A DNA stretch of 49,887 nucleotides from the NCBI GenBank assembly GCA_937944105.1, contig CALDZP010000061.1:1-49887 (forward strand), in the 5' to 3' direction. The stretch is from an uncultured Ignavibacteria bacterium (GTDB lineage Bacteria; Bacteroidota; Ignavibacteria; Ch128b). The notes beneath the pieces were generated by a model. That model worked only from the letters and a program-made list of their open reading frames with translations, had not been told where the DNA came from and made no database searches. The first letter of the stretch is position 1; every line of letters begins with the position of its first letter. Both the position numbers and the translations under genes were made by a program. Shown one piece after another: positions 1 through 49,887 of this stretch.

Positions 1-30
1 AGTGCCCCAAAGTTATTTATCGCTGGCTTA

Positions 31-65
31 AACCTGCAGCTACCAGAATTTTTTTGATTTTCGTC
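31..65 (+). repeat. Direct repeat, copy 1
   Basis: Begins AACCTGCAGCTACCAGAA and runs into a T tract. It matches 316-350 at 31 of 35 positions with no gap. Both copies lie in the same intergenic region, 250 bp apart, in direct orientation. This may be an intergenic repeat family or the edge of a small decayed element; the rest of the genome would be needed to tell. Confidence 0.7.
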
Positions 66-148
66 TACAATAAATTTTTAAGATTAATTTTACAATTAAG
101 GAAGTTGCAAGGGTGTATATTCATTTTTAGTTGAAGTTTTAAAAAAGG

Positions 149-209
149 AAGAGTTTCCTTTCATTAAATTTGAAAAGAAATTAAAGAAAAAAATTGAAAG
201 GAAACTCTT
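149..209. repeat. 15-bp perfect inverted repeat (long stem-loop)
   Basis: The left arm AAGAGTTTCCTTTCA (149-163) is the exact reverse complement of 195-209, with a 31-nt A/T-rich loop. The loop is too long and a following T run is lacking for a typical intrinsic terminator. It could be a weak terminator, a protein-binding site or a remnant of a miniature inverted-repeat element. Confidence 0.65.
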
Positions 210-315
210 ATGAACAAAAATAAGAAATATTTAATTATGTCATACGGACAAAAGTTAATAAAGAAAAACTTAACTTTCAAATCTTAATATTTGTCGTGCA
301 ATTAGAACATACTGA

Positions 316-350
316 AACCTGCGGCTACAAGAATTTTTTTAATTTTCATC
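316..350 (+). repeat. Direct repeat, copy 2
   Basis: Second copy of the 31-65 repeat, beginning AACCTGCGGCTACAAGAA. The four differences are scattered substitutions, as expected of an old duplication or of a dispersed repeat family rather than a recent event. Confidence 0.7.
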
Positions 351-460
351 AGCTTTAATTTAATGAGTAATTATTTTATCACTGACAAAAACAAAAAATT
401 ATTGAAAATCCCTGATATTATAATTAATTTAATCGAGTAAATATTAAGGAATAAAACAAA

Positions 461-1345
461 ATGAGAAGAATTTTATCAACAGCAACTTTTTCTGTAATGA
501 TTTTTATCGCATCAACTCTTTATTCACAACAATTTCCAACAGGTTACGAAATTTTTGAAAAAGCTAAAAATGCTGTAGCGATTATTAACGTGTATGATGA
601 AAATCGCAACTTAATGCGGGTAGGTTCTGGTTTCACATATACTCCAGATGGACAAATTGTAACTACATATAATCTTGTAAACGGTGGAACGTATGTAAAA
701 ATTAAAGTCAATGATAAAGAATATGTGCCACTTGCGATTTATAAAATTGATCGGCGTAGAGATGTAATAGTTTACAAAATTGATGGTAATAATTTACCAT
801 TTCTTGGAATTGCAAATTCAGATAATGTTAAAATAGGTGATAAGGTTTTTACAATTGGAAATCCAAAAGGATTTGAACGATCATTTGCTGAAGGTATGAT
901 AAGTGCAAAAAGAGATTTTGGCGCTGGAAAAGTTTATTTTCAGATTACTGGTTCAACCACAGAAGGAATGGAAGGTAGCCCATTACTGGATGAAAATGGT
1001 AATGTTATTGGAATTATTTCTTCGAGATCATATATGGAAAAAGAATTAAACTTCGCTATTCAAATTAATAGCATTAAAGAAATTTTAGAATCATCTGATT
1101 TTAAAAATTATTCTGTACCGAATTTTTTCGTTTACGAGAAACCATTAACAAATTTTAATCTGGGTCTCTCATATGAAAGTATGGGAAATCATGCAACTGC
1201 AATTTGGTACTATTTAAAATCATTGAAAGATGAAGTAACTCCTGAAACTTATCGTCGACTTGCCTATTGTCATGAACAGCTTGGAAATTACAGAATTGCT
1301 GAAAGTTATTACAAGAAAGCCAAAGAACTGGAAGAAAGAAAATAA
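461..1345 (+). CDS. Exported trypsin-like (HtrA-fold) protein with C-terminal TPRs, probably catalytically inactive
   Basis: 294 aa. Residues 1-23 form a signal peptide ending near YSQQ, so the protein acts in the periplasm or on the cell surface. Residues about 30-212 follow the S1C/HtrA protease pattern: a GSGF strand (55-58), the position of the HtrA TNxHVV motif at 67-73, D101 in a DVIVYKI strand, and a GMEGSPLLD segment (169-177) where HtrA has GNSGGPLV. The expected histidine is N71 and the expected serine is E171, so two of three catalytic residues are missing while the fold signature remains. Residues 229-292 make two tetratricopeptide repeats. There is no PDZ domain. The ATG is preceded by AAGGAA at good spacing. 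Family knowledge gives the trypsin fold; the loss of activity is inferred from the residues. A binding or scaffold role is more likely than proteolysis. Confidence 0.82.
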   Translation: MRRILSTATFSVMIFIASTLYSQQFPTGYEIFEKAKNAVAIINVYDENRNLMRVGSGFTYTPDGQIVTTYNLVNGGTYVKIKVNDKEYVPLAIYKIDRRRDVIVYKIDGNNLPFLGIANSDNVKIGDKVFTIGNPKGFERSFAEGMISAKRDFGAGKVYFQITGSTTEGMEGSPLLDENGNVIGIISSRSYMEKELNFAIQINSIKEILESSDFKNYSVPNFFVYEKPLTNFNLGLSYESMGNHATAIWYYLKSLKDEVTPETYRRLAYCHEQLGNYRIAESYYKKAKELEERK

Positions 1346-1567
1346 AATTTTTAATTTTTTCTCAATTAGTTTATTTAAGTTATTTGAGTATCATTTAAAG
1401 TTTAATTTACAGACTCAAATTATTGTGGTTTTATTTCCTTAATAAATGTTTATTTTATTCATATTAAAAAGTATTGGGGATTAGTATATTAATTTAATCT
1501 TTAGAATTTCGAACATACTAAAAGTAATATTTTTTACTCACATTTTTTCTATATTAGTTTTTGAATT

Positions 1568-2788
1568 ATGGATACAATTTTAATTTTTCTTTTTGGTTTA
1601 TTAGTTGGTGCTGGTATTACAGCTTTATTCTTTCACATGCGAAAGAAAGATTATGAGCAACTTGCAACTTCCTTGATAACAGTTACTCAAGAACAGAAAG
1701 ATAAAGAACTACAGCACTTAATAGACTATTTAAAAAACTCATTTTCCCATTTGTCCTTCGAAGCATTGAATAAAATTACAGAGCAATTTCTCCAGCTTGC
1801 TAATCAAACTCTTTCAAAGCAATTGCAAAGTGGAACAATGACACTGGAGGAGAAAAAGAAGCTTATTGATCAGACTTTACAATCAATGCAAGATGAATTG
1901 AATAAAGTTCAAAATCTAATCAAAGAACTTGAAAAAGATCGAGTAGAAAAATTTGGAATGCTTGCTCAAAAATTATCGGAATCTCAAAAAACAATCCAAC
2001 AACTAAACGAAACAACAAGTAAATTAACTTCGGCACTTGCAAGTTCTAAAGTTCGTGGACAGTGGGGCGAGAGAATGGCTGAAGATATTTTACGCTTAAG
2101 TGGTTTAAAAGAAGGAATTAATTATTTCAAGCAAAAAGCAATTCACTCTGCTAATACTCGACCCGATTATACTTTTATACTACCCAATGAACTTAAAGTA
2201 AATATGGATGTAAAATTCCCATACGATAATTATATGGCTTATCAGAATGCTACGAGTGAGAATGAGAGAGAAATATATAAGCAGAATTTTTTGAAAGATG
2301 TTCGTCAGAGGATTAAAGAAGTAACAACCCGAGACTATATCAATCCTTCTGAAAATACGGTTGACTATGTTTTGGTGTTCATTCCAAACGAGCATATGTA
2401 TGCATTCATAATGGAAAACGATTCAGGAATTATTGATGAAGCTTTAAAACAAAAAGTTATTCTGTGTTCTCCAATAACACTTTACGCAATTTTAGCAATA
2501 ATCAGACAGGCAGTAGACAATTTCAGTCTTGAAAAAAAGGCATCACAAATAATAGAATTAATGGGTTTATTTCATAAACAGTGGCTTGAGTTTCTTAAAT
2601 CTCTTGAAAACATGGGTAAAAAAATAGACGATGCTAAAAAAGAATTTGAAAGACTAACGACCACAAGAAAAAATCAACTTGAAAAACCACTTCGTAAAAT
2701 TGAAGAGTTGAGAGAAGAAACGGGAATAAAAATTACACCAGATGATACAAAATTAATTTCTAATGATATGGACCGGAACGAATTTTAG
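1568..2788 (+). CDS. rmuC: DNA recombination protein RmuC
   Basis: 406 aa. One N-terminal membrane helix (about 3-22) is followed by a long coiled coil (about 25-160). The conserved RmuC core starts at the GQWGE motif (164-168). RPD (198-200) and the DVKFP strand (214-218) match the PD-(D/E)xK nuclease-like core of the family. The C-terminus (about 345-395) is again helical. RmuC limits DNA inversions at short inverted repeats in E. coli and is thought to act as a membrane-tethered nuclease-like factor; its exact substrate is not settled. The length fits the family. It ends 9 bp before the PAS kinase at 2798, so the two may share a transcript, although no functional link is known. Confidence 0.93.
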   Translation: MDTILIFLFGLLVGAGITALFFHMRKKDYEQLATSLITVTQEQKDKELQHLIDYLKNSFSHLSFEALNKITEQFLQLANQTLSKQLQSGTMTLEEKKKLIDQTLQSMQDELNKVQNLIKELEKDRVEKFGMLAQKLSESQKTIQQLNETTSKLTSALASSKVRGQWGERMAEDILRLSGLKEGINYFKQKAIHSANTRPDYTFILPNELKVNMDVKFPYDNYMAYQNATSENEREIYKQNFLKDVRQRIKEVTTRDYINPSENTVDYVLVFIPNEHMYAFIMENDSGIIDEALKQKVILCSPITLYAILAIIRQAVDNFSLEKKASQIIELMGLFHKQWLEFLKSLENMGKKIDDAKKEFERLTTTRKNQLEKPLRKIEELREETGIKITPDDTKLISNDMDRNEF

Positions 2789-2797
2789 ACATAGAAG

Positions 2798-5431
2798 ATG
2801 AATGATAATGAAAAAACTATTTCAGTATCGGGGGAAGAAAGGTTAGCCGAAAAACATTTGAACAGCTTCCTAGAAATTCCACTTCCAGTTTTGTTAGTCA
2901 AGAGAGATAAATTCAGTAGATATGTTTTATATTCTTACAATTCTTATGCTCAAGAAATATTTGCTGTACCACTTGAAAGGTTGATCAATAAAGAAGTTAG
3001 AATATTCTGGCCCAAAGAAACCTGGGATGTTTTTCGTAAAGGTATAATTGCTGCGATAAGAAAAGATAAAAACTCAGTTCTTGATTCTATCTTGATTGAA
3101 AAAGAAGGCAATACTAAAAGTTTTAGTCTAAGAATCTGGAAAGTAGCTAATTCAATTGCGTGTTGCATCTTTCTGGAAACAATAGATAAAAAAATTTTTA
3201 CGCAAAGTGTTTTAAATGAGCGGCTTAAATATGAAGAGCTATTCAAAAATACTCCAGTCATGATGCTGAATATTGATTTGAATGGTAAAATCATTGATGT
3301 AAATTTAAATTGGATTCAGAAAACAGGGTTTTTGAGAGAAGAATTAATAGGGAAAAATATCCAGGATTATTTTGACAAGGAATCGAATCCAATTCTTTTG
3401 AATAAAAAATTTTCTGATTTGCTTATTTTGAATGAACTTAAGAATGCACATATTCAAATTAAGACTAAAAGCGGGGAAAACATTTCAGCTATAATTAATG
3501 CAAGAGCTTTATTTGATATCAATGGGAAATTCATTAGATGTTATCTGGTTGCACAGGATGTAAGTGAACTTAAAGCAATTCAGGAAGAATATGAAAACAC
3601 TGAAAAACTATTAAGAAGTTTATTTGAAAATTCTACTTCAGCAATACTTCTTTATTCGCCTGAAAAAGGAATTGTTGAATCTAATCTTAATGTGGAAAAA
3701 TATTTCGATATCAAAATAAATACAATTTTAGGTAAAAAAATTTTTGAACTTGAGTTTCTAAAGAATTCGATAGAAAATTTTAATGATTTCTTGCAAAACT
3801 TTGATTCCAATCCAAATCTACAAAGTCAATTTGATCTGGAGTATCATCAAAAAAATATTAAAAAATATTTAGAAGTTTCTTTAAAGAAAATTTATCTTAA
3901 AAATGAACCACATTTATTAATTACAATTTCGGACAGATCAACTGAAAAAATCAAAGACAAAAAAATTCATGAATCGGAAGTAAGGTTTCAAGCACTTTTT
4001 GAAGCGTCAATAAATGCTTTGAAGTTAATTGATTTCGATGGGAAAATTTTTCAGATGAACAGGAAAGCTCGAGAGTTGTTTGAAGAGTTGATTGATAATA
4101 AAGGCCAGATAAAATTAAAATTCAAAAATTTTGATTATCAGAAATGGATAAGCGATTTTATTAAGTCTGATAAAACCGAGGATTTATGTGAATATAAATT
4201 TAAGTCAAAAACAGGAATTAAAATTATTGAAGAAAAATTGTTAAAAATTACTTTTGATTCAGGTGATAGATTAATTTTTTCTATTTCTCGAGATGTAACT
4301 AAAGAACGTCTAGCCGAACTGGAACTAAGAAAAAGTGAACAAAATTTAAGAGATTTAAACGATACAAAGAATAGATTGATTTATATTCTTTCTCATGATT
4401 TAAGAGCACCCACTTCAAGTATTATAGGATTGGTGAATGCAATTCTTGAGGAACCTGCAATCGATCAAAAAGAAGTTTCATCATACCTTCATCTTATTAA
4501 AAGTGCTGCTTCATATCAACTTGATTTAATAAATAATTTGCTTGATTGGTCTTTACTTGAATCAGGAAAGTTTAATTTTTCTCTTGAACCTAAAAATCTT
4601 GAGTATGCTGTATATAACTCCCTCAATTCGGTTCGTGGTTTACTGGAACAAAAGAAAATAAAACTTATCGTAAATATTCATTCTAAACTTGTATTAATTG
4701 ATTTGAATCTGTTTTCAAGAATTTTAATAAATTTAGTTTCAAATGCTATAAAATTTAGTTATCCCGAAAGTAAAGTGTGGATTCAATCGAAATTGCTAAA
4801 TAATGGTAGAGTTGAGCTTTCTATTAAAGATTATGGTATTGGTTTTGATAAAGAAATTTTAGAAAAACTTTTCACTTTTAAGGAAAAAGTTAGTCGACAT
4901 GGAACTTCTGGAGAGAGGGGAACTGGATTAGGTCTATCCATTTGTAAAGATATTGTTAAAATTCTTGGTGGTGATCTGAAAATTAAAAGTCCAATTATAA
5001 AGAAAAATAAAAATTCTATAGGTTCAATCGTAAGTTTTGATTTGAAAATTGTTGAACCCAAAATTCTTTTCTCTTATAGATTAAATAAAATACTTGCTAA
5101 AAAATTATTAGAAAAAAAATTAAATGGTTATAAAATTATCTTTAAAGACCCAAACAGTTACTTTAAAAATGATTTTGATGATTATTTTGTTTTTATAGTT
5201 TTAGATTCTGTGGATTTGAATAATCATTTACTTGATAAATTTATAAATAAATATAAGACCGCAAGAAATTTAATTGTTGTTACTAAGGATAAAGAAAATA
5301 TATCAAATGGATTAAAATTAACAGACCCCGAAAATTTAGTAGAATTTCTTCAAAATGAAATAGATAGGATTGAGTTTGAGTGGAAACAACAGGCGAATCT
5401 TGCAAAAGAAATGAAAAAAATGTGGTTATGA
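2798..5431 (+). CDS. Soluble multi-PAS sensor histidine kinase
   Basis: 877 aa with no membrane segment, so it senses a cytoplasmic signal. Four PAS-like domains lie at about 22-130, 140-258, 265-385 and 390-503. A HisKA dimerisation domain follows with the phospho-acceptor H533 in LSHDLRAP. The HATPase domain has an N-box (NLVSNA, 645-650), G1 box (DYGIGF, 678-683) and G2 box (GTGLGL, 708-713). After the kinase a tail of about 120 aa (755-877) alternates hydrophobic strands and helices somewhat like a receiver domain, but I cannot assign its aspartate pocket. No response regulator is adjacent, so this is an orphan kinase. The ligand is unknown. The start follows the rmuC stop by 9 bp. Confidence 0.9.
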   Translation: MNDNEKTISVSGEERLAEKHLNSFLEIPLPVLLVKRDKFSRYVLYSYNSYAQEIFAVPLERLINKEVRIFWPKETWDVFRKGIIAAIRKDKNSVLDSILIEKEGNTKSFSLRIWKVANSIACCIFLETIDKKIFTQSVLNERLKYEELFKNTPVMMLNIDLNGKIIDVNLNWIQKTGFLREELIGKNIQDYFDKESNPILLNKKFSDLLILNELKNAHIQIKTKSGENISAIINARALFDINGKFIRCYLVAQDVSELKAIQEEYENTEKLLRSLFENSTSAILLYSPEKGIVESNLNVEKYFDIKINTILGKKIFELEFLKNSIENFNDFLQNFDSNPNLQSQFDLEYHQKNIKKYLEVSLKKIYLKNEPHLLITISDRSTEKIKDKKIHESEVRFQALFEASINALKLIDFDGKIFQMNRKARELFEELIDNKGQIKLKFKNFDYQKWISDFIKSDKTEDLCEYKFKSKTGIKIIEEKLLKITFDSGDRLIFSISRDVTKERLAELELRKSEQNLRDLNDTKNRLIYILSHDLRAPTSSIIGLVNAILEEPAIDQKEVSSYLHLIKSAASYQLDLINNLLDWSLLESGKFNFSLEPKNLEYAVYNSLNSVRGLLEQKKIKLIVNIHSKLVLIDLNLFSRILINLVSNAIKFSYPESKVWIQSKLLNNGRVELSIKDYGIGFDKEILEKLFTFKEKVSRHGTSGERGTGLGLSICKDIVKILGGDLKIKSPIIKKNKNSIGSIVSFDLKIVEPKILFSYRLNKILAKKLLEKKLNGYKIIFKDPNSYFKNDFDDYFVFIVLDSVDLNNHLLDKFINKYKTARNLIVVTKDKENISNGLKLTDPENLVEFLQNEIDRIEFEWKQQANLAKEMKKMWL

Positions 5432-5508
5432 GTTTTTAGTTTATTCGAGTTCATATCTTATTTTTGTTTGGTTAAAAAATATCATCAAAAAATTTTTGAA
5501 TAAACATT

Positions 5509-6513
5509 ATGGAAAATAAAAGAAGAAGAAATATAATTCCAAAATTAAGAAGAAGAACCGTTGCATCTCCTGATAAACAAAAAAGAAAAATTTCCATAGT
5601 TATTCCAGCTTTTAATGAGGAAGATAGCCTTAGACCGCTTGCTCTGGAGTTAAGAAAAGTTTTTAATGAGATGAAAGATTATGATTTTGAAGTAATTATT
5701 GTTGATGATGGAAGCACCGATAACTCATTAAAAGTTTTAAATGAAATTAAAAAAGAAGATCAAAGATTTAAGTTTATTTCATTTCAAAAAAATTATGGTA
5801 AATCGGCAGCTCTTTCAATTGGATTCAAATATGCTACAGGTGATTTAATTGTAACAATGGATGCAGATCTTCAGGACGATCCTCATGAAATTCCAAATCT
5901 TGTTAAGAAAATAGATGAAGGTTTTGATCTAATATCAGGTTGGAAAAAAATTCGGTTTGATCCATTTATTAAAAAATATTCATCTCGCATTTTTAATTTT
6001 GTCACATCATTTTTAACAGGAATAAAAATCCATGATTTCAATTGTGGACTAAAAATTTACAGAAAAGAAGTCGCTCAAAGTATTAAAGTCTATGGTGAAA
6101 TGCATCGTTATCTTCCTGTACTTGCACACTGGAATGGTTTTCGTGTAGGTGAGATTGTTGTAAAGCATCACCCTCGCCGATATGGCAAAACCAAATTTGG
6201 CGCAAGTCGTTTTATGAAAGGTTTTCTTGATTTAATCACTATTTTGTTCACAACAAGATATTTGCGAAGACCACTACATTTTTTCGGTACATTGGGAGTT
6301 ATTTTGTTTTTGACTGGTTTTAGTATCGATCTTTATCTTGCTTATGAATGGGCATTTCAGGGAAAGTATCTAACAAATAGACCAATGTTGTGGCTCGGCA
6401 TTCTACTGATTTTACTTGGTGTGCAAACAATTGCCATCGGTTTGATTGGAGAAATGATTGCACATCACGCACAGAGAGTTGAAGATTATCACATAAAGGT
6501 AATTAATCTCTGA
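5509..6513 (+). CDS. Family 2 glycosyltransferase (GtrB/DPM1-like, polyprenyl-phosphate sugar synthase)
   Basis: 334 aa. A basic N-terminus (1-27) precedes a GT-A domain beginning ISIVIPAFNEE (28-38). The nucleotide-sugar motif VDDGSTDNS spans 65-73 and the metal-binding DADLQDDP spans 118-125. Two C-terminal membrane helices (about 257-282 and 292-316) anchor it to the inner membrane, as in GtrB-type enzymes. Such enzymes load a sugar from a nucleotide donor onto polyprenyl phosphate. The next gene, 12 bp downstream, is a GT-C type membrane transferase, the class that uses such lipid-linked sugars, so the pair probably glycosylates an envelope component. Which sugar is used cannot be read from the sequence. 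Confidence 0.92.
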   Translation: MENKRRRNIIPKLRRRTVASPDKQKRKISIVIPAFNEEDSLRPLALELRKVFNEMKDYDFEVIIVDDGSTDNSLKVLNEIKKEDQRFKFISFQKNYGKSAALSIGFKYATGDLIVTMDADLQDDPHEIPNLVKKIDEGFDLISGWKKIRFDPFIKKYSSRIFNFVTSFLTGIKIHDFNCGLKIYRKEVAQSIKVYGEMHRYLPVLAHWNGFRVGEIVVKHHPRRYGKTKFGASRFMKGFLDLITILFTTRYLRRPLHFFGTLGVILFLTGFSIDLYLAYEWAFQGKYLTNRPMLWLGILLILLGVQTIAIGLIGEMIAHHAQRVEDYHIKVINL

Positions 6514-6525
6514 TTATCTAGATCT

Positions 6526-8148
6526 ATGAATCGAAAAAATAAATCAAAAGAAAAGAAAAAAATTATCAGTAAGGTAAATTATTTATCCGAATTCTTTAGA
6601 ATAAAAAATGAAAAACTCTTTCAAAGAATTCCATGGTTTATTATTGGAGCTTATTTCATTATAGTTTTGGTTGCCGCATTGACTTATCATCAAATTGGAG
6701 ATTATGGTGTTGAAACAGATTTCTACGAAGGTATGGTTTATGAAGCTAAAGAATTTTTGAAAGGCAATTTGATAATTGAAGGATATAAAGGTCCATTGTA
6801 TCCAATTGTACTTGCTATTCTTGGATATATTTTTGGTGACTTTTTCAGAGTTGGTGTAATTTTATGTGTTTTATCAGCTGCCATTTTTCTTTACTTTTCT
6901 TTTAAAACATTACATAAAATTTTTGGTTATGATGTAGCACTTGGCAGTATAATTCTAATTTTAAGCAATTCAATTTTTATTCAGTACTCATACTCAGCTG
7001 GTACTGATTTATTTTTCTGTGCATTGGCGATTGTTTCAATCTATTTTCTTGTTAAAGGGGACTATTTGAAAAATTCATACATTTTTATTTCAGGAATTTT
7101 TGCATCCCTTGCTTTTCTTACAAGAACCAATGGATTGTTTTTACCCGCTGCTGCTTTGGTTAGCTTTTTAATATTCAAATTTTCATCAAGAAAATTCTCT
7201 ACATTAATCAATCATGCTTTAATATACATTGCTGGATTCGCACTTCTGAATATTCCTTGGTCGATTTATAAATATATTCACACAGGTGATTTCTTTTATG
7301 ACAGAAATTATACAAACACTGCGTGGGAACTTTATGGTAAAGGAAAAATGAGCTGGGATTACTGGCAATCGGTTGAATCCTTAAAATTTAGTTCATTTAA
7401 AGATGTAATTATGAGAGATCCTGTTTATTTTGTTCAGGAGATTTTAATCAAAAACTTTTATGAAAATTTTATTTCTGACCTTCAAAAACTTCTTCCACTC
7501 CCATTTTCCATTTTTCTTGTTATTGGAATTATTTTTCTTTTCAAAAGAAAATATTTGAAAAACGAGGTTTTCTTTTTCTTAAATGTATTTTTCGCCTTTG
7601 TTGTATTACTTCCTGCTTTTTATAGCGAAAGATTCTCGCTTTTTTTACTTACGGGTTATTCAGCAATTGTAATGTTATTCTTAAATGATAATTTTATGAA
7701 GAATTTGAGATTTGGGAGCTTACATTCAGGTCAAATAGTTTTTATCATTATTTTTATTTGGTCTGCTTATGATGGTATTAAATACAACTCAAAGCAAATT
7801 GACTCTGGACCGAAAGAAATTCTCGAAATTGAAAAACAAATTCCTGATTCAATTAAAACCGAAGCGAATTTAATTATTGCTCGTAAACCTCATGTAGCAT
7901 ATGTTTTGGGTATGCGTTACTGGAAATTTCCTTATGTAACAACATACGATAGCTTGATTAATTGGATGAGGGAAAAGAAAGCTAATTATTTCTTTGTGAG
8001 TGCATTCGAAGTTAATTCTTTGCTCTCCTATACCAAAAATAAAATTGAACAACAGAAATTTTACTCGCTGATTGATCCAACAATTCCAAAACCAGAACTT
8101 GAATTAATTTCATATACAATCAATCCTCCATCAGTTTATACAAATTAA
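6526..8148 (+). CDS. GT-C fold (PMT/ArnT-like) membrane glycosyltransferase
   Basis: 540 aa, with a basic N-terminus and about ten or eleven hydrophobic membrane segments between residues 35 and 415, followed by a soluble C-terminal portion of about 130 aa. After the first membrane helix an extracytoplasmic loop carries ETDFYEGMVYEA, the place where the GT-C superfamily puts its catalytic acidic residue, and the GPLYP segment that follows is typical of GT39/ArnT-like proteins. The TRTNG element after a mid-protein helix also fits. It starts 12 bp after the GtrB-like gene and probably uses its lipid-linked sugar. The acceptor (lipid A, protein or surface glycan) is unknown. Poorly conserved families like this one are hard to name further. 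Confidence 0.8.
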   Translation: MNRKNKSKEKKKIISKVNYLSEFFRIKNEKLFQRIPWFIIGAYFIIVLVAALTYHQIGDYGVETDFYEGMVYEAKEFLKGNLIIEGYKGPLYPIVLAILGYIFGDFFRVGVILCVLSAAIFLYFSFKTLHKIFGYDVALGSIILILSNSIFIQYSYSAGTDLFFCALAIVSIYFLVKGDYLKNSYIFISGIFASLAFLTRTNGLFLPAAALVSFLIFKFSSRKFSTLINHALIYIAGFALLNIPWSIYKYIHTGDFFYDRNYTNTAWELYGKGKMSWDYWQSVESLKFSSFKDVIMRDPVYFVQEILIKNFYENFISDLQKLLPLPFSIFLVIGIIFLFKRKYLKNEVFFFLNVFFAFVVLLPAFYSERFSLFLLTGYSAIVMLFLNDNFMKNLRFGSLHSGQIVFIIIFIWSAYDGIKYNSKQIDSGPKEILEIEKQIPDSIKTEANLIIARKPHVAYVLGMRYWKFPYVTTYDSLINWMREKKANYFFVSAFEVNSLLSYTKNKIEQQKFYSLIDPTIPKPELELISYTINPPSVYTN

Positions 8149-8450
8149 AATATTGATGCCCAAAGTTCTATTTAAATTATTTAGAGTTCACTTATTCTTA
8201 ATCTTATCTATGCTCGATTAAAAATATCCACTGAGTATATTTCCTATAATAGGAATATTAAGAAATCAATAAATAAAATTTTTTTCTAAAAAGAATTGTT
8301 TCATGGATACTTCAAAAATTTATACAATTAATTACCAAATTGTCCGTTGGAACTTTTATTGATTGTTTTTGAAATTAAAAAGTTAATTAAATCTAAAATT
8401 AGATTTGTATTTTTGTTATTACTTGTTGAACTATAAATGGAATTAATTTT
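8149..8450. other. Intergenic region, no gene seen
   Basis: 302 bp of A/T-rich sequence between the glycosyltransferase operon and the TonB receptor operon. It contains a small dyad (TTCCTAT around 8240) and an 8-bp inverted repeat, AAATCTAA/TTAGATTT (8389-8406). A TATTTTTG element at 8408-8415 fits the Bacteroidota -7 box, but no TTTG lies at the right distance upstream. The promoter for the gene at 8451 is probably here. Confidence 0.4.
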
Positions 8451-10766
8451 ATGAGAATAGCAATAATTTTATTCATTGTTGGAATTTTTCTATCTTTCAA
8501 GCAGAACTTTGCTCAGGTAACAAACAGCACAATTAACGGGGTTGTAAAGGATAGCATCTCAGGTCAATCAATCATTGGTGCGAGTGTTATTGTGTTCACA
8601 GATTCAAATTTTTTATCCACACCTTTTCGTGGAGCTATAACCAATAGATATGGGTTTTATTCAATTCCAAACATTCCACCAGGAAGGTATTATGTACTTG
8701 TGAGAAGCCTCGGATATAATTCGGTTAAACAAATTGTGGAAATCAAAAATGAACAAAAATCCGTAAGATTAAACTTTTCTCTCATAGAAGAAGAATTAAT
8801 GTTGCCGGAGATAGTTGTTAAGGAGAAAAGAGAAACAGAAAAGGCTAATCAAATTAGTGTAATAAATATTTCGCCTGAATTGATTAAAACGTTACCATCA
8901 ATGACAGGAGAAATTGATTTATTTAGAACACTTCAGCTATTACCGGGCGTTAAAATATCGACAGAGATTTCCAGTGGGTTATATGTACGCGGTGGTTCAC
9001 CGGATCAAACTTTAACACTTGTTGATGGTGTGATTGTTTATAATCCAACTCACCTGGGCAATTTTGCAAGTACTTTCAATACTGATGCAATAAGTGATTT
9101 GAAACTAATTAAGGGGGCTTTCCCAGCAAATTATGGTGGTAGATTATCAAGCGTAATTGATATAAAACTTCGAGAAGGTTCCAGAGATAAATTAAAGACC
9201 AAAGTTGGATTTGGAATGATCAATAGCAATTTCTTGGTTGAGAGTCCACTCGGTGAAAATTCTACAATTATGATTTCCGGTAGAAAGATGTATTATGATG
9301 CATTACAAAAAGTTTTCTATCCGTCGTCAATTTTGCCAAGATATAACTTTTATGATTTTAATGGAAAATTAACGTGGAATTTAAATGAATCTAACTGGTT
9401 TACAGTAAGTGGATTTTTCGGTAACGATAAACTTTATGCTTCCGATCAGGGTGCAATTGGTTACGATATAAACTGGGGTAATAAAACACTTAATGTTAGC
9501 TGGACATCAATCACTTCACCAATTTTATTTTCAATTACCTCTGTAAGTTATACAAATTATGTTTTTCAAGTTTTTCTTGAAGATAGAACTGGTACTTCAA
9601 CAAATTATTTTACTAATAGTAATTTGACAGATTTAACATTCAAAAGAGAAACAGAGTTTTTCCCTTCTGAAACAAATCGAGCAAAATTTGGTGCCGAAAT
9701 TTCTTTGCATAATTTCAAACTTAATTCGAGTGATTTCTTTCTGGGAGAGATTGAAAGAGAAGCTAATCTAAATAACAATCAAATCTCTCTTGAAGGAATA
9801 CTTTATTTTAATGACGAATTGAAACTTTCAAAATATTTTAGCACCAATCTCGGTGGAAGAATTTATTATTTCAAAGAAAGAAGGAAATTATCGCTTGAAC
9901 CAAGAATTTCTTTTACAGCTATTCCTTTTGATGAATTCTATATCCGTACAGCTTATGCAAGAATCCATCAATTTTTACATATGATTACAAGAAACGATAT
10001 CTCACTTCCAACTGATTTATGGTATCCATCAAATGAAAAGATTGAACCTGCAAAATCGGATCAGTTTATTCTTGGAGCTGAAACTTATCTCTTCGATGGA
10101 CTTTATCAAATTTCAATCGAAGGTTATTATAAAACATTGAACAATATCTTAGAATTTAACCCGGCAGCAACTTTCTCTCTGGAAACGAAAATTGATGAAC
10201 AATTAATCATAGGAAAAGGTGAAGCTTATGGAATTGAGTTTCTGTTGAATAAAAGAGCTGGTGATCTAAATGGTTGGATAGGCTATACACTTTCATGGAC
10301 TCGAAGAAAATTTAATGAAATTAATCGTGGAAAAATTTATTATCCACGATATGACAGAAGACACGACATTTCAGTAGTTTTATCTTATTCATTTGGAAAT
10401 AATTGGTCTGTTTCTTCCACCTGGGTATATGGAACAGGTCAAGCTTATACTCTTCCAACTGGGCAATTTGGTTTTTCTGAAATTGGTAACAATTCAACCG
10501 ATATAAGATTCGATTATTTGTCAAGAAATACTTATCGTCTGCCGGCATATCATAAACTCGATTTAAGTATTGGATATATATTTAAAATTAAAAACATCGA
10601 TTGCCAGGCTTCATTAGGCTTCTTTAATCTTTACAATCGAAAAAATCCATTTGCTCAATACATAACTTATGAAATTGATTCAAACAGTGGCGAAAAAATC
10701 CCGAAACTTAAGCAATTAACTTTGTTCCCTTTTATGCCAGCTTTATCGTTAAGTGCTAAATTTTAA
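8451..10766 (+). CDS. TonB-dependent outer-membrane receptor with carboxypeptidase-regulatory-like domain
   Basis: 771 aa. The signal peptide ends near NFAQ (residue 22). Residues about 27-110 form a carboxypeptidase-regulatory-like beta-sandwich, seen in many Bacteroidota receptors. The plug follows at about 125-240 with RGGSPDQTLTLVDG and an ANYGGRLSSVIDI segment, then a 22-strand-type barrel to the C-terminal phenylalanine. Receptors of this type commonly sit beside DUF4249 lipoproteins, as here (gap 10 bp). It should import a substrate through the outer membrane using TonB energy. The substrate is unknown: no heme, siderophore or glycan genes lie nearby. Confidence 0.9.
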   Translation: MRIAIILFIVGIFLSFKQNFAQVTNSTINGVVKDSISGQSIIGASVIVFTDSNFLSTPFRGAITNRYGFYSIPNIPPGRYYVLVRSLGYNSVKQIVEIKNEQKSVRLNFSLIEEELMLPEIVVKEKRETEKANQISVINISPELIKTLPSMTGEIDLFRTLQLLPGVKISTEISSGLYVRGGSPDQTLTLVDGVIVYNPTHLGNFASTFNTDAISDLKLIKGAFPANYGGRLSSVIDIKLREGSRDKLKTKVGFGMINSNFLVESPLGENSTIMISGRKMYYDALQKVFYPSSILPRYNFYDFNGKLTWNLNESNWFTVSGFFGNDKLYASDQGAIGYDINWGNKTLNVSWTSITSPILFSITSVSYTNYVFQVFLEDRTGTSTNYFTNSNLTDLTFKRETEFFPSETNRAKFGAEISLHNFKLNSSDFFLGEIEREANLNNNQISLEGILYFNDELKLSKYFSTNLGGRIYYFKERRKLSLEPRISFTAIPFDEFYIRTAYARIHQFLHMITRNDISLPTDLWYPSNEKIEPAKSDQFILGAETYLFDGLYQISIEGYYKTLNNILEFNPAATFSLETKIDEQLIIGKGEAYGIEFLLNKRAGDLNGWIGYTLSWTRRKFNEINRGKIYYPRYDRRHDISVVLSYSFGNNWSVSSTWVYGTGQAYTLPTGQFGFSEIGNNSTDIRFDYLSRNTYRLPAYHKLDLSIGYIFKIKNIDCQASLGFFNLYNRKNPFAQYITYEIDSNSGEKIPKLKQLTLFPFMPALSLSAKF

Positions 10767-10776
10767 GGAGTTGAAA

Positions 10777-11592
10777 ATGCAAAAAACGAAAAGATACTTA
10801 AAACCAATTGTATTTATCGGATTATTATTTGTAATGAATTCTTGTGAAAAGATTGATGTTGTTGAAGTTGATTTACCATACCATGAAAAAATTGTTGTTC
10901 AAGGTATTTTAGAAGAGAATAAGCCATTTGATGGTGTTGCCTTCACTCGAACTCTACCTTTAAATGAAGTTTATTCGATTTCAAAAGCAGAACTAAAAGA
11001 TGTTATTGCATATTTAAAGAGTGGTGTTAGAGTAATTCCACTTAAATATAATCGTGATGGAATTTATAAACCGGTAAGTACCTTCATACCCCAAAAACAA
11101 TCTTCATTTGAATTATTTGCAAAATGGAACAACAAAAATGTTTATGCCAAAACATATATTCCAGCTAATCCTAAAATAATTCGTGCTTACTTTTTGACGA
11201 ATGGCTCGGGAACTTACATTCAGGCAGAAATACAAAATCAACCCGATGTTGTATTTGGTGCTAAGGCCATTGCAATGGAGGAAAGTATGATTCTTTATGA
11301 ATCGGAGGATATTTATTCAGTAACGCAACCTAATCCTGATGCAAAAGCAATAATTAAACTAAGAACTCCAGTTATTCCAATTGAAATATTGAATTCATTT
11401 AAAAATAATTTTTCGATTAAAGTTTTTGCTTTTGATAAACAATATCAGAATTATTTTAAAACAAAGAAATTCAGTTTATCAATAAAAGATTCATTTGTTC
11501 AAAGTGGTGGAGATGTGGAGTGGAATGTTTACGGTGATGGGATAGGTTTGTTTATTGGATTTTCATCAACAACATTAAAAGTAAATTGGTGA
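10777..11592 (+). CDS. DUF4249-like lipoprotein partner of the TonB receptor
   Basis: 271 aa from the ATG at 10777. I chose this start because AAGGAG (10765-10770) sits at ideal distance; an in-frame ATG at 10753 overlaps the receptor gene and would spoil the signal peptide. Residues 1-23 form a lipoprotein signal with the acceptor Cys23 (MNSC). The following VVEVDLPYHEKIVVQGILEENKPF segment, read in parts, matches the N-terminal strand pattern of DUF4249, a Bacteroidota surface or periplasmic lipoprotein family encoded next to TonB receptors. The role in the family is not established; partnership with the receptor is inferred from the context. Confidence 0.75.
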   Translation: MQKTKRYLKPIVFIGLLFVMNSCEKIDVVEVDLPYHEKIVVQGILEENKPFDGVAFTRTLPLNEVYSISKAELKDVIAYLKSGVRVIPLKYNRDGIYKPVSTFIPQKQSSFELFAKWNNKNVYAKTYIPANPKIIRAYFLTNGSGTYIQAEIQNQPDVVFGAKAIAMEESMILYESEDIYSVTQPNPDAKAIIKLRTPVIPIEILNSFKNNFSIKVFAFDKQYQNYFKTKKFSLSIKDSFVQSGGDVEWNVYGDGIGLFIGFSSTTLKVNW

Positions 11593-11601
11593 GTATTAAT
11601 T

Positions 11602-12615
11602 ATGAAAAGAATAAATTTAATTTATTTCATTGTTAGTTTAATCTTTTTATCAGGCTGTCTTAAAGATAATCCAATTGAGATGATGAAAGACATGCAGGAT
11701 TCTGCAGAACTACTTGTTTATTTTGAAACCAATGGTGATTATATCAACTCAAACAAAATGCCAGCATTTATTAAATCATCCGAGGTTTATTCAAATATTG
11801 GCAGTTACTTAATACTGGACATAAGACCCAAAGAAAAATTTATTGACGGACATATTCAAGGTGCTATAAATTTAGAGATGAAAAATTTATTTGATTTTGT
11901 AAATCAAATGAAAGATTCATCTTACAAGAAAATTGTCATTGTAAGTTCAACAGGTCAATCTGCAGCATACGCAACTTCGTTATTAAGACTGAGTGGTTAT
12001 GATAATGTTTATTCTCTACAATGGGGAATGGCTTCATGGAATCCTAAATTTGCCACTGAATGGTTCAGACAGGTTAAAAATAGTTTTCTCGTTGGCAGTT
12101 ATGACTTCCAAAATTATCCAAAACCCTCTTTCAATGAATTACCTGATGTAGAACTTGGTAAAGGAACTACTTCTGAATTGGTAAAATTTAGAGTTAAAAA
12201 ACTACTTGAAGATGGTTTTGAAAAAGTTAGAATTGATATTGATCAAATAATGAAAACATATAATCAAAAAACAAATTCACTTGACTACTTTGTAATTTGT
12301 TATGCTACAACTCGATTGTATAATATTAGAGATAACGGACATCCACCAACTGCGGTTAGATATCAACCTTATGAGGATTTAAGAAGCACATCTTATTTAC
12401 AAACTCTTCCAACGGATAAACCCATTGCTGTTTACGAAGATACAGGTGAAATTTCCGCTTATATTGTAGCCTATTTAAATATGCTTGGTTATAATGCATA
12501 CTCAATTAATCTTGGAGCAAATGGAATGTTTGGTGAAGATCAATCAAATTCTTCACGAATGATCAGATTGAAATCCAGTGATATTATGAATTATCCATTT
12601 GTGACAGGAGAATAA
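11602..12615 (+). CDS. Lipoprotein with two rhodanese-like domains, both lacking the catalytic cysteine
   Basis: 337 aa. A lipoprotein signal peptide has acceptor Cys19 in LSGC. The first rhodanese domain (about 58-150) shows the LILDIRPKEKFIDGHIQGA strand-helix and a W146 near the end. Its active-site loop reads VSSTGQSA (114-121), placing S115 where rhodaneses have Cys. The second domain (about 225-310) has GHPPTAVRYQP and the loop VYEDTGEISA (277-286), with E279 at the Cys position. Neither can do sulfur transfer by the usual persulfide route. The gene follows the DUF4249 gene by 9 bp and closes the receptor operon, suggesting a structural or ligand-binding role at the outer membrane. The fold assignment is confident; the function is unknown. 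Confidence 0.83.
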   Translation: MKRINLIYFIVSLIFLSGCLKDNPIEMMKDMQDSAELLVYFETNGDYINSNKMPAFIKSSEVYSNIGSYLILDIRPKEKFIDGHIQGAINLEMKNLFDFVNQMKDSSYKKIVIVSSTGQSAAYATSLLRLSGYDNVYSLQWGMASWNPKFATEWFRQVKNSFLVGSYDFQNYPKPSFNELPDVELGKGTTSELVKFRVKKLLEDGFEKVRIDIDQIMKTYNQKTNSLDYFVICYATTRLYNIRDNGHPPTAVRYQPYEDLRSTSYLQTLPTDKPIAVYEDTGEISAYIVAYLNMLGYNAYSINLGANGMFGEDQSNSSRMIRLKSSDIMNYPFVTGE

Positions 12616-12668
12616 TTTGAGTATTAAAATATTACACATTAAAAAACATAAAAATTAATGTATTGTTT

Positions 12669-12698
12669 TTTGTATTCTATTTAGATTGTTTATCTTTA
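12669..12698 (+). promoter_or_regulatory. Possible uvrA promoter
   Basis: TTTG at 12669-12672 and TATCTTTA at 12691-12698 are separated by 18 bp, close to the Bacteroidota TTTG-N19-TAnnTTTG consensus (one mismatch in the -7 box). If real, the transcript would start at or next to the ATG at 12705, giving a nearly leaderless uvrA mRNA. No Shine-Dalgarno sequence is visible before that ATG, which is consistent with this. Confidence 0.35.
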
Positions 12699-12704
12699 AA
12701 AATT

Positions 12705-15479
12705 ATGAATAGGAATACAGAGCGAAAAATTATAATTCATGGTGCAAGGCAGAATAATCTCAAGAATATTCATTTAGAACTTCCAAGAAATAAATTGATT
12801 GTGTTTACCGGTGTAAGTGGTTCGGGTAAATCAAGCCTTGTGTTTGATACAATTTATGCCGAAGGTCAACGAAGATATGTTGAAAGTCTCTCTTCATATG
12901 CTCGGCAATTTCTTGAAAGAATGAACAGACCGGATGTGGATTTTATTCAGGGGATCTCGCCATCTGTTGCAATTGAACAAAAACCTCCAGCAAAAAATCC
13001 ACGTTCAACTGTTGGAACGACTACCGAAATTTATGATTATTTAAGATTACTTTTCGGTAGAATTGGTAAAACTTATTGTGAAGTTTGTGGTGAAATTGTA
13101 AAAAAGGATTCAACAAATACTGTAGTAGAAAAACTTAAAAGTTTCCCTGATGGAAGAAAACTTTTAATAACGTTCCCATTAATTCCTCACGAAAAGCGCT
13201 CGTTAAAAGAAGAATTTAAATATTTATTAGCAAAGGGTTTTCAAAGAATTTATTATGACGGTGAAATTTTCGATTTGAATGAAGATATAAATCTTAAACT
13301 TGAAAAAGAAAAAATTCTTGTAATTGTTGAAAGAGTTTCTCTTGATTTATCGAATGTTGATACAGCTTACAGTGATTCTATTGAAACAGCTTTTAATGAG
13401 AGTGAAGGTAGACTTGTAATTGTTGATTACGAGTCAAGAGAATTAATTCATTTCTCAAAATTATTTGACTGTCATGGTAAAATTTACCAGGAACCAGAAC
13501 CAAGATTATTTTCATTTAATAATCCTTTCGGTGCCTGTCCTACCTGTCAAGGATTTGGAAAAATTATAGGCATTGATTGGGATCTTGTTATTCCAGATAA
13601 AAAGAAATCTATTGAGGAAGGAGCAATTGATCCATTTACAAAAAAGCATTTCAGTCAATATCAACGAGAGTTAATTAGAGCAGCCTTAGCTCGAGGTATT
13701 CGTGTTAGTGTGCCTTTTGAAAATTTAACTGATGTTGAGAAGAAATTTATTTTTGAAGGGGCACGAGGTTTTATTGGACTTTACAAATTTTTTGAGTTAT
13801 TGAAAGAAAAGTCATACAAAATTTATTATAGGATTACTTTAAGTCGTTATAGAGGTTATACAACCTGTCCTGATTGTGGTGGTTCGAGACTAAAAAAAGA
13901 TGCTTTGAATGTTCGAGTAGGTGGAAAAAGAATTTCGGATTTGATCAATATTTCTCTCGAATCCCTTTTAGAATTTTTTAATAACATTGAATTATCTGAG
14001 TATGATTGGAAAGTAGCAGAAAGAATTATTGATGAAATAAAAAAAAGACTCAAGTTTCTTGTAGATGTTGGAATTGGCTATTTAAAATTAGATCGACTCT
14101 CGAGTACCCTTTCTGGTGGTGAAACACAACGTATTAATCTTGCATCTGTGCTCGGTTCACAAATGGTTGGTGCAATCTATATTCTTGATGAACCTTCTAT
14201 TGGCTTACATCCAAGAGATAATTTAAAATTGATCAATGTCATTCATCAATTGAGAAATCTTGGAAATACGGTTCTTGTTGTTGAACATGATCCTGAAATG
14301 ATTAGAGAAGCAGACTACATTGTTGATATGGGTCCTGGCGCAGGGATTCATGGAGGTGAAGTAATTTTCTGCGGCGATTACAATGAGTTATTAAAAAATA
14401 AAAAATCACTTACTGGAAGATATCTTTCTGGTGAATTAAAAATTCCTATACCTGAAAAAAGAAGAAAAAGAAAACCATTATCTATAAAAATTTATGGAGC
14501 TAGAGAAAATAATCTAAAAAATATCGATGTGGATATACCTTTAGGTATTTTTGTCTGTATTACTGGTGTAAGTGGTTCAGGTAAAAGCACCCTTGTAAAT
14601 GACATTCTCTATCCAGCCATAAGAAAAATTAAATTCAATGAGAATGTTCAGGTAGGAAAATTTACGCGCATCGATGGATTAGGCTATATAACCAATGCTG
14701 AAATTGTTGATCAATCGCCTGTGGGAAGAAGTTCTCGTTCTAATCCAGCAACTTATACAAAAGCCTGGGATTATATTCGCGAGCTTTATTCAGAAAGACC
14801 ACTTTCAGAATCAAGAGGTTATTACCCAGGATATTTTTCTTTCAACATTCCCGGCGGTCGATGCGAAACATGCCAGGGTGAAGGTTATATAAAAGTGGAA
14901 ATGCAATTCCTTGCTGATATTTATCTTGTATGTGAAGATTGTAAAGGGAAAAGATTTAAAAGAGAAATTCAGGAAGTTTTGTATAAAGGAAAAAATATTG
15001 TTGATGTTCTTGAGATGACAGTTGAAGAGGCTATCGAATTTTTTAAAGATCAGGAAAAAATTGTTCAAAGATTGAAACCTCTATATGATGTTGGACTTGG
15101 CTACTTAAAACTTGGACAATCGTCCACAACTTTATCTGGTGGTGAAGCTCAACGAATGAAACTTGCCGAAAAATTAATCCCTTCAGATAACTTTGAAAAT
15201 ATACTTTATATTTTTGATGAGCCTACAACAGGTCTTCATTTTCACGACATTAGCAAATTATTAAAATGTTTTGATGCATTAATTGAACGTGGAAATTCAA
15301 TTCTGGTTATCGAGCATAATCTTGATGTAATAAAATATGCTGATTACATAATTGATTTAGGACCTGAAGCCGGAGATAAAGGTGGTGAAATTGTTGCAAC
15401 AGGTACACCAGAAGAAATTATGAACTGTGAAAAATCTTATACAGGACAATACCTGAAAAGGTATTTAGGGGCACTTTAA
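12705..15479 (+). CDS. uvrA: Excinuclease ABC subunit A
   Basis: 924 aa from the ATG at 12705; the protein then begins shortly before IHGARQNNLKN, the usual UvrA start, whereas the upstream in-frame ATG (12663) adds an implausible hydrophobic stretch. It recognises DNA damage with UvrB in nucleotide excision repair. Two ABC ATPase halves are seen: Walker A GVSGSGKS at 36-43 and again in the second half, and signatures LSGGETQR and LSGGEAQR. The second zinc module (CETC and CEDC pairs) is complete. In the first module the CPTC pair (C278, C281) is present, but the preceding pair is reduced to a single C256 in the segment DCHGK, so this zinc site looks lost. The gene stands alone. Confidence 0.97.
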   Translation: MNRNTERKIIIHGARQNNLKNIHLELPRNKLIVFTGVSGSGKSSLVFDTIYAEGQRRYVESLSSYARQFLERMNRPDVDFIQGISPSVAIEQKPPAKNPRSTVGTTTEIYDYLRLLFGRIGKTYCEVCGEIVKKDSTNTVVEKLKSFPDGRKLLITFPLIPHEKRSLKEEFKYLLAKGFQRIYYDGEIFDLNEDINLKLEKEKILVIVERVSLDLSNVDTAYSDSIETAFNESEGRLVIVDYESRELIHFSKLFDCHGKIYQEPEPRLFSFNNPFGACPTCQGFGKIIGIDWDLVIPDKKKSIEEGAIDPFTKKHFSQYQRELIRAALARGIRVSVPFENLTDVEKKFIFEGARGFIGLYKFFELLKEKSYKIYYRITLSRYRGYTTCPDCGGSRLKKDALNVRVGGKRISDLINISLESLLEFFNNIELSEYDWKVAERIIDEIKKRLKFLVDVGIGYLKLDRLSSTLSGGETQRINLASVLGSQMVGAIYILDEPSIGLHPRDNLKLINVIHQLRNLGNTVLVVEHDPEMIREADYIVDMGPGAGIHGGEVIFCGDYNELLKNKKSLTGRYLSGELKIPIPEKRRKRKPLSIKIYGARENNLKNIDVDIPLGIFVCITGVSGSGKSTLVNDILYPAIRKIKFNENVQVGKFTRIDGLGYITNAEIVDQSPVGRSSRSNPATYTKAWDYIRELYSERPLSESRGYYPGYFSFNIPGGRCETCQGEGYIKVEMQFLADIYLVCEDCKGKRFKREIQEVLYKGKNIVDVLEMTVEEAIEFFKDQEKIVQRLKPLYDVGLGYLKLGQSSTTLSGGEAQRMKLAEKLIPSDNFENILYIFDEPTTGLHFHDISKLLKCFDALIERGNSILVIEHNLDVIKYADYIIDLGPEAGDKGGEIVATGTPEEIMNCEKSYTGQYLKRYLGAL

Positions 15480-15777
15480 AAAAATATTTACACAAGATGT
15501 AATTAATATTTTGATAATACGTATTATTCACATTAAGTATTTAGAGCTTTACATTTATTTGTGATGAAAAAACATTATAGATAATGAGTTGAGAAACTTT
15601 TTAGGTTTATTATTGTTGCTAATCGTAGCTTTTGAATCTAAGTGAATTAATATTTAGCGTTTGTTCTTTTTCAGAAAGATTTTTTTTCTCAAAAAATTAA
15701 TTACACACTAACTGACAAATCTGAATATTTGTTGCCATTGCAATCTAACGAGAACAATTTTTTTTGTCACCATTTAT
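15480..15777. other. Convergent intergenic region with a 14-bp palindrome
   Basis: 298 bp between uvrA and the minus-strand DUF2461 gene, with no gene visible. The perfect palindrome ATAATACGTATTAT occupies 15514-15527. No strong GC-rich terminator hairpin is apparent for either flanking gene. Confidence 0.45.
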
Positions 15778-16467
15778 TTAGTATAAGTTATCAACAATCC
15801 ATTTGTGAAGTGGCATCATCTCTTTCATAATTGATTTAGAAAATTCAATTATGTCTACCTTTCTGAATTGATCCAGATTATTTGTTTCATACATTGCGTA
15901 AAGACCACTGTGCAAAGAAAGATCTGCAAAAGGATGATCGGGGGAAAAATCTTTTGGTAACCTCTTATATTTTTTTTCTTCAATAGAAAAGCCTTTTTTC
16001 TGAAGTCTGTTTATTATCTTATATAGTTCAGAATTTCTATCTAATTGAAGCAAAGTATTTCGATATTTTTTTAATACATCATTAGGAAAAATATAAAAAC
16101 CCGCTGCAATCAGAAATGTATCGGGTTCTATGTGAAAGTAAAATCCAGAGCATTCTAATTTTTTCCTTTTACCTTGCCAGAAGTAAATTCCAAGATTTGT
16201 TTTATATGGTTTTTTGTTTTTTGAGAATCTAACATCTCTGTTTAATCTGAAAATTGATTTATTAATTTGAGGTTCAGCAATGATATTTGGGAAAGATTTT
16301 TTTAAGAAGCTACCGATCTCAATCACCACAATTTTAGCGGGGAGTAAAAAATCTCTTTCGTATTCAATTTTATGATTCTTAAACCATTCTTTGTTATTAT
16401 TTTTAGATAATTTTTTAAGAAAATTAATAGTATTAAATGGAAATTTATCTGGGTTCACTTTCTTCAA
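15778..16467 (-). CDS. DUF2461 family protein (TIGR02453-like)
   Basis: 229 aa. The N-terminus NFLKKLSKNNNKEWF, the FRLNRDVRFSKNKKPYKTN segment (about 73-91) and the following GFYFHIEPD stretch are hallmarks of DUF2461, a widespread cytoplasmic family of unknown biochemical function and similar length. No signal peptide or membrane segment. Its start overlaps the end of the antiporter gene by 23 bp on the same strand, so it is probably translated from the same mRNA. I see nothing that ties it functionally to potassium or proton transport. Confidence 0.9.
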   Translation of the reverse strand: MKKVNPDKFPFNTINFLKKLSKNNNKEWFKNHKIEYERDFLLPAKIVVIEIGSFLKKSFPNIIAEPQINKSIFRLNRDVRFSKNKKPYKTNLGIYFWQGKRKKLECSGFYFHIEPDTFLIAAGFYIFPNDVLKKYRNTLLQLDRNSELYKIINRLQKKGFSIEEKKYKRLPKDFSPDHPFADLSLHSGLYAMYETNNLDQFRKVDIIEFSKSIMKEMMPLHKWIVDNLY

Positions 16468-18424
16468 CTTTGTTAGTTAGTATTTCAATTGCTCTATCTA
16501 TTGCATTGTGAGTTCCAAATAATACTAATAAATCGTTTTGATGTATTTTGAAATCACCTGAAGGATTCGGGATAAATTGATTATTTCTAATAACTGAAAT
16601 AACTGTTGCGTTTGTTTTCGCTCTTAAATCAATTTCTTTTAATGTTTTATTTACAATTGAACTTTCTTGAGAAATAAGAACTGTGTCAATGGTTCCTTGA
16701 GCGAGAATTTGATTAATTTGATCGAAAGCGTGTTCTGTAAATCTAACATCTCTAAATATTCCATACCATTGAGTTCGCAATGTATTTGCTTGAGCAAGTA
16801 TTACACTATTCGGAACATGATAATACTTCAAAACTCGACTTAAAATTTGAATTGAAGTTTCAAATTCTTCAGGAATTACTTCACTAGCACCAAGTTTTAC
16901 CAACTCTTCGATGTCTTTTACATATCTGGTTCTGACGATCAAATGACTTTGCGGGTTTAATTCTCTTACCAACCTTGTAATAATCCTTGATGCCATAGAG
17001 TCTGAAATAGCAACAACAATTACCTTTGCTTGTTTAACATGAGCAAGTTCAAGTATTTCTTTTTTAGTTGCATCACCATGAATAATTTGCTCACCTTCTT
17101 TTTTTGCATGAAGAACACTTTTGGGATTTGCTTCAATTACAATGTATGGTATATGAGCCTCTCTTAAAACTTTGCTTACATTTCTCCCATTTAATCCGTA
17201 TCCAATTATTATCACATGGTTATTTAATTTATCTAAAAAGTCATTTGATTTAATTTTCTCAAGTTGAGGAATTTTTGTAGATAGGTAAGGTGAATTTTTT
17301 AGAATGATGGGTGAAACAAACATTGTTAAAATAGATATAGTTATAAATTGAGTGGAAAAATTTTGTGGTAATAATGAATATTCTGCACCTTTTAATAATA
17401 ATACGAATGCAAATTCACCAATTTGTGCAATATATAATCCTGTAAGAACAGCAATTCTAAGAGGATACTTATGGATTAAAATTATCAAAACGACTATAAT
17501 AGATTTGAAAACAATAATGGCGACAATAGATGATAAGACGATAAATAAATTGGAAACTAGAAATTCGAAATTAAGTAACATACCAAACGATATAAAAAAG
17601 AAAGAGATAAAAACTTCTTTCAGAGGTAAAATTTCGCTAATAACTTGGTGAGTGTAATCGGTTTCTGAAATAACAAGTCCGGCAATAAAAGCACCAATTG
17701 CGAATGAAAGGCCAATGCTCTGAGTAAAAAAAGCAATTCCAAAACTTATCACTATTACACCAATAACAAACACATCGCGCATTTGAATTTGAATTAATTG
17801 GTATAAAATATATGGCATTAAAAATCTTGCAACAAGAAAAATCGCTATAATTAATATGATGGAAACAAATAAACGTGCAATTATATTAAAAAATGAAACA
17901 TCACTAGAAACAGTTAAAAGTGGTAAGAGCAACATCATTGGCATTATCATCAAATCCTGAAATACTAAAACACCAGTAGTAATTTTTCCATGCGGTGTTT
18001 CTATCTCATCTCGATCTGAGATCATTTTTAATATAATTGCAGAGCTGGATTGAGTAACTAAAAATCCTAAAAAAATAGATTGTTGTAAACTAAAACCAAT
18101 AACCAGACCAAAAATAATTCCAATCAGTGTAGTCCCTATAATTTGAAATCCTCCAATTAATAAAATTTCTTTGAAGTTTTTCAAAAAGTTATTAAAAGAT
18201 ATTTCAATACCAATTGTAAAGAGTAGAAGTGCAACGCCAATTTCTGCGAGTTGATTAATGCCTTCAAAATTTTTTATTATTCCTAAAAGATCTGGACCAA
18301 TTAAAACTCCTGTAACAATAAACCCAATAATTGAGGGTAAATTTATTTTATTAAATAGATAAATAATTGGAATTGCGAAAGCTAAAACTATTAGTATATC
18401 TTTGAATAAGTACCCTTCATTCAT
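16445..18424 (-). CDS. Kef-type K+/H+ antiporter (CPA2 family) with RCK/TrkA domains
   Basis: 659 aa. About 12 hydrophobic helices span residues 5-385, including the LLLFTIGIE helix typical of CPA2 exchangers. A cytoplasmic RCK_N domain follows (about 400-520), with the nucleotide-binding GYGLNGRNV loop near its start and E at the end of the second strand (IVIEANP), then a TrkA_C domain at about 565-650. Such proteins exchange monovalent cations for protons and are gated by NAD(H) or other ligands on the RCK domain. Ion specificity cannot be read from the sequence. It is divergent from the S9 peptidase, with only 43 bp between the start codons, so the promoter regions must overlap coding sequence. 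Confidence 0.92.
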   Translation of the reverse strand: MNEGYLFKDILIVLAFAIPIIYLFNKINLPSIIGFIVTGVLIGPDLLGIIKNFEGINQLAEIGVALLLFTIGIEISFNNFLKNFKEILLIGGFQIIGTTLIGIIFGLVIGFSLQQSIFLGFLVTQSSSAIILKMISDRDEIETPHGKITTGVLVFQDLMIMPMMLLLPLLTVSSDVSFFNIIARLFVSIILIIAIFLVARFLMPYILYQLIQIQMRDVFVIGVIVISFGIAFFTQSIGLSFAIGAFIAGLVISETDYTHQVISEILPLKEVFISFFFISFGMLLNFEFLVSNLFIVLSSIVAIIVFKSIIVVLIILIHKYPLRIAVLTGLYIAQIGEFAFVLLLKGAEYSLLPQNFSTQFITISILTMFVSPIILKNSPYLSTKIPQLEKIKSNDFLDKLNNHVIIIGYGLNGRNVSKVLREAHIPYIVIEANPKSVLHAKKEGEQIIHGDATKKEILELAHVKQAKVIVVAISDSMASRIITRLVRELNPQSHLIVRTRYVKDIEELVKLGASEVIPEEFETSIQILSRVLKYYHVPNSVILAQANTLRTQWYGIFRDVRFTEHAFDQINQILAQGTIDTVLISQESSIVNKTLKEIDLRAKTNATVISVIRNNQFIPNPSGDFKIHQNDLLVLFGTHNAIDRAIEILTNKVEESEPR

Positions 18425-18431
18425 ATTTTTG
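18401..18431 (+). promoter_or_regulatory. Bacteroidota-type promoter for the S9 peptidase gene
   Basis: TTTG (18401-18404), 19 bp, then TATTTTTG (18424-18431), an exact fit to the TTTG/TAnnTTTG consensus. The start of transcription would be near 18438, about 30 bp before the ATG at 18468, leaving room for the GAGG ribosome-binding site. The -33 box lies inside the 5' end of the divergent antiporter gene. Confidence 0.65.
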
Positions 18432-18467
18432 GAAAAAATTAATTGTTCTTAAAAAAACGAGGTAATT

Positions 18468-20504
18468 ATGAAAAGTTTTATTCATTTTATTATTTCACTT
18501 CTTCTTTTTCAAAATATAATAATCTCTTCACAAAATAAAAGAAATTTTACAGCAGAAGATTTATGGCAAATAAAACGACTTTCCAATCTAACTATATCTC
18601 CTGATGGAAATTACGCTTGTTTTGTTGTGACTGAATATAACATCGAAGAAAATAAAGGTAATGCTGATCTTTATTTAATAAATCTTAAGAGTTATGAAAC
18701 AAAAAGATTAACAACAAATTTAGGTTCAGATAATTCACCTGCATGGCATCCATCGAGTACTAAGATAGCTTTTATTTCAAAACGAGATGGAGAATATCCA
18801 CAACTTTATGAAATTGATATCGATGGTGGTGAAGCAAGATTGGTTTATGAAATGCCGATGGGTATTTCCAATCCAAAATATTCAAGCGATGGAAAGCAAA
18901 TTTTTTTTGTTTCCAAAATTTTACCTGAATACGAAAATGATTTTGATGGATTAAAAAAAGAACTGAAGAATCGAAAAGAAAAAAAAGTTTCTGCAAAAGT
19001 CACTGAAAATAGATTATACAGATACTGGGATACTTGGTTAACGGATGGATATGTTTCCAGATTATATGTTTTGGATTTAGAAAAGAAAAAATTAAAAGAC
19101 CTGATGCCAGGATGGAAAAGAATTTTCAATCTCGATGGTAGTATTTCCTATTCCATTTCACCTGACAATAATTGGGTAGCTGTTTCTGCTAACAATACAG
19201 AACCACCTTATGATTCTTTAAACTCGGATATATTCTTATTAAATGTTAATAATCCATCGGAAGTTATAAATATAACCGCTGCAAATTTTCAGGATGATTC
19301 CTCTCCGTATTTTTCGAAGGATGGAAATTATTTATTCTTTGGTAGTCAATTTGATCCAGATTATTCAGCAGATAATGTAAGACTTATGATGTATGACATT
19401 AAGAATAAAACGGTTAGTAATCTTACTGAAAATTATGATTACTCATTTTTTGGATTCAATCAGGGTAATGATTTAAGTAAAGTTTTCTTACTTGCCGAAG
19501 ACAAAGCTAAAATTTCTATCTTTGAGTATGATTTAAAGAAAAATTCACTCTCTAAACTTTTTACTGGGGGTTCAATAAATTCAATTAATATCTATAATCA
19601 TAAATTATATTTTCTGAAAAGCACTTTATCTGAACCAGCAGAGATTTTTGAATATGATTTAAATAAAAAATCTCTCAAAAAAATTTCTAATTTTAATGAT
19701 GAATTATTAGGTAATTTAAATTTTGGAAAAGTTGAAGAATATTACTTCCCTGGTGCAGAAAATGATTCTGTTCAATTTTATCTCGTTTATCCACCAGAAT
19801 TTGACAAAAACAAAAAATATCCACTTGTCCATCTTATACATGGTGGCCCACACGGTACATTTGGTGATGATTTTCACTATCGCTGGAATGCACAACTTTT
19901 TGCATCTCCTGGCTATATAGTTTCGATGGTAAATTTTCATGGTTCTACAAGTTTTGGAACAAAATTTGGGAAATCAATTGTTGGTGCTCATGGAGATAAA
20001 CCCTTTACTGATATAATGCTTGCAACTGATTTCTTGATAAAAAATTTTGACTTTATCGATTCAACTCGAATGGCTGCAGCCGGTGGAAGTTATGGTGGTT
20101 ATCTTGTTAATTGGATAGCCGGTCATACTAATCGATTCAAAGCTTTGATTAGTCATGCTGGTGTATATAATTTATTAGGACAATTTGCCAGCGATCTAAC
20201 CTATGAAAGAGTTAAAAATTATGACGGTGCACCATGGCAGGGAAGGTATGAACAAATAAATAAATGGAATCCTGCTTTTTATGCTCATAATTTTGAAACG
20301 CCCATGTTAATCATTCACGGTGAAAAAGATTACAGAGTTGTTGTTACTCAAGGATTAGAAATTTATGGTGTCCTTAAAGGTAAAGGAATTACGGCAAGAC
20401 TTGTTTATTATCCTGATGAGAATCACTGGATTCTGCAACCTCAAAATTCAATTTACTGGTACAAAGAAGTCCATGATTGGTTAAACAGATTTTTGAGAAA
20501 CTAA
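18468..20504 (+). CDS. Exported S9-family prolyl oligopeptidase/acylaminoacyl peptidase
   Basis: 678 aa. The signal peptide ends near SSQN (residue 23), so it works outside the cytoplasm. Residues about 30-410 form a beta-propeller with WD40-like PD40 repeats (for example SPDGNY and HPSSTKIAFISKRDGEYP), and residues 420-678 an alpha/beta hydrolase. The catalytic triad is visible: S541 in GGSYGG, D621 in EKDYRV and H653 in DENHW. Family members cleave short peptides, often dipeptides or acylated amino acids, from the N-terminus, with the propeller limiting substrate size. Its likely role is peptide scavenging. The aldo/keto reductase starts 1 bp after the stop, so the two are co-transcribed. 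Confidence 0.94.
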   Translation: MKSFIHFIISLLLFQNIIISSQNKRNFTAEDLWQIKRLSNLTISPDGNYACFVVTEYNIEENKGNADLYLINLKSYETKRLTTNLGSDNSPAWHPSSTKIAFISKRDGEYPQLYEIDIDGGEARLVYEMPMGISNPKYSSDGKQIFFVSKILPEYENDFDGLKKELKNRKEKKVSAKVTENRLYRYWDTWLTDGYVSRLYVLDLEKKKLKDLMPGWKRIFNLDGSISYSISPDNNWVAVSANNTEPPYDSLNSDIFLLNVNNPSEVINITAANFQDDSSPYFSKDGNYLFFGSQFDPDYSADNVRLMMYDIKNKTVSNLTENYDYSFFGFNQGNDLSKVFLLAEDKAKISIFEYDLKKNSLSKLFTGGSINSINIYNHKLYFLKSTLSEPAEIFEYDLNKKSLKKISNFNDELLGNLNFGKVEEYYFPGAENDSVQFYLVYPPEFDKNKKYPLVHLIHGGPHGTFGDDFHYRWNAQLFASPGYIVSMVNFHGSTSFGTKFGKSIVGAHGDKPFTDIMLATDFLIKNFDFIDSTRMAAAGGSYGGYLVNWIAGHTNRFKALISHAGVYNLLGQFASDLTYERVKNYDGAPWQGRYEQINKWNPAFYAHNFETPMLIIHGEKDYRVVVTQGLEIYGVLKGKGITARLVYYPDENHWILQPQNSIYWYKEVHDWLNRFLRN

Positions 20505-20505
20505 C

Positions 20506-21504
20506 ATGAAATATAGAATTCTTGGTAAAACCGGATTGAAAGTAAGTGAAATTGGTTTTGGCGCATGGGCTATTGGTGGTCCTGCCATGGCTGGGAAAAC
20601 TCCAATTGGTTGGGGTAAAGTTGATGATGAAGAATCGAAAAAAGCCATATTAAAAGCTATTGAGAGAGGAATAAATTTTTTTGACACAGCTGATTTTTAT
20701 GGACTTGGACACAGTGAGAAAATTTTGGGAGATGTACTTCATACAAAGTTGAATGAAATTGTTTTAGCAACAAAAGTCGGTCATGAACTTCTACCTGATG
20801 GTACAATAAAATTAAATTATTCCAAAAACTATATTTTAAGTGCTTGTGAACAAAGCTTAAAACGCTTAAGAAGAGATTACATTGATATTTATCAATTACA
20901 CAGTGCAAGAATAGAACATCTTGAAAATGGTGAATGTATTGAAGCAATGGAGGAACTTAAAAAGCAAGGTAAAATTAGATTCTGGGGAATTTCTTTAAAC
21001 ACATATAAACCTGAATCAGAAATGAGATTTATTGCTGAGAAAAATATTGGACATACTATTCAAGTTGTTTTAAATGTTATTAATCAAATTGCACTTGAAG
21101 AAGTGATTCCACTTGCGACTAAATTTAACTTCGGAATTATTGCTCGAATGCCTCTGCAGTTTGGTTTGTTAACAGGTAAATTTTCTGAGAATACAACTTT
21201 TTCTCCAGATGATCATAGATCTTTTAGACTCAATCCATATCTGCTCAAAGAATCATTAAATCAATTGAAACCTTTCTTTGAAATGTCAAAAAATTATAAA
21301 GTAAATCCAACCACACTAGCATTGAGTTTTGTTATGAATCATGAAAGCATTTCGACAGTGATCCCGGGAATTAGAACAGTAGAGCAGGCAATTTTGAACA
21401 CCGAAGAATTAATAAAAATAAATTATGATGATTTAGAGTTATTGCATTCTTATGGAAAAACTACATTTAGGGAATTGATAAACGAATTTTCAAGATATGC
21501 ATAG
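20506..21504 (+). CDS. Aldo/keto reductase
   Basis: 332 aa, cytoplasmic, with the full (beta/alpha)8 AKR pattern. The N-terminal GKTGLKVSEIGFGAWAIGG is typical of the AKR11/YajO-like group. Catalytic residues are visible in order: D61 and Y66 in DTADFYG, K in VLATKVGH, and H in IYQLHS. The NADPH-binding segment near the C-terminus (VIPGIRTVEQ) is present. The physiological substrate is unknown. It is translated directly after the peptidase gene (1-bp gap), but no biochemical link is evident. Confidence 0.93.
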   Translation: MKYRILGKTGLKVSEIGFGAWAIGGPAMAGKTPIGWGKVDDEESKKAILKAIERGINFFDTADFYGLGHSEKILGDVLHTKLNEIVLATKVGHELLPDGTIKLNYSKNYILSACEQSLKRLRRDYIDIYQLHSARIEHLENGECIEAMEELKKQGKIRFWGISLNTYKPESEMRFIAEKNIGHTIQVVLNVINQIALEEVIPLATKFNFGIIARMPLQFGLLTGKFSENTTFSPDDHRSFRLNPYLLKESLNQLKPFFEMSKNYKVNPTTLALSFVMNHESISTVIPGIRTVEQAILNTEELIKINYDDLELLHSYGKTTFRELINEFSRYA

Positions 21505-21653
21505 ATTTTTTGTACAAAAAAATTTTTATAATAAAATACTACAAATGCCTTATTGCATACTTATTTTTTGTATTTATTTTGTATCAGATAAGAATTCAAA
21601 ATTAAATGAAACATAAAATAACTAAACTAATCATTAATAAATCGGAGGGTCCT

Positions 21654-22700
21654 ATGAGACGCCAACTTTTATTTCTATTTTCTTTCTTTTTTGTTGTCTG
21701 TGGATTTTTACAAGCACAGAATTCAGAACTGGAACAAACACTTGCAAAAATCACAGGTGATGCTAGTAAAGCATATGTTGCTCCAATCACATCTGCATTT
21801 GGGGCTAACTTAAATTCTGGATGGGTTCATGGTGCACCAAAAGCGACAAAATTCAGTTTTGATCTTGAAATTGGTTTTGTCGGTATGGCTACTCTCTTTG
21901 GTTCCAGTAACCAAACTTTTAGTTCAAGCGGTAGTTTTCGCTTTAATAATGATCAAGCGGAACAATTAATTCCAAGTAATATCACTGGAACTCGTAGAAC
22001 ACAAATACGAAATGAGATAATGAGCAGAGATTTTACTGTTTCAATTAATGGTCCTACAATTGTTGGTAAAAAAACTGACTCAATTAAAGTCGTTTTCCCC
22101 GGTGCCACAATTCAAGGAGAAACTATTGGACAGAAAACCATTGTTCTTCCTGTAACAGGTTATCTGGAAGAATTGCCTGCTTTACCTCTTGCAGTTCCAC
22201 AAGTTTCTTTTGGAACAATTTTTGGCACACAAGTAGCAATTAGATATTTACCTGAATTTGATATTAGTCCGGATCTTGGAAAATTTAAATATACTGGATT
22301 TGGAATTCAGCACAATCCAACAATGTGGGTTCCATTCCCAGTTCCAGTAAATGTATCTGTGGGATATTTTACTCAGTCATTAGAAGTTGGTAAAATATTC
22401 AAAACCTCTGCATCAATGTTTGGAATATTTGCATCGAAAAGATTTGGACCGGGTGCATTAAACATTGAACCTTATGCCGGCTTAAGTTTCGAAAGTTCAT
22501 CCATTGATGTTCAGTATGATGTAGTTTATGATACACCAACTGGGCCATCTCCATCAACAATTAAGTATTCAATTGAAGGTGAGAATAGTACAAGAATAAC
22601 ACTTGGTGCAACCTTGAAATTGGCATTATTAGGAATAAGTGTTGATTACAGCATTGCAAAATATAACACCGTAAGCGCTTCATTAAATATCAAAATTTAA
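21654..22700 (+). CDS. Outer-membrane barrel-like exported protein, DUF6588-like
   Basis: 348 aa from the ATG at 21654. This start is chosen because GGAGGG sits just upstream and the protein then begins with a clean signal peptide (MRRQLLFLFSFFFVVCGFLQAQ); an in-frame ATG at 21606 would add a charged extension. The segment APITSAFGANLNSGW (residues about 44-58) resembles the start of DUF6588 proteins of Bacteroidota. The rest alternates short amphipathic strands and glycines and ends in an aromatic-poor strand, as in small outer-membrane barrels. The function is unknown. A strong terminator follows at 22715-22754, so it is a single-gene unit. Confidence 0.72.
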   Translation: MRRQLLFLFSFFFVVCGFLQAQNSELEQTLAKITGDASKAYVAPITSAFGANLNSGWVHGAPKATKFSFDLEIGFVGMATLFGSSNQTFSSSGSFRFNNDQAEQLIPSNITGTRRTQIRNEIMSRDFTVSINGPTIVGKKTDSIKVVFPGATIQGETIGQKTIVLPVTGYLEELPALPLAVPQVSFGTIFGTQVAIRYLPEFDISPDLGKFKYTGFGIQHNPTMWVPFPVPVNVSVGYFTQSLEVGKIFKTSASMFGIFASKRFGPGALNIEPYAGLSFESSSIDVQYDVVYDTPTGPSPSTIKYSIEGENSTRITLGATLKLALLGISVDYSIAKYNTVSASLNIKI

Positions 22701-22714
22701 TCTCTCATAATCTG

Positions 22715-22754
22715 GAGGATTCCGTTAGTTTTTTTACCGGAATCCTCTTTTTAT
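22715..22754 (+). terminator. Intrinsic terminator after the DUF6588-like gene
   Basis: The 10-bp stem GAGGATTCCG (22715-22724) pairs perfectly with CGGAATCCTC (22738-22747), with a 13-nt loop, and is followed directly by a T-rich tract. It separates the DUF6588-like gene from the tRNA-secG unit. Confidence 0.9.
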
Positions 22755-22768
22755 TTTCTTTTCTACTT

Positions 22769-22800
22769 TTTGCCTAAATTTTAATTCATTCTTATATTTG
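22769..22800 (+). promoter_or_regulatory. Bacteroidota-type promoter for tRNA and secG
   Basis: TTTG (22769-22772), 20 bp, TATATTTG (22793-22800) fits the TTTG/TAnnTTTG consensus. It lies just downstream of the preceding terminator and 27 bp before the tRNA. No second promoter is visible between the tRNA and secG. Confidence 0.65.
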
Positions 22801-22827
22801 TATTCAAATTTATTATTTGAAATCATT

Positions 22828-22901
22828 GGCGAGGTAGCTCAGTTGGTTAGAGCAGTGGAATCATAATCCACGTGTCGGGGGTTCGAATCCCTCCCTCGCT
22901 A
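22828..22901 (+). tRNA. tRNA with CAU anticodon, probably elongator tRNA-Met
   Basis: A full cloverleaf folds. The acceptor stem is GGCGAGG with CCTCGCT (first pair G-U); the D arm is AGCTCAGTTGGTTAGAGC; the anticodon stem GTGGA/TCCAC holds the loop ATCATAA with CAT at 22862-22864; the T arm is GGGGG TTCGAAT CCCTC. The discriminator A is 22901. The next bases are CTA, so CCA must be added by the nucleotidyltransferase. The first pair and overall similarity favour elongator Met; a tRNA-Ile with lysidine-modified CAU is the alternative. Confidence 0.92.
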
Positions 22902-22918
22902 CTAATAAAGGAGTAATT

Positions 22919-23257
22919 ATGTTTACATTTTTATTGATCTTGTCAGTTTTTATTTCACTTTTGTTAATTGCTGTTGTATTGATGCAGTCGAGTAAAGGTG
23001 GTGGTTTAGCTGGTACCTTTGGTGGACCTGGAGAAATGGGAGCGATTTTTGGTGTTCGAAGAACCGCTGACTTCTTAATGAAAACAACCTGGGTACTTGC
23101 AATCACTCTTATGTTACTTGCGATTTTTATCAATCTTGTTGCATTACCCTCCTCATCACAGGAAAAAATGAAGGAAAGTATTATTCAGAAAAAAGGTTTG
23201 CAATCTTTACCTACTCGACCAGCTTTACCTCCAACTCAACCTCAACAAACAAAATAA
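22919..23257 (+). CDS. secG: Preprotein translocase subunit SecG
   Basis: 112 aa. Two membrane helices (about 3-22 and 57-78) flank the glycine-rich cytoplasmic loop with QSSKGGGLAGTFGG, the SecG signature. A Pro/Gln-rich tail closes the protein. SecG associates with SecYE and helps SecA-driven export, which this genome uses heavily judging from the number of signal peptides here. AAAGGAG precedes the ATG. It starts 17 bp after the tRNA and ends before a strong terminator, so tRNA and secG form one transcription unit. Confidence 0.96.
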   Translation: MFTFLLILSVFISLLLIAVVLMQSSKGGGLAGTFGGPGEMGAIFGVRRTADFLMKTTWVLAITLMLLAIFINLVALPSSSQEKMKESIIQKKGLQSLPTRPALPPTQPQQTK

Positions 23258-23278
23258 TCTGAATTTTTAATTAAAATG

Positions 23279-23321
23279 AAAAAGGTTGTTTCGAGTAATT
23301 CGAAACAACCTTTTTATTAAG
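23279..23321. terminator. Strong bidirectional intrinsic terminator
   Basis: A 16-bp perfect stem pairs 23279-23294 with 23300-23315 (core AAGGTTGTTTCGA/TCGAAACAACCTT), with a 5-nt loop and A and T tracts on both sides. It ends secG on the plus strand and, read on the minus strand, the lipoprotein gene at 23334-24272. Confidence 0.95.
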
Positions 23322-23333
23322 GAATTTATCCTT

Positions 23334-24272
23334 TTAGTTTACTTTGTAAGGAATTCCCCACGTTGAGCTTGAAACACTACCTTCAATTGAGAAAATAGTT
23401 TCATTGGTTACAGCATTAATTACTGAATGAAATTTTCCAAATGGATGGCTTATAAATATGTTCCATGTTCCTTGATAAACTTTTTCCCATTGGTCTCCAA
23501 CTTGTGTGGATGAGATAAGATTCAACTTGCGTTTAATTTTATAGATTTGGCCAGCTACTCTTTTACCATATGTGATAGTAACAAAATCTTCTTTTGGAGA
23601 ATTGGAAGTTAAATATACTTTAAGTGTAACCTCATCATTTTTCTTTCTTTCAGGGAAATCTTTCTTAGGATCTCCAATGAAGAAATATGTGTCAAGAGGT
23701 GAAGTTATAATTATTGGATCAGCTCCTGTCTTTAATAATTCGACTTTGTTGATTTTTATGTTTTTGACTGTAGTCGAACCTTCAGGCAAAGAAATCGACT
23801 GGATTTTCCATCCATGACTTCTATCATTTTTAGGATTTGTCCTGATAAATGTTACATTTCTCTTGATAGTTTCAACAAAAGGTTTTGTTATGATTGTATC
23901 AGCTCGTTGGGTTGTGTCACCTGGAGTAATTGGAGTAAGTTTACCTACAATTATTAAATGACCCGTGTATTTTGTTGTGATTGTAACCTTAGCAGAATCA
24001 CCAATAACATTTCTGTCAAAACTTCTTTCAATCTTTGTAACTCTTCTCCCAACCTTAATTGGATAAAGATCAGTCTGGACTTTTTCTAGAATGAATGGGT
24101 TTGCATCCCCATCATTAAAGTTTTCGTCAAAATTATTGAGTGATTCTTCACTTTCAATAAGTGAAGTTAAAATTGCATCATCTAAATATTCTGGCTCAAC
24201 AACATTTGATTTACAGTTAAACAATACTAACGGTATAACAACGCTTATTAAAATGAGAGCTATCTTTTTCAT
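23334..24272 (-). CDS. Lipoprotein of unknown function
   Basis: 312 aa. The signal peptide has Cys20 in LFNC, predicting a lipidated protein. A strong ribosome-binding site (GGGAGGACAT) lies directly before the ATG. The mature part opens with an acidic, asparagine-rich segment (about 40-60). The rest is beta-rich with no motif I recognise; the repeated transport-like short strands could be immunoglobulin-like folds. It is upstream of a bidirectional terminator and is followed on the opposite strand by secG. It is separated by 65 bp from the PBP4-type gene on the same strand, which may be read through into it. I do not recognise a family. Confidence 0.8.
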   Translation of the reverse strand: MKKIALILISVVIPLVLFNCKSNVVEPEYLDDAILTSLIESEESLNNFDENFNDGDANPFILEKVQTDLYPIKVGRRVTKIERSFDRNVIGDSAKVTITTKYTGHLIIVGKLTPITPGDTTQRADTIITKPFVETIKRNVTFIRTNPKNDRSHGWKIQSISLPEGSTTVKNIKINKVELLKTGADPIIITSPLDTYFFIGDPKKDFPERKKNDEVTLKVYLTSNSPKEDFVTITYGKRVAGQIYKIKRKLNLISSTQVGDQWEKVYQGTWNIFISHPFGKFHSVINAVTNETIFSIEGSVSSSTWGIPYKVN

Positions 24273-24337
24273 ATGTCCTCCCTTTTTTGTTCATTTGACT
24301 ATTAAATTTCAAAATGGTTTAAGATAAATTATAAAAC

Positions 24338-25741
24338 TTAAAAATTATCTGCTATCAATGTTATTATTTTATCCTGAAGTCCTCTCATCTTTAATTGACT
24401 TCCTCTTGAATAATTAAAATTTATTGAAAAGATTAATAAATCCCCACTTTTTGAAACTACATATCCAGCTAAAGCTGTTACGCCATTTAATGTTCCTGTT
24501 TTTCCTCGCAATCTCTCGTGAGAATATAAATTATCAAAGCGTGAAAATAAGGTTCCATCTACTTGAGGAATAGATAAGGAGTTATGAAATTCATTATAAA
24601 TTAATGGATTTAAATATATATGATAAAGGAATTTTACCAATACTTCTGTGGAGAATTGATTATTTCTTGAAATGCCTGATCCATCAACTATATTCACATC
24701 ATTATTATAGATGTTAATAGATTTTAAAAAGGTATTTATTGCTTTAGAAGCATCGAAAGGACTACCATTTCCACCAGAGTATTGTGCTCCTAAAATTAGA
24801 TAGAGATGTTCAGCAAAAAAATTGTTACTGTTTTTATTTATTGGCTTTATTAATTCAACAAGTGGAGTTTCAATAACAGCCAGCCTATTTGAAAACTTCT
24901 TTGTTTTACCTTTTTTAATCTCACCCCAGAAACTAATTCCATTTTCTCTTAGATGTTTTGATAATAAGTGCCCTGCATACAAAGAAGGATTTGATAAATG
25001 TACCAAAACATTTGTTGTCGTATTCCGACGGATATTACCACCGATAGTTATTATTTCTTTACCATTTTCGAAATTAGATTTTGCAAATATTCTGGTCTTA
25101 TTTTTTGTAGTTTTTGTTGTATTTATAAATTTGAAATAATCTAAATTATTTTCTAAATCTATTATTGCAGGTTTGTTTAATTTTGATGAACCTGTTACTC
25201 TAAGATAAATTGAGTTTTTATCGACAGTAATTGCAGATATTAATGGAAGGGGGACAGAAATATTTTCATCTTCAATCCATTCATTTCTAAGAAAAGTACC
25301 CTCAAAAAAGGTATCATCAGTTATTATATTTCCAGTGATGGCTTTTATACCTATTTCTTTTATTTTCTTAGCAAGTGTAATTAAATCAGCATTTGTTAGA
25401 GTTGGATCGCCATAACCCTTGAGATATAGATTACCATTAATTATACTGTCATTTAAATTACTATCATCACAATAAACTTCTGTATTTATGGAGTAATCTG
25501 CACCTAGAGTTAATAGAGCAATTCCAGAGGTAAAAAGCTTGTTAGTCGAAGCTGGTATCAGTGGAATATCAGAATTAATTCTAATCAAATATTCTTTCTT
25601 TGATGTAGAAAAACATGTGAGTGAATACTTTGCATCTTTTGGAAGATTTTTATTAAGAAGTTTAATTATTTCATTAGTGATTGAATTATTTGTATACAAG
25701 ACATTGAATTTGATAAGAAAGAAAAATAAAAAAATAATCAT
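24338..25741 (-). CDS. dacB: D-alanyl-D-alanine carboxypeptidase/endopeptidase, PBP4 type (S13)
   Basis: 467 aa. A short hydrophobic N-terminus (1-16) suggests export or anchoring. All three penicillin-binding motifs are present: S65-x-x-K68 (PASTNKL), S305-N-N307, and K414-T-G416 (RGKTGTLNG). The large insert between the first two motifs (about 90-290) with GYGDPTLT and the VDKNSIYLRV strand is characteristic of family S13. The enzyme trims peptidoglycan peptide stems in the periplasm. It is divergent from the SDR gene at 25795 with 53 bp between starts, and carries its own promoter there. The identification is secure. Confidence 0.95.
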   Translation of the reverse strand: MIIFLFFFLIKFNVLYTNNSITNEIIKLLNKNLPKDAKYSLTCFSTSKKEYLIRINSDIPLIPASTNKLFTSGIALLTLGADYSINTEVYCDDSNLNDSIINGNLYLKGYGDPTLTNADLITLAKKIKEIGIKAITGNIITDDTFFEGTFLRNEWIEDENISVPLPLISAITVDKNSIYLRVTGSSKLNKPAIIDLENNLDYFKFINTTKTTKNKTRIFAKSNFENGKEIITIGGNIRRNTTTNVLVHLSNPSLYAGHLLSKHLRENGISFWGEIKKGKTKKFSNRLAVIETPLVELIKPINKNSNNFFAEHLYLILGAQYSGGNGSPFDASKAINTFLKSINIYNNDVNIVDGSGISRNNQFSTEVLVKFLYHIYLNPLIYNEFHNSLSIPQVDGTLFSRFDNLYSHERLRGKTGTLNGVTALAGYVVSKSGDLLIFSINFNYSRGSQLKMRGLQDKIITLIADNF

Positions 25742-25763
25742 AAGGAGACCAATTTATTGCTTG

Positions 25764-25793
25764 CAAAATTAGTATTTGTTAAATTGAATCAAA
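25764..25793 (-). promoter_or_regulatory. Likely promoter of the PBP4-type gene
   Basis: On the minus strand TTTG (25793-25790), 18 bp, then TAATTTTG (25771-25764). The -7 box is an exact fit to TAnnTTTG and the spacing is one short of the usual 19. Transcription would begin about 15 bp before the ATG at 25741. The element touches the start of the divergent SDR gene. Confidence 0.5.
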
Positions 25794-25794
25794 A

Positions 25795-26505
25795 ATGAAA
25801 ATAGCTTTAGTTACTGGTGGAACTGGTAAAATTGGTAAAGAGATAGTTTTATATTTATTAAAAGAGAACTATGAAGTTGTTGTAACATTTAAAGATTCTA
25901 AAGAAAAAGTTAAAGAACTTAAGAAAAAAGCTGGACTGTTAAGTGAAAATTTAATTTTTTTTAAATGTGATTTATCAAATCTAAAGGGCATTGATAAGCT
26001 TCTATCACAGTTTAAATTAAAATATTCCCAACTTGATTTATTGATCAATGCAGCCGGAATATTTATAAAAAATGATTTTGAAAATACAACTGAAGAAGAA
26101 TACGATTATGTAATGAATTTAAACTTAAAATCAAATTATTTCCTTGCGCAAAAATTTTCTAAAATAATGACTGTTGATTCTGTCATAATTAATTTTTCGT
26201 CTGTAGGTGGTCTAATACCATGGAAAGGTAGAAGTTTATACAATCTATCAAAATCGGGAGTTATTGCATTAACTCGTTCTTTAGCTTTGGAATTAGCTCC
26301 GAAGATTAGGGTCATTTCAATTGCGCCAGGTTATATTGAAACTGAATCTGATAAGAATGATATAGAGAAAATGCCACTTTCTAAGATACCTTTACGAAGG
26401 TATGGCAAAATTGATAACATCATTAAAACAATAGACTTTATTATTAAAAATAATTTTATTACTGGAATAGTTATTCCCGTTGATGGCGGGCGTTCACTAA
26501 TTTAA
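25795..26505 (+). CDS. Short-chain dehydrogenase/reductase (FabG-like)
   Basis: 236 aa, cytoplasmic. The Rossmann nucleotide-binding loop is TGGTGKIGKE (7-16), the NAAG motif lies at 85-88, and the catalytic S136, Y149 and K153 are in the classic SDR arrangement (YNLSK). The C-terminal VPVDGG before the end is the usual substrate-loop finish. It resembles 3-oxoacyl-ACP reductase FabG, but the glycine motif TGGTGKIG differs from the canonical TGASRGIG, and there is no fatty-acid operon here. It may be a pteridine or other carbonyl reductase. It starts the unit that continues with the LOG-family gene 16 bp later. Confidence 0.9.
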   Translation: MKIALVTGGTGKIGKEIVLYLLKENYEVVVTFKDSKEKVKELKKKAGLLSENLIFFKCDLSNLKGIDKLLSQFKLKYSQLDLLINAAGIFIKNDFENTTEEEYDYVMNLNLKSNYFLAQKFSKIMTVDSVIINFSSVGGLIPWKGRSLYNLSKSGVIALTRSLALELAPKIRVISIAPGYIETESDKNDIEKMPLSKIPLRRYGKIDNIIKTIDFIIKNNFITGIVIPVDGGRSLI

Positions 26506-26521
26506 ATTCGAAGGAGTTAAA

Positions 26522-27322
26522 ATGCCTACTAAAGCTTATAAAAATCTGGAATTCTTAAATTCACCCGATGCAAGAATAATAAGAATAATAGCTGAATTTC
26601 TCGAACCACAAAGTAGATTTAATAAATTAAACATAAAAGATACAATTGTTTTTTTTGGAAGTTCACGGATTGTGGAACGCAAAGTTGCGCAGAAAATGTA
26701 TAATGAAGTTAAGAAGCTGGATCCAAAAAAAATTAAAGATTTTCCTGAGAGATTAAGAAAAGCACAAATTGCTCTAGAAATGTCAAAATATTATGAAGAT
26801 GCTCTACAGTTATCTAAGATGATAACAGAATGGTCACAATCACTTCCTTCCGAAGGGAGAAGATTTGTTATATGTACAGGAGGTGGACCAGGAATTATGG
26901 AAGCAGCTAATCGTGGTGCAAGGTTAGGGAAAGGGAAGACAATAGGATTGAATATTTCTATTCCCACTGAACAATTTGTTAATAAATATGTAAATGAAGA
27001 GTTGAGTTTCGAATTTCATTATTTCTTTATGAGAAAATTTTGGTTGGTATATCTTGCGAAGGCACTAGTGATTTTTCCAGGTGGATATGGTACACTTGAT
27101 GAACTAATGGAAGTTTTAACTCTTATTCAAACAGGTAAGATTTCAAAGAAAATGGCTGTTATTATTTATGGGTCATCTTACTGGAAGAAAGTTTTAAATT
27201 TCGATACTATGATAGAACATGGGTGTATTAATAAAGAAGACACAAAAATCTTCACTTATTGTGATACACCCGAACAAGCTTTTAATGAATTGAAAAGTTT
27301 TTTAACAAAAAATTATTTATAA
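26522..27322 (+). CDS. LOG-family (TIGR00730-like) nucleotide phosphoribohydrolase
   Basis: 266 aa. The family motifs are visible: GGGPGIMEAANRGA in the middle (about 121-134) and PGGYGTLDEL near residue 182. These form the nucleoside 5'-monophosphate binding site of LOG (lysine-decarboxylase-like) proteins, which release the base from AMP or cytokinin-like nucleotides, or act as general NMP nucleosidases. An extended N-terminus (1-100) is present, longer than in plant LOG, as in several bacterial members. AAGGAG precedes the ATG. Substrate: most likely a purine or pyrimidine monophosphate, unproven. It is the last gene before the convergent rpsU unit. Confidence 0.88.
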   Translation: MPTKAYKNLEFLNSPDARIIRIIAEFLEPQSRFNKLNIKDTIVFFGSSRIVERKVAQKMYNEVKKLDPKKIKDFPERLRKAQIALEMSKYYEDALQLSKMITEWSQSLPSEGRRFVICTGGGPGIMEAANRGARLGKGKTIGLNISIPTEQFVNKYVNEELSFEFHYFFMRKFWLVYLAKALVIFPGGYGTLDELMEVLTLIQTGKISKKMAVIIYGSSYWKKVLNFDTMIEHGCINKEDTKIFTYCDTPEQAFNELKSFLTKNYL

Positions 27323-27336
27323 AGGAAAGTTGAAAC

Positions 27337-27355
27337 TGGAAAAACTATTTTTCCA
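27337..27355. terminator. Bidirectional terminator-like hairpin at the rpsU stop codon
   Basis: TGGAAAAA (27337-27344) pairs with TTTTTCCA (27348-27355) with the 3-nt loop CTA. The rpsU stop codon, TAG on the minus strand, is inside the loop. It is a weak, A/T-rich stem, but it lies exactly between two convergent genes. Confidence 0.5.
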
Positions 27356-27545
27356 TTTCTTCTTTCATGAGTTTCTGAAGCCTTCTAATTGCTTTTGCGG
27401 TTTTCATCTTTTTTCTTACTGAAGGCTTCAAGTAAAAAGTTCTTTTTTTGTATTCTTTAAGAATACCGGCTCTTTCGTATTTCTTTTTGAATCTCTTTAA
27501 TGCTTTGTCTAAGCTTTCGTTTTCACCGATAATAATTCCGACCAA
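27345..27545 (-). CDS. rpsU: Small ribosomal subunit protein bS21
   Basis: 66 aa, strongly basic. [21 protein letters not shown] and the later [17 protein letters not shown] segment match bS21, which binds the 30S platform near the anti-Shine-Dalgarno region and helps initiation in many bacteria. It starts 12 bp after the zinc-ribbon gene and lies in the same minus-strand unit. The position away from dnaG-rpoD, where E. coli keeps rpsU, is common in Bacteroidota. Confidence 0.97.
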
Positions 27546-27557
27546 AAAATACCTCCA

Positions 27558-27947
27558 TTAGTTTGGTTGTACATGAAATTGTTCTAATAATCTTTTTGTA
27601 CCAGATTTTTCAAATTCAACAATTATTGCTTTTATTCCAGATGAAGTTGTTTCTTTACCAGTAACTTTTCCTACATCATCCCATTCTTTATGATAAATAG
27701 AGTCACCAATTTCAAATGAACCAGTAGGATCATAAATTTTGCAATCTTCGATCTTAATCGCTGAAAGATCAAGGTTTTGTGATGATTTGATGTTTGAATC
27801 GACATCCAAAGCCATAGTGTGCTTGCATGTTTTACAACGAGTCCATTTTCTTCGATCACCTGCAATAGCTATTTCACCAACGATTTCCATTTTTGTCATT
27901 TTATTACAGTAACTACAAAATGCGTCAACATGTTTTAATCTTGCCAT
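27558..27947 (-). CDS. Small zinc-ribbon protein with SH3-like C-terminus
   Basis: 129 aa. I use the ATG at 27947, which has GAGG seven bases upstream; an in-frame TTG at 27959 overlaps the upstream stop and is less likely. Four cysteines form two CxxC pairs (C12/C15 in FCSYC and C39/C42 in RCKTC), a zinc ribbon. The C-terminal 60 aa (GDSIYHKEWDDVGKV ... GTKRLL) look like the small SH3-like barrel at the end of UvrD-family helicases, where the G-x-V-H and GxKxL pattern recurs. This suggests a nucleic-acid or polymerase/ribosome contact. It lies between a stress protein gene and rpsU. I cannot name a function. Confidence 0.8.
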   Translation of the reverse strand: MARLKHVDAFCSYCNKMTKMEIVGEIAIAGDRRKWTRCKTCKHTMALDVDSNIKSSQNLDLSAIKIEDCKIYDPTGSFEIGDSIYHKEWDDVGKVTGKETTSSGIKAIIVEFEKSGTKRLLEQFHVQPN

Positions 27948-27955
27948 TCTAAACC

Positions 27956-28414
27956 TCAATTTTCATCTTTGGTTGCGGTAACAACAAGTACCGGGATTTT
28001 GGAATATCTTATCACTTTTTCAGCAACACTACCCAGTAGAGTATGTAAAAGACCAGTCCTGCCATGTGTTGCAATTACTATTAAATCAATTTGATTACTT
28101 TCGGCATAATTAACAATTTCCTCAAAATCATTTCCATGAAGTAAAACTTCTTTAACTTTTACATTGGATGAGAATCTTTTCTTAAAATCTTCAAGTAATT
28201 TTCTGGCATCGCCTTCAATTTTTTCTAATGCACCTTCAGTTGTCATATCGAATGTTCTGATGAGAAGAATGGGCGGATTCTTCTCAAGAACATGGATAAG
28301 ATGAATCTCCGCACCATATTGAGTAGCTAAATCCTCAGCATATGGAAAAGCCTGAGCAGAGATTTCACTGAAATCTGTAGGTACAAGTATTCTTTTTATA
28401 TTAAATTTTTTCAT
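27956..28414 (-). CDS. Universal stress protein (UspA family)
   Basis: 152 aa, single Usp domain. The N-terminal RILVPTDFSEISAQAFPYA strand-helix and the C-terminal phosphate-binding loop G-R-T-G-(9)-G-S before VAEKVI are both present, which is the ATP-binding type of Usp. Such proteins dimerise and respond to starvation or stress. It is the first gene of a three-gene minus-strand unit with the zinc-ribbon protein and rpsU (8 and 12 bp gaps), hinting at joint control of stress response and translation. That link is inference. Confidence 0.95.
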   Translation of the reverse strand: MKKFNIKRILVPTDFSEISAQAFPYAEDLATQYGAEIHLIHVLEKNPPILLIRTFDMTTEGALEKIEGDARKLLEDFKKRFSSNVKVKEVLLHGNDFEEIVNYAESNQIDLIVIATHGRTGLLHTLLGSVAEKVIRYSKIPVLVVTATKDEN

Positions 28415-28641
28415 ATTCTTGATTTTGCAATATAAAATTTTGAAAAGAAAGATAAAAATTAAGATTTTTAAGAATTTTAGTGAAAATTGAGTTATTGAAT
28501 TTTTCGATTAAATATTATTTTTTGGTCTTTACACTTAAGAAGAATTGATTCTATAAATTTCTTTTACATTTAGCATATATTTTTGTGAATTTTTGTTCAT
28601 TTTTTGATTCAACAAGCCTTATTAATAAATTCGTATTAACT

Positions 28642-29652
28642 ATGAAAGAATATGAAAAAGCAGGCGTTAGTATCTCCAGAGGAGATGAATTTATAAGAAA
28701 AATTAAAACTCTTGTTCGCTCTACTTATGACCGGGATAATCCAAACGCAAATAGAGTTTTAAGTGACATTGGGCACTTTGGAGCTTTTTATGATATAAAT
28801 TTTACCAATATCAAAAATCCAGTGCTTGTTTCAAGTGTTGATGGAGTGGGTACAAAACTTAAAATAGCCATTATGATGAATAAGCACGATACAATAGGTC
28901 AGGATTTAGTTAATCATTGTGTCAATGATATTTTATGTTCTGGAGCGCAACCTTTATTTTTTCTGGATTATCTTGCCTTCGGTCGTTTGAATCCAGATGT
29001 TGCAGAACAAATTATGATTGGGTTATCAAAAGCTTGTAGAGAAAATCATTGTGCTTTAATCGGTGGCGAAACTGCTGAAATGCCTGATCTTTACAATGAA
29101 TCAGATTATGATATTTCTGGTACAATTGTAGGAATTGTTGAAAAGGATAAAATTATTGATGGTAAAGATATTAATAAAGGTGATGTTTTACTGGGGCTTA
29201 AGTCAAATGGATTGCATACTAATGGTTATTCTCTTGTCAGAAAAGTTTTATTAAGTAAATATAAAGTTGATGATTTTATTCCAGAATTAAATTCAACACT
29301 TGGTGAAGAGTTACTTCGTATTCATAAATCTTATTTAAAGATAGTTTTTCCACTGCTCAATAAGTTTAACATTAAAGGGATCTCTCATATTACAGGCGGT
29401 GGAATTGTTGGAAATACAAAACGAATAGTGCCTGATAATTTGAAAGTCAAAATTGACTGGTTTTCGTGGGATATTCCTGAAATATTTAGGTTAATTCAAA
29501 GAACAGGTAAAATTTCTGATGAAGAGATGAGAGAAGTTTTCAATCTTGGAATTGGAATGATATTAATTGTTGATAAATCTTTAGTTGATGACTTAAAAAA
29601 TGAACTGAAAAAATTAGACGAAGAAATTCTAATTATAGGTGAAATTGAATGA
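28642..29652 (+). CDS. purM: Phosphoribosylformylglycinamidine cyclo-ligase (AIR synthetase)
   Basis: 336 aa from the ATG at 28642, where the protein begins MKEYEKAGVSISRGDEF as PurM proteins do; the upstream in-frame ATG at 28585 would add 19 non-conserved residues. It converts FGAM to AIR with ATP in de novo purine synthesis. Key segments are visible: DGVGTKLKIA, VNDILCSGAQPLFFLDYLA, and IGGETAEMP. The length fits the family. It is the first gene of a tight unit: the propeller gene overlaps its stop by 4 bp (ATGA). The downstream genes are all exported and have no known connection to purines. Confidence 0.97.
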   Translation: MKEYEKAGVSISRGDEFIRKIKTLVRSTYDRDNPNANRVLSDIGHFGAFYDINFTNIKNPVLVSSVDGVGTKLKIAIMMNKHDTIGQDLVNHCVNDILCSGAQPLFFLDYLAFGRLNPDVAEQIMIGLSKACRENHCALIGGETAEMPDLYNESDYDISGTIVGIVEKDKIIDGKDINKGDVLLGLKSNGLHTNGYSLVRKVLLSKYKVDDFIPELNSTLGEELLRIHKSYLKIVFPLLNKFNIKGISHITGGGIVGNTKRIVPDNLKVKIDWFSWDIPEIFRLIQRTGKISDEEMREVFNLGIGMILIVDKSLVDDLKNELKKLDEEILIIGEIE

Positions 29653-30638
29653 TGCGAGTGTTTTTAATTGTTTTGATATTGTTATCTAACCTTTTTGGAC
29701 AGATTGTTTTTACAGCAGTGGATAGATTAACTCAGTCAGTAAAAGCGTTTTATTTAGATGCCAATTCTGAACAGATAACAGAACTTTCTTATGGTAACTC
29801 TTATCTTCCGAGATGGTTGAATGAAGAATATATCGTATTAAATATTGGTAATTCCATCTTTAAAGTAGATAAGTACCGTCAAAGACAAATATATTTTTTT
29901 GATGGTTACATGCCTGTTGTTTCAAGATCTGGCAAATATATTGCTGCATATTCTCAGAATGGAATTACAATTGCTGATTCCACTGGAAAAATTTTAAGAG
30001 TTATTGAGGTTGATTACTGGAGTAAAGTCACACCGATTTTTTCATTTGATGAAAAAAGTATTTTTTATTACGATAAAAAGCGAGAAGCAACTTTTAAATT
30101 CAACTGGGAAGAGCAAACTAATCAATTATTTGCTCATTATATTTTTCATCCACTTTATTCACCTGATGGAGAAAAATTATTAATAAATATTGGTAAGATT
30201 GATTCAAATTTTAGAGTTGGTATAGTTAACCACGATTGGACTGAAAATCAACCAATTAATTACATTACTTCCGCTTACGAAAATTCTGTTATTCCAATAT
30301 GGTCACCATCAGGAAAGTATATAGCTTATATGATTTTGCTTTCGAAAACAACATACTCTAATTCTGATTTAATACCAGCAAAAATTGTTTTGTTTGATAC
30401 AAAGTCGAAAATAAAACAAATCATTGCAGAAGATGCAGGCTTTACTGAAGGAATATTTCCACAATTTTCTTTTAGTAATGATGAAAAATATTTTTACTAT
30501 ACCGCAATAAGAGAAAATGGGACTGGTGTAATTGTTCAGGTTGATTTGTTGTCTAATTTTAGTAAAAAAGTTTTGCTAAACGATTTAGAAGTTGATTCCA
30601 GAATTCCTCTCAGTTTTGATAGATCATTTCATCAGTAA
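29649..30638 (+). CDS. Exported TolB-like beta-propeller protein
   Basis: 329 aa. The signal peptide ends near LFGQ (residue 18). PD40-type blades recur, each with an xSPDGxx-like turn: LYSPDGEKLLINI (about 170-183), IWSPSGKYIAYMI (about 218-230) and FSFSNDEKYFYYT (about 270-282). This is the TolB/DPP-IV propeller type, used for protein binding in the periplasm. There is no catalytic domain and no TolB N-terminal domain. The start overlaps the purM stop (ATGA), giving translational coupling, and the next gene starts 10 bp after its end. Its function is unknown. Confidence 0.82.
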   Translation: MMRVFLIVLILLSNLFGQIVFTAVDRLTQSVKAFYLDANSEQITELSYGNSYLPRWLNEEYIVLNIGNSIFKVDKYRQRQIYFFDGYMPVVSRSGKYIAAYSQNGITIADSTGKILRVIEVDYWSKVTPIFSFDEKSIFYYDKKREATFKFNWEEQTNQLFAHYIFHPLYSPDGEKLLINIGKIDSNFRVGIVNHDWTENQPINYITSAYENSVIPIWSPSGKYIAYMILLSKTTYSNSDLIPAKIVLFDTKSKIKQIIAEDAGFTEGIFPQFSFSNDEKYFYYTAIRENGTGVIVQVDLLSNFSKKVLLNDLEVDSRIPLSFDRSFHQ

Positions 30639-30648
30639 AAAGCAAAAA

Positions 30649-33225
30649 ATGAGAAAGATTTATTTTGTAATTTTATTATCATTTTTATCACTCACATGCT
30701 CAAAATCACCTAAAGAATTACAGAAAGATAGTGACCGTTTTTTTAATCAGGCTCTTGATTATTACGAGAGAGGATACTTTAATCAAGCTGCGCAACTTTT
30801 TCATAAAGTTATTGATATTGAGAAAAAATTAAATAACATCCAAAGAAAAGCAAATTCTTTTATTTACCTTGGACTAATCTATTATCAGATTTCAGATTTT
30901 AATAAATCTTTGAATAATTATAATCAAGCACTTGAAAATTTTAAGACAATCAATGATAAAAAAAGTGAATTAATCGTAATGAATAATGTGGCTGGAATTT
31001 ATGCAAATTTGGGTCAATATGACGAAGCAATTAAAATTTACTCTGAAATTATTGGGAAGAGTTTAATATTTGCTGATAAAGAATCGGAAGCGATCGCTTC
31101 TCTAAATCTTGGTGAAGTTTATCAAGAGCTCTGGGATTTTGATAAATCTTTTGAATATTTTAATAAAGCGTTTGAATCTTATGAGATACTAGGTGATATA
31201 AAAGGTAAAATTTATACATTAAATAAAATCGGTGAACTGTTTATTGCATCCAAAAATTTTCCGGCAGCATTAAAATCTTTTGATATGGCGCTTGAAATTA
31301 TAAATAAAACCGGAACGATATATTTAATTCAAGAGATTTATAATAATACTGGATTGGTTTATTTTTATGAAGATCAAATTTTCAGAGCAAAAGAAATATT
31401 TGAACTGGCATTAAATTCAGTCCAGACTGCAGAATCAAATCAACAAATTTTAATTTCAATTAATAATAACCTTGGTGATTGTGAGTTTAAAAATCAATCA
31501 TTTTCAAAGGCACTTGAGTATTATAAAGAAGCATTGAATCTGAGTGAAAATTCATTTTTGAAATTTTTGTCACCAATTTTACAACTGAAAATTGCTAAAT
31601 GTTATGAACAACTCTATTTCATCTATGACAATCAAAGTGATAAAAATCAAGCAGAGAGATTTTTTCAATTTGCAATCAATCGTTTTGAAGAAAATTATGA
31701 TTTGCAAAACTTACAAAAGGCATTAACTATTGTTTCATCGTTTTACTTTAAGACGGGTGAGTTTAAGAAATCATTAGAGCTTTTTTCAAAGCTGGAATCA
31801 TTTAATTTACATTTTAAACTGAAACCTGATGATCATATCAGATATTTTGCAATTAAGCCTGAATATGATCTGGCATTTATTAGAACTTTTTGTGAACGGC
31901 AGAAATCTTTTGAAGCACTAAAATTAATTGAAACTATAAAATTGCAACAATCTTTAGAGTACTTTTTGAGATTTAGAGATTTTAAATTTTTAAGTAAAGA
32001 GGTGTCAGATAAATTTCAATTGCTCAAAAGTTTGATTTTGAAAAAAGATACTTATGAAACGATTTTAAATCAGGAATTATCGTTACCGTTTGCACAAAGG
32101 ATAAAAGAAAAAATTAAGATTGCAAGAAAAGAAATTAACGATATTTCAAAAAAAATTAACGATTTAATTTTGTCTTTGTCTGACGATTTTTCGTTTTTAA
32201 AATTAATTACGAAAGAAAAATCATTTCCAAAATTTGTACTGGATGAAAATACAATTTATATAGAGTTTTTTCCTGCCGGTGAATACCTAAATTTTTTCAT
32301 TATTTCCAATAAAGAAATTAAATCAAAATCAATAAAAATTAATAATCATAATCTATCCTTCAGTCTAAAAATTTTTAGAACGAATATTAGTGAATTTAAT
32401 CAAAATGAGTTGAAAGAATTTTCTTCACAAAACTTTGGTGAAATTGCTGATGAGTTACTTTCAGAAGTAAATAAAATAGGTAATAATGTAACTGAGTTAA
32501 TCTTTCTTATTAACGGGACAGAATTCGACTTTGTCTCACATCTTTTTTATTCGAAAAGATATAATCAATTTATTGCCGAAAGTTTCAACATTAGTTATTC
32601 CTATTTCATAAGAGAAAAGAAAAGTGATAATCAAATTAACTCGACTGGTGTCTTATATGGTGGAGAATTAATTTCAGCAGATTACCTGCAAAATAAAAAA
32701 TCATCAAAAGCAGAAAGTCTATCATCAAATAAAGATAAAAAAACCTCACAAAGAGATTTAAAAATTGATTTAAGTAAAGATATAAGACAAAAAATAAATA
32801 ACCAAAATACTCAAGGAAACATAAATTTAGATTGCATAATATCTCTTGATGAATTTTTTATTAATCAATCATCTCCAGAATTTATTTATTCCGGAATAAA
32901 GAGTAACCGAAACAGTTCAAGATTTTATTTGCGTCAATTATTGAGCTTTAAACCAAAATTATTGATTTTAAGATCGATTCAAAGTGATGATATTTTTAAG
33001 GCTCCCTACATTTTGTCGCTTTTTAGTTTTTCAAATACATCCAATGTTATTTTATCGATGATAAAACAAACTCAAGACTTTACATCAAACTTTTTGTATA
33101 ATTACATTAAGAGAGTTGAGAATAAAAATATAAATTTAGCAACAAAAGAATTTTTTGATATGATAAAGAATACAACCACTAAAAATACTAACCAGGACTT
33201 TTACTGGATTAAATTCAAAAACTGA
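30649..33225 (+). CDS. Lipoprotein with TPR array and degenerate CHAT domain
   Basis: 858 aa from the ATG at 30649, which gives a clear lipoprotein signal (MRKIYFVILLSFLSLTC, Cys17); the in-frame ATG at 30592 overlaps the propeller gene and adds unrelated residues. Residues about 22-390 hold at least eight tetratricopeptide repeats (SFIYLGLIYYQISDF, ASLNLGEVYQELWDF and so on). Residues about 520-858 have the CHAT (caspase-HetF associated with TPRs) outline: an IYIEFFPAGEYLNFFII strand pair, IFLINGTEFDFVSHLF where CHAT has a PdG-lxxlPf segment, and a typical NVILSM ... YWIKF end. Where the catalytic LSACET cysteine motif should be (LLILRSIQSDD), no cysteine is found, and no HG histidine motif is seen before it. 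So it is probably an inactive CHAT acting as a binding module. Confidence 0.78.
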   Translation: MRKIYFVILLSFLSLTCSKSPKELQKDSDRFFNQALDYYERGYFNQAAQLFHKVIDIEKKLNNIQRKANSFIYLGLIYYQISDFNKSLNNYNQALENFKTINDKKSELIVMNNVAGIYANLGQYDEAIKIYSEIIGKSLIFADKESEAIASLNLGEVYQELWDFDKSFEYFNKAFESYEILGDIKGKIYTLNKIGELFIASKNFPAALKSFDMALEIINKTGTIYLIQEIYNNTGLVYFYEDQIFRAKEIFELALNSVQTAESNQQILISINNNLGDCEFKNQSFSKALEYYKEALNLSENSFLKFLSPILQLKIAKCYEQLYFIYDNQSDKNQAERFFQFAINRFEENYDLQNLQKALTIVSSFYFKTGEFKKSLELFSKLESFNLHFKLKPDDHIRYFAIKPEYDLAFIRTFCERQKSFEALKLIETIKLQQSLEYFLRFRDFKFLSKEVSDKFQLLKSLILKKDTYETILNQELSLPFAQRIKEKIKIARKEINDISKKINDLILSLSDDFSFLKLITKEKSFPKFVLDENTIYIEFFPAGEYLNFFIISNKEIKSKSIKINNHNLSFSLKIFRTNISEFNQNELKEFSSQNFGEIADELLSEVNKIGNNVTELIFLINGTEFDFVSHLFYSKRYNQFIAESFNISYSYFIREKKSDNQINSTGVLYGGELISADYLQNKKSSKAESLSSNKDKKTSQRDLKIDLSKDIRQKINNQNTQGNINLDCIISLDEFFINQSSPEFIYSGIKSNRNSSRFYLRQLLSFKPKLLILRSIQSDDIFKAPYILSLFSFSNTSNVILSMIKQTQDFTSNFLYNYIKRVENKNINLATKEFFDMIKNTTTKNTNQDFYWIKFKN

Positions 33226-33240
33226 TTGAGGATGAGGACT

Positions 33241-33747
33241 ATGATTAAAAAAATTTTTCAAGTTATAGTTTTATTTTCAATTACAATGATAATTGGTTGT
33301 GATCATGGTATTGCGCCGAGAGTAGAACCACCACGGACCGGTTTTTCAGGAAAAATCACATTTAAAAATCAATGGCCAAGTGATATTTACCAGACCCGAG
33401 TAGTAGCTTTCAGAGAGACAATTAAAACAGTTGCAGATTTTAATATTATGAATATTGGATTTATCAGTGACACTATACCTTATGGTGTAAGTGAATTTAT
33501 TTATGAATCAGATAAAAATCCTCTGATTGAACCAGCAGAAGGTTCAACTCTTAAATACATTGTTGTTGCTCAAGCAATTGTTCCAAACCCATTACCAAGA
33601 AGACAGGATTGGCGAGTTGCAGGAATCTATTTTTCACCAGAGGATTCTACAAAATTTGGCAGTGTTACAATTGAAAAGGGAGTTTTCAAAAGAAATATCG
33701 ATATTGTAGTTGATTTTAATAATCCCCCAATTCAACCACCTAATTAG
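33241..33747 (+). CDS. Small lipoprotein preceding a TonB receptor
   Basis: 168 aa. Three candidate ATGs are in frame (33226, 33232, 33241); I favour 33241 because GAGGATGAGGAC sits before it and the protein then starts with a standard signal. Cys20 in IIGC is the lipidation site. The mature part starts with a proline-rich stretch, then a beta-rich domain opening FSGKITFKNQWPSDIYQTRVV, which looks like a small beta-sandwich. No catalytic motif is visible. It lies 15 bp after the CHAT gene and 10 bp before the TonB receptor gene, so it may be a surface partner of that receptor. Confidence 0.78.
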   Translation: MIKKIFQVIVLFSITMIIGCDHGIAPRVEPPRTGFSGKITFKNQWPSDIYQTRVVAFRETIKTVADFNIMNIGFISDTIPYGVSEFIYESDKNPLIEPAEGSTLKYIVVAQAIVPNPLPRRQDWRVAGIYFSPEDSTKFGSVTIEKGVFKRNIDIVVDFNNPPIQPPN

Positions 33748-33757
33748 TGGAGGCAGA

Positions 33758-35938
33758 ATGATTAGAAATCTACTAATCTTTTTAATTTTTTTAATTCCTG
33801 TTTTAATTTTTTCTCAACAACAAAAAGTTTATGGTATTCTTGAAGGAAAGGTACTTGACGAAACAAATTCTCCTTTAATAGGGGCAAATATTAAAATTGA
33901 AAAGACCTTGATAGGTAGTGCAACTAATCGTAAGGGGATGTTCAGAATTGTTCGTGTACCAGTGGGAAAACATTTTGTCAGATTTTCAATGGTTGGTTAT
34001 GAATCTAAGGTTATTGAAGTTGAAATTAAACCAAACGAAGTTACATATATTGATGTTAAGTTGATCCAAACTCCAATTCAAACTCAGGAAATTTTTGTTA
34101 GTGCAAGTAAATATGAACAAAAAATCTCCGAGATCCCAGTTAGTGTTTCCGCTCTAAGTTCTCAGGAATTATCATTTAGAAATACAAGAAGATTGGATGA
34201 AGCGTTGAAATATGTTTCAGGAATTAATATGACTTCTGATCAAATAAGTATTCGTGGTTCAAGTGGATACACAAGAGGTGCCGGGAGTAGAGTTTTACTT
34301 TTAATTGATGGTATACCACTTTATACTGGTGATACTGGTGATATCATCTGGCAACTGATTCCAGTTCATGAAATTGAAAGAATTGAGGTCGTTAAAGCTG
34401 CCGGTTCTGCTTTATACGGCTCTCAAGCTATTGGAGGCGTGCTCAATGTAATTACAAAAGATTTTTCTGCTAAACCTATTACTTATTTTAAGACTCAAGG
34501 CGGTTTCTATGATAAACCTTACTATAGTGAGTGGAATTGGTCTCCAAGAACAAGGTATTTTAATACATTAACTTTTTCACACACACGAAAAATTGGTGAT
34601 CTGGGTATTTCACTATCGGCTTCAAGATTTGAGGATGACTCATACAAATTAAATAATTACACAAAAAGATATTCACTTTATTTCAAATCCAAATACAACT
34701 TAAATCCTACGAATAGTGTTTCTCTTCTTTTTAATGGAACGACATACAAAAGTGGTAGCTATCTTTACTGGAAAGATTCAAGAAATGCTCTTATTCCACC
34801 AGAATCACAAATAGGTGAATGGGTAAAGACAGAAAGATTTAATTTGAATTTAAGTTATCAGAATCTTTTTTCTTCTAATACATTAATTAACTTTAGAAAT
34901 AGCTGGTTTCATAATAATTGGTGGGACAATACTGATTCAAAAAACTCCTCAAAGAGTGAAATGTTAAGAAGTGAACTTTCTATTAATTACTTTCTGGAGA
35001 ATCATAAAATTATAACTGGCATAGATGGTAGCTTTGCCACTGTTACTTCAAATATTTTTAGTAATCCTGTTGCAATTGGTTTTGCCTTATTCGGTCAGGA
35101 TGAAATTTCTTTTCTTCAAAATAATTTAAAACTTACTGGCGGAATTAGAATCGATTATCAGAAAGTGGATACTGTACTTTCAGAATTAAATTTTAATCCA
35201 AAGTTGGCATTAAATTATAAAGCGATAGATAATTTGTATTTAAGAACATCAGTTGGGCGTGGTTATCGTGCTCCTACTCCATCGGAACTGTTTAGCAAAA
35301 CAAGTGTGAGTGGAATACTGGTAATTCCTAATCCTGATTTAAAATCAGAATCGAACTGGAATTTTGAAAGTGGTTTAAATTTTACATTGAATGATATTGT
35401 ACGAATTGATGCGGCAATATTTAATAATGAACTTTACAATTTCATTGAGCCTTCAATTGATCCAGTTACAAGTTATATACAATTCAAAAATATTACTCGG
35501 GCAAGAATTACAGGTTATGAAGTAAATATTTCTTCGGAATTTATCAAAAATCATCTCAAGACTAATTTTGGATATACTTACTTATGGGCTCGTGATTTAA
35601 AGAATAACATTTTTTTAAAATATCGTCCAAGACATCTTATTGTGGTTGATCTTGCATATAAATATGATTTTATTCAAACAGGGATTGACTTCAGATTCTG
35701 GAATAGATTGGAGACAATTGATGAAGATTTAATTAAACTTGGCATCGTGAAAGATGGAGATTTGAGAGATAAAGTTTTTCTAGTTGATTTTCATTTAAGT
35801 TTTGATTTGATTCAAATATCACTGCCATTAAGAATATATTTTACAGTCAATAATTTATTTAACTATAATTATATTGAGATGATCGGTAACCTTGGGCCTA
35901 TTCGTTCATTCAGTTTGAGTATCGAAGGGCTTTTGTAA
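33758..35938 (+). CDS. BtuB/siderophore-type TonB-dependent receptor
   Basis: 726 aa from the ATG at 33758, with GGAGG just upstream and a clean signal peptide to FSQQ (residue 21); the upstream in-frame ATG at 33710 lies within the lipoprotein gene. A carboxypeptidase-regulatory-like domain (about 26-110) is followed by the plug (about 120-230), with IRGSSGYTRGAGSRVLLLIDGIPLY and a GSALYGSQAIGGVLNVITKD segment typical of BtuB/siderophore receptors, then the barrel ending in a leucine. It should transport a scarce small ligand such as a cobalamin or metal complex across the outer membrane. The ligand is not evident. It ends the purM-led unit. Confidence 0.9.
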   Translation: MIRNLLIFLIFLIPVLIFSQQQKVYGILEGKVLDETNSPLIGANIKIEKTLIGSATNRKGMFRIVRVPVGKHFVRFSMVGYESKVIEVEIKPNEVTYIDVKLIQTPIQTQEIFVSASKYEQKISEIPVSVSALSSQELSFRNTRRLDEALKYVSGINMTSDQISIRGSSGYTRGAGSRVLLLIDGIPLYTGDTGDIIWQLIPVHEIERIEVVKAAGSALYGSQAIGGVLNVITKDFSAKPITYFKTQGGFYDKPYYSEWNWSPRTRYFNTLTFSHTRKIGDLGISLSASRFEDDSYKLNNYTKRYSLYFKSKYNLNPTNSVSLLFNGTTYKSGSYLYWKDSRNALIPPESQIGEWVKTERFNLNLSYQNLFSSNTLINFRNSWFHNNWWDNTDSKNSSKSEMLRSELSINYFLENHKIITGIDGSFATVTSNIFSNPVAIGFALFGQDEISFLQNNLKLTGGIRIDYQKVDTVLSELNFNPKLALNYKAIDNLYLRTSVGRGYRAPTPSELFSKTSVSGILVIPNPDLKSESNWNFESGLNFTLNDIVRIDAAIFNNELYNFIEPSIDPVTSYIQFKNITRARITGYEVNISSEFIKNHLKTNFGYTYLWARDLKNNIFLKYRPRHLIVVDLAYKYDFIQTGIDFRFWNRLETIDEDLIKLGIVKDGDLRDKVFLVDFHLSFDLIQISLPLRIYFTVNNLFNYNYIEMIGNLGPIRSFSLSIEGLL

Positions 35939-36039
35939 GTCTTTTGTAAATTTTAATTAGTTGTTAGATTAAAATTGATTTTATAGAATTAATTAAATAT
36001 GTTAAAAAAAATGAAAGTAAAAATGTTAGGAGCATTAAA

Positions 36040-37440
36040 ATGAAAAAACTAATACAAATAAGTTTGTTCATCTTTTTCTTTACAGGTTTTATTTTAAGCC
36101 AACCAAAATGGACATATCGATATCAAATTAATTTTCCTGAATCAGATACTGCTTTCGTGCGACCTTATTTATGCTCTGTTGACGAAACTGGTCGATTATA
36201 TGTTATATCTTCAAAAATTGTTGATGTTAATGCGCATAATGCAATCTGGTATTGTGATTCAAATGACAATGTAATGAAAAAAATGATAGACTATGACTTA
36301 AATGGTGAATCTGATACGCTTACAGGTAATTTATATGTTTTGCGAGGAATAGCAACTCTCAAAAGAGATGTGATAATTAATGGAAGTGTTCCTTTCCCAA
36401 GGTCAAAACCAAATACAGTTGCTTCGCAATATTATTATACAAATGGTGATACAAATCAAGTTGAAAAGTTTGGTTTTTATCATACTGGATCAGGATACGG
36501 TACATTCATAAATGGGCTCGCAGTTTCTAAAGATTCATTTGCATTCACTGGTATTTCGTATCAGACATCGGTCAGGTTATATAATTTCACAAAGAGTGTT
36601 ACAACTCCTGCACGCGGTTCTTATGTGCCACCACCAACTTATGGGCAAGAACCTGGTGGTCATGATGGAACAGGTTTGAGTACCATACGAGATGTTGCAG
36701 TTCTTCCCGATGGAGATTATAACAATACAGAAACCCCCTGGTATACTTCAAGAAATTCTAATCCGCCTATAACTGGTGGAATATCAGTTTGGGTTGGAGG
36801 AACGCAATCAAGTCCCGGTACTTATTCTGCACAAAGAGTAATAGATCCATATTCACTTTTAAGTTTTGATCGTACAGTTCCATATGGTATAACTGTTGAT
36901 AAATTCAATCGACTATGGGTAGCCGGTACAGATTCAACAAGAAGATGGGTAAAGGCATTTGAATTAACCGGAACTTTTGCAATCGATGTTGCTGAACTTC
37001 CGTCTCAGTTTAGTTCAACTAATCCTGACCCTTATGGTGCTCCAATGATGGCTCCATCAGATGTAGCATTGACTGCTGATGGTTTAACTGCTTATGTTAC
37101 TGATATTGTTAATCGTTGTGTTTATAAATTTCAATATGGTGAATTCACTTCAGTAGATGAGAAATCAACACAACTATTTAATTTTTCACTTGATCAAAAT
37201 TTCCCGAATCCATTTAATCCATCAACTCTTATTTCATTCACAATTCCTGAAGCGATGAATGTTAAACTTGTTGTCATCAATTCACTTGGTCAGGAAGTTG
37301 CAACATTAGTTGATGAATTTTTAAATGCAGGTAAGCATGTCAGAAAATTTGAAGCAACAAATCTTTCAAGTGGAATTTATTTCTATAAATTAATAACGAC
37401 GAAGGGAATTATTTCAAAGAAAATGGTTCTTACAAAATAA
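36040..37440 (+). CDS. T9SS-secreted beta-propeller-like protein with type A sorting domain
   Basis: 466 aa. The signal peptide ends near LSQP (residue 21). Residues about 50-375 are beta-rich with NHL-like propeller features (YGITVDKFNRLWVAG, PSDVALTADGLTAYVTD). The last 86 residues (381-466) are a classic type A T9SS sorting domain: FPNPFNPST, then NSLGQEVATLVD, then LSSGIYFYKLIT and a basic end, typical of Ignavibacteria. So it is exported by Sec and then moved to the surface by T9SS. TTAGGAG lies near the ATG. The TonB receptor gene begins 12 bp after the stop. The ligand or enzyme role is unknown. Confidence 0.88.
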   Translation: MKKLIQISLFIFFFTGFILSQPKWTYRYQINFPESDTAFVRPYLCSVDETGRLYVISSKIVDVNAHNAIWYCDSNDNVMKKMIDYDLNGESDTLTGNLYVLRGIATLKRDVIINGSVPFPRSKPNTVASQYYYTNGDTNQVEKFGFYHTGSGYGTFINGLAVSKDSFAFTGISYQTSVRLYNFTKSVTTPARGSYVPPPTYGQEPGGHDGTGLSTIRDVAVLPDGDYNNTETPWYTSRNSNPPITGGISVWVGGTQSSPGTYSAQRVIDPYSLLSFDRTVPYGITVDKFNRLWVAGTDSTRRWVKAFELTGTFAIDVAELPSQFSSTNPDPYGAPMMAPSDVALTADGLTAYVTDIVNRCVYKFQYGEFTSVDEKSTQLFNFSLDQNFPNPFNPSTLISFTIPEAMNVKLVVINSLGQEVATLVDEFLNAGKHVRKFEATNLSSGIYFYKLITTKGIISKKMVLTK

Positions 37441-37452
37441 AATTTCATTAAT

Positions 37453-40446
37453 ATGTTAAGACAAGTTTTCTTTTTGTTAATTTTTTCAGTTGCGTTCTTA
37501 ATCGCTCAAGGTGGCAAAGGGAAAATTACTGGTCGTGTTGTTGATGATAAAACCAATGAACCACTTGTGGGTGTAAATGTTTATTTAGAAGGTTTGTTTA
37601 TTGGAGCAACAACTGATGTTAATGGTCGATATGTGATTTTGAATGTTCAACCTGGGAAATATGATTTGAGTGCAAGTTTCATTGGTTATGCTAAAATAAC
37701 AAAGAAAGATGTAGAAGTTTTTATCGATAGAACGACAGAAGTTAATTTTAGATTAAAAGATATTTCAATTCAAATTCAGGATGTTGTTGTTATAGCTGAA
37801 AAACCAAAAATAATTAAAGATCAAACCTCTACTGCTTCAACTGTAAGTGATGAACAAATAAAAGTTGCTGCTATTGAAGGTATTAGAGGAATTATTGACT
37901 TAACTTCAAGTTTTATGAAAAATGCTCAGGGAGATTATCAGGTTCGTGGTTCGGGGGCTTACGAAGTTAATTTTCAAATTAATGGAGTTGAACAAATTAA
38001 TGCGTCCACTTCAGCACCAGGTGCTTTTGCCACTAACAAAGCAAATAATTCATGGAAATATGATGTCAATCCATTAGGTGTACAACAACTTCAAATGATA
38101 TCTGGTGGATTTTCAGCAGAATATGGAAACGCACAAGCCGGAATTGTAAAGGTTGTCATGAAAGAAGGTACTCCTAATTTTAGTGGTGAGATTAGAGTTG
38201 AAATGAGACCACCAGGACAGTATCATTGGGGTCCTTATCTTTATGACAAAAACAATTATGAATGGCGAAAATGGGGTCCCCTTGAGAATTGGTTTAAGAT
38301 GAAAGATTTAATCATAACAGAGTTAAAACTTGATACAAGATATAAAGAACTTTATAATCAAGCCAAAGCAGGAGATTCAATTGCAATTCAACTTTGGAAT
38401 GAAATTGTAAATAGAGAAATTACATGGGCACATAGTGTTTGGGTAAAAAATCATTCACCGTCCGATGATAATCCACTTGGAGTTTATGACTACCGTAATC
38501 GATGGTATAATAGAATTATGTTTGGATTTGGTGGACCTCTTGGTAAAAATCCAAACCTATTAAAATTTTTTCTTTCAGGAGAATATCGCAAAAGTCCAAC
38601 AAGGTTACCTACTCCAGAAAAAGATCAAATTTATCAAAATTATATTCTTAACATAACTTATAAGCCATTAGAAGGACATCGATTTAAGTTAATGGCAGCT
38701 TTTCAGAAATATCGTGGGGGGATTTGGTCAGGGTCGGAAGATATTAGATGGTCTGGTATAGCATTTTCACCACCGGGAGTATCTACAAAATATTATGTGA
38801 CAGTTGATCCTGTCAGGACAGAACAAACTATAAGTCAAAGTTTAAATTGGGTTTACACAATTAATCCCAGGTCATTTCTGGAAACTAATATTTCTCATCA
38901 ACAAGAAATATACATTTTACCGTATGAATATCTTGCAGGTTATGGAGTTGAAGCTGATCGACTTGATAGTTTAAATGATCCAAGAGGAGTTATTTTGAAG
39001 GATGGTGTATGGTGGGAGAATAATTATTTCCGTCAACCGTTTAATTTTTCTACTAACTATTATCAGGATAATCGGACTAATCATTGGAGTTTAAGCTTAG
39101 ATTATACAAATCAGATCATTCCGACCAATTTATTAAAAGCTGGCTTTCGTTTTTATTATTGGGATATGATTAATAATGGCGTCAATTCAAGTTTTCAGGC
39201 AAATACATATCTGGTTCGTTCTGGTTTTGCTGAGTATTATCGAGCTTATCCGATTGGTATTGCTTTTTATATTCAAGATAAGATGGAATATGAAGGAATG
39301 ATTGCCAATCTCGGTGTTCGGGCTGAAGCTTATAATTTTCAAGCTCGTGTACCTGTAGATAAATTTAATGTCTTTTATCAGGGAACTGGAGGACCAGGTT
39401 CAAGAGGAAATCCAGAAACAAAAGATTCAAAGACACGATACATTATTTTGCCGAGACTTGGAATTTCATTCCCAATTGGAGAAAACACAGCTTTTAGACT
39501 TCAATATGGTCATTTTGCCTCTATGCCAATTTTTTCGCAGGCACTTTCACAAAGAACAGAATCTGGTTGGGCTGGAAGAGGTAATCCTGATCTTCTGCCA
39601 AAGAAAACGATTTCTTATGAATTTGGTCTACAACAGGTAATTGAAGAAACTCATCGTTTAGATGTTGCTTTGTTTTATAATGATAGAGTAAGACAAATTG
39701 GTTTACTAAGGGTGGCTTCTTTCACAGGAAGCAGAAATAGACCAGCAGGATTTACTGATGATAATATCCCATTGTATTCATATACAACTTTTGACAATAA
39801 TGCTTTTGGTTCTTCAATTGGTCTTGAAGTTATATTTGAAAAAGCGATTCGTGATAGATGGATGTATCGATTAAGTTATACTCTATCTCAAACTACTGAA
39901 GGAAATTTTGGACCTGAGATGATTTATCCCAATACAGCTCGCAATTATGAAGCACGAAATTTTACTGGTGAATTTTTATCTGGGTCTGATCGAACTCATA
40001 GTTTTCGTGGAATGATTCAATATAATGTTGAAGAAGATGGTGGAATTTCAATCCTGGGATTCAAACCATTTTCTAATTTTAATATTAGCCTGACTTATAC
40101 TGCACAATCAGGTACTCCATTTACATATCGTACTACTTTTGATTTAAAGGATATCGTTAATAATCGTCGTTATCCACTTGAATCTAGCTTTGATTTAAAT
40201 GCTCAAAAACAATTTAAGCTTGCTGGTACAAGAATGTTAATTGGAATCCGTGTAATGAATTTATTCAATAATAAATGGATTACACCAATGGATACTCAAG
40301 ACGATATTCGCAACTGGGTTGAAAAGGGAATAACAATGGATAGTCCAGGTTTAGATCCCAATAGATTAAGTTACCTTGTGGCGCCTTACAGAGCATACAG
40401 AAATATACCAAGGCAAGTATTTTTAACAGTTGGTTTAGGTTTTTAG
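37453..40446 (+). CDS. Large TonB-dependent receptor with carboxypeptidase-regulatory-like domain
   Basis: 997 aa. The signal peptide ends near LIAQ (residue 18). Residues about 22-112 form the carboxypeptidase-regulatory-like domain (TGRVVDDKTNEPLVGVNVYLEG, read from 25), and 113-240 the plug with QVRGSGAYEVNFQINGVEQ and ISGGFSAEYGNAQAGIVKVV. A barrel follows to the C-terminal GLGF. The size and the preceding T9SS propeller are reminiscent of SusC-like receptors, but no SusD is adjacent; the 705-aa secreted protein or the propeller may take that place. The substrate is unknown. The start follows the propeller by 12 bp. Confidence 0.9.
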   Translation: MLRQVFFLLIFSVAFLIAQGGKGKITGRVVDDKTNEPLVGVNVYLEGLFIGATTDVNGRYVILNVQPGKYDLSASFIGYAKITKKDVEVFIDRTTEVNFRLKDISIQIQDVVVIAEKPKIIKDQTSTASTVSDEQIKVAAIEGIRGIIDLTSSFMKNAQGDYQVRGSGAYEVNFQINGVEQINASTSAPGAFATNKANNSWKYDVNPLGVQQLQMISGGFSAEYGNAQAGIVKVVMKEGTPNFSGEIRVEMRPPGQYHWGPYLYDKNNYEWRKWGPLENWFKMKDLIITELKLDTRYKELYNQAKAGDSIAIQLWNEIVNREITWAHSVWVKNHSPSDDNPLGVYDYRNRWYNRIMFGFGGPLGKNPNLLKFFLSGEYRKSPTRLPTPEKDQIYQNYILNITYKPLEGHRFKLMAAFQKYRGGIWSGSEDIRWSGIAFSPPGVSTKYYVTVDPVRTEQTISQSLNWVYTINPRSFLETNISHQQEIYILPYEYLAGYGVEADRLDSLNDPRGVILKDGVWWENNYFRQPFNFSTNYYQDNRTNHWSLSLDYTNQIIPTNLLKAGFRFYYWDMINNGVNSSFQANTYLVRSGFAEYYRAYPIGIAFYIQDKMEYEGMIANLGVRAEAYNFQARVPVDKFNVFYQGTGGPGSRGNPETKDSKTRYIILPRLGISFPIGENTAFRLQYGHFASMPIFSQALSQRTESGWAGRGNPDLLPKKTISYEFGLQQVIEETHRLDVALFYNDRVRQIGLLRVASFTGSRNRPAGFTDDNIPLYSYTTFDNNAFGSSIGLEVIFEKAIRDRWMYRLSYTLSQTTEGNFGPEMIYPNTARNYEARNFTGEFLSGSDRTHSFRGMIQYNVEEDGGISILGFKPFSNFNISLTYTAQSGTPFTYRTTFDLKDIVNNRRYPLESSFDLNAQKQFKLAGTRMLIGIRVMNLFNNKWITPMDTQDDIRNWVEKGITMDSPGLDPNRLSYLVAPYRAYRNIPRQVFLTVGLGF

Positions 40447-40668
40447 GAAATTAATGAGTTTTTATCAAATCTATTTTATGATGTTTAAAGTTCTATGAAA
40501 AGTTTTTAGAGTCTGTCTCTTTATTGTTAGAAAATAATTTTTGTTCTTGTTTTTTGATTGTTTGAATTTATTTATTACTGTCGAATTTAATTTTTGCATT
40601 AAATTGATGATTTTCATTTACCATTGTTTTCATAGTATTATTGAATTTTAAAAAATATCAGGTTAAAG

Positions 40669-42786
40669 ATGTTTTTGAGTACAAATATTTCTAAAGTGAT
40701 TTCGTTCAAATCAATCATAATCTTTTTTTTATTTTTATTAATCAAAAGTGAATTACTATTTTCACAAGAAGTTGAATCTCCAGCATTAGTTTTCAATAGA
40801 GGTATGCTCTGGAATTCAGTTTTCTTTGGGAAGATAGGACCTAATTTTTCGAACTGGGGAAGGAGAGGAATTGGATTAGATTGGCCAGGGTTTGATGAAA
40901 GCTGGATAAAAGAAAACATTGGTGGTCCACCTTCGCATCTTGTTACTGGTGGTTTCTGGATTGGGGCAAAAAAATCGCCGGATTCAATAATAACTGTTGA
41001 AGATTGGTCGTTATATGCAACGACTATCTCAAATGAGCCAGGGGCAAAATACATTGTTACAAAACACAAACATGTTTTTAAAAATGGAGAAAATTTTTGG
41101 CTTCAAAAAGATCCAAAACAAGGGGAAGAAGTTATTGAAACAGTTTGGGAATACAATTTTAATTACACAAAAACAGATGATATTGAAAGACAACTTCCTA
41201 TTCGTGTAACAAGAAAAGCTCATCAGTGGTCAGGTTCTAAAAGGGATGAAAATTATATTATATATGAGTACATAATTAAAAACATTACAAATGAAATTAA
41301 AGAAAGAGATTTAAGTCGAATTAGTTACGATACGCTCTATGGTGTTCATGTTTTGTTATGTTATGCTTTGCATATCAATTCAAGATCATGGAGTGTTTTA
41401 TTTCCAACTTTAACAGCAGGAGCCAGAAATAGCTGGTTCTTTTACGATCCATCGAGAAAAATGATATGGGGAAGAGCTGGAGATTATCTTGAAACTCCTG
41501 CTAATGAAGAGTTTGGACTCTCATATTCTCAGGGTCCAATTAAAAATGGGAAACCATCTGGTGAATATCTCGCACCAGGATTTGTTGGTGTAAGATTACT
41601 CTATTCATCCCCAGATACTTTTAAACAAGCCACAAGAGTTGCAAAGTACGGTTGGTCAGCTGCGAGTAATTCAATAGATTTATCAGGTCCTTTCACAAAC
41701 ATTAATACACTGGATGCGAGATATAAAGTTTTACAGGATCCAGCTAATGCAGCAAGTTTCATCCAAAATCCAGCTGATACGGTTTTTATGCGTCGTAACA
41801 GAATGTGGTCGTTGATGTCATTAGGTCCCTGGACAATTCCGCCTGGTGATTCAATTGTTATAGCTATTGCTGAAATTGTAGATGGCGTTGATTATAAAAT
41901 AGCAATCGATACTTCTTATAAGGCTTCATATATAGGAACGCAAGGTTCAAGGATTTTTTTTGCAACAGCTGATAAAGCGAAATTTACTTATGATCAATAT
42001 AGAAATCCTCTAACAGGACAATTAACAGGTAATGGATTGAACCATCCCGATCCACCAGCTTCTCCCAAATTTACAATTGATTATTACCGTGAAAAAGAAA
42101 AGTTTGTTGCTAATGTAATTAGCTGGGGACCAGAAGCTGAAAATATTCCTGATCCTGATGATGGCGAATATGATTTAGTAGGATATAAAATTTATCGTAG
42201 CTGGTATCTACCTATTGGCCCCTGGGATTCAGTTGGTGTTGTTTATAAAAGAGATCCAAAACATTTCGATGAAATTAAAAATAGATATATTTTCATAGAC
42301 TCAACAGTTCAAATAGGTACAAACTATTATTATTCTGTAACAGCATTCGATACAGGTCGAAATTTCTGGAATATAAATCCAACAGCAAGATTTCCAGAAA
42401 CAAATTCAAATAGAGTTCCACCATTAGAATCTTCAATTTTTGCAAATCGAACAACTTATCCGTTTAAATCGACTATTCCAGCCTTTAATAAACTGGATGA
42501 TATTCTTGTTGTGCCAAATCCTTTCATTATTGGTGCGGGATTTTCTCAGCCAGGTGCCGGCGATGAAATTCAATTTGTAAACTTGCCTAATCCTTGCACA
42601 ATAAGAATTTACACACTCAGGGGTGATTTAGTTAAAACGATTGAAGTTAAAGAAGGAACTGGTGCAATAGTTGGATGGAATCAAGTTACTGATTATGGAC
42701 AGTTTGTGGAGAGTGGAATATATCTTTATCATGTTGATGCTCCAGGAATTGGTAAAAAAGTTGGAAAATTTGCAATTGTTAGATGA
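40669..42786 (+). CDS. Large exported protein with fibronectin-like region and FlgD/T9SS-like C-terminal tail
   Basis: 705 aa. A signal peptide or anchor (about 15-32, ending LLFSQ) begins the protein. Residues about 35-450 are a domain I do not recognise, rich in aromatic and Gly residues, with a SWGP/GW region. Residues about 455-600 look like a fibronectin type III or similar module (GYKIYRSW, NYYYSVTAFDTG). The tail (about 635-705) contains PNPCTIRIYTLRGDLVKTI, GWNQVTDYGQFVESGIYLY and a basic finish, the pattern of FlgD-Ig-like/T9SS type A sorting domains in Ignavibacteria. It probably reaches the surface through T9SS. It starts 222 bp after the TonB receptor and is followed by the PorV-like gene 7 bp later. 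Confidence 0.78.
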   Translation: MFLSTNISKVISFKSIIIFFLFLLIKSELLFSQEVESPALVFNRGMLWNSVFFGKIGPNFSNWGRRGIGLDWPGFDESWIKENIGGPPSHLVTGGFWIGAKKSPDSIITVEDWSLYATTISNEPGAKYIVTKHKHVFKNGENFWLQKDPKQGEEVIETVWEYNFNYTKTDDIERQLPIRVTRKAHQWSGSKRDENYIIYEYIIKNITNEIKERDLSRISYDTLYGVHVLLCYALHINSRSWSVLFPTLTAGARNSWFFYDPSRKMIWGRAGDYLETPANEEFGLSYSQGPIKNGKPSGEYLAPGFVGVRLLYSSPDTFKQATRVAKYGWSAASNSIDLSGPFTNINTLDARYKVLQDPANAASFIQNPADTVFMRRNRMWSLMSLGPWTIPPGDSIVIAIAEIVDGVDYKIAIDTSYKASYIGTQGSRIFFATADKAKFTYDQYRNPLTGQLTGNGLNHPDPPASPKFTIDYYREKEKFVANVISWGPEAENIPDPDDGEYDLVGYKIYRSWYLPIGPWDSVGVVYKRDPKHFDEIKNRYIFIDSTVQIGTNYYYSVTAFDTGRNFWNINPTARFPETNSNRVPPLESSIFANRTTYPFKSTIPAFNKLDDILVVPNPFIIGAGFSQPGAGDEIQFVNLPNPCTIRIYTLRGDLVKTIEVKEGTGAIVGWNQVTDYGQFVESGIYLYHVDAPGIGKKVGKFAIVR

Positions 42787-42793
42787 GCGAAAT

Positions 42794-43762
42794 ATGAAAG
42801 TCAAAAATTTTACTAAAAAATTTTATAGCATTTTAGTTTTTTTATTTTTTCTGATTATGAATAACATTTTATATTCTCAGGAATTCAGGAAAACAGCAAC
42901 AGCTGGATTTGTTTTTCTTGAAGTTCCTGCTAATGCAAGAATAACTGGTATGGGTGAGGCAGGAATTGCTCTTTCAGATTTAAATTCAGATGGAATCTTT
43001 GTTAATCCTGCTATTTGTGGTTTTACCAATACTTCTCACAATTTTTCATTTTCTTATTCACCTTATTTTGCGGAAATCAAACAATATGCTGCAAGTTATT
43101 CTTTCAATTCTTCAGCTGGGGTTTTTTCTGTTGGGGCTTTGATGTTTGATTATGGTAAAATGCCAAAAACTCAAAAAGTAGCCGGACAAAAAGTTTATGA
43201 TATTCTTGGTACATTTAGTTCTAAGTCTCTTGCATTTGCAATTTCTTATTCCAGAATGTTGACAGATAAATTCTCCTTTGGATTATCTCTTAAATATGTT
43301 AGAGAACAAATAGATGTTTATTCAGCCAGTAACATTCTTTTAGATGGTGGTGTTCTCTATTATACTGGACTTAAGAGTTTAAGATTGGGTGCTGCAATTC
43401 AAAATTTTGGAACCGATGCAAAGTTTATTAATGATCCTTTTAAGATGCCCGCAGTCTTTAAATTAGGTGCTGCTTTTGAAATTTTGGGTGATTTATCTTC
43501 GGATTATAGAATAACAACGATTTTTGAAGCCATTCATCCAAATGATGGCGACGAAAAAATTAATTCAGGTTTAGAGTTCTCATGGAAAAATATTTTCTTC
43601 ATTCGAAGTGGTTATAAGTTTTTCTATGATGAAGAAACATATTCAATGGGTTTCGGCATAAATGGTGAACCTTATGCTCCTTTCAATTTCGATTTTTCAA
43701 TTTCGAATTATGGTAGACTTGGAAACATAATGAGATTAACTTTGCAGGCTAAAATTCTATGA
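42794..43762 (+). CDS. PorV/PorQ-family outer-membrane barrel protein
   Basis: 322 aa from the ATG at 42794; an in-frame ATG at 42671 overlaps the preceding gene and gives an unrelated N-terminus. The signal peptide ends near ILYSQ (residue 29). The mature part begins TATAGFVFLEVPANARITGMGEAGIALSD (read in parts), the diagnostic N-terminal element of PorV/PorQ and UPF0164 proteins, and continues as a glycine- and aromatic-rich FadL-like barrel. In Bacteroidota, PorV shuttles T9SS cargo to the attachment complex. The presence here beside T9SS cargo genes supports a related role, but several paralogs often exist and this one may be dedicated to the neighbouring cargo. Confidence 0.88.
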   Translation: MKVKNFTKKFYSILVFLFFLIMNNILYSQEFRKTATAGFVFLEVPANARITGMGEAGIALSDLNSDGIFVNPAICGFTNTSHNFSFSYSPYFAEIKQYAASYSFNSSAGVFSVGALMFDYGKMPKTQKVAGQKVYDILGTFSSKSLAFAISYSRMLTDKFSFGLSLKYVREQIDVYSASNILLDGGVLYYTGLKSLRLGAAIQNFGTDAKFINDPFKMPAVFKLGAAFEILGDLSSDYRITTIFEAIHPNDGDEKINSGLEFSWKNIFFIRSGYKFFYDEETYSMGFGINGEPYAPFNFDFSISNYGRLGNIMRLTLQAKIL

Positions 43763-44490
43763 AAAACAAAATTTTTTTAACTTTAATAGTTTCAAGTCTT
43801 TTGCAAATTAGTTTGTATGCTCAATTTAAGTTATCATCAGTATCTTTCTATACTGATTATTCGTATCCTTTGAGTAAGAGATTAAAAGTAACAAAAATCG
43901 ATGCAGTTGGTGGTGGAGCTGAAATCGATTTTTCTATTTTTAAAAATATTTATCTCGCATTTACAACAGGTTACAGCTTATTTTCACTTCAACAAGAAGA
44001 TGCAATTAAACAATGGAACTGGAGATTTTATACTGAAAGATATGCTGGAATTATTCGGGATAATTTAAGAGCAGATTCTACTCTTGCTGCTTATCTTAAT
44101 CCAATCCAAAAAATGGATCTAATCCCTGTTCAAATTTCAGTTAAGGGTAATTTCAAAATAAATAATTCTTTTTTTATAAAACCTCAAATCGGTGGAGGAA
44201 TAAATTTTTATACAAGACGACTTTACCTTGAAGAGGTCTGGCGAAAAAAATTTAGTGAACCAGATTATACTTTTGAGTATAGCTATAGAAATTTTGCAAC
44301 TAATAAATACGGTAATCCTTTAGCTTTGTTCGGTTCTGTGGAATTTGATTATCAACTTAATGAAATTTTTGTAATAGGCACAGCTTTCGGATATAAATAT
44401 TTTCTTAAAACAAAAGGAAAATTTGGATATGATCAATTCCCAATTAATGATTACTTTAACTTTAAGGTTTATCTATCATTTTTGTATTGA
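43759..44490 (+). CDS. Predicted outer-membrane beta-barrel protein
   Basis: 243 aa. The signal peptide ends near LYAQ (residue 21). The rest alternates aromatic/hydrophobic strands and polar turns, ending in FKVYLSFLY, a typical C-terminal barrel strand with an aromatic terminal residue. No family motif that I can name. It overlaps the PorV-like gene by 4 bp (ATGA), so translation is coupled. The two following genes have similar character, suggesting a multi-component outer-membrane assembly. Confidence 0.75.
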   Translation: MKNKIFLTLIVSSLLQISLYAQFKLSSVSFYTDYSYPLSKRLKVTKIDAVGGGAEIDFSIFKNIYLAFTTGYSLFSLQQEDAIKQWNWRFYTERYAGIIRDNLRADSTLAAYLNPIQKMDLIPVQISVKGNFKINNSFFIKPQIGGGINFYTRRLYLEEVWRKKFSEPDYTFEYSYRNFATNKYGNPLALFGSVEFDYQLNEIFVIGTAFGYKYFLKTKGKFGYDQFPINDYFNFKVYLSFLY

Positions 44491-44499
44491 GAATTTAAA

Positions 44500-45207
44500 A
44501 TGAAAAGAAATATAGCCTATATCTTTCTGATAATATTTATCTTTTCAAATTTTATAATCGCCCAAGAAAAAGTAAACTCTTTCGGTTATAGTGGTTCTTA
44601 CCTTATTCCAACAGGAACATTAGCTTCAAGATTTAAGCCAGCAGGCGGAATAAATCTCTTTTATGGATTTCGCTCAAGTGAGAGTTGGGAATGGTTTGGA
44701 AAATTTGAGTTTATCAATTTCAATAAAGAAAATAGGAATAAATTAAAGATAAAAAGAAATATAAACATTGGTGGAACTGAATTTACAAGAACTTTTGATC
44801 TCCCAAAACTTGAGACTGATTTAAAAATTTATGGTGCATCAGCTAATGCAAATTCAAATATTGTTGATATTGGTTTCCTTAGAACTGAGCTAACATTTGG
44901 TTTCGGAATTTATAGATGGGAAAGTTTTCGAAGCGGTTATTTTGATACTTTACGAGTTGATACTCTTGGTAATACTTACGATGCAGTAATTCTAAAAGTC
45001 CCACCACTTAAACAACTGGATTGGAGCGGAGGTTTTAGTGCCGGGTTGAATTTATCAACGAAAATTATTGAACCAGTATGGTTTATTATAAACGCTAATT
45101 ATAAAGCAATAATAGGTGAATTGTGGGCAACCTTAGACCTTGACCTGGAAAATGTTAGTGTATTTCAGATGTATGAAATTAGACTCGGGATACTTGCTAA
45201 ATTTTGA
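44500..45207 (+). CDS. Predicted outer-membrane beta-barrel protein
   Basis: 235 aa. The signal peptide ends near IIAQ (residue 22). The mature protein is strand-rich with Gly/aromatic alternation and ends in EIRLGILAKF, the C-terminal phenylalanine signature of outer-membrane barrels. SGSYLIPTGTLASRFKPAGG near the start resembles OmpW/OmpA-type barrels' opening, but no named family is evident. It lies 9 bp after the previous barrel gene and ends the cluster, followed 48 bp later by the glycosidase pair. Confidence 0.72.
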   Translation: MKRNIAYIFLIIFIFSNFIIAQEKVNSFGYSGSYLIPTGTLASRFKPAGGINLFYGFRSSESWEWFGKFEFINFNKENRNKLKIKRNINIGGTEFTRTFDLPKLETDLKIYGASANANSNIVDIGFLRTELTFGFGIYRWESFRSGYFDTLRVDTLGNTYDAVILKVPPLKQLDWSGGFSAGLNLSTKIIEPVWFIINANYKAIIGELWATLDLDLENVSVFQMYEIRLGILAKF

Positions 45208-45255
45208 AAAATTGAAAATCTAGTAAATCATTTAATCCAAAATTTTTTCAAAAAA

Positions 45256-46386
45256 ATGAATAATTATTTTTTACACCTTTTGATAGCTATTCTTACTTTA
45301 ATGAAATTATCTTTTGCTCAAAATGAAGGAGTAAGAGGAGTATGGTTAACGAATGTTGATAGCGATGTTTTAAGAAGTAAAGAAAATATTGTAGAAGCAG
45401 TTGAATTCCTTGATCAATTAAATTTTAATACAATCTTTGTCGTGGTTTGGAATAAAGGAATGACTCAGTATAAATCTAAAATCATGAAAGATTTCACTGG
45501 TTTTGAAATCGATACTATGTTTAATGATTTTGATCCACTCTCAGTTTTAATAGAAGAAGCTCACAAACGAAACATTAAAGTAATTGCGTGGTTTGAATTT
45601 GGTTTTGCAAGCTCATACAAACAAGACGGTGGAAAAATTTTAGAACTAAAACCAAATTGGAAAGCAATAGATAATGAAGGTAAACTTGTTTCAAAAAATG
45701 GTTTTGAATGGATGAATGGATTTCATCCAGAAGTTCAAGAATTTATTCTTTCATTGATTAAAGAAGTGATTGTAAATTACAAAGTTGATGGTATTCAAGG
45801 TGATGATCGTTTGCCTGCAATGCCTGTTGAAAGTGGTTATGATGAATACACAATGAATTTGTATCAAAAGGAACACAATGGTTCAAAACCACCTGAAAAT
45901 TTTCGGGACCCTGCATGGGTTCAATGGCGAGCTAATATTTTGAACAAGTTCGCTGAAAGAATCTATTTCGAAGTAAAATCTTACAATCCAGATTTAATTG
46001 TTTCAATGGCACCCAGTATTTATCCCTGGAGTAAGGAAGAATACCTACAGGATTGGCTTGAGTGGGTTCGGAATGGTAATGTTGATTTAATTTGTCCTCA
46101 ATTGTACAGATATAAATTTGAAGATTACGAAAAGCTCCTTTACGAAATAGTTAATTTTCAAATTGAAAATAAAGATCTCAAGAAATTTTATCCCGGTATC
46201 TTATTAAAGGTTGGAGATTACTACGCACCCACTGAGCTTCTGGAACAAAAAATTAATTTGAACAGAAATTTCGGAATAAATGGAGAAGTTTTTTTCTTTT
46301 ATGAGGGATTGAAAAAGCAAATTGATTTATTCAAGAAAATTTATAAGGATAAAGTTTCTTTCCCTAATTCTTTAAATCACGACTAA
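45256..46386 (+). CDS. GHL10 (DUF187) glycoside hydrolase-like protein, copy 1
   Basis: 376 aa. The signal peptide ends near SFAQ (residue 22). The TIM-barrel GHL10 domain covers about 26-345: GVRGVWLTNVDSDVL at the start, FNTIFVVVWNKG, the KVIAWFEFGFAS strand, and DGIQGDDRLPAMP (about 177-189), whose acidic pair is at the expected active-site strand. Family members include YngK and relate to the C-terminal domain of PgaB; specificity is unknown, but glucosaminoglycan-like substrates have been proposed. It has no sorting domain. It is about 18 bp upstream of a second, clearly paralogous copy. Confidence 0.92.
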   Translation: MNNYFLHLLIAILTLMKLSFAQNEGVRGVWLTNVDSDVLRSKENIVEAVEFLDQLNFNTIFVVVWNKGMTQYKSKIMKDFTGFEIDTMFNDFDPLSVLIEEAHKRNIKVIAWFEFGFASSYKQDGGKILELKPNWKAIDNEGKLVSKNGFEWMNGFHPEVQEFILSLIKEVIVNYKVDGIQGDDRLPAMPVESGYDEYTMNLYQKEHNGSKPPENFRDPAWVQWRANILNKFAERIYFEVKSYNPDLIVSMAPSIYPWSKEEYLQDWLEWVRNGNVDLICPQLYRYKFEDYEKLLYEIVNFQIENKDLKKFYPGILLKVGDYYAPTELLEQKINLNRNFGINGEVFFFYEGLKKQIDLFKKIYKDKVSFPNSLNHD

Positions 46387-46404
46387 AATATTAGTATCTT
46401 TTTT

Positions 46405-48303
46405 ATGACTAAAAAACTTTTACTTCTTATTTTCATAATTATTTGTAATGTATCCTTCACACAAACCCAGGAAATGCGAGGAACATGGTTAACAAATGTT
46501 GATAGTAATGTTTTATTTAGTGATAAATTAATTACTGAAGCAATGAATTATCTTTCCAGTATTGGAATTAATACTGTTTATGTATGTGTATGGAATAAGG
46601 GTTATACCTTATATCCAAGCAAAGTGATGAATGATCATTTTGGAATTCCGATATGGCAATCATTTTCAGGTCGTGATCCTCTCGAAAAAGTAATTATAGA
46701 AGCTCACAAAAACGGGATTGAAGTAATAGCCTGGTTTGAATATGGATTATCATCCTGGTATGCACAGAATCAAAATGATAGTGGACACATTATAAAAAAA
46801 TATCCGCACTGGGCACTATTAAATAGAGAAGGAAAACTAGCAACTAAGGACGGAGCTTTTCCACAGTTTATCTGGTTGTCTGGAATAAATCCCGAAGTTC
46901 AGGATTTCTTAATTTCTCTTTTTACTGAAGTTGTCGATAAATATGATATAGATGGTGTTCAGGCTGATGATAGACTCCCAGCCATGCCAGTTGAAGGAGG
47001 TTATGACTCTGTTAGTGTTGCAATTTATAAATCTGAAAATAATGGACAGTTGCCCCCATATGATTTTCAAAATTCTCAATGGAAAAGATGGAGAGCCAAT
47101 AAACTTAATCAATTTTTTAAAAGATTATATGACTCGGTAAAAGTAAGGGGTGATTATTTAATCTTTTCTTCAACTCCGAGTGTTTACCCGTGGGGTTATG
47201 AAAACTATTTGCAGGATTCTAAAACATGGGTTGACTCAGGCTACTGTGATACTTTTATGCCTCAACTTTATCGATATGATTTTTCATCTTATTTATATGA
47301 ACTAAACCAGTCTTTGAGTTATGTCCCATTAAATAAAAGAAAGACTTTTTTCCCTGCTGTGTTAATGAAAATAGGTAATTGGTTAATTAATGAAGATTAC
47401 TTGATGAACGTTTTAAATGTTAATAGACAAAAAGGTTTGAAGGGAGAGTCATTTTTCTTTTATGAAGGCTTAAGGGCAAATAATAATAAACTGGGAGATA
47501 CTTTAAAGTCAACTTTTTACTCAAATGAGGCTTTTTTACCCTATAGATCAGGAAATATCTGGAGACCAAAAGGGATTTTAGTGGATGATACTTCCCTTAC
47601 AACTAAAAAAACAGGTAAATGGAGCTACTATCCGGCAGGTGGATACTCTGGAGGAATATCAATGACTAATGATACATCTTATGCTTCCATTGAATATTAT
47701 GTTGATATACCTTATGATGCTAATTACCATCTCTATGTTTATTTAGTTCAAAGTTACATTAATTCAACACAAGCGAGGTATATTGTCTATTCTCAAAATG
47801 ATTCCACTATAATTTATGTTGATCAAACAAAATCGCAGAATGCCGGTTGGTATAAACTTGGCGATTTTTATCTAAACAAAGGCAATAAAAAAATCTTAAA
47901 GCTCGATAACTATGGATTACCGTCAGGACGATATATTAATTCTGATGCAGTTTTACTTTTATTAAATCGCAAGCTTTCTCCAGATTTAATAATTACAAAA
48001 GTAGATAATCAATCACGAACGAAAATTATCGATAACCATAAAAATGAAATTTCGGTATATCCAAATCCTTTTAACTCAAAAACAAGAGTAGAATTTTATT
48101 CTGATAAGATTTGTAAAGGTGAACTAAAACTTTTTGATTTTATAGGAAGAGAGGTCTTTTCACAAAATAATATTGAAATTAAAAATGGTTTAAATGCAAT
48201 TGAAATTAATATTGATCATTTAAAGCTTGCCTCGGGAATTTACATTGGCTCGCTAAAATTTAATGAAAGAACAATGACCTTTAAAGTTAGTTTACTTAAA
48301 TAG
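46405..48303 (+). CDS. GHL10 (DUF187) glycosidase-like protein, copy 2, with carbohydrate-binding-like and T9SS sorting domains
   Basis: 632 aa. The signal peptide ends near SFTQ (residue 20). The GHL10 domain (about 22-360) is paralogous to copy 1 throughout: EMRGTWLTNVDSNVL, VYVCVWNKGYTLYPSKVMND and DGVQADDRLPAMPVEGGYD. Residues about 390-510 form a beta-sandwich resembling the golvesin/Xly C-terminal domain (GKWSYYPAGGYSGG, then VDIPYDANYHLYVYL), probably binding carbohydrate or peptidoglycan. The last 80 residues are a T9SS type A sorting domain (ISVYPNPFNSKTRVEF, then ASGIYIGSL). So the second copy is displayed on the surface while the first stays periplasmic or is released. It starts 18 bp after copy 1. 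Confidence 0.92.
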   Translation: MTKKLLLLIFIIICNVSFTQTQEMRGTWLTNVDSNVLFSDKLITEAMNYLSSIGINTVYVCVWNKGYTLYPSKVMNDHFGIPIWQSFSGRDPLEKVIIEAHKNGIEVIAWFEYGLSSWYAQNQNDSGHIIKKYPHWALLNREGKLATKDGAFPQFIWLSGINPEVQDFLISLFTEVVDKYDIDGVQADDRLPAMPVEGGYDSVSVAIYKSENNGQLPPYDFQNSQWKRWRANKLNQFFKRLYDSVKVRGDYLIFSSTPSVYPWGYENYLQDSKTWVDSGYCDTFMPQLYRYDFSSYLYELNQSLSYVPLNKRKTFFPAVLMKIGNWLINEDYLMNVLNVNRQKGLKGESFFFYEGLRANNNKLGDTLKSTFYSNEAFLPYRSGNIWRPKGILVDDTSLTTKKTGKWSYYPAGGYSGGISMTNDTSYASIEYYVDIPYDANYHLYVYLVQSYINSTQARYIVYSQNDSTIIYVDQTKSQNAGWYKLGDFYLNKGNKKILKLDNYGLPSGRYINSDAVLLLLNRKLSPDLIITKVDNQSRTKIIDNHKNEISVYPNPFNSKTRVEFYSDKICKGELKLFDFIGREVFSQNNIEIKNGLNAIEINIDHLKLASGIYIGSLKFNERTMTFKVSLLK

Positions 48304-48305
48304 TT

Positions 48306-48336
48306 TTTGAGGACGATTTAATATATATTAATTTTG
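48306..48336 (+). promoter_or_regulatory. Bacteroidota-type promoter for the last gene
   Basis: TTTG (48306-48309), 19 bp, TAATTTTG (48329-48336), an exact fit to TTTG/TAnnTTTG. The start of transcription would be near 48343, about 27 bp before the ATG at 48370. This sets the last gene apart from the glycosidase pair. Confidence 0.65.
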
Positions 48337-48369
48337 TTAATGAAAAATCAAAATAAAGGGAAACAAACA

Positions 48370-49887
48370 ATGAAAAAACTAATTACAATAATTATCTCTG
48401 TAATATTGTATGGGAATTTAATTTATTCCCAAACACTATCACCACGATTTTTAACTATCTGGGAAAAATCCCAAGCAAAATCTAATTTTCCAACTTTTAT
48501 GGGAACGGCTCATACTGAAAGAGGCGCGGCTTATGGTGTTGTTGGTAGTGAAGAAAAGTATTTTTTAGTTTCAAGATTAGGCACTGCCAAAGTTTTAATT
48601 TTAAATCCAGCAGATGGGGATAGTTTGGGTACTCTTGATGTTACTGGAGTTTCTGGAGGTACTTTCCCACTTAATGATGTGGAAGTTTCGGCAGATGGAA
48701 AAATATTTGCTTGTAATTTATCTATTAATACAAGCTCAGATCCATTTAAAATTTACAAGTGGGATAATTTAACAGCCTCACCAGTTAATGTTATATCATT
48801 TACGACTGCTACTGCATATAGACTTGGAGACAAAATAACAGTAATAGGTAGTGCTTCTGATAATTCTTTAACTATTTATGCTGCGGCTGCATCTCAAAAT
48901 AAAGTATTCAGGTTTACAACTAACGACTATGGCAATACATTCTCTGTAGAAGAGATTACACTAAGTGATGGTACTCAAGGTACGGTTCCTACTGTTGCAC
49001 CTAAAGCGGCTGGTGCTGCTGGTTTTTATTTGAATTCTGCTGGAAGAAATGTAAAAGAATATGATGCCAGTGGAAATTTAATAGGAACATTACCAGGTAG
49101 TGTTGTTGCAACTGGTAGCACTGCTCTTCAATACATGGAATTTTCAGGGAAGAAATATCTTGCCGTTTTTAACTATGGTTCTGGTAATGAAAATTTACGT
49201 TTTGTTGATGTTTCAGGTGGAATTGAAAATGGCAAATTAGTTTTTGTTACTGACCCATTAGGTCCAATGCCAAATGGTAATGGAACTGGTGATGTTTCAT
49301 TTAAAAATAATGGAGATGGAACATTTGATATTTTCTTGCTTGGAACCAATAATGGAATTGCAAGATATAGAACTCAGAAATATGCTAATGTCACATTTAA
49401 TGTGAATATGAAGGTTAAAACAGCAAAAGGATTATTTAATCCTGCTGAAGATTCTTTAGTTGTTCGCGGATATTTTAATAATTGGAGTGGTAATGCTGAT
49501 TTGTTGACAGATCCTGATGGAGATACAATTTATACAATTACAAAAAATTATTTTGTTGCAGGTGATACTACCGAATTTAAGTTCGTAATTTTAAAAGATA
49601 ATCTAGATATCTGGGAAAGTATTCCAAATAGAGTGATTGTATTTGAAGAGGGTGATAAAACTTATAATTTCTATTTTGATAATGATTCAGTAATAACCGC
49701 ACAAGCTCAGGTTACTTTTAATATCAATATGAGAGTTGCAATACTAAAAGGTAAATTTGTTCCGTCAAGTGATTTACTTGTCATTCGAGGTAACTTCAAT
49801 GGTTGGAGTGGACTTTCAGATCAGTTAAGTGATCCAGATGGTGATTCAGTTTATTCAATTACAAAGACATTTAATGTAGGTGACAAT
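48370..49887 (+). CDS. Secreted propeller protein with tandem carbohydrate-binding-like repeats (partial, runs off the end)
   Basis: At least 506 aa, open at the right edge; the frame has no stop through 49887. AAAGGGA precedes the ATG. The signal peptide ends near IYSQ (residue 21). Residues about 30-335 are beta-rich with a propeller look (DVEVSADGKIFACN, YGNTFSVEEI), reminiscent of DUF4623. Two copies of a roughly 107-aa module start at residues 341 and 448: VTFNVNMKVKTAKGLFNP and VTFNINMRVAILKGKFVP, each followed by (V/I)RGxFNxWSG, a DPDGD turn and YxITK. This FNxW pattern resembles starch-binding or AMPK-type CBM20/48 modules. It is likely exported to bind a polysaccharide. A T9SS tail may lie beyond the window. 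Confidence 0.85.
   Translation, partial: MKKLITIIISVILYGNLIYSQTLSPRFLTIWEKSQAKSNFPTFMGTAHTERGAAYGVVGSEEKYFLVSRLGTAKVLILNPADGDSLGTLDVTGVSGGTFPLNDVEVSADGKIFACNLSINTSSDPFKIYKWDNLTASPVNVISFTTATAYRLGDKITVIGSASDNSLTIYAAAASQNKVFRFTTNDYGNTFSVEEITLSDGTQGTVPTVAPKAAGAAGFYLNSAGRNVKEYDASGNLIGTLPGSVVATGSTALQYMEFSGKKYLAVFNYGSGNENLRFVDVSGGIENGKLVFVTDPLGPMPNGNGTGDVSFKNNGDGTFDIFLLGTNNGIARYRTQKYANVTFNVNMKVKTAKGLFNPAEDSLVVRGYFNNWSGNADLLTDPDGDTIYTITKNYFVAGDTTEFKFVILKDNLDIWESIPNRVIVFEEGDKTYNFYFDNDSVITAQAQVTFNINMRVAILKGKFVPSSDLLVIRGNFNGWSGLSDQLSDPDGDSVYSITKTFNVGDN

Follow-up and report, generated by a model that had tools for sequence, protein, structure and literature searches.

The gene at positions 30649..33225 (+ strand) of the window, that is, the whole 49,887-nucleotide stretch of Ignavibacteria DNA analysed here, encodes a probably membrane-anchored protein with the TPR plus CHAT build of bacterial caspase-type proteases, without the residues needed for cutting. 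The firm part of this description is the pseudo-CHAT lipoprotein itself; at a probability of roughly 60%, we favor a reading in which this catalytically dead TPR-CHAT lipoprotein has an adaptor or scaffold role in the cell envelope, with a TolB-like propeller as its first candidate partner. CHAT proteins are known chiefly as proteases, and the literature searched held no description of a pseudo-CHAT lipoprotein.

The open reading frame, which starts with ATG at 30649 and stops at 33225, encodes 858 residues with a C-terminal end of DFYWIKFKN, confirming the coordinates and the YWIKF end given in the original prediction. Four relatives carry a homologue with 30-48% identity to the window protein; two of them belong to the genus and two to the family (the copy in genome G001 ends at a contig edge), yielding a single family of five members including the window's own. 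A fifth family relative searched, G005, had no homologue, contig searches returned only records matching two homologues already in the set, and when the phylum sample was searched with a profile built from the five C-terminal halves, the sole match beyond the family was a weak partial one, to an intact-dyad TPR-CHAT from another class. The protein comprises a TPR superhelix (residues ~21-383; 30709..31797, + strand), a helical linker seen in the AlphaFold2 models (residues ~408-521; 31870..32211, + strand) and a pseudo-CHAT domain (residues 535-858; 32251..33222, + strand). The superhelix is the best conserved part, matches Pfam TPR_12 (E 1.5e-32) and is modeled with a pLDDT of mostly ~90.

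The CHAT domain escapes ordinary sequence searches. Pfam CHAT matched neither the window protein nor any homologue, and PF12770 had no match to the domain at E up to 10 and none in the window's genome; Pfam and NCBIfam scans and PDB sequence searches of the window protein returned TPRs only, the PDB search reaching no TPR-CHAT chain, DdvA included. A full-length AlphaFold2 model built from the five-sequence alignment (mean pLDDT 75.7, pTM 0.76) nevertheless follows the CHAT order of elements after residue 535, with strands and helices up to strand 616-620, then strand 666-670 and a helix, strands 729-732 and 771-774, a helix, strand 799-804, two helices and a last strand at 852-857. The NVILSM segment corresponds to strand 799-804, and residues 679-724 are of very low model confidence. 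The Foldseek list for the full-length model was not decisive, TPR proteins standing at its head. With a domain model of the C-terminal 441 residues, made from the window protein and its four homologues alone (pLDDT 65, pTM 0.64), ranks 1-12 were all Csx29/TPR-CHAT complexes, rank 13 was an entry titled merely bacterial protein complex, and DdvA (PDB 8rot, 8rw5) took ranks 14 and 16; the Csx29/TPR-CHAT and DdvA matches had E-values of 6.7e-7 to 6e-5, and the other hits among the 21 with E below 0.001 were further TPR-CHAT entries, a second untitled complex and ciliary central-pair proteins. The global superposition of the domain model is poor (TMq ~0.4, rmsd ~11 A), and the predicted caspase-like CHAT fold is supported at modest confidence.

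A second, independently obtained line of evidence comes from a wider set of pseudo-CHAT lipoproteins in the same class. PF12770 matches occur in 41 of 99 relatives and in none of the six genomes of the window's family, and the weaker ones include proteins of ~850-930 aa, in other families, without HG and SAC motifs. A search with the alignment of these proteins gave numerous genomes with full-domain matches, from families f3, f12, f17, f18 and f5, and none from f1. That the set is CHAT is indicated by its hhalign match to intact-dyad members (99.9%, E 4.8e-31) and by Pfam CHAT hits above cut-off in the members listed. The window family in turn matches the 50-member set at 98.4% (E 6.8e-15, 414 columns), and its CHAT part alone at 96.5% (E 7.8e-10, 295 columns), with a CHAT-part score of 77 versus at most 17 for controls (30 shuffled, one reversed); the two groups therefore share a homologous C-terminal half. 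Because the window family has no direct match to the intact-dyad CHAT profile, its CHAT membership rests on this intermediate set together with the fold. A C-terminal domain of non-CHAT descent would fit the missing HMM match and the missing direct profile link, but the structure search and the profile link agree, making such an origin very improbable. The TPR plus CHAT architecture of the original prediction thus stands. In a quick tree for which no root was inferred, the window family, the pseudo-CHAT set and the intact set form three groups.

PF12770 peptidases carry a His in an HG motif and a Cys after an SA motif, and the window protein has neither. Its HG strand reads LDCIISLDEFF, with Glu735 (32851..32853, + strand) at the His position, and its Cys strand reads LLILRSIQSDD, with the Cys position at Ile777 or Gln778 (32977..32982, + strand) in profile alignments that differ by one residue. 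Across the five family members the His position is occupied by E, R, N, S and S, and none retains the catalytic dyad, so that the loss first proposed from the window protein alone extends to every homologue. The C-terminal 441 residues of the window protein contain one Cys (C729) and two His, and no Cys is common to the C-terminal halves of the five homologues. Retention of the fold could be read as a sign of a peptidase that works through other residues; the lack of a shared Cys and the variable residues at both catalytic positions make this a most unlikely proposition.

The wider set has lost the same residues. The catalytic His is lost in all 50 members (E in 27, D in 14, Q in 4, R in 2, and G, A and K once each) and the Cys in 49 (Q in 22, L in 11, others, and C once); the one relative with a Cys at the catalytic position, L106, has no His. 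These proteins resemble the window family in their TPR-then-CHAT order, in the lost dyad and in a kept non-catalytic His: His631 of the window protein (32539..32541, + strand), invariant in its family, aligns with this His in 49 of the 50. They differ in being recognizable by Pfam, in having a CHAT part better conserved than the TPR part, and in the motif [YF]E[LVIM]RD, which is present in 43 of 50 members versus 0 of 19 intact CHATs and in none of the five window-family proteins. Because such residues, rare in intact CHATs, are kept, including one Lys in 50 of 50 members that intact CHATs mostly lack, the fold of the wider set appears to be maintained for a purpose that is not cutting.

The wider set also differs from the window family in its neighbors: of 27 loci (L047-L054 and L089-L108), 22 have a toast-rack protein, 20 an ECF sigma factor and 13 a DUF6588 protein beside the gene. 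By analogy, the window protein could be a sensor that cooperates with an ECF sigma factor. This may be suggested by DdvA, the next best structural match after Csx29, which by its PDB title is a transmembrane anti-sigma factor and thus membrane-associated, as the window protein probably is; the comparison is by fold and PDB title. DdvA acts on the ECF factor DdvS as its anti-sigma factor (PMC4374960). No toast-rack or ECF genes are seen beside the window gene, however, and a lipid anchor provides no cytoplasmic anti-sigma domain, so that we regard a sensor of this kind as quite unlikely. A DUF6588 gene does lie in the window, at 21606-22700; in the three genomes of the genus such a gene precedes the propeller by ~7-9 kb; searches with PF20230 and PF09922 gave no link beyond this one in the same genus.

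The N-terminus of the window protein reads MRKIYFVILLSFLSLTC, a hydrophobic stretch followed by Cys17 (lipoprotein signal, residues 1-17; 30649..30699, + strand). Judged by eye, this is a bacterial lipoprotein signal with a lipobox Cys, slightly off consensus in having Thr at -1; the other three complete homologues carry Ser there (LSC, FSC, VSC), and C-[SG]-K-S is common to all four full-length members. From this sequence we infer that the protein is probably lipidated, as originally proposed, and its final membrane is a matter of inference too. A simple rule found a lipobox-like N-terminus in 44 of the 50 wider-set members as well. Among 15 intact-dyad CHATs of the class whose N-terminus was read, the majority have a signal-like stretch, judged by eye and by a simple rule on hydrophobicity, and two intact-dyad TPR-CHATs (L143 and L146) have lipoprotein-like N-termini. 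Envelope location, which the original prediction had treated as a distinguishing mark, is therefore not distinctive, because most intact-dyad TPR-CHATs of the class also look exported; what sets these proteins apart from the window protein is that their HG and SAC motifs are intact.

The two halves of the window protein have diverged at different rates. Identity to three homologues is 64, 47 and 36% in the TPR part versus 35, 29 and 26% in the CHAT part, the reverse of the relatives, although this contrast comes from five sequences of one family and few pairs. In both the intact-dyad proteins and the wider pseudo-CHAT set, mean conservation is higher in the CHAT part than in the TPR part; one bin of the wider set, for instance, averages 58% identity for CHAT versus 34% for TPR. 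A CHAT part that evolves faster than the TPR part here only, together with the very low model confidence at 679-724, might reflect decay, the TPR part being functional and the rest on its way to being lost. Yet the open frame is full-length in all complete homologues, and His631 and FLYNY are invariant in all five members; decay is accordingly an improbable account, if not a negligible one. The reading we prefer is that the TPR superhelix would be the working part, while the C-terminal CHAT fold would persist as a non-enzymatic module.

In the gene neighborhood, purM, the propeller, the TPR pseudo-CHAT gene, a small lipoprotein and a TonB receptor follow one another on the same strand, slightly overlapping or separated by short gaps, and the four genes from propeller to receptor are syntenic in relatives as far as contigs allow. 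The original prediction had pointed to the propeller, the second lipoprotein and the receptor alike as neighbors; of the three, the propeller alone is restricted to the same genomes. The small lipoprotein (33241..33747, + strand; matched in 60 of 99 relatives) and the TonB-dependent receptor (33758..35938, + strand; identified by Pfam and synteny) are the first and second genes of a class-wide pair, a two-gene unit in many families of the class (L117-L134, L136), and the lipoprotein adjoins the receptor in most loci read with no TPR-CHAT beside the pair. The shared strand, gaps of ~10 bp and gene order kept in the family would suit an accessory of this pair, serving its assembly, stability or substrate handling. 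Against this, genome G078 (locus L120) has purM directly followed by the pair, with neither propeller nor TPR-CHAT. Because the pair occurs class-wide without a TPR-CHAT alongside, receptor and small lipoprotein are probably not specific partners, and a TonB partnership is an unlikely option. Downstream of the receptor, a T9SS-sorted protein and then a large CarboxypepD_reg outer-membrane protein (36040-40446) are conserved in the genus.

The propeller (29649..30638, + strand) is a secreted TolB/PD40-like protein by Pfam PD40 and by an NCBIfam TolB-like match below cut-off. Its strong matches are limited to the five genomes with the window family (G000-G004), and it adjoins the TPR pseudo-CHAT gene in G002, G003 and G004. 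It is the one neighbor to travel with the window gene in the genomes read, and co-inheritance by chance is possible. In the scenario we favor, the lipoprotein would sit in the periplasm or at the outer membrane and, as adaptor or scaffold, use its TPR surface to bind a partner, for which the co-inherited propeller would be the first candidate. This adaptor role and this partner are the most likely ones given conservation and co-occurrence, the binding being a prediction. The structural or signaling role originally suggested is possible. Of the original prediction, the CHAT fold, the dyad loss and probable lipidation are supported; envelope location as a distinguishing mark and receptor partnership are not.

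Among known systems, Csx29, the TPR-CHAT of Craspase, shares architecture and fold with the window protein, which, unlike Csx29, has no dyad and carries a lipoprotein signal; Csx29 has peptidase activity, triggered by RNA, and the dyad H615/C658 (PMC10028731). Caspase-like pseudo-proteases are also known from the pseudo-orthocaspases, caspase-fold proteins of the p20 (C14) family in which the His-Cys dyad is replaced, often by Tyr-Ser, and which occur mainly in Alphaproteobacteria and Cyanobacteria (PMC6426788). They share the lost dyad with the window protein and differ in family, p20 (C14) versus CHAT. Several families within a single class have dead-dyad lipoproteins in which CHAT is better conserved than TPR, and this suggests a second, non-proteolytic envelope use of the fold; the window family exemplifies how far a CHAT domain can diverge next to a conserved TPR part. 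As a tentative extension, which we consider possible though rather doubtful, the widespread dead caspase-fold lipoproteins might form an envelope sensing or scaffolding module of which the window family would be a diverged branch, its partner switched to the TolB-like propeller. The proteins first taken as weak PF12770 matches (L039-L045) proved to belong to another family, p20 caspases with an intact-looking GHG/DACHSGG dyad, and lie mostly beside conserved-looking proteins of ~230 and ~650 aa.
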